DNA of 20,565 nucleotides, taken from the IMG/VR virus record IMGVR_UViG_3300008450_000593, positions 1-20,565 of that record; one strand, given 5' to 3'. This stretch comes from a virus. This document shows, one piece after another, positions 1-20,565 of this stretch; within the stretch, counting starts at the first letter, position 1; each line of letters opens with the position of its first letter. The notes under the pieces are model-generated. The model saw nothing but the letters and a program-made list of their open reading frames with translations, was not told where the DNA came from and did not search any database. The translations under genes were made by a program, and so were the position numbers.

Positions 1-189
1 GGCACCTCAAAGCTCTACGCAATGAGAGATAGTAATTTGTACTTAGGTTGCGACATATTAGGAGAAGAAGATAGATGGGAAATTTTCTATGCGAAAGAAG
101 CAATGGAAGTGAGATTTGTAGCTGAGTGGAAACTGGGAATACAATGCGCTTTCCCTCAGGAGACAGTGTCTTTCATCTTAGTACCATAA
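1..189 (+). CDS. Major capsid protein, C-terminal fragment (probable)
   Basis: This is the last 62 codons of a gene that begins before the window and ends with TAA at 187-189. The readable tail runs from GTSKLYAMRDSNLYLGCDIL to a final FILVP. The pattern of a 'NLYLGCD' stretch, then alternating polar and hydrophobic strands ending in 'KLGIQCAFPQETV', resembles the C-terminal strands of HK97-fold major capsid proteins in Bacteroidetes phages, where the chain closes on a beta strand after a G-x-Q-x-A-x-P segment. Position supports this: it sits directly upstream of structural genes and is followed by a strong terminator, as expected for a highly expressed capsid gene. The fold call is inferred from a short fragment. 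Confidence 0.55.
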   Translation, partial: GTSKLYAMRDSNLYLGCDILGEEDRWEIFYAKEAMEVRFVAEWKLGIQCAFPQETVSFILVP

Positions 190-204
190 TTGGATAGTAA
201 CAGT

Positions 205-236
205 GGAGGAGGTGTTAAAAACCTCCTCCTATTTTT
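205..236 (+). terminator. Rho-independent terminator after the capsid gene
   Basis: A perfect 9-bp stem (GGAGGAGGT at 205-213 with ACCTCCTCC at 221-229) closes a 7-nt A-rich loop and is followed by TATTTTT. It lies 16 nt after the stop of the presumed capsid gene, which suits separating a highly expressed capsid message from the genes downstream. Confidence 0.85.
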
Positions 237-258
237 AAAAATTTTAAATATATAAGCC

Positions 259-771
259 ATGCCATGTGCATTAACGCAAGGATACAATTTAGACTGCCGC
301 GATAGCATCGGCGGAGTGAAAGAGGTCTATTTTATGGAGCTCGGTAATTTGAGCAGTTACACTGAGGCATCAGGTGTTGTGACTGCCATCACCAAAGCTG
401 CCGGTAAAAAGTTTTACAAATATAATTTGGTTAAGCAAACAGCCATGATGGAGGATACATTGACCGTATCTGAGGAGAATGGTACTGTATTCGCTGATCA
501 AAAGCTGTCAATCATCCTCAATAAGATGCAGGCAAACACTCGCAATGAGTTGTTATTGTTAGCTCAAAATTTGTTGGTTGCTGTTGTTGCAGATAGAAAC
601 GGCAAATTTTTTATCTTAGGATTGAAAAATGGTTTGGTGATCACAACTGCAAAAGCTGAGTCAGGTACAAAGATGGGAGACCGTAACGGATACACCATCG
701 AGTTTGTGGGTGCTGAGCCTGAGCTTGCTCAGGAGGTTTCATCAGGTATCATCTCAGGATTGACATCATAA
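259..771 (+). CDS. Conserved phage virion protein, possibly tail-tube-like
   Basis: A 170-residue protein beginning MPCALTQGYNLDCRDSIGG. This opening (two early cysteines and 'DSIGGVKEVYF') looks familiar from Bacteroidetes phage structural clusters, though I cannot name a curated family. The body alternates strands ('KFYKYNLVKQTAMMEDTLTV', 'FFILGLKNGLVITT') and ends with 'MGDRNGYTIEFVGAEPELA', a layout reminiscent of tail-tube or other beta-sandwich virion proteins. There is no signal peptide or membrane segment. It is a single-gene unit bracketed by the terminators at 205-236 and 795-824, implying independent dosage and hence an abundant product. The structural role is well supported by context; the specific tail-tube role is only a suggestion. 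Confidence 0.5.
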   Translation: MPCALTQGYNLDCRDSIGGVKEVYFMELGNLSSYTEASGVVTAITKAAGKKFYKYNLVKQTAMMEDTLTVSEENGTVFADQKLSIILNKMQANTRNELLLLAQNLLVAVVADRNGKFFILGLKNGLVITTAKAESGTKMGDRNGYTIEFVGAEPELAQEVSSGIISGLTS

Positions 772-794
772 TATTACCCGGTGAAATAATAAAG

Positions 795-824
795 TGCTCG
801 GCTAAATGGCCGGGCATTTTTTTT
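795..824 (+). terminator. Rho-independent terminator
   Basis: An 8-bp stem (TGCTCGGC at 795-802 with GCCGGGCA at 809-816, one G-T wobble) has a 6-nt loop and is followed by eight T residues. It ends the preceding single-gene unit about 25 nt after its stop codon. Confidence 0.9.
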
Positions 825-851
825 GACACAAAACAGCAGCGTTGATATTTA

Positions 852-1235
852 ATGTTGATGATACAATTAGTCAAAGGCATCAACAAAAATGTGGTATTGA
901 CTTTGTCGGAGTTTACAACTTTGACAAATGCCTATTATCTTTTTATTTTTGAGCATGTTACAACAAAGGAGATATTTGACTTTGTGCTGCCAATGAGTGC
1001 AGACCTCAGCACGCATCAATGGAGATACAATGAGTTTTTGATTGCTGCATCTCACTTTACATCCGCACCAGTAGGGAAATATCAATATCACATATACGAA
1101 CAAGCCAGCAGCTCAAACACCAATCCCACAGGGTTGACATTGGTTGAGCAGGGCAAAATGGATTTAAACAACGCGACAGCATTTGAGTTCACTCAATATG
1201 AGACCGCGACAAATTACACTCAATATGGAGGATAG
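852..1235 (+). CDS. Hypothetical phage structural-cluster protein
   Basis: A 127-residue protein of unknown function. It has no membrane segment or signal peptide. Alternating hydrophobic and aromatic residues ('AYYLFIFEH', 'DFVLPMSADLS', 'QWRYNEFLI', 'GKYQYHIYEQ') suggest a small beta-sandwich, and the C-terminus is Thr/Tyr rich. The stop overlaps the portal start by 11 nt, so the two are probably translationally coupled. ATG at 852 is used; an in-frame ATG at 858 would shorten it by two residues. From its place between the capsid and portal genes it is most likely a minor virion or assembly protein, but no motif proves this. Confidence 0.6.
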   Translation: MLMIQLVKGINKNVVLTLSEFTTLTNAYYLFIFEHVTTKEIFDFVLPMSADLSTHQWRYNEFLIAASHFTSAPVGKYQYHIYEQASSSNTNPTGLTLVEQGKMDLNNATAFEFTQYETATNYTQYGG

Positions 1236-3300
1236 GCAAATTATTGTACTCAAATTTGAGGACAGCAAAATACCTGAGTTTAAGGAGGTAAAGGGTAAAG
1301 AATGGATTTACTACGGTGATGACAATTTATATCCTGAGTACTTAACAAAGCTATTTAATAAGTCAGCGAAACACAATGCCATCATCAATGGAAAGGTGAC
1401 ATACATTGTTGGCGAGGGGCTGTATGCAAAGGTTGATGATGCAGAGGCAGACAAAATGATATTTAAAGCTAACAGCGCAGGCGAGAGCTTAAATGACATC
1501 ATGAAAAAATGCGCTCTGGATATTGAGATATTTGGAGGCTTTTATCTTAATGTCATACCAAATAAACTGGGCGGGATTGCAGATATTTATCACATGGACT
1601 ATGAGCGTGTGAGAAGCAATGAGGATGGCTCAATGTTTTTCTACAAAAATGATTGGAAAGTATCACGCGACAAGCCGATGGAGTTTAAGGCATTCAACCC
1701 TAAGGACATGACTGCATCCTCCATCTTTGCGTATAAAGAATACAGACCGGGACTGAGGACATACACGCTACCAAATTACATTGGTGCCATCAATTATATT
1801 GAGGCTGACATGGAGGTATCAAAGCATACTTTGACCAATGCAAAGACAGGGTTTAGTCCGTCTAAGATGATAAATTTTTTTAATGGAGAGCCTGCCCCTG
1901 AAATGCAGCGTGACATCCAAAAAAGAATGGAGCGTAAATTCACCGGTGCTGATGGATCAAAGATGATAATTGCTTTCAACAATGATCCGGCAAAGGCTCC
2001 CACCATTCAAGATTTAGGGCAGAGTGATTTGACAAAGGAGGATTTTCAACATGTTGATGCATTGATTACTCAAAATCTAATGGCAGGGCATCAGATTACA
2101 ACACCGGGATTGTTTGGTATTAGTGAGCCGGGCAAACTGGGGATGCGCAATGAATTAAAAATGGCTTATGAGATTTTCCAAAATACTTACATCAATCACA
2201 AACAAAGGTCGATTGAGAAGGTGTTTAATTTTCTCGCAAAATATAAGGGTGTAAAAACTGAGCTGTACATCAGACCATGTGATCCAATAGGCATTGAGAT
2301 TACCGATGCAATGATACTACAGGCAGCTCCAAAGTCATGGATACTCGATAAGATAGGTATTGACACAGAGAAGTACAAAGATGCAACAGTATCAGGTCAA
2401 CCGGTTGTGACTGAGCAGCCTGCTCCAGTTGAGAAAATGGAGACGGAAGCACCGGCAGTCAACAACGTGCTGACAAACTTAACAGGCAGACAATATCAGC
2501 AGATCAATCGCATTGTGCGACAATATACGCAGGGCAAATTGTCGCTGTCACAGGCATCACTCATGCTCAAAAACGGGTTTGGGTTTACTGATGATGATGT
2601 GACAGCTTATTTGGGTTTAAATGAGCAAAAATTTAATAAGGAGTACACTGAGGAGGAGGTTGCTAATATCTTAATGGAGATGGGTGAGCAGCGCGAGATG
2701 TTCCATGTGATACACAGCAGGGAGAACAAATTTAGCAGTGACGCGGACATGGTTGCATTTGAGGAGGCATTTTACAAAAAGGAGCATTTTGCAATCACTG
2801 AATTGGTGACTGATTTGGAGGCGAATATTTTAAAGCTCATCCAAAAAAATCCCAACATCATGACAGCTGACATTGCAGCGGCAACAGGCATCGAGAAAGC
2901 ATACGCGGAGGAGGTGATACAAAGATTGACTGATCGCGGATACATCACAGCGTCAGAGGTTAGCGGTGTTGGCGGTACATTAGTGACGCGCAAACTTACA
3001 CAGCCATTGCCATCACTTGTCGGCAAAATCAGCAAAAAGCTGCCTGAGGTTATGATCCGCTACAGCTACGAGGTAAAGCCGGGTGTTGGTGCGCCTATTA
3101 TTCCCGGCACGCGCCCATTTTGCAGATCAATGCTGAGCAAAGACAGGCTTTTTTCAAGACCTCAGATTGAGGCATTGAGTGTTGTGTTGGGTTATTCTTT
3201 ATGGGATCGTAAAGGCGGATTTTGGAATAAAGGTAAAGGCAAAGGCATATCAGCAGATTGCCGCCACATGTGGAAAACAAACATCGTAGTAAAAAAATGA
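1225..3300 (+). CDS. Portal protein with winged-helix-like insert and MuF-like C-terminus
   Basis: A 691-residue protein. Residues about 1-390 read as a tailed-phage portal, the dodecameric channel at the capsid vertex: 'WIYYGDDNLYPEYLTKLFN', 'HNAIINGKVTYIVGEGL' and 'GKLGMRNELKMAYEIFQ' are typical of the Bacteroidetes version. After a Pro/Glu linker (about 397-415) comes a helical module ('TGRQYQQINRIVRQY'), then a winged-helix-like segment (about 533-580, 'ANILKLIQKNP', 'LTDRGYITASE'), and an end with GTRPFCRSM (about 628) and CRHMW (679-683) like the SPP1 gp7/MuF minor head family. I chose ATG 1225 over an upstream TTG at 1183, which would overlap the previous gene much more. It overlaps that gene by 11 nt and the next by 4. 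The length exceeds plain portals (about 400-550), consistent with a fusion. Confidence 0.85.
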   Translation: MEDRQIIVLKFEDSKIPEFKEVKGKEWIYYGDDNLYPEYLTKLFNKSAKHNAIINGKVTYIVGEGLYAKVDDAEADKMIFKANSAGESLNDIMKKCALDIEIFGGFYLNVIPNKLGGIADIYHMDYERVRSNEDGSMFFYKNDWKVSRDKPMEFKAFNPKDMTASSIFAYKEYRPGLRTYTLPNYIGAINYIEADMEVSKHTLTNAKTGFSPSKMINFFNGEPAPEMQRDIQKRMERKFTGADGSKMIIAFNNDPAKAPTIQDLGQSDLTKEDFQHVDALITQNLMAGHQITTPGLFGISEPGKLGMRNELKMAYEIFQNTYINHKQRSIEKVFNFLAKYKGVKTELYIRPCDPIGIEITDAMILQAAPKSWILDKIGIDTEKYKDATVSGQPVVTEQPAPVEKMETEAPAVNNVLTNLTGRQYQQINRIVRQYTQGKLSLSQASLMLKNGFGFTDDDVTAYLGLNEQKFNKEYTEEEVANILMEMGEQREMFHVIHSRENKFSSDADMVAFEEAFYKKEHFAITELVTDLEANILKLIQKNPNIMTADIAAATGIEKAYAEEVIQRLTDRGYITASEVSGVGGTLVTRKLTQPLPSLVGKISKKLPEVMIRYSYEVKPGVGAPIIPGTRPFCRSMLSKDRLFSRPQIEALSVVLGYSLWDRKGGFWNKGKGKGISADCRHMWKTNIVVKK

Positions 3301-3881
3301 GTAAAAACATTCTGATGCTGTCTGTTGCCTTATTAAAGGAGCGCACAGCAATACATGACAACATTGATGAAAAGCTGATTTATCCGGAGATAAAAGCTGC
3401 ACAGGATATGTTTATTCTGCCAGTGCTCGGCTCGGCTTTATTCAATAAGATATTAAATGACATCGACAGCAATACTTTGGGAGGAAACTACAAAGATTTG
3501 GTCGATGATTACATACTGGACACGCTCATCAACTATGTGATTAGTGAGTTGCCTTTGGGATTGACTTATCAGTTTTGGAATAAGGGAGTGGCGCAGAAAA
3601 CAACAGACCAAAGTTTGACTCCATCAATGTCAGATTTGTTCAGCGTGGCGAGTAAATACAAGCGCAGGGCTGAGGAGTATGCACAAAGATTGAGATTGTA
3701 TTTGCGCGAGAATGCAGACACAATGTATCCTGAGTACATCAATCCGGGCAGCGGTGTTGACACAGTGATACCTGAGACACAAGGTTTCTCAAATCCGATA
3801 TATCTCGGCGATGTATCACCATACAGCTCAGAGTACAAAACATACGAGAGTAAATATCAAGGGAATTTGCCCCGATGCTAA
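3297..3881 (+). CDS. DUF6712-like head-tail connector protein
   Basis: A 194-residue, mostly helical protein. The N-terminal half ('KERTAIHDNIDEKLIYPEI', 'QDMFILPVLGSALFNKIL') followed by helices around 'YVISELPLGLTYQFWNKG' and 'KYKRRAEEYAQRLRLYLRE' matches my memory of the DUF6712 family found next to the portal in Bacteroidetes phages. By position and helical character it is the likely counterpart of gp6/gp15-type adaptors that dock under the portal. It starts in an ATGA overlap with the portal stop, so it should be translated from the same message. An upstream in-frame start at 3258 would place 39 nt more inside the portal gene and is not favoured. The family call is from memory; the adaptor role is inference. 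Confidence 0.65.
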   Translation: MSKNILMLSVALLKERTAIHDNIDEKLIYPEIKAAQDMFILPVLGSALFNKILNDIDSNTLGGNYKDLVDDYILDTLINYVISELPLGLTYQFWNKGVAQKTTDQSLTPSMSDLFSVASKYKRRAEEYAQRLRLYLRENADTMYPEYINPGSGVDTVIPETQGFSNPIYLGDVSPYSSEYKTYESKYQGNLPRC

Positions 3882-3885
3882 TAAC

Positions 3886-4005
3886 ATGAGTAAAAACATC
3901 AAGCGTACAAACGAGGCTAAACTTAAACTATACCTCGCAAAGTTGAAAAAAAATGACGTTAAATCAGGTAGTACAAAAACTGGAGCAGCTTGCCCTAAGC
4001 CATAA
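3886..4005 (+). CDS. Very small basic protein (39 aa), unknown
   Basis: A 39-residue Lys-rich peptide starting MSKNIKRTNEAKLKLYLAKL, with a short amphipathic helix followed by a polar, Gly/Ser/Thr-rich tail ending in AACPKP. It starts four bases after the connector stop and overlaps the next gene by 53 nt in the +1 frame. Its first 14 nucleotides (ATGAGTAAAAACAT) are identical to those of the preceding connector gene at 3297, which may be a small duplication of the start region or chance. It fills the gap between two structural genes neatly, which argues for a real gene, but no function can be assigned. Confidence 0.45.
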   Translation: MSKNIKRTNEAKLKLYLAKLKKNDVKSGSTKTGAACPKP

Positions 4006-4684
4006 ACAGCTCAACCATTTCTTTTTTGGTGAGGTTGTGGATTGGTTAGCCAATGGGGACATCAGGTATCCGGCATGCTGTGTTGAGATCAATCCATCAT
4101 CCATCAGTAAGGATGACCACCAAACCATCTACAGTTTCGAGATATGGTTTTTGGATTTGGTGAATGTGGACATGGAGGCAAATGAGAATGAGGTTGAGGT
4201 GATGAGTGATTTGACAAGCATTGCAGAGGATTACATTGCCATGCTAAATTTTAGTCAGTATCAGGATATTTGGACAATCGGCTCAACATATCAATTGGAG
4301 TACTACAGAGAGAAATTTGAGGACTTGACAATTGCTGTGAGGTTTACATGTACCATTGGTGTTGACAATACAACAGACAGATGTCAGGTGCCTGCAACTG
4401 GTGTTACATTTGAGAGCGGTAGTGAGTATCCTCCACAAATACAAATACAGGAAAATACTGTGTACACGTACACGTACATATGTGACGGCTCAGAGCTTTA
4501 TGCAATCAGCGCGGCGGATGTTGTCAATAAGGAGGTGCTATTGGTGTTTGTTGGTGATAAGAGATTGAGTGAGGCGGCGCACAGTGCAGGAGTGAATGAG
4601 TATGAGTATGATGCTGCGCTCGGTGAGTTCACATTTGGGGTTGAGTTACAAGCTGGTCAAGTCATACAAATTTTATATCGATGA
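3953..4684 (+). CDS. Neck/tail-completion-like protein (tentative)
   Basis: A 243-residue protein in two parts. The N-terminal 130 residues ('MTLNQVVQKLEQLALSHKQL', 'FFFGEVVDWLANGDIRYP', 'YSFEIWFLDLVNVDME', a helix 'MSDLTSIAEDYIAML', then 'LTIAVRFTCTIGVDN') have the helix-strand-strand-helix-strand rhythm of tail terminator or head-closure proteins encoded just after the adaptor. The last 90 residues are Thr/Tyr-rich beta strands without a recognised family, perhaps a decoration domain. It ends in an ATGA overlap with the fibre gene. The assignment rests on gene order and secondary-structure pattern only. Confidence 0.5.
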   Translation: MTLNQVVQKLEQLALSHKQLNHFFFGEVVDWLANGDIRYPACCVEINPSSISKDDHQTIYSFEIWFLDLVNVDMEANENEVEVMSDLTSIAEDYIAMLNFSQYQDIWTIGSTYQLEYYREKFEDLTIAVRFTCTIGVDNTTDRCQVPATGVTFESGSEYPPQIQIQENTVYTYTYICDGSELYAISAADVVNKEVLLVFVGDKRLSEAAHSAGVNEYEYDAALGEFTFGVELQAGQVIQILYR

Positions 4685-6531
4685 GATTAATACTTTTATT
4701 TACTTTTTTATTGGTTGGTTTTGTTGGTAGGTCGCAAAATGACACTACCAAATACTACAAGTCATTTGACTATGGATGGAATTATCAAAGATTAAAGGCA
4801 CGCGCAGCAATGGTGTTGCCATCGGACACTGTCACAAATAAGCTCGGAGTTGTGACAATCGACACAACACTATTTGTGGGCAATGGCAGCAGATGGGTGA
4901 GGATGGGAGGCGCAACCGGAGGCGGAGGCGCAGGAGCAGACAGTGCAATATTTTATACAAAGTACAGGAGTGATACAAGCCGCTCAAATATTTATACTGC
5001 AATAAATACAAAGCTGAACAAAACAGACACTGCAAATGCATTCCTGATAAGTGTATCACAGCCAAATGACAGCTCATTAACCTTTGTCAAAGGCACAACC
5101 AGTACAAACTACATCATCAGGTCATCTGTTGCAGGATCAGCAACGCGATTGATTACGCGAGTTTACAACAATACAGGCAGCACAATTGCACGCGGCAGTG
5201 TTGTGTACATCAGCGGCAGACATTCAAGCAACTTGCCAACAATTGCATTGGCTACCGGTAACAGCGAAGAAAATTCATATAAAACATTCGCATTGGTTGA
5301 GAGTGACATCCCAACGAGCAATGACGGCAACGTGATACAAGCCGGCAACATTGGCAATCTTAATCTGCCGACATCATCATATACTGACGGAGACATTGTT
5401 TATCTGAGCCCAACTGTTCCCGGAGGCATCACAATAACTAAACCATTAGCGCCTAATCATATATGCAAAATTGGTAGTATAACACGTGCTCATCCTCAAT
5501 TTGGGGCGATAGAGGTGAAGATTGAAAACGGATGGCAGATGGATGAGCTTAGTGATGTGCAGATACCTTTGTATCCTAATGACAGCACACTTTTGCAGTA
5601 CAGCCGGGTTGACTCATTGTGGCATGCTGTGAGCATCACAAATGCCATTGGAAACAACTACCTCAAACCGTCAGACAGTGCGACATATCAAACTAAATTC
5701 CGCTCAGATACTGCGCGGACAAATACCTATACTGCTATAAATACAAAACTAAATTCATCAGACAGCACAATATACCAAACGAAATTTCGTTCCGATACTG
5801 CGCGGACAAATACCTATACTGCCATTGCAGGGAAATTCACTTTGCCATCACTAACAAGTGGCTCAGTTTTATTTTCTGATGGTACAACCATCGCGCAGAA
5901 AAATTCAAATTTCTTTTGGGATAACACAAACAACAGGCTTGGGCTTGGGACAACATCACCGGCAAATGCTTTTGATGTTGTGAGAGGCACAGCCGGTACA
6001 ATGGGCAGAGGTACATTTGAGAGTGCATCATTCTCATTCAATGGTGATGCAAAGGTCGGAGTTTACACATCATCAGCAACGGCAACAGATGGAGCAGGGA
6101 TAGCATTTGCACAAACTAATTTGCAGGCAAATAGTCGGTATCCCGGCTTTGAGCTTCAGTATGTTTATTCCAGTACAGTGGCAAACAATGCTATGCGTTT
6201 TAATTACACTGAGCGATCATCAACTGGTGTTGTGCAAAATTACACTGCAAATGTATTGCAGGCATTTTCAAATGGTACTGTCACTATCAATCCAACAGCA
6301 TCAGGAGTGAGCGCAACTGCAAAGTTGTTAGTTGGTACTGCGAGCTCGACTCACATGTTTGATGTGAATGGTACTGCGAGAGTCAATCAATTATATTTAA
6401 GAGCTTTAAATACTGCGCCTGCATCAGCGACAGCAACAGGCACAACCGGTGAGATACGAATTGACGCAAACTTTATTTATATATGCACCGCGACAAACAC
6501 ATGGAAACGCGTTGCTATTGCAACATGGTAA
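4681..6531 (+). CDS. Tail-fibre-like protein with N-terminal signal peptide
   Basis: A 616-residue protein. Residues 1-19 form a convincing Bacteroidetes-type signal peptide (hydrophobic LILLFTFLLVGFVG, then a probable cut near SQ/ND). A Gly-rich turn lies near 78-85. The motif 'SDxxxYxTKFRSDTARTNTYTAI' recurs at about residues 86, 331 and 360. A central module around 155-310 ('NNTGSTIARGSVVYISG', 'LPTSSYTDGDIVYLSP', 'IENGWQMDELSDVQI') resembles fibre modules of Bacteroidetes phages. The later 'NNRLGLGTTSPANAFDV' and 'FDVNGTARVNQLYL' repeats resemble fibre/appendage tails, ending in 'NFIYICTATNTWKRV'. No S74 peptidase or T9SS C-terminal signal is visible. It probably binds the host surface. 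The signal peptide is odd for a cytoplasmically assembled virion part. Confidence 0.7.
   Translation: MRLILLFTFLLVGFVGRSQNDTTKYYKSFDYGWNYQRLKARAAMVLPSDTVTNKLGVVTIDTTLFVGNGSRWVRMGGATGGGGAGADSAIFYTKYRSDTSRSNIYTAINTKLNKTDTANAFLISVSQPNDSSLTFVKGTTSTNYIIRSSVAGSATRLITRVYNNTGSTIARGSVVYISGRHSSNLPTIALATGNSEENSYKTFALVESDIPTSNDGNVIQAGNIGNLNLPTSSYTDGDIVYLSPTVPGGITITKPLAPNHICKIGSITRAHPQFGAIEVKIENGWQMDELSDVQIPLYPNDSTLLQYSRVDSLWHAVSITNAIGNNYLKPSDSATYQTKFRSDTARTNTYTAINTKLNSSDSTIYQTKFRSDTARTNTYTAIAGKFTLPSLTSGSVLFSDGTTIAQKNSNFFWDNTNNRLGLGTTSPANAFDVVRGTAGTMGRGTFESASFSFNGDAKVGVYTSSATATDGAGIAFAQTNLQANSRYPGFELQYVYSSTVANNAMRFNYTERSSTGVVQNYTANVLQAFSNGTVTINPTASGVSATAKLLVGTASSTHMFDVNGTARVNQLYLRALNTAPASATATGTTGEIRIDANFIYICTATNTWKRVAIATW
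5671..5838 (+). repeat. Tandem 87-nt repeat inside the fibre gene
   Basis: Two adjacent copies of a 29-codon unit (starting at 5671 and 5758) encode SDSATYQTKFRSDTARTNT and a near-identical second version. A 29-nt block is identical in both (5707-5735 and 5794-5822). A more diverged copy begins near 4936 in the same gene. The near-identity at DNA level implies a recent duplication, typical of fibre genes that change length by recombination. Confidence 0.8.
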
Positions 6532-6541
6532 AAAATAAACA

Positions 6542-6802
6542 ATGATACAAATACAACCTTTAATCATTCCGACACAGGGCACAGCAGTTGCATTGATACT
6601 CAAGTGTCAGACACTTGACATGACGGCAACAACTGCCGACTTTTATTACGAGCTTATCACAGCAGGCACATACAACACACCGTACAAAGTTTTGGTATCA
6701 GGTGACATCTCAATGACTGAGGCGGAGTACAGCCAATGGGGAGCAGACAACACATATTGCATACAATGGGCTGCACAAAAGCTCGGCTTAACTTTAATCT
6801 AA
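6542..6802 (+). CDS. Small hypothetical protein downstream of the fibre
   Basis: An 86-residue protein with a beta-rich pattern ('AVALILKCQTLDMTATTADF', 'YYELITAGTYNTPYKVLVSG') and a C-terminal amphipathic helix ('EAEYSQWGADNTYCIQWAAQ'). There is no signal peptide or membrane segment. It starts 10 nt after the fibre stop, behind the A-rich leader AAAAAATAAACA, and its stop shares bases with the next start (TAATG). Its position suggests a small fibre-associated protein or chaperone, or the first gene of the lysis cluster. No family recognised. Confidence 0.6.
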   Translation: MIQIQPLIIPTQGTAVALILKCQTLDMTATTADFYYELITAGTYNTPYKVLVSGDISMTEAEYSQWGADNTYCIQWAAQKLGLTLI

Positions 6803-6972
6803 TGAAACAGCATTTTGACTTATTAGGGGTGTGGTTGCTATCTGTTGCAACATACCTGACATCATCTGAGGTGATTGGTTTTTTTGCAATTGCCGCGAGT
6901 GTCACAACCATCATCGGAAACATTCCGGGCATCATCAAATTTTTTAACAAATACATAAAAAATGAAAAGTAA
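6802..6972 (+). CDS. Small membrane protein, holin candidate
   Basis: A 56-residue protein, largely hydrophobic: 'LLGVWLLSVATYL' followed by 'VIGFFAIAASVTTIIGNIPG', then a charged tail 'KFFNKYIKNEK'. This fits two short or one long membrane segment with a basic C-terminus, as in small phage holins. It overlaps the next membrane protein by 11 nt and is followed within 2.3 kb by an endolysin lacking a signal sequence, which needs a holin for release. The ATG at 6802 overlaps the previous stop; the longer reading from 6736 lies inside the preceding gene. Holin identity is inferred from size, topology and position. Confidence 0.5.
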   Translation: MKQHFDLLGVWLLSVATYLTSSEVIGFFAIAASVTTIIGNIPGIIKFFNKYIKNEK

Positions 6973-7144
6973 CAAAACAACAATCTTCGGATTGATTTTG
7001 GCAACATTGGTGGCAATACAGCCAATCGTTGAGGGTACTGGTTATCATTTCGATGGTAACACTATTACTAAGGTTTTATTTGCTGCGTCATTGGCTGCAT
7101 TTGGTTATTTAGCCAAAGACTATGACACATCAGGTAAGCCATAA
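6962..7144 (+). CDS. Second small membrane protein, holin candidate
   Basis: A 60-residue protein with two predicted membrane segments: residues about 7-23 ('TIFGLILATLVAIQPIV') and 37-50 ('KVLFAASLAAFGYLAKD'), separated by a polar loop 'GTGYHFDGNTIT', with a polar C-terminus 'DYDTSGKP'. Two-segment proteins of this size upstream of an endolysin are typical of class II holins. Together with the gene before it this makes a pair that could be holin and antiholin, or two subunits. It overlaps the preceding gene by 11 nt. A hairpin that looks functional on the opposite strand lies immediately after its stop. Confidence 0.55.
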   Translation: MKSNKTTIFGLILATLVAIQPIVEGTGYHFDGNTITKVLFAASLAAFGYLAKDYDTSGKP

Positions 7145-7171
7145 AAAAAGGAGGCAGTAAAAACCGCCTCC
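7143..7171 (-). terminator. Rho-independent terminator reading leftward (minus strand)
   Basis: Read on the minus strand, a 9-bp stem (GGAGGCGGT with ACTGCCTCC, one G-U wobble) closes a TTTT loop and is followed by seven T residues. Read on the plus strand the wobble becomes an A-C mismatch and no T-run follows, so the element is built for leftward transcription. No leftward gene is apparent to its right. Confidence 0.65.
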
Positions 7172-7199
7172 GATCCCCCACAAACGAGTCCAATGTTTG
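7143..7199 (-). ncRNA. Candidate ~57-nt minus-strand RNA
   Basis: Inferred from a minus-strand promoter match at 7205-7235 and the minus-strand terminator at 7143-7171, with initiation expected near 7198-7200. The product would be a short 5' segment plus a terminator hairpin, antisense to the gap between the second holin candidate and the exonuclease gene. It has no convincing reading frame. It would be the only leftward transcript seen in the window. Ends are approximate and no conservation evidence is available. Confidence 0.3.
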
Positions 7200-7204
7200 C
7201 CCAA

Positions 7205-7235
7205 CAAATATAAGCAAATGCGCACACATCGCAAA
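7205..7235 (-). promoter_or_regulatory. Candidate Bacteroidetes promoter, minus strand
   Basis: On the minus strand the -7 element TATATTTG (plus 7205-7212) matches the Bacteroidetes consensus TAnnTTTG exactly. A TTTG (plus 7232-7235) lies 19 nt upstream as the -33 element. It overlaps the start codon of the rightward exonuclease gene. Roughly one such match per window this size could arise by chance in AT-rich DNA, so the adjacent terminator is what makes it credible. Confidence 0.35.
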
Positions 7236-7961
7236 AGATTATTTTTTGATATTGAGGTTGCGCCAAACATTGGTTTGTTTTGGGATGCAGGGTATAAAAA
7301 GAACATCAGCCCTGAGAGTATAATTAAGGAGCGAGCTATTATCTGCATTTGTTACAAGTTTGAGGATGATGAGGAGGTACAATGGTTGACATGGGATAAG
7401 CGGCAGAACGACAAAGCCATGCTTATTGACTTCATTAAGGTTGCCAATACAGCGGATGAGATTGTCGGGCATAACGGTGACAAATTTGACCTCGCATGGA
7501 TCAGGACGCGATGCCTGTTTCATGGCATCCCCATGTTTCCTAAATATGTGACTGTTGACACACTCAAAATCAGCCGGTCAATGTTTAAGTTTAACAGCAA
7601 CAAACTGGACTACATTGCTAAGTTTTTGAACATCGGCGGAAAGTCACACACTGAGTACAGCATGTGGAGTGACATACTTTTAGACAATGACCGCAAACAG
7701 CTCGACAGGATGGTTGACTATTGTATTAATGATGTCGCGATATTGGAGGCTGTATACAAAGCAATGTCAAATCATATTCCGCCAAAAACACATTTTGGTA
7801 TGAGATTTGGCGGATCAAAGGACAATTGCCCTGAGTGCGGCTCTGATTCCTTATTAAAAGATGGATTGACATATTTGGTTAGTGGCTCAGTAAAACAGAG
7901 ATACCAGTGCAAAACATGCCATAAATACTTTACAGCCAATGAGAAAAAAAATAAAAATTGA
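7218..7961 (+). CDS. DnaQ-like 3'-5' exonuclease with C-terminal zinc ribbon
   Basis: A 247-residue protein. Exonuclease motifs are all visible: Exo I FFDIE (D11, E13), Exo II GHNGDKFDLAW (D91) and Exo III YCINDVAIL (Y168, D172). This places it among DEDD 3'-5' exonucleases, closest in feel to YprB/ribonuclease-H-like forms found as free-standing phage nucleases. Residues 204-234 form a Cys4 zinc ribbon (CPEC at 204-207, CKTC at 231-234) resembling the nucleic-acid-binding ribbons of IS1-type InsA proteins. ATG 7218 is preferred over an in-frame TTG at 7197. It overlaps the next gene by 23 nt. Its place inside the lysis region is unexpected; host DNA turnover or recombination are possible roles. 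Confidence 0.8.
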   Translation: MRTHRKRLFFDIEVAPNIGLFWDAGYKKNISPESIIKERAIICICYKFEDDEEVQWLTWDKRQNDKAMLIDFIKVANTADEIVGHNGDKFDLAWIRTRCLFHGIPMFPKYVTVDTLKISRSMFKFNSNKLDYIAKFLNIGGKSHTEYSMWSDILLDNDRKQLDRMVDYCINDVAILEAVYKAMSNHIPPKTHFGMRFGGSKDNCPECGSDSLLKDGLTYLVSGSVKQRYQCKTCHKYFTANEKKNKN

Positions 7962-8292
7962 CCAATACAATTGTCAGCTCATTGTCATTCTTACTGATAA
8001 AATCAAAGAGGATACCAATAAGATATTCAAAAGCGATAAAATAAATCATCGCATTGATTACGAGATTGAGGGTATTTTTTTATCTCATGATTTAGACAAA
8101 TACTATCTGCTGTTAAGCTCACAGCATCTCAGCCACAACACAATCGCACATGAGGTGTATCATGCTGTTGTGAGGATTACTGAGGACAGGGACATAAATG
8201 ATGAGGAGTCACAGGCATGGTTGATGGGATATATCATTGAGTTAGTTTATCAATTTTTAAATAAAAAAAATGTCCAAATCAACATTAAATAA
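7939..8292 (+). CDS. HExxH zinc-metallopeptidase-like protein
   Basis: A 117-residue protein with an HEVYH motif (H71, E72, H75) in a helix preceded by 'LSHNTIA' and followed about 15 residues later by acidic 'NDEESQAWLMGYI' (E89/E90 as possible third zinc ligand). This arrangement, a minimal HExxH domain with a downstream Glu on the next helix, recalls ImmA/IrrE-like and SprT-like minimal peptidases and small phage proteins of that type. There is no signal peptide, so it is cytoplasmic unless exported another way. It overlaps its neighbours by 23 nt on each side, within the lysis cluster. Substrate unknown; a processing role on a lysis or virion protein, or on a host regulator, is possible. 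Confidence 0.6.
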   Translation: MRKKIKIDQYNCQLIVILTDKIKEDTNKIFKSDKINHRIDYEIEGIFLSHDLDKYYLLLSSQHLSHNTIAHEVYHAVVRITEDRDINDEESQAWLMGYIIELVYQFLNKKNVQINIK

Positions 8293-8743
8293 AATACTGC
8301 TGCTGTGCGTTATTATTGCAGGATGCTACACTCAAAAAACTGCGCTCAGGCATCTGCAAAAAGCAAAGCTCAAAGAGCCGGGAGTCACATCAAAGTTTGT
8401 GGCTGAGCAATATCCTCCTGCAATCAGCTCATCAGATACCGTCATCCGCATTGATACCGGGTACATCATGGTGCCAGTTTACAATACTGATACAATACAT
8501 TTAACACATTTCGAAAAGGGAGATGTTGTCAAAGTTGAAAAAATAAAGGTAGTCACAAAGGTTGTGACGGTTACCAATAAGGTCATCGACTCAGCGCGAA
8601 TGAGCAGTTTGATGTATCAATTGAGTCAATGTAAAACAGACAAAGACCGGTCTAAAGACAAAAGCAATAAGCTCATTTTTTGGCTGTTGGTACTACTCTG
8701 TGTTGTGCTATTACTTAACCTACTTAAATACATTATCAAATGA
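8270..8743 (+). CDS. Putative unimolecular spanin (lipoprotein with C-terminal membrane anchor)
   Basis: A 157-residue protein with a lipoprotein signal (basic start, hydrophobic ILLLCVIIAG, lipobox IAGC with lipidated C19), a polar central domain of about 110 residues rich in Lys and Val ('VVKVEKIKVVTKVVTVTNKV'), and a strong C-terminal membrane helix at about 132-153 ('LIFWLLVLLCVVLLLNLLKY'). An outer-membrane lipid anchor plus an inner-membrane C-terminal helix in one chain is the defining architecture of u-spanins such as phage T1 gp11, which fuse the two membranes in the last step of lysis. It overlaps the endolysin by 4 nt (ATGA). The known T1 protein is slightly shorter (about 131 residues). 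Position +2 is Tyr, so no inner-membrane retention Asp is present. Confidence 0.65.
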   Translation: MSKSTLNKILLLCVIIAGCYTQKTALRHLQKAKLKEPGVTSKFVAEQYPPAISSSDTVIRIDTGYIMVPVYNTDTIHLTHFEKGDVVKVEKIKVVTKVVTVTNKVIDSARMSSLMYQLSQCKTDKDRSKDKSNKLIFWLLVLLCVVLLLNLLKYIIK

Positions 8744-9246
8744 TTGCAGTAACATCACCGGGAGCGGAGGCTATTATCAAACATTGGGAGTCAAAGCCAT
8801 TATTGAAAGACAAAAGATGGCTCGCATATATACTGGCCACAGCATACCATGAGACAGCTCACACGTTTGATCCTGTGCGCGAGATAGGCAGAGGCAGGCT
8901 CAGACCATACGGACGCAAAAGGAAGTTAACCGGTGAGCCATACACCATTGACCAAATCTACTATGGGCGCGGTCATGTGCAGCTGACATGGTACGAAAAC
9001 TATGAGAAGTTTGGCAGGCTGTTAAAAATTGACTTACTCAACAATCCTGACCTTGCACTGGAGATGAGCACATCAATACGCATCATGTATTTAGGCATGA
9101 CGCGTGGGCTATTTACAGGCGTAAATTTGGGCAGATATTTCAATGATGAGCGTGAGGATTGGGTGAATGCGAGAAAGATAATAAACGGCTTAGATTGTGC
9201 TGATAAAATTGCAGAATATGGCAAAGAATTTTTAACTTTGATCTGA
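8740..9246 (+). CDS. GH19 chitinase/lysozyme-type endolysin
   Basis: A 168-residue single-domain enzyme predicted to cleave peptidoglycan glycan chains. The GH19-like signature is clear: 'ATAYHETAHTFDPVREIGRG' with catalytic Glu E38 and a second acidic residue E48, then 'YYGRGHVQLTWYENYEKFG', 'LLNNPDLALE' and 'NARKIINGLDCADKIAEYG', all typical of phage chitinase-like lysins. There is no signal peptide or cell-wall-binding domain, so release depends on a holin. It starts in an ATGA overlap with the spanin candidate and is the last gene before the terminator at 9277, closing the late operon. Confidence 0.88.
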   Translation: MIAVTSPGAEAIIKHWESKPLLKDKRWLAYILATAYHETAHTFDPVREIGRGRLRPYGRKRKLTGEPYTIDQIYYGRGHVQLTWYENYEKFGRLLKIDLLNNPDLALEMSTSIRIMYLGMTRGLFTGVNLGRYFNDEREDWVNARKIINGLDCADKIAEYGKEFLTLI

Positions 9247-9276
9247 TTTGTTTTTGGGGATTACGTTTTTGATTTT

Positions 9277-9306
9277 AGCCCGGTGTTTCTACATTGGGCT
9301 TTTTTA
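9277..9306 (+). terminator. Rho-independent terminator ending the lysis cluster
   Basis: A 10-bp stem (AGCCCGGTGT at 9277-9286 with ACATTGGGCT at 9291-9300, two G-T wobbles) has a TTCT loop and is followed by a T-run. It lies 30 nt after the endolysin stop and marks the boundary between late and early regions. Confidence 0.85.
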
Positions 9307-9364
9307 TACCCCATCGCATATAAATTGCGTCAAATCATTGATATTATACCCTATCGCATATAAA
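9305..9364. repeat. Pair of 20-nt direct repeats, 40-nt period
   Basis: TATACCCYATCGCATATAAA occurs at 9305-9324 and 9345-9364, differing at one position (C at 9312, T at 9352) and spaced exactly 40 nt, close to four helical turns. The location between a terminator and the first early promoter suggests binding sites for a replication initiator or a regulator. They do not match the Bacteroidetes promoter consensus. Confidence 0.7.
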
Positions 9365-9423
9365 ATAACATGTCGTAAAAGTCACACATTAATATGGTTT
9401 TGGCCTGTTAATGACGCATTATC

Positions 9424-9458
9424 TGTACGTTTTTGTACCGTACAAACAACCGTACAAA
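9424..9458. promoter_or_regulatory. GTAC palindrome cluster, operator-like
   Basis: A perfect 15-bp palindrome TTTGTACCGTACAAA (9432-9446) is followed by a second copy of the ACCGTACAAA half (9449-9458) and preceded by a degenerate TGTACG (9424-9429). The two ACCGTACAAA copies are 12 nt apart. It lies about 85 nt upstream of the promoter at 9543 and next to an AT-rich stretch, consistent with an operator array or an origin element. Confidence 0.55.
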
Positions 9459-9542
9459 TATATTTTTTATTTTAATAACCATTGATTTCATTGCGTTTCA
9501 TCGGTTTCTATTTTACTACTATAAAAAAAAGTATTAAAAATG

Positions 9543-9573
9543 TTTGGAAAATAGAATTGAGGTTGTATCTTTG
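9543..9573 (+). promoter_or_regulatory. Bacteroidetes-type promoter for the early region
   Basis: TTTG at 9543-9546 and TATCTTTG at 9566-9573 match the -33 TTTG and -7 TAnnTTTG consensus, with a 19-nt spacer. Transcription should start near 9580, giving a short A-rich, unstructured leader to the ATG at 9613. It is the clearest promoter in the window and points to host sigma-ABfr-type recognition, as expected for early expression. Confidence 0.75.
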
Positions 9574-9612
9574 ATTTATCAAACAAACAATAACAATCTA
9601 AAACTAAAAACA

Positions 9613-9915
9613 ATGACAACTAAAAAAATCACAATGGCTTCAGTAAAATCATTTGTAAAGAAAAATTTTAATGGTCTTTATATAAAATTAGATGGTTCTT
9701 TTGACGGAATGATTGACGGAATAGATTGGAAAAAAGATTCTCAATTTGTTAAAGCCGATTTAGATACTCAACATTATGAGCATACATTAGGAATAAAAGG
9801 TGCTTGGTTTGTAGGTAGAAGTAATGATTTTTTTACTAAAATTGAAAATGAATCTTTTGAAGGTATCAAAGTTTCAAATTCTTGTGGATACTTTACAATA
9901 GCAATAAAAAAATAA
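9613..9915 (+). CDS. Small hypothetical protein, first early gene
   Basis: A 100-residue soluble protein beginning MTTKKITMASVKSFVKKNF and continuing 'LYIKLDGSFDGMIDGID'. I have an impression of similar small proteins in Bacteroidetes mobile elements but cannot name a family. It is AT-richer than the structural genes and uses mostly GAA for Glu where those strongly prefer GAG. It sits directly behind the promoter at 9543-9573 and its A-rich leader, so it is probably made early and abundantly, suggesting a host-takeover or regulatory role. ATG 9613 is chosen because the in-frame extension to 9544 would cover the promoter. Confidence 0.65.
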   Translation: MTTKKITMASVKSFVKKNFNGLYIKLDGSFDGMIDGIDWKKDSQFVKADLDTQHYEHTLGIKGAWFVGRSNDFFTKIENESFEGIKVSNSCGYFTIAIKK

Positions 9916-9969
9916 TCTTACAGGGGCGCAGCATCCTATCAACTGCGAAAAATCAAAATCAAAAACAAC

Positions 9970-10062
9970 ATGAAAAAAGCAATCATCATCATCGGCCTGT
10001 ACATCGGCATTCTCGCAGTCATCGCATTCACACATTTTATTCACCAAATATTTCATTCATGA
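9970..10062 (+). CDS. 30-residue single-span membrane peptide
   Basis: A short ORF starting MKKAIIIIGLYIGILAVIAF and ending HQIFHS. Two basic residues precede a single hydrophobic span of about 17 residues and a His/Phe-rich tail. It is preceded by the A-rich leader AAAATCAAAAACAA, also found before the ATG at 12749, and its stop overlaps the next start (ATGA), both features of genuine genes here. Small early membrane peptides of phages often act in superinfection exclusion or inhibition of host membrane processes, but nothing specific is visible. Confidence 0.5.
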   Translation: MKKAIIIIGLYIGILAVIAFTHFIHQIFHS

Positions 10063-10229
10063 AAAAAGGCAGAAAACCATTATCAGACAAAAAACAACCA
10101 GTAACAATTTTTGTGAGACAATCACTCATCAATCAACTGGGCATCGACAACCTCAAAAACAAATTAAATGCGACTATTCAACATCAACAATGCGCTCCTC
10201 AAAGAGAGACAAATCAAAGTATTTGTTGA
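10059..10229 (+). CDS. Ribbon-helix-helix-like small DNA-binding protein (tentative)
   Basis: A 56-residue protein starting MKKGRKPLSDKKQPVTIFVR. The basic 'KKGRKPLSDKKQ' arm followed by strand 'PVTIFVRQ' and helices 'SLINQLGIDNLKNKLNATI' matches the pattern of short ribbon-helix-helix-type proteins seen in Bacteroidetes phages. The last 18 residues overlap the next gene by 62 nt in the +1 frame and look unstructured. If it binds DNA, the operator-like palindromes at 9432-9458 are an obvious place to look. ATG 10059 overlaps the preceding stop. Confidence 0.5.
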   Translation: MKKGRKPLSDKKQPVTIFVRQSLINQLGIDNLKNKLNATIQHQQCAPQRETNQSIC

Positions 10230-10440
10230 TCCTAATGATGCGGGCAAGTGGGGAGCATTAACATCATTCCACATCGACAATGATAAATTCACTAATTTCC
10301 TGCATGATACATTGGCTATTGATGGCAGTGTACAGGATTACTTTGCAGAGAATAAACTTGACATCATCATCGATGGGATATATTGTTACCTAATTTATGA
10401 CAATGAAATCATCACCAATGACCAAAAAACGCCAGCGTAA
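10168..10440 (+). CDS. Small hypothetical protein
   Basis: A 90-residue soluble, acidic protein: 'MRLFNINNALLKERQIKVFV', then 'WGALTSFHIDNDKFTNFLHD' and 'LDIIIDGIYCYLIYDNEIIT'. No known motif is evident. It overlaps the preceding small gene by 62 nt, so a later start is possible, but no other good in-frame ATG exists before the conserved-looking body. It belongs to the early block of small unknown proteins. Confidence 0.5.
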   Translation: MRLFNINNALLKERQIKVFVDPNDAGKWGALTSFHIDNDKFTNFLHDTLAIDGSVQDYFAENKLDIIIDGIYCYLIYDNEIITNDQKTPA

Positions 10441-10494
10441 AAAAGAATACTACCGACCTTTAATCAATCAATTGTTAATCAAATCAAATTACCC

Positions 10495-11241
10495 ATGTCA
10501 AATTATTTCATCAACACCAACACGAAACAAATCACGTTCACTGACAATCGATTTTATGCAACTGGTGATGGGCATCATGTGCCTTCCGTTACAACAATTT
10601 TGCAGGCTTATCCTAAGGATGCGCATTTTTTCAAATGGCTTAAAGAGGTAGGCGAGGATGCCGACACCATCAGGGATGAGGCAGGGCGCAGGGGTAGCAT
10701 AGTTCACAAATTGACTGAGGAGTATGATGCCGGGATGGAAATCAACCTCCTCAACACCGATGGCAATATCGGATACAAGCTCGCGGAGTGGTCAATGTTT
10801 GAGAGATATGTGCAGTTTCGCAAATCACATGAGTTTGAGGTACTGCTCAGCGAGGTTAATATTGTTGATCCTAAGCTCGGATTTGCCGGTACTATTGACC
10901 GCGTCATCCGTTACAATGGCAAAAACATCCTGCTCGACATTAAGACATCCAATGCCATACATGATCAGTACTGGTTGCAGTTAGCCGCATACGCTGAGCT
11001 GTACAAAAAGAACATCAAAGGGAAAGGCAAACAAATCGATGCAGTGGCAATCCTTTGGCTCAATGCAAAGACACGTACAGAGAAGCAATTTCAGGGCATT
11101 GGTTGGCAGTTAGTGTTCAGAGACAACGCAGAGCGTCCAAATGACATGAAGCTGTTTAAAGCGACTCAGGAGCTTTGGAGAGCACAAAATAAAACTTTGC
11201 AACCTAAATCATTACAATACAACATATCCCACAAATTATGA
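10495..11241 (+). CDS. PD-(D/E)XK nuclease (RecB/Cas4-like exonuclease)
   Basis: A 248-residue nuclease. The catalytic signature of the PD-(D/E)XK superfamily is readable: H71 in 'RGSIVHKL', E120 in 'LLSEVNIVD', D135 in 'GFAGTIDRVI', 'LLDIKTS' with D148 and K150, and motif IV 'QLAAYAELY' (Q162, Y166) typical of RecB, AddB, Cas4 and lambda-exonuclease relatives. The opening segment 'HHVPSVTTILQAYP' is also typical of phage RecB-like proteins. It likely degrades DNA ends for recombination, working with the ssDNA-binding-like and helicase proteins downstream. It ends in an ATGA overlap with the next gene. Confidence 0.85.
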   Translation: MSNYFINTNTKQITFTDNRFYATGDGHHVPSVTTILQAYPKDAHFFKWLKEVGEDADTIRDEAGRRGSIVHKLTEEYDAGMEINLLNTDGNIGYKLAEWSMFERYVQFRKSHEFEVLLSEVNIVDPKLGFAGTIDRVIRYNGKNILLDIKTSNAIHDQYWLQLAAYAELYKKNIKGKGKQIDAVAILWLNAKTRTEKQFQGIGWQLVFRDNAERPNDMKLFKATQELWRAQNKTLQPKSLQYNISHKL

Positions 11242-11468
11242 GATACACAGAACAAATACTAACTGGTAAACACAAAATGTATATTCACTATACACAATAC
11301 ACCAACAGCGACACACGCGTTGAGGAGTGTCATGGATACCATACCTTTGAGGACATCCGCGTCAAAAATGTCATTGAGAAAATATTTATCAATGTAAATG
11401 ACTTTGAGATTGACATCACCGACAGGCTAACACAATTAGAAATCGAACAAATCAGCGAAAATCTATGA
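11238..11468 (+). CDS. Small hypothetical protein
   Basis: A 76-residue protein with mixed alpha/beta character ('KHKMYIHYTQYTNSDTRVEE', 'YHTFEDIRVKNVIEKIFI', then an acidic C-terminal helix). No signal peptide, membrane span or metal motif is visible. It is joined by ATGA overlaps to both neighbours, so it is part of the nuclease operon. Function unknown. Confidence 0.6.
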   Translation: MRYTEQILTGKHKMYIHYTQYTNSDTRVEECHGYHTFEDIRVKNVIEKIFINVNDFEIDITDRLTQLEIEQISENL

Positions 11469-11686
11469 AACACATTATCATGATTTTATTTGTTGCATTC
11501 ATAGTGGCTGTCATCATGTACATCAATACTGATCTCAAATCAAAGAGGGATATTGAGAGGCTGCAATCAGACATCACGCAGCTTGAATATCAAATATCCC
11601 GGTATGAAATAGCCATTGATAACCTACAGGAAACTGACACAGCTCAATACAATAATTTTTTAACCTATTTAAACAACTGCGAATGA
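11465..11686 (+). CDS. Membrane-anchored coiled-coil small protein
   Basis: A 73-residue protein with one N-terminal membrane helix (residues about 4-20, 'IIMILFVAFIVAVIMYI') and a heptad-like helical domain ('IERLQSDITQLEYQISRYEI' continuing to 'AIDNLQETDT'). The topology resembles small phage anchors and Rz-like inner-membrane proteins, but it sits in the early replication operon rather than the lysis cluster, so membrane attachment of a replication or takeover factor is as likely. ATGA overlaps link it to genes on both sides. Confidence 0.6.
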   Translation: MKHIIMILFVAFIVAVIMYINTDLKSKRDIERLQSDITQLEYQISRYEIAIDNLQETDTAQYNNFLTYLNNCE

Positions 11687-11901
11687 CAGGCAAAGCAAAA
11701 ATAATCGGCAATGATGCTTACATCATTGTGATTGAAAATGATTGGGAGACAATGTATCCCATTTGGCCGGGTGATCAGGTTGTTGATGGTGATGTTTATG
11801 AGTTTAAATTTATTGATGAGTTCACAAATCCTGAATTATTTTTAAATGTAGGATGGGGCGATTCTGAACAATACGCAAAAATAATAAGTCATGATAATTG
11901 A
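11683..11901 (+). CDS. Small acidic hypothetical protein
   Basis: A 72-residue acidic protein with a compact beta pattern ('KAKIIGNDAYIIVIENDWET', 'PGDQVVDGDVYEFKFIDEF', 'LNVGWGDSEQYAKII'). Acidic, strand-rich early phage proteins of this size are sometimes DNA mimics or inhibitors, but no family is recognised. It overlaps the previous gene by 4 nt and the next by 11 nt. Confidence 0.55.
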   Translation: MTGKAKIIGNDAYIIVIENDWETMYPIWPGDQVVDGDVYEFKFIDEFTNPELFLNVGWGDSEQYAKIISHDN

Positions 11902-12622
11902 GTACATCAAATGTCCACACTGCGAGGTAACACATGAAAGTGTTGAAGCATACAAAAACAACTTTGCAAATGGTAATGGTTTTCATATCACATTCACATG
12001 CATAAATTGTGGCCGAAAATCACACATCAAAAAAGAATTATTAAACGCTGACAGCGTAACTGTCAAACCAACAATTATGGGAGCAATAAACAAATCTGCC
12101 GCCATTACATTCCTGACCATCACTGATGGTAGGATTTGCCGCCGCGTAAGTGCTCCGACTGCAACATCAGTCGAGAGAGTCAACAAAGTTGGCAACACCG
12201 TCCATGAGGAGTATTACTCAGGATGGGAGGGAACAATCACTAGTATAACCACAAAGGACAGCGACTACGGTAAAAACTGGGAGATTACTCTGACTGATGG
12301 AGACGGTACTGCTGTGCTGTCAATGGGTTACTCCTCAGGTTACTCAGCCGCGTTTTTAAAGACACTGCCGAACATTGACCTATCAAAGCCGGTAACATTG
12401 TCACCGAAATTGCAAACCATCGGAGACAAGAAAAAAGCCACAATGTTTGTCAATCAGGGAGGTGCTGCATTAAAATGGTACTACACTAAAGACAACCGCA
12501 ATGGCTTGCCTGAGCTTAAGAAATTAAAAGTGAAAGGCAAAGACACATGGGATGACTCCGACATGATGGAGTTTCTTGAAAAGATGGTTGCTGAGAAATT
12601 TAATGAGGAAGCTCCATTTTAA
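11891..12622 (+). CDS. Putative ssDNA-binding protein with N-terminal zinc ribbon
   Basis: A 243-residue protein. Residues 8-40 form a Cys4 zinc ribbon (CPHC at 8-11, CINC at 37-40). From about residue 63 ('MGAINKSAAITFLTITDGRI') it becomes beta-rich with an OB-like rhythm ('YSGWEGTITSITTKDSDYGK', 'WEITLTDGDGTAVLSMGY') and ends in an acidic tail ('WDDSDMMEFLEKM', 'FNEEAPF'). The beta core and acidic end are typical of phage ssDNA-binding proteins, whose tails recruit partners. An internal ATG at 12077 would give a 181-residue form without the ribbon. It sits between a RecB-like nuclease and a helicase, which fits recombination or replication. The SSB role is inferred from pattern and context. 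Confidence 0.55.
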   Translation: MIIEYIKCPHCEVTHESVEAYKNNFANGNGFHITFTCINCGRKSHIKKELLNADSVTVKPTIMGAINKSAAITFLTITDGRICRRVSAPTATSVERVNKVGNTVHEEYYSGWEGTITSITTKDSDYGKNWEITLTDGDGTAVLSMGYSSGYSAAFLKTLPNIDLSKPVTLSPKLQTIGDKKKATMFVNQGGAALKWYYTKDNRNGLPELKKLKVKGKDTWDDSDMMEFLEKMVAEKFNEEAPF

Positions 12623-12629
12623 TTAACTA

Positions 12630-12727
12630 AGGCGGTGCAATGGTTCATCTAAAGAAAAGACCGGTATACCTTATTTGCCGGAATGAGTGATTGAAAAGCA
12701 GCTCACCATATTTACCGCCTATTTTTA
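12630..12727 (+). ncRNA. Candidate structured RNA in the 12623-12748 gap
   Basis: A 7-bp closing stem (AGGCGGT at 12630-12636 with ACCGCCT at 12714-12720) is followed by TATTTTT-type T residues. Inside it, after a 3/4-nt internal loop, ATGGT (12640-12644) pairs with ACCAT (12705-12709), and CCGG at 12661-12664 can pair with CCGG at 12678-12681. A 16-codon ORF starts at 12640 (MVHLKKRPVYLICRNE). It could be a large-loop terminator, a leader regulating the helicase operon, or a small RNA. It lacks a T-arm and is not a tRNA. The pairing is suggestive, not proven. Confidence 0.3.
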
Positions 12728-12748
12728 CAACCTTTAAAATCAAAAACA

Positions 12749-12946
12749 ATGCAATACTTATTTTTACGTGATGACCTTAAATTTTTAACGCAGTCAGAGA
12801 TTGACTTTGAGATTGTCAAAACAAAATTGGATGATCCACACTGGTGTGTGGTCGAAATCAGATACTGCCCTGATCTGCTGTTTAAAGCATTTCGCTCAGG
12901 TGTCCATTGTTCAATCGATAAAATAAACATCAATGACTTTGCGTGA
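12749..12946 (+). CDS. Small hypothetical protein upstream of the helicase
   Basis: A 65-residue protein starting MQYLFLRDDLKFLTQSEIDF and containing 'WCVVEIRYCPDLLFKAF'. No known motif. It is preceded by the A-rich leader AAAATCAAAAACAA, shared with the gene at 9970, and overlaps the helicase start by 14 nt, so it is probably the first gene of a helicase message and may couple its translation. Confidence 0.5.
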   Translation: MQYLFLRDDLKFLTQSEIDFEIVKTKLDDPHWCVVEIRYCPDLLFKAFRSGVHCSIDKININDFA

Positions 12947-14189
12947 TTATCAATTAGCCATTGCACACAATGCGTGCCATCTACTCAAAACGAAAAGCAT
13001 TGCATACCTATCCATGCAAGTGCGTACCGGCAAAACACTGACATCACTCCATGCCTGTCATCTTTATGGTGCTGGCAGGGTGCTGTTTGTTACTAAGAAA
13101 AAAGCTATCTCATCAATCCTCACCGACTTTGAGCAAACCAAATACAAATACAAATTGTTTGTTGTCAATTATGAGCAGGTGTACAAAGTAAAAGAGGAGT
13201 TTGATGTGATTATTTTGGATGAGGCACATACACTCGGGCAGTTTCCAATGCCTGCTGCACGCACAACAAGCCTCAAAAAGCTGTGCAAAGACAAGCCCAT
13301 CATTTTCCTATCGGGCACACCATCACCGGAGTCATACTCACAGCTGTACCATCAGTTTTGGGTGAGCTCATTCTCACCATTTGAGGAGGAAAACTTTTAC
13401 AAATGGGCGCGCAATTATGTCGACATCCAAAAGCAATACTTTTTTAACCGCGAGGTGAATGACTACAGCATGGGTTTGCAGGATTTAATCATGCAAAAAT
13501 GCGGTGAATATTTCCTCAGCTGCACACAGCAGGAGGCAGGCTTTGAGCAATTGGTCGATGAGCACATCCATTACTGCGAGATGTCAGACAAGCTATACAA
13601 AGTGGCTGCATCACTCAAAAGCAAAAGAGTGTTGATAGGTAAGGATGGGGATGTTGTCGAGGCAGACACTGAGATCAAGCTCATGCAAAAGCTCCATCAA
13701 ATTTACTCAGGCACCGTCATTTATGATGAGTCACCTAACAGCAAAGTTGGAGGGGTGTTACTCGATGACAGCAAACTGCTGTACATCATCAAGCATTTTA
13801 AAGGCAAAAAGATTGCGATATTCTACAAATTCAAACTTGAGGAAATGGCAATCAAAACATACCTGAGGATGCATGGGTACAACTTTGCCATGAGCCCGGA
13901 GGATTTTAACAACACTGGTGATGATGTAGTATATTTATCGCAGTTTGTAAGTGGGAGGGAGGGCATTAATCTAAGCGCAGCCGACTGCCTTATCTGCTAC
14001 AATATCGATTTTTCTGCTGTCACCTACTTTCAAGTGCGTGCGAGATTACAAACAAAGGATCGCAAAGAGCCTGCACAGGTGCATTGGATATTTGCAAAGG
14101 GCGGCATTGAGGAGCGTATTTATGACACAGTCAGAGACAAAAAAAATTATACACTATCATACTTTAAAAATGATTTGGCTAAATTTTAA
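12933..14189 (+). CDS. SNF2-like superfamily 2 DNA helicase/translocase
   Basis: A 418-residue helicase with motifs in order: Q-like start 'LRDYQLAIA', Walker A 'QVRTGKT' (29-35), DEAH box 'ILDEAHTLG' (D96-H99), motif III 'FLSGTP' (to 130), motif V 'SGREGINLSAADC' (about 340) and motif VI 'YFQVRARLQ' (about 365), where the arginine finger QxRAR replaces the usual QxRGR. The compact length and the 'S.QVRTGKT' version of motif I are typical of phage SNF2-like helicases that remodel or restart replication forks. It overlaps the small genes before (14 nt) and after (20 nt). Confidence 0.88.
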   Translation: MTLRDYQLAIAHNACHLLKTKSIAYLSMQVRTGKTLTSLHACHLYGAGRVLFVTKKKAISSILTDFEQTKYKYKLFVVNYEQVYKVKEEFDVIILDEAHTLGQFPMPAARTTSLKKLCKDKPIIFLSGTPSPESYSQLYHQFWVSSFSPFEEENFYKWARNYVDIQKQYFFNREVNDYSMGLQDLIMQKCGEYFLSCTQQEAGFEQLVDEHIHYCEMSDKLYKVAASLKSKRVLIGKDGDVVEADTEIKLMQKLHQIYSGTVIYDESPNSKVGGVLLDDSKLLYIIKHFKGKKIAIFYKFKLEEMAIKTYLRMHGYNFAMSPEDFNNTGDDVVYLSQFVSGREGINLSAADCLICYNIDFSAVTYFQVRARLQTKDRKEPAQVHWIFAKGGIEERIYDTVRDKKNYTLSYFKNDLAKF

Positions 14190-14316
14190 AACTTGGTATA
14201 AGTACAAAATCAAAAAAACCCGCCATCATGTTTGGTACTGGGAGCGGTACTACAAAAACGGATACAGATGGACACCATTGATAATTTTAAAAATCAAACG
14301 GATATGCAAAGAGTAA
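14170..14316 (+). CDS. 48-residue aromatic/basic peptide, uncertain
   Basis: A short ORF starting MIWLNFKTWYKYKIKKTRHH, rich in Trp, Tyr, Lys and Arg, continuing 'VWYWERYYKNGYRW'. It bridges the helicase (20-nt overlap) and the PP-loop gene (13-nt overlap) without leaving a gap, which favours a real gene. Similar compact Trp/Tyr/Arg stretches can bind nucleic acid, but this is speculation. It could also be chance coding in AT-rich DNA. Confidence 0.4.
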   Translation: MIWLNFKTWYKYKIKKTRHHVWYWERYYKNGYRWTPLIILKIKRICKE

Positions 14317-15044
14317 TTAATTTTAGCGGAGGCAAAACATCCGCATACATGACAATACATCAATATCAAGTGGGTGATTTAGTAATCTTTTGCGATACAG
14401 GCAGGGAACATGAAAAAACCTATAAATTTATTAATGATTTTGAGGCACATGAAAAAATACCAATTATCAGGTTAAAATATAATGGCTCAGAAAATCCATT
14501 TGATGCGTTATTAATTAAAAAAAAGTATAAGGTTATACCTAACAGAGTAAAAAGAATTTGTACCGATGAATTAAAAATTAAAACATGCAAAAGATATTTG
14601 CGATCAATTGGTATAAAAACTTTTGAAAACTTAATAGGGTTTAGATATGATGAGCCATTAAGAGTACAAAGACGGAAACAACATTTTAAAAAAGTCATTG
14701 ACAAATTTCCTTTATACGAGCAAAAAATAACAAAGCAAATGATAAATACTTACTGGATCAAAAAAAATTACAATCTCGAAATACCATCAATATTAGGAAA
14801 TTGCGATTTATGTTTCATGAAAGGCAAAAACGCAATAATAAATATTTTATCTATTTATCCTGAGCTTGCTGATAAATGGATTGCTGATGAAGATGAGGCG
14901 CAAAAACATGGTAAATTTGGAGGTCATACTTATTTTCCTGATATTACATATCGGCAACTAAAATCAATAGCTCAAAATAATTTATTTAACAATAGCAATT
15001 TAAATGATATAACACCAGCATTTGATTGCGCCTGTACAACTTAA
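14304..15044 (+). CDS. PP-loop ATPase (PAPS-reductase-like) family protein
   Basis: A 246-residue protein of the adenine nucleotide alpha-hydrolase superfamily. The PP-loop 'INFSGGKTSAYM' (SGGKTS at 8-13) and 'VIFCDTGREHEKT' match phage PAPS-reductase-like proteins. Six cysteines at 86, 95, 167, 170, 242 and 244 ('NCDLCFMKGK', 'DCACTT') could bind a metal or Fe-S cluster, as in thiolation enzymes such as DndC or TtcA. Substrate is unknown: sulfur metabolism, tRNA thiolation or DNA phosphorothioate chemistry are all possible and none is proven. The gene is AT-richer than its neighbours and uses GAA more than GAG, consistent with separate acquisition. ATG 14304 is preferred over an upstream TTG at 14232. 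Confidence 0.75.
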   Translation: MQRVINFSGGKTSAYMTIHQYQVGDLVIFCDTGREHEKTYKFINDFEAHEKIPIIRLKYNGSENPFDALLIKKKYKVIPNRVKRICTDELKIKTCKRYLRSIGIKTFENLIGFRYDEPLRVQRRKQHFKKVIDKFPLYEQKITKQMINTYWIKKNYNLEIPSILGNCDLCFMKGKNAIINILSIYPELADKWIADEDEAQKHGKFGGHTYFPDITYRQLKSIAQNNLFNNSNLNDITPAFDCACTT

Positions 15045-15049
15045 TATAA

Positions 15050-15361
15050 ATGAGAGAAGCAGTCATACAAAGGCAGATAATTGAGTACATTGAGCGGCTT
15101 GGCTTTTATGTTGTCAAAATCATCCAGTGCAACAAAAACGGTTTTCCCGATTTAATGGTATTGATTGCAGGCTCAGTGGTTTTTATCGAGGTCAAGTCAG
15201 CAACAGGCAAAGTATCAGAGCTGCAAAAATACCGCCACAAACAACTATCAGAATTAGGATATCCCATCATCATCACATCATCCCTAACACATTTCAAAAA
15301 TGAGCTTAATACAATCAGCGAAAGCATACAAAGACAAAGGACTCTCAGTCACAGCAACTGA
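15050..15361 (+). CDS. VRR-NUC domain nuclease
   Basis: A 103-residue protein consisting of little more than a VRR-NUC fold of the PD-(D/E)XK superfamily: 'EAVIQRQIIEYIERLGFYV' with conserved early Glu and Gln, 'NGFPDLMVL' (D34), 'VVFIEVKSATG' (E47, K49) and 'SELQKYRH' (Q59). Free-standing VRR-NUC proteins of this length are common in phages, usually beside helicase or primase genes, and are thought to resolve or trim branched DNA. It overlaps the primase-helicase start by 62 nt in the +1 frame, implying coupled synthesis. Confidence 0.85.
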   Translation: MREAVIQRQIIEYIERLGFYVVKIIQCNKNGFPDLMVLIAGSVVFIEVKSATGKVSELQKYRHKQLSELGYPIIITSSLTHFKNELNTISESIQRQRTLSHSN

Positions 15362-17672
15362 CAACACCAAACGCTCCATCGGAGCATGGAAACAATACCA
15401 ACAAAACGCACCAACAAATGAGCAACTGGAGGCAATGTTTGCACATCCAAAAGTGCAGGGCATCGCAGTGATCTGCGGAGCAGTATCCGGAAACCTCGAG
15501 GTCATTGATGTGGATTGCAAATACGGTATCAACTTTGACAACTATGTCAATAAGATACTCGACGCAAACCGCGAGCTGTTCAGCCGCCTCCTGATTGTCG
15601 AGACAAAGTCAAAGGGCTATCACATATACTACCGATGCGAAGTGATTGAGGGCAACCAAAAGCTCGCAGAGCGTCCGGCAACTGATGATGAGCTCAATGA
15701 CAATCCCAATGTCAAGCAATGCGTTCTAATTGAGACGCGCGGCGAGGGTGGGTATGTCATAGCTCCTCCGACAGCAGGATACAATCCTATCCAAATTAAT
15801 GAGATACCAGTCATCACCATTGATGAGCGTGACACACTGCTGAGCATCGCTCGCTCATTTAATGAGATAGTCGAGACAGTCAAACAGCCAACAATCCCAC
15901 ACAACAATGACAAGCTCACAGTTTGGGATGACTACAACAGGCGCGGTGATGTGGTTGCATTACTCGAGAAACATGGATGGCGCAAAGTCAACGAGTATGA
16001 CAACAAAACATATTTCCTCAGACCGGGCAACACATCCTCAGCATCCTCAGCTGTGCTGTTCAATGACAGCAGGATTTTTTATGTGCATACAACCTCCTCA
16101 GAGTTTGAAACAAAGGGATACAATCCATTTGGTGTGTACACAGTGCTTGAGTGCAAAGGTGACTATAAAAAGGCTGCAAAGCAACTGAGCGACATATACG
16201 GCGAGAAAAATGACACAGGATGGTTTTGGACATACACAAAGTCAGGAGCTGTACAAATCTCAAAATACAACTTACAGCAGTGGCTATACTCAAACCATTA
16301 TCAGCTATATTTCCATGACTCCAAATCAGGAGTGTATCGCCTGATACATGTTGACAATAAGGTTGTGCGCGAGGTATTTGCTGAGGATCTTAAAAAGTAC
16401 ATCAAAACAAAGCTCATTGATGCCGGGCACTATGATGTCATGGAGGCAATCATCCGACAAACCAACAGCATTTTCAATGACTCATTCTTTGAGTACATCG
16501 ACCGCTCAGACATAAAAATCCTCAGAGACAAATCAGCAGAGTGTTATTTCCCATTCAGCAATGGCATTGTTGTAACAAATAAAGACAAAGTTAGTATCAT
16601 CAAATATGGCAGCATAAATGAAGCCATTTGGAGCACGCAGATAATTGATTTTGACATTTATATCAATGACCAGTTTGAGCCAAAGATGTCAAAATATTAT
16701 GAGTTTATCGAGAAGGTCAACGGTGATGATCCTGAGCGCATTGAGTATGCCATGACTCTCATTGGTTACATCCTGCACAGTTACAAAGATCCATCAAAGC
16801 CATTCGCTCCCATACTCGCGGAGGAGACAGATGATGAGGCAAAGGGCGGCGGTACTGGTAAGGGTATATTTTTTCAAGCCATCAGCAAGCTCATCCCAAC
16901 AGTGCGCATTGATGGTAAAAACTTCAAGCCTGACAAAACATTTGCCTTTCAACGTGTATCACTCGGCACGAAACTGGTAGTGATTGAGGACTGCCCGAAA
17001 AATGTTGACTTCGAGAAGTATTACCCCACCATCACAGAGGGCATGACAATTGAGAAAAAAAATAAAGATGAGCTGTTTTTGTCATACGCAGAGTCACCAA
17101 AAATAGCTTTTACAACAAACTACTCCATTGCAAACAACGCAGAGCACGCAAAGCGCAGGCAGAGGGTATTGGAGTTTGCCCCATTCTTTTCAAGCAAGCG
17201 CACACCTCAGGACTATTTTGGCCACAAATTATTTGATGAGTGGGACAATGATGAGTGGCAAAAGTTTTACAATTTGATGCTGTACTGCGTAAAATTGTAT
17301 TTGGACAAAGGTGTCAAGTCAATAAACAACAGCGACAAATTAAAGAAAAAACAAATTAAGCAACAGTTTGGTGAGGACTTTTTTGAATATATGATGGATC
17401 AGATTGAGCAACAGGGTGAGTGGAGATTTATGACTGAGGAGTGGAAAAATTACCTCCAAAGGTTTGAGCTTGACAAAAAAGAATACTCACTCAAAAGGTT
17501 TAAAAAGGGTTTGGAAATCGGTTGCAAGATTATGGAAATCGATTTTATGGACAGAAAAAACCAACAAAACAACGGAGCAAAGGAGTTTAAAATAGGGAAA
17601 AAAATTGATACGTGGGAGCCAATGCAGACGGATAGTATCGATTTAGGAGCAAATAGTACGGATTTATTTTAA
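15300..17672 (+). CDS. Bifunctional primase-polymerase / SF3 helicase
   Basis: A 790-residue replication protein. The N-terminal archaeo-eukaryotic-type Prim-Pol domain (about 1-190) shows motif I 'EVIDVDCK' (D70, D72), motif II 'KGYHIYYR' (H108) and motif III 'VLIETRGEGGYVIAPP' (E145). A linker of about 300 residues follows, then an SF3/DUF5906-type helicase: Walker A 'GGGTGKG' (about 517-523), Walker B-like 'LVVIEDCPKN' (about 558-567) and motif C 'IAFTTNYS' (about 604). It would unwind the origin and lay primers, working with a host polymerase or one encoded outside the window. It is probably the main replication initiator, and the repeats at 9305-9458 are candidate origin sites. No frame disruption is seen. 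Confidence 0.88.
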   Translation: MSLIQSAKAYKDKGLSVTATDNTKRSIGAWKQYQQNAPTNEQLEAMFAHPKVQGIAVICGAVSGNLEVIDVDCKYGINFDNYVNKILDANRELFSRLLIVETKSKGYHIYYRCEVIEGNQKLAERPATDDELNDNPNVKQCVLIETRGEGGYVIAPPTAGYNPIQINEIPVITIDERDTLLSIARSFNEIVETVKQPTIPHNNDKLTVWDDYNRRGDVVALLEKHGWRKVNEYDNKTYFLRPGNTSSASSAVLFNDSRIFYVHTTSSEFETKGYNPFGVYTVLECKGDYKKAAKQLSDIYGEKNDTGWFWTYTKSGAVQISKYNLQQWLYSNHYQLYFHDSKSGVYRLIHVDNKVVREVFAEDLKKYIKTKLIDAGHYDVMEAIIRQTNSIFNDSFFEYIDRSDIKILRDKSAECYFPFSNGIVVTNKDKVSIIKYGSINEAIWSTQIIDFDIYINDQFEPKMSKYYEFIEKVNGDDPERIEYAMTLIGYILHSYKDPSKPFAPILAEETDDEAKGGGTGKGIFFQAISKLIPTVRIDGKNFKPDKTFAFQRVSLGTKLVVIEDCPKNVDFEKYYPTITEGMTIEKKNKDELFLSYAESPKIAFTTNYSIANNAEHAKRRQRVLEFAPFFSSKRTPQDYFGHKLFDEWDNDEWQKFYNLMLYCVKLYLDKGVKSINNSDKLKKKQIKQQFGEDFFEYMMDQIEQQGEWRFMTEEWKNYLQRFELDKKEYSLKRFKKGLEIGCKIMEIDFMDRKNQQNNGAKEFKIGKKIDTWEPMQTDSIDLGANSTDLF

Positions 17673-17817
17673 GAGCGGTCAACCCCAACTAATTGATAAT
17701 CAATAGAATGCAAAGGTTTAGTATCGATATACCGGATTTTTATTCTTTTTTTATCTATAGTTAAATAATTAATAAATAATAAAGAGATAGAAAATGGCAA
17801 AAATGCGGTATATCGAT
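17673..17817. promoter_or_regulatory. Intergenic region with TATCGAT sites and a 12-bp inverted repeat
   Basis: The 121-nt gap has no gene. It contains a palindrome ATTGATAATCAAT (17692-17704), then ATCGATATACCG (17723-17734), whose exact inverted copy CGGTATATCGAT lies at 17806-17817, just inside the next gene. TAGTATCGAT also occurs at 17633-17642 and 17719-17728. A weak imperfect hairpin (17715-17733) is followed by T-rich sequence and may act as a poor terminator. No Bacteroidetes -7 element is evident. The sites look like operators, or a long-range hairpin that could bury the start codon at 17794. Confidence 0.4.
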
Positions 17818-18156
17818 CCGAAGTGGTTTGGAAAACCCATCTACAGATACCATTTAAAAAGCACCGAAAGTCAATACAGCTATAGGTTTGTGTCCACTAA
17901 GATCAAGCCAAAAGAGGCAATCGAAATCATGAGATCTTATTTGCCAACTAAAACAAACTATCGGTTATATTGCAATGGAATACAAATACACAGTTATTCA
18001 CCCCGACAATCTAAGGGCATAAGAAACAAAAAAACTGGTGATGAATGGAATAATATTGTCGATTTTTGCATTGACAAAGGATACACCAGAATACAGGCAC
18101 AGGAAACAATAAGACGAAACAATCACATATATGAGTACATTTATTTTGACAATTGA
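17794..18156 (+). CDS. Hypothetical basic protein with flanking inverted repeat
   Basis: A 120-residue basic, Tyr-rich protein starting MAKMRYIDPKWFGKPIYRYH, with 'TKIKPKEAIEIMRSYLPTK' and a helical C-terminal part 'NNIVDFCIDKGYTRIQAQET'. The latter is loosely helix-turn-helix-like, but I would not call it a regulator on that alone. The 12-bp inverted repeat 17723-17734/17806-17817 surrounds its start, hinting at autoregulation. An alternative ATG lies at 17803. It is AT-rich and overlaps the next small ORF by 26 nt. Confidence 0.55.
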   Translation: MAKMRYIDPKWFGKPIYRYHLKSTESQYSYRFVSTKIKPKEAIEIMRSYLPTKTNYRLYCNGIQIHSYSPRQSKGIRNKKTGDEWNNIVDFCIDKGYTRIQAQETIRRNNHIYEYIYFDN

Positions 18157-18256
18157 GGTGGCAGTTATTGCAGATGATATTTTACAAGCAATAAAAATAG
18201 GAGAAAAAATATCAGTAGAAAATGATGGAAATCTCAAAAATATTGTGGAAATTTGA
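18131..18256 (+). CDS. 41-residue acidic peptide, uncertain
   Basis: A short ORF starting MSTFILTIEVAVIADDILQA and ending NIVEI, with one strand followed by an acidic helix and no membrane span. It fills the space between the preceding gene (26-nt overlap) and the sigma-like gene (5-nt gap). Its reading frame is clean and its position is consistent with the packed layout, but there is no independent support. Confidence 0.35.
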   Translation: MSTFILTIEVAVIADDILQAIKIGEKISVENDGNLKNIVEI

Positions 18257-18261
18257 TATCA

Positions 18262-18750
18262 ATGCGGAATGATATTATCTCTGAGCTTTACCAATCAAAA
18301 GAGGTCAACGAGTTGATATCAAAAATCCGTCCAATTGAGTTACAGGATGATTTAAAACAATACGCATTTAGTGTGTTACTGGAGAAGCCTGAGCAGTTTA
18401 TCATTGACCTACACAACAAAAAACAACTAAAGTACTTTTTGGTTAAGATTATCACCAATAGTGTTTTTACAAACCGCTCAGGGTTTATGACACTTCATAA
18501 ACTTTCCAAAGATATGGATGTGGATGCCATGAGTGATGTAGAGAATGAGTCAAGCAACTACCATGATTTAATTGACAGCTGCACAACCGAAATTAAAAAT
18601 GTATATTGGTACAATGCTGAGCTGTTGAGTTTATATGCTGAGCATGGATCATATCGCAAAGTATCAGAGGTCACCAGTATACCGGTTAAATCGGTTTACA
18701 ATGCCATCAAAAAAGCAAAGGAAACAATAAAAAAAAATATATGGAAATAA
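18262..18750 (+). CDS. Sigma-factor-like transcription regulator
   Basis: A 162-residue protein with the two-domain layout of small sigma-70-related phage factors. An N-terminal helical part ('NDIISELYQSKEVNELISKI', 'LQDDLKQYAFSVLLEKPEQF', 'QLKYFLVKIITNSVF') resembles region 2, an acidic linker follows ('DMDVDAMSDVENESSNY'), and a C-terminal helix-turn-helix resembles region 4 ('GSYRKVSEVTSIPVKSVYNA' then 'IKKAKETIKK', about 130-158). It is placed after the replication genes and before packaging genes, where a middle/late regulator would be expected. ATG 18262 is preferred over TTG 18253, which overlaps the preceding ORF. It overlaps the next gene by 10 nt. Confidence 0.65.
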   Translation: MRNDIISELYQSKEVNELISKIRPIELQDDLKQYAFSVLLEKPEQFIIDLHNKKQLKYFLVKIITNSVFTNRSGFMTLHKLSKDMDVDAMSDVENESSNYHDLIDSCTTEIKNVYWYNAELLSLYAEHGSYRKVSEVTSIPVKSVYNAIKKAKETIKKNIWK

Positions 18751-18965
18751 TCTACGCGGTATGCTTAGCATACATTTGGGTAAATGTCTTACTGGTGCCC
18801 TACCGGTTTAAACAAGTTTTTAACTTCAAACCATTAAACTGCACAACATGCCTGAGCGGTTGGCTTACACTAACATTTGTTGGTTTCAAATGGGAGGTAC
18901 TCCCAATGATGGCGGTTGCAATGGTGTTACAGATATTGTTGGACGGCTTAATTCGCAAACTATGA
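18741..18965 (+). CDS. Small CxxC membrane protein
   Basis: A 74-residue protein with two hydrophobic spans, about 3-20 ('IIYAVCLAYIWVNVLLVP') and 52-68 ('VLPMMAVAMVLQILLDG'). Between them is a conserved-looking 'FKPLNCTTCLSGW' loop (C34, C37, W41), reminiscent of small phage membrane proteins with a Pro-x-x-Cys-x-x-Cys-x-x-x-Trp loop. The cysteine pair could bind zinc or form a redox disulfide. It is translationally coupled to both neighbours (10-nt overlap before, 4-nt after). Role unknown; superinfection immunity or anchoring the adjacent glycosyltransferase are possibilities. Confidence 0.6.
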   Translation: MEIIYAVCLAYIWVNVLLVPYRFKQVFNFKPLNCTTCLSGWLTLTFVGFKWEVLPMMAVAMVLQILLDGLIRKL

Positions 18966-19990
18966 TGAGAGTAATAGGCATAGTCAATCAAAAGTCAGCT
19001 CCTGATTATCACAGGGTGTATACTCCGCTCATGAATATGGAGGCAGATGTACACATCACAAACAAACTAACTGAGGAGCAATTGGAGAAAGGATGTGATG
19101 TGTTGGTAATTAACCGGTTTGCATTCTACAACAAACCTGAGGAAATATTTGCATGGCGTGAAAAATACGGTTTCAAGTTAGTCATTGATGTTGATGACTT
19201 TTGGATATTGGAGTCAGGGCATATACTCGCACCATATTGGGAGCATTACAATGTAGGCAACACCATCATTGACAACATGATACATGCAGACATTGTCACA
19301 TGTACACACTGGAGATTGGCGGAGCAAATATCAACGTACAACAAAAACGTGTACATCCTGCCAAATGCAATACCTCATGGCTTTGAGCAATTTAACACTG
19401 AGCGCATATACTCCGACAAAGTGAGGATCATGTGGCAGGGCTCCATCACTCACATCAATGATATTGGCATCCTGCGCAATCCCATGAAAAAAGTATCCGG
19501 AGACAGTCAGTTATCCAAAAAAATACAGGCTGTGTTTGGGGGGTATGTGCCAAAAATGGATGATTGCGATCAGATGCTGTCATCATTCTCATGTGGTTTG
19601 AAGCTCGACACTCAGATATTTAATGCGATGTCATCATTTGAGTATTTCCAAATCTACAACCATGCAGACATTGCCATCATTCCATTGGTTGAGAATAGGT
19701 TTAACAAACATAAATCAAACCTCAAAATATTGGAGGCGGCGGCGGCAGGCATCCCGGTGATTGTCAGCCATGTTGATCCCTATCTCGATTTCCCTGACAA
19801 TTGCGTGTACTATGCAAAGAAACAATCGGACTGGTACACAGGCATAAAGATGCTAACTGATATAGAGATTAGTCGAGTTTTATACGCAAAAAACTTGACT
19901 GAGTATTGCGAGTCACAATACAATTTTAAAAAGATTAATAACCAAAGAGCTGATATTTATGCAGGAGAAAAACATGGAATTTTTGGATAG
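18962..19990 (+). CDS. Family 4-like glycosyltransferase (GT-B fold)
   Basis: A 342-residue enzyme. The N-terminal Rossmann domain starts 'MMRVIGIVNQKSAPDYHRVY'; 'KLVIDVDDFWIL' lies near residue 74 and 'ADIVTCTHWRLAEQI' next, followed by 'VYILPNAIP'. The C-terminal nucleotide-sugar domain has 'RIMWQGSITHINDIG' and the acceptor/donor loop 'LKILEAAAAGIPVIVS' (about 253-268), whose Glu contacts the sugar nucleotide in GT-B enzymes. I chose ATG 18962 (ATGA overlap with the previous stop); an in-frame extension to 18848 lies within the preceding gene. Likely substrates are phage DNA bases, virion proteins or host surface glycans. The sequence does not decide between them. Confidence 0.8.
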   Translation: MMRVIGIVNQKSAPDYHRVYTPLMNMEADVHITNKLTEEQLEKGCDVLVINRFAFYNKPEEIFAWREKYGFKLVIDVDDFWILESGHILAPYWEHYNVGNTIIDNMIHADIVTCTHWRLAEQISTYNKNVYILPNAIPHGFEQFNTERIYSDKVRIMWQGSITHINDIGILRNPMKKVSGDSQLSKKIQAVFGGYVPKMDDCDQMLSSFSCGLKLDTQIFNAMSSFEYFQIYNHADIAIIPLVENRFNKHKSNLKILEAAAAGIPVIVSHVDPYLDFPDNCVYYAKKQSDWYTGIKMLTDIEISRVLYAKNLTEYCESQYNFKKINNQRADIYAGEKHGIFG

Positions 19991-20258
19991 TCAACGCGGT
20001 CACTACATCACGCTGACAAAAGCCGGGTTTATTCAAAACCTAACCAATGACATCAGACAGCAGTTTGTCAACGTAATTCGTGAGGAGTTCAATCCGGGTT
20101 ACCTTTGCTGCCTCCATTGTCAGGCTGATGTTGCTGAGATGATAAGATATGCATACACACAATACGATATAAAACTGGAGGAATATGGAAAGGAGCAAAA
20201 CACAACTAAAGATACTACAAGTCGCGGACGAGCTCGAAAAGCAGCTACTAAACACTAA
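19974..20258 (+). CDS. Small cysteine-containing protein upstream of terminase
   Basis: A 94-residue protein from ATG 19974 (an earlier in-frame ATG at 19959 is possible; the former follows a GGAG stretch). The core 'YITLTKAGFIQNLTNDIRQQ' and 'LCCLHCQADVAEMIRYAYTQ' suggests a small helical domain with three close cysteines, perhaps a metal site. The Lys/Arg-rich tail 'SRGRARKAATKH' overlaps the terminase gene by 74 nt in the +1 frame. It may be a packaging accessory or DNA-binding factor; no family name can be given. Confidence 0.55.
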   Translation: MEFLDSQRGHYITLTKAGFIQNLTNDIRQQFVNVIREEFNPGYLCCLHCQADVAEMIRYAYTQYDIKLEEYGKEQNTTKDTTSRGRARKAATKH

Positions 20259-20565
20259 GTACACCGATGCTGTCATTTGTCAGGAGCTGTCATTAAATCC
20301 ACGCACTTTCTATCGACTAAAGTCAAAAGCACTCGCAGAGCTACAGAAACGTGCCAAAATTCGCGAAACGGCTCTCAATAGTACTATCACCTTAGAAACA
20401 ATACAAAAGGCAAAAAACGGGCTTAAAACCACCTTAGAATTAGAGGAGCAACTTTGCCGCATTGCGATGGGTGATATTGATGTGACGGAAACAACGCTCA
20501 CACCGGATGGGATGATTGACCATCAGCGCAAACCATCACCATCAGAAATGACGGCGGCCATCAGG
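20185..20565 (+). CDS. Terminase small subunit, N-terminal part (runs off the window)
   Basis: The first 127 codons of a gene open at the right edge, starting MERSKTQLKILQVADELEKQ. Residues about 25-55 form a helix-turn-helix ('TDAVICQELSLNPRTFYRLK'), then a long helix ('AELQKRAKIRETALN') and 'EEQLCRIAMGDIDVTETTL', a pattern typical of phage small terminase subunits that recognise the packaging site. The large terminase should follow outside the window. It overlaps the previous gene by 74 nt. Confidence 0.65.
   Translation, partial: MERSKTQLKILQVADELEKQLLNTKYTDAVICQELSLNPRTFYRLKSKALAELQKRAKIRETALNSTITLETIQKAKNGLKTTLELEEQLCRIAMGDIDVTETTLTPDGMIDHQRKPSPSEMTAAIR

Follow-up and report, generated by a model that had tools for sequence, protein, structure and literature searches.

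Does a phage whose larger genes all point in one direction also make a small RNA from the opposite strand, and, if so, which of its genes might that RNA serve? The question is raised by a short intergenic locus in the window analyzed here, which is a stretch of 20,565 nt of viral DNA (IMG/VR record IMGVR_UViG_3300008450_000593, positions 1 to 20,565; one strand). Judging from the signals described below, the phage very probably makes one RNA of ~58 bases from the opposite strand, directly behind two small genes for holin-like membrane proteins that we call genes A and B (Table 1).

Table 1. Features of the window at and around the candidate antisense unit.
Feature	Position	Strand	Location	Evidence or remark
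Gene A, 56-aa hydrophobic (holin-like) protein	6802..6972	(+)		No family match
Gene B, 60-aa protein with two hydrophobic segments	6962..7144	(+)		Weak holin matches only
Predicted 58-nt antisense RNA	7143..7200	(-)	Space from gene B to the start region of the next gene	Start placed from the -7 box
Intrinsic terminator: 9-bp hairpin (7171-7150) and U7 (7149-7143)	7143..7171	(-)		Covariation, minus-strand G-U bias
-7 box TATATTTG (consensus TANNTTTG)	7205..7212	(-)		Box in all 22 hairpin-bearing loci, N positions variable
DNA polymerase exonuclease subunit gene	7218..7961	(+)		phrog_403, E 9e-57
-33 box TTTG	7232..7235	(-)	Within the exonuclease coding sequence	Read from the sequence

A candidate leftward transcription unit

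An earlier note on this DNA had described a tiny minus-strand unit in an otherwise all-plus genome, with a -7/-33 promoter, a strong leftward terminator ending in U7 some 35-50 nt downstream, and an RNA of about 57 nt. These elements were all found again. The window has 17 ORFs of at least 120 aa on the plus strand and 0 on the minus strand, and the leftward promoter lies at the positions given in Table 1, with 19 nt between TTTG and the -7 box on the minus strand. The window thereby has both parts of a Bacteroidota primary sigma promoter, namely a TANNTTTG -7 box and a TTTG/TTG near -33. The predicted start at 7200 was set by placing the -7 box at -12 to -5, where it has been mapped in Flavobacterium psychrophilum (PMC9723704), and the resulting length is 58 nt. 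The terminator hairpin, GGAGGCGGU-UUUU-ACUGCCUCC on the minus strand, has the G+C-rich stem and following U-tract of an intrinsic terminator; counted from the end of the -7 box, the stem lies at a distance of 33 nt and the U-tract at 55 nt. The U-tract overlaps the stop codon of gene B (7142-7144). The segment 7201-7143 folded with -21.2 kcal/mol (z -3.9). As far as sequence evidence goes, the arrangement is that of a phage cis-antisense RNA, which lies opposite a sense message and has a promoter and a terminator of its own. Rfam covariance models gave 0 matches at 7143-7200, and a weak match to MicC elsewhere was far under the gathering score.

The combination is rare. We searched for TTG-N18..22-TANNTTTG followed by a terminator 25-110 nt further on, and this joint pattern occurred once in the window compared to a mean of 0.005 per shuffle (200 dinucleotide shuffles, both strands). 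Among related loci totaling ~1.03 Mb (not de-duplicated), no site other than this one had the minus-strand pattern with a -33 box. A chance match is ruled out by the shuffle expectation, by the scan of relatives and by the co-occurrence of the signals described in the next section. The strand context of related genomes is similar: in six relatives (G001-G004, G008, and G009), as in the window, every ORF of at least 120 aa lies on one strand, and ORFs of that size occur on both strands in G005 and G006. A scan for antisense terminators returned exactly one per genome, at this site, in the window, G001, G002, G003, and G008; in G004 and G009, the genomes of loci L093 and L091, a mismatch makes the strict stem rule miss the terminator.

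The hairpin also bears on the question of strand. Across relatives, 98.3% of cells were paired, two-sided changes were seen at 6 of the 9 pairs, and the covariation score was reached by 0 of 500 shuffles. The G-U pair of the window stem, which had been taken as a sign that the hairpin evolved for leftward RNA, is indeed an A-C mismatch on the plus strand (-16.9 kcal/mol on the minus strand vs -12.5), and the argument extends to relatives, as 12 of 15 distinct hairpins fold better, with G-U pairs, on the minus strand. For two others (L091 and L093) the plus-strand fold is the better one, and one is even (sign test 0.006, kinship uncorrected). This strand preference bears on a reading that we consider very improbable, in which a plus-strand leader structure controls the next gene and the antisense signals are by-products. 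The plus strand of the window at 7143-7285 does fold well (z -4.7) and pairing of leader and start codon is predicted in L122-L124, but the long pairing does not hold generally, being weak in L001 (z -0.5), and the hairpins, 12 of 15 of which pair worse on the plus strand, have no U-tract on that side. A general leader switch over the start codon was rejected on the same grounds, being strong in the window only. We noted that, on the plus strand of the window (7177-7284), leader positions 7177-7199 can pair with exonuclease codons at 7261-7284, leaving the start codon in the loop.

Conservation of the unit and its genomic company

To place the unit among relatives, 34 loci with relatives of the 60-aa gene B were inspected, the window included. 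The -7 box TANNTTTG and the leftward hairpin were present jointly in 22 of these loci, and both were missing in the other 12. In the 22 unit loci, the hairpin follows gene B, and CAAANNTA (the minus-strand TANNTTTG) stands just ahead of the next start codon. An automatic test of the same 34 loci counted both signals in 21 and neither in 12; one locus was scored as having the -7 box alone and 0 as having the terminator alone (Fisher p 2e-8 for co-occurrence, kinship uncorrected). The locus scored as -7 box alone, L092 (the same contig as L004), does have the hairpin, but with a weak U-tract. The finding named beforehand as one that would speak against the unit, a hairpin kept in relatives that had lost the promoter, occurred in 0 of the 34 loci, and the joint retention of promoter and hairpin supports the notion of a small, self-contained leftward unit.

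The two promoter elements differ in constancy. The N positions of the -7 box vary by group (TATATTTG, TACATTTG, TATTTTTG, and TAATTTTG). The -33 TTG is less constant than the -7 box. It lies 17-23 nt away from that box in the window, L001, L003, L004, L086, L089-L091, L093, L011, L121, L122, L124, and L125; the L081 group and L123 have none at the right distance. In Flavobacterium johnsoniae, no -33 motif was identifiable (PMC7366714).

The co-occurrence also bears on the possibility, in our view quite improbable, that the hairpin is a leftward terminator insulating the late operon from stray antisense transcription, with the -7 box being incidental or part of the translation context of the next gene. 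In its favor, A-rich stretches like CAAANNTA do occur at such places; CAAANNTA is present in the 32 nt preceding only 5.5% of 1015 ORF starts (unit loci counted in). However, the box accompanies the hairpin in 22 loci and is missing from the 12 hairpin-less ones, where the same kinds of next gene occur without it. With this background frequency and these box-less genes, the -7 box as an artefact of translation context is disfavored.

The genes on the two sides of the unit behave differently. Downstream, the next gene is the exonuclease in the window, L001, L003, and L004, a spanin-like lipoprotein gene in the L081 group, the L086 group, L091, L093, and L121-L125, and a gene for a 41-aa basic protein in L011; in every relative, its start region carries the leftward promoter. 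The suggestion that the RNA tunes the exonuclease is not supported, because most relatives carry the unit before another gene, and the exonuclease was rejected as partner gene for that reason. Spanin-like (L094 and L051) and 41-aa basic (L098 and L120) next genes also occur without the unit.

Upstream, the unit is present in every one of the 21 viral contigs in which a relative of gene A was found, and loci without the unit have other small membrane-type genes in place of gene A. In the gene B tree, a branch (support 80/88; a short protein with many open forks) separates the unit carriers from the rest, and on the endolysin tree carriers and non-carriers are interleaved. Because of the gene A contigs, the replacement of gene A, and the two trees, A, B, and the unit appear to move as one cassette while the lysis genes behind them recombine. 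The unit looks like a single origin retained by descent, rather than a repeated independent association, and the linkage to A-B may therefore be partly descent. In L094, L051, L095, L098, and L120, which lack the unit, the place of gene A upstream of gene B is taken by a gene for a protein of 68-69 aa that has a single hydrophobic segment at its N terminus and ends in a charged, coiled-coil-like tail.

The proposed connection with lysis is plausible. In its favor, the unit is linked to the two small upstream genes for hydrophobic proteins, and the cassette around it also encodes a spanin-like lipoprotein and an endolysin. Against it, neither the gene A nor the gene B protein has a significant holin-family profile match: the best holin-type PHROG matches of the small proteins were to holin (E 0.17) and holin/anti-holin (E 0.21). 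That genes A and B encode holins is our guess from their size, hydrophobic segments, and spanin-like and endolysin neighbors. No gene B was found in genome_contigs or among INPHARED phages. In the flavobacterial phage tooticki6-1, a holin-family gene (Pfam PF05105) and an amidase gene lie at the end of the record and an exonuclease gene at its start.

How the unit might act

Across relatives the promoter, the RNA length (~50-73 nt) and the terminator are kept, and the body of the RNA is not. Between close relatives the body evolves about as fast as gene B does at synonymous sites: the window and L001 differ at 11 of 30 body positions compared to 9 of 18 fourfold sites, and 20 of 37 compared to 6 of 17 between L003 and L004. 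The L122-L125 group, in which the body is under more constraint, departs from this. We found no evident seed common to the RNA bodies of different groups, and duplexes with other phage gene starts were no better than those of shuffled bodies in 7 of 8 genomes (G006, z -2.8), so that a conserved seed or a phage trans target was dismissed. A short peptide was also dismissed; a 14-codon frame from ATG to stop exists in L122, L123, and L125, an indel breaks it in L121 and L124, and the RNA of the window has no ATG.

These observations weigh on the idea of a trans-acting small RNA directed at phage or host messages. A discrete, structured RNA with its own promoter and terminator, the fairly conserved body within L122-L125, and a 5' hairpin specific to the window would suit that idea, but the lack of a common seed, the near-synonymous rate of change elsewhere, and the duplex results make it improbable. 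Signals that are kept, a body that drifts, and no shared trans target among phage gene starts favor action on the opposite strand, or through transcription, over a trans small RNA.

Our best explanation, which we put forward tentatively, is that the unit may be a cis-acting antisense module of the holin-like gene pair. Transcription initiated by the host primary sigma factor would begin within the start region of the gene following B and run leftward for ~50-73 nt, to the terminator on or beside B's stop codon. Such an RNA would be fully complementary to the A-B message from B's stop codon to the start region of the next gene. Pairing with the sense message would then lead to cleavage by a double-strand RNase and destabilization of the 3' end, as with OOP on cII, and collision of leftward and rightward polymerases would perhaps help. 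Expression across the A-B junction would be held down or delayed, so that the small membrane proteins, the products of the lysis genes behind them, or both would be made late; the direction of the effect, repression or delay, is one that we infer by analogy. A drifting body and no trans target are expected of such a module, because the opposite strand supplies complementarity for free. The rarity of the joint pattern, the co-occurrence, the covariation, the G-U bias, the single antisense terminator, and the linkage to A-B all count for the cis-antisense module. Antisense RNAs of about this size, known from phages (PMC12197685) and from Bacteroides (PMC7366714), count for it too. Counting against it are the overlap with gene B, which is limited to the stop codon, and the next start codon, which is not reached, as well as the plus-strand folding of L091 and L093, the absent holin profile match, and the single origin.

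A possible but rather doubtful reading is that transcription is itself the function, with polymerase at or leaving the leftward promoter blocking rightward polymerase at the junction of B and the next gene, and the terminator merely keeping the by-product short and outside gene B. The retention of promoter, spacing, and terminator but not of the RNA body is in line with this, as is a promoter on the next gene's start region in every relative. Interference usually needs a strong or slow promoter, however, and the L081 group lacks the -33 box; moreover, a terminator right at the stop codon is equally compatible with use of the RNA. A related conjecture, which we think unlikely, is a timer for the lysis cassette, in which a promoter-terminator module is fixed to the holin-like gene pair: the act of antisense transcription, rather than the RNA sequence, would be selected, polymerase collision would restrain the late message, and the next gene could be freely swapped. 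RNA pairing and polymerase collision cannot be separated by sequence alone.

Relation to known antisense RNAs and other signals

The functional kind to which the unit would belong, the phage cis-antisense RNA, is known. OOP of lambda overlaps the coding sequence of its target, and sar of P22 lies between arc and ant and blocks ant translation. OOP is a 77 nt RNA from pO, antisense to cII; it resembles the unit in being short and leftward within a rightward operon and in having a promoter and a terminator to itself, and it acts in cis on the message it overlaps (PMC12197685). Here, in contrast, the stop codon alone is overlapped, the sequence is unrelated, and the unit has holin-like and lysis genes as neighbors. 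The sar RNA (68/69 nt) is of similar size and is likewise a phage antisense RNA acting on a neighboring message, in this case in the control of ant (PMC12197685), whereas here 18 nt lie between the RNA and the next start codon, and the unit keeps to the upstream genes. In phage PAK_P4, the antisense RNA PAK_P4as15 shares the lysis context and has been proposed to delay lysis, but it is ~550 nt long and lies opposite the endolysin gene (PMC12197685). The DonS-type RNAs of Bacteroides are Bacteroidota cis-antisense small RNAs that repress a neighboring gene; they are longer (78-128 nt), chromosomal and non-phage, and belong to host polysaccharide loci with susC homologues (PMC7366714).

In the literature available as open-licence full texts, we found no such unit and no antisense control of a lysis cassette in Bacteroidota phages, and this kind of RNA is apparently undescribed in them. 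Lysis timing in Bacteroidota phages has been little explored. As a short and clearly delimited element that is retained in 22 related environmental phage loci and can be separated from coding function, the unit lends itself to a simple direct test. With signals kept and a drifting body, it would also be a clean example of how cis-antisense action or interference can be told from trans small RNAs on sequence grounds.

Two further sets of signals were observed. On the plus strand of the window, a good rightward Bacteroidota-type promoter lies at 9543-9573 (TTTG-19 nt-TATCTTTG, -7 box from 9566), after the terminator of the endolysin operon (9277-9300), and apparently heads the next operon. In a neighboring phage group, two rightward terminators stand in tandem where an operon ends (L040:4490-4680, L080:8590-8740, L079:3910-4070, and L022:2060-2250); the first unit is also present in L024, L029, L032, L041, L045, L054, and L071, and the second in L076. 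Mostly, each of these terminators follows a TANNTTTG-like box and a CATAG motif that recurs (e.g., TTCATAGTTGGTTTC and CATAGACAAATGGTTTACG), and the units may represent either tiny sense RNAs or a double terminator that is conserved.
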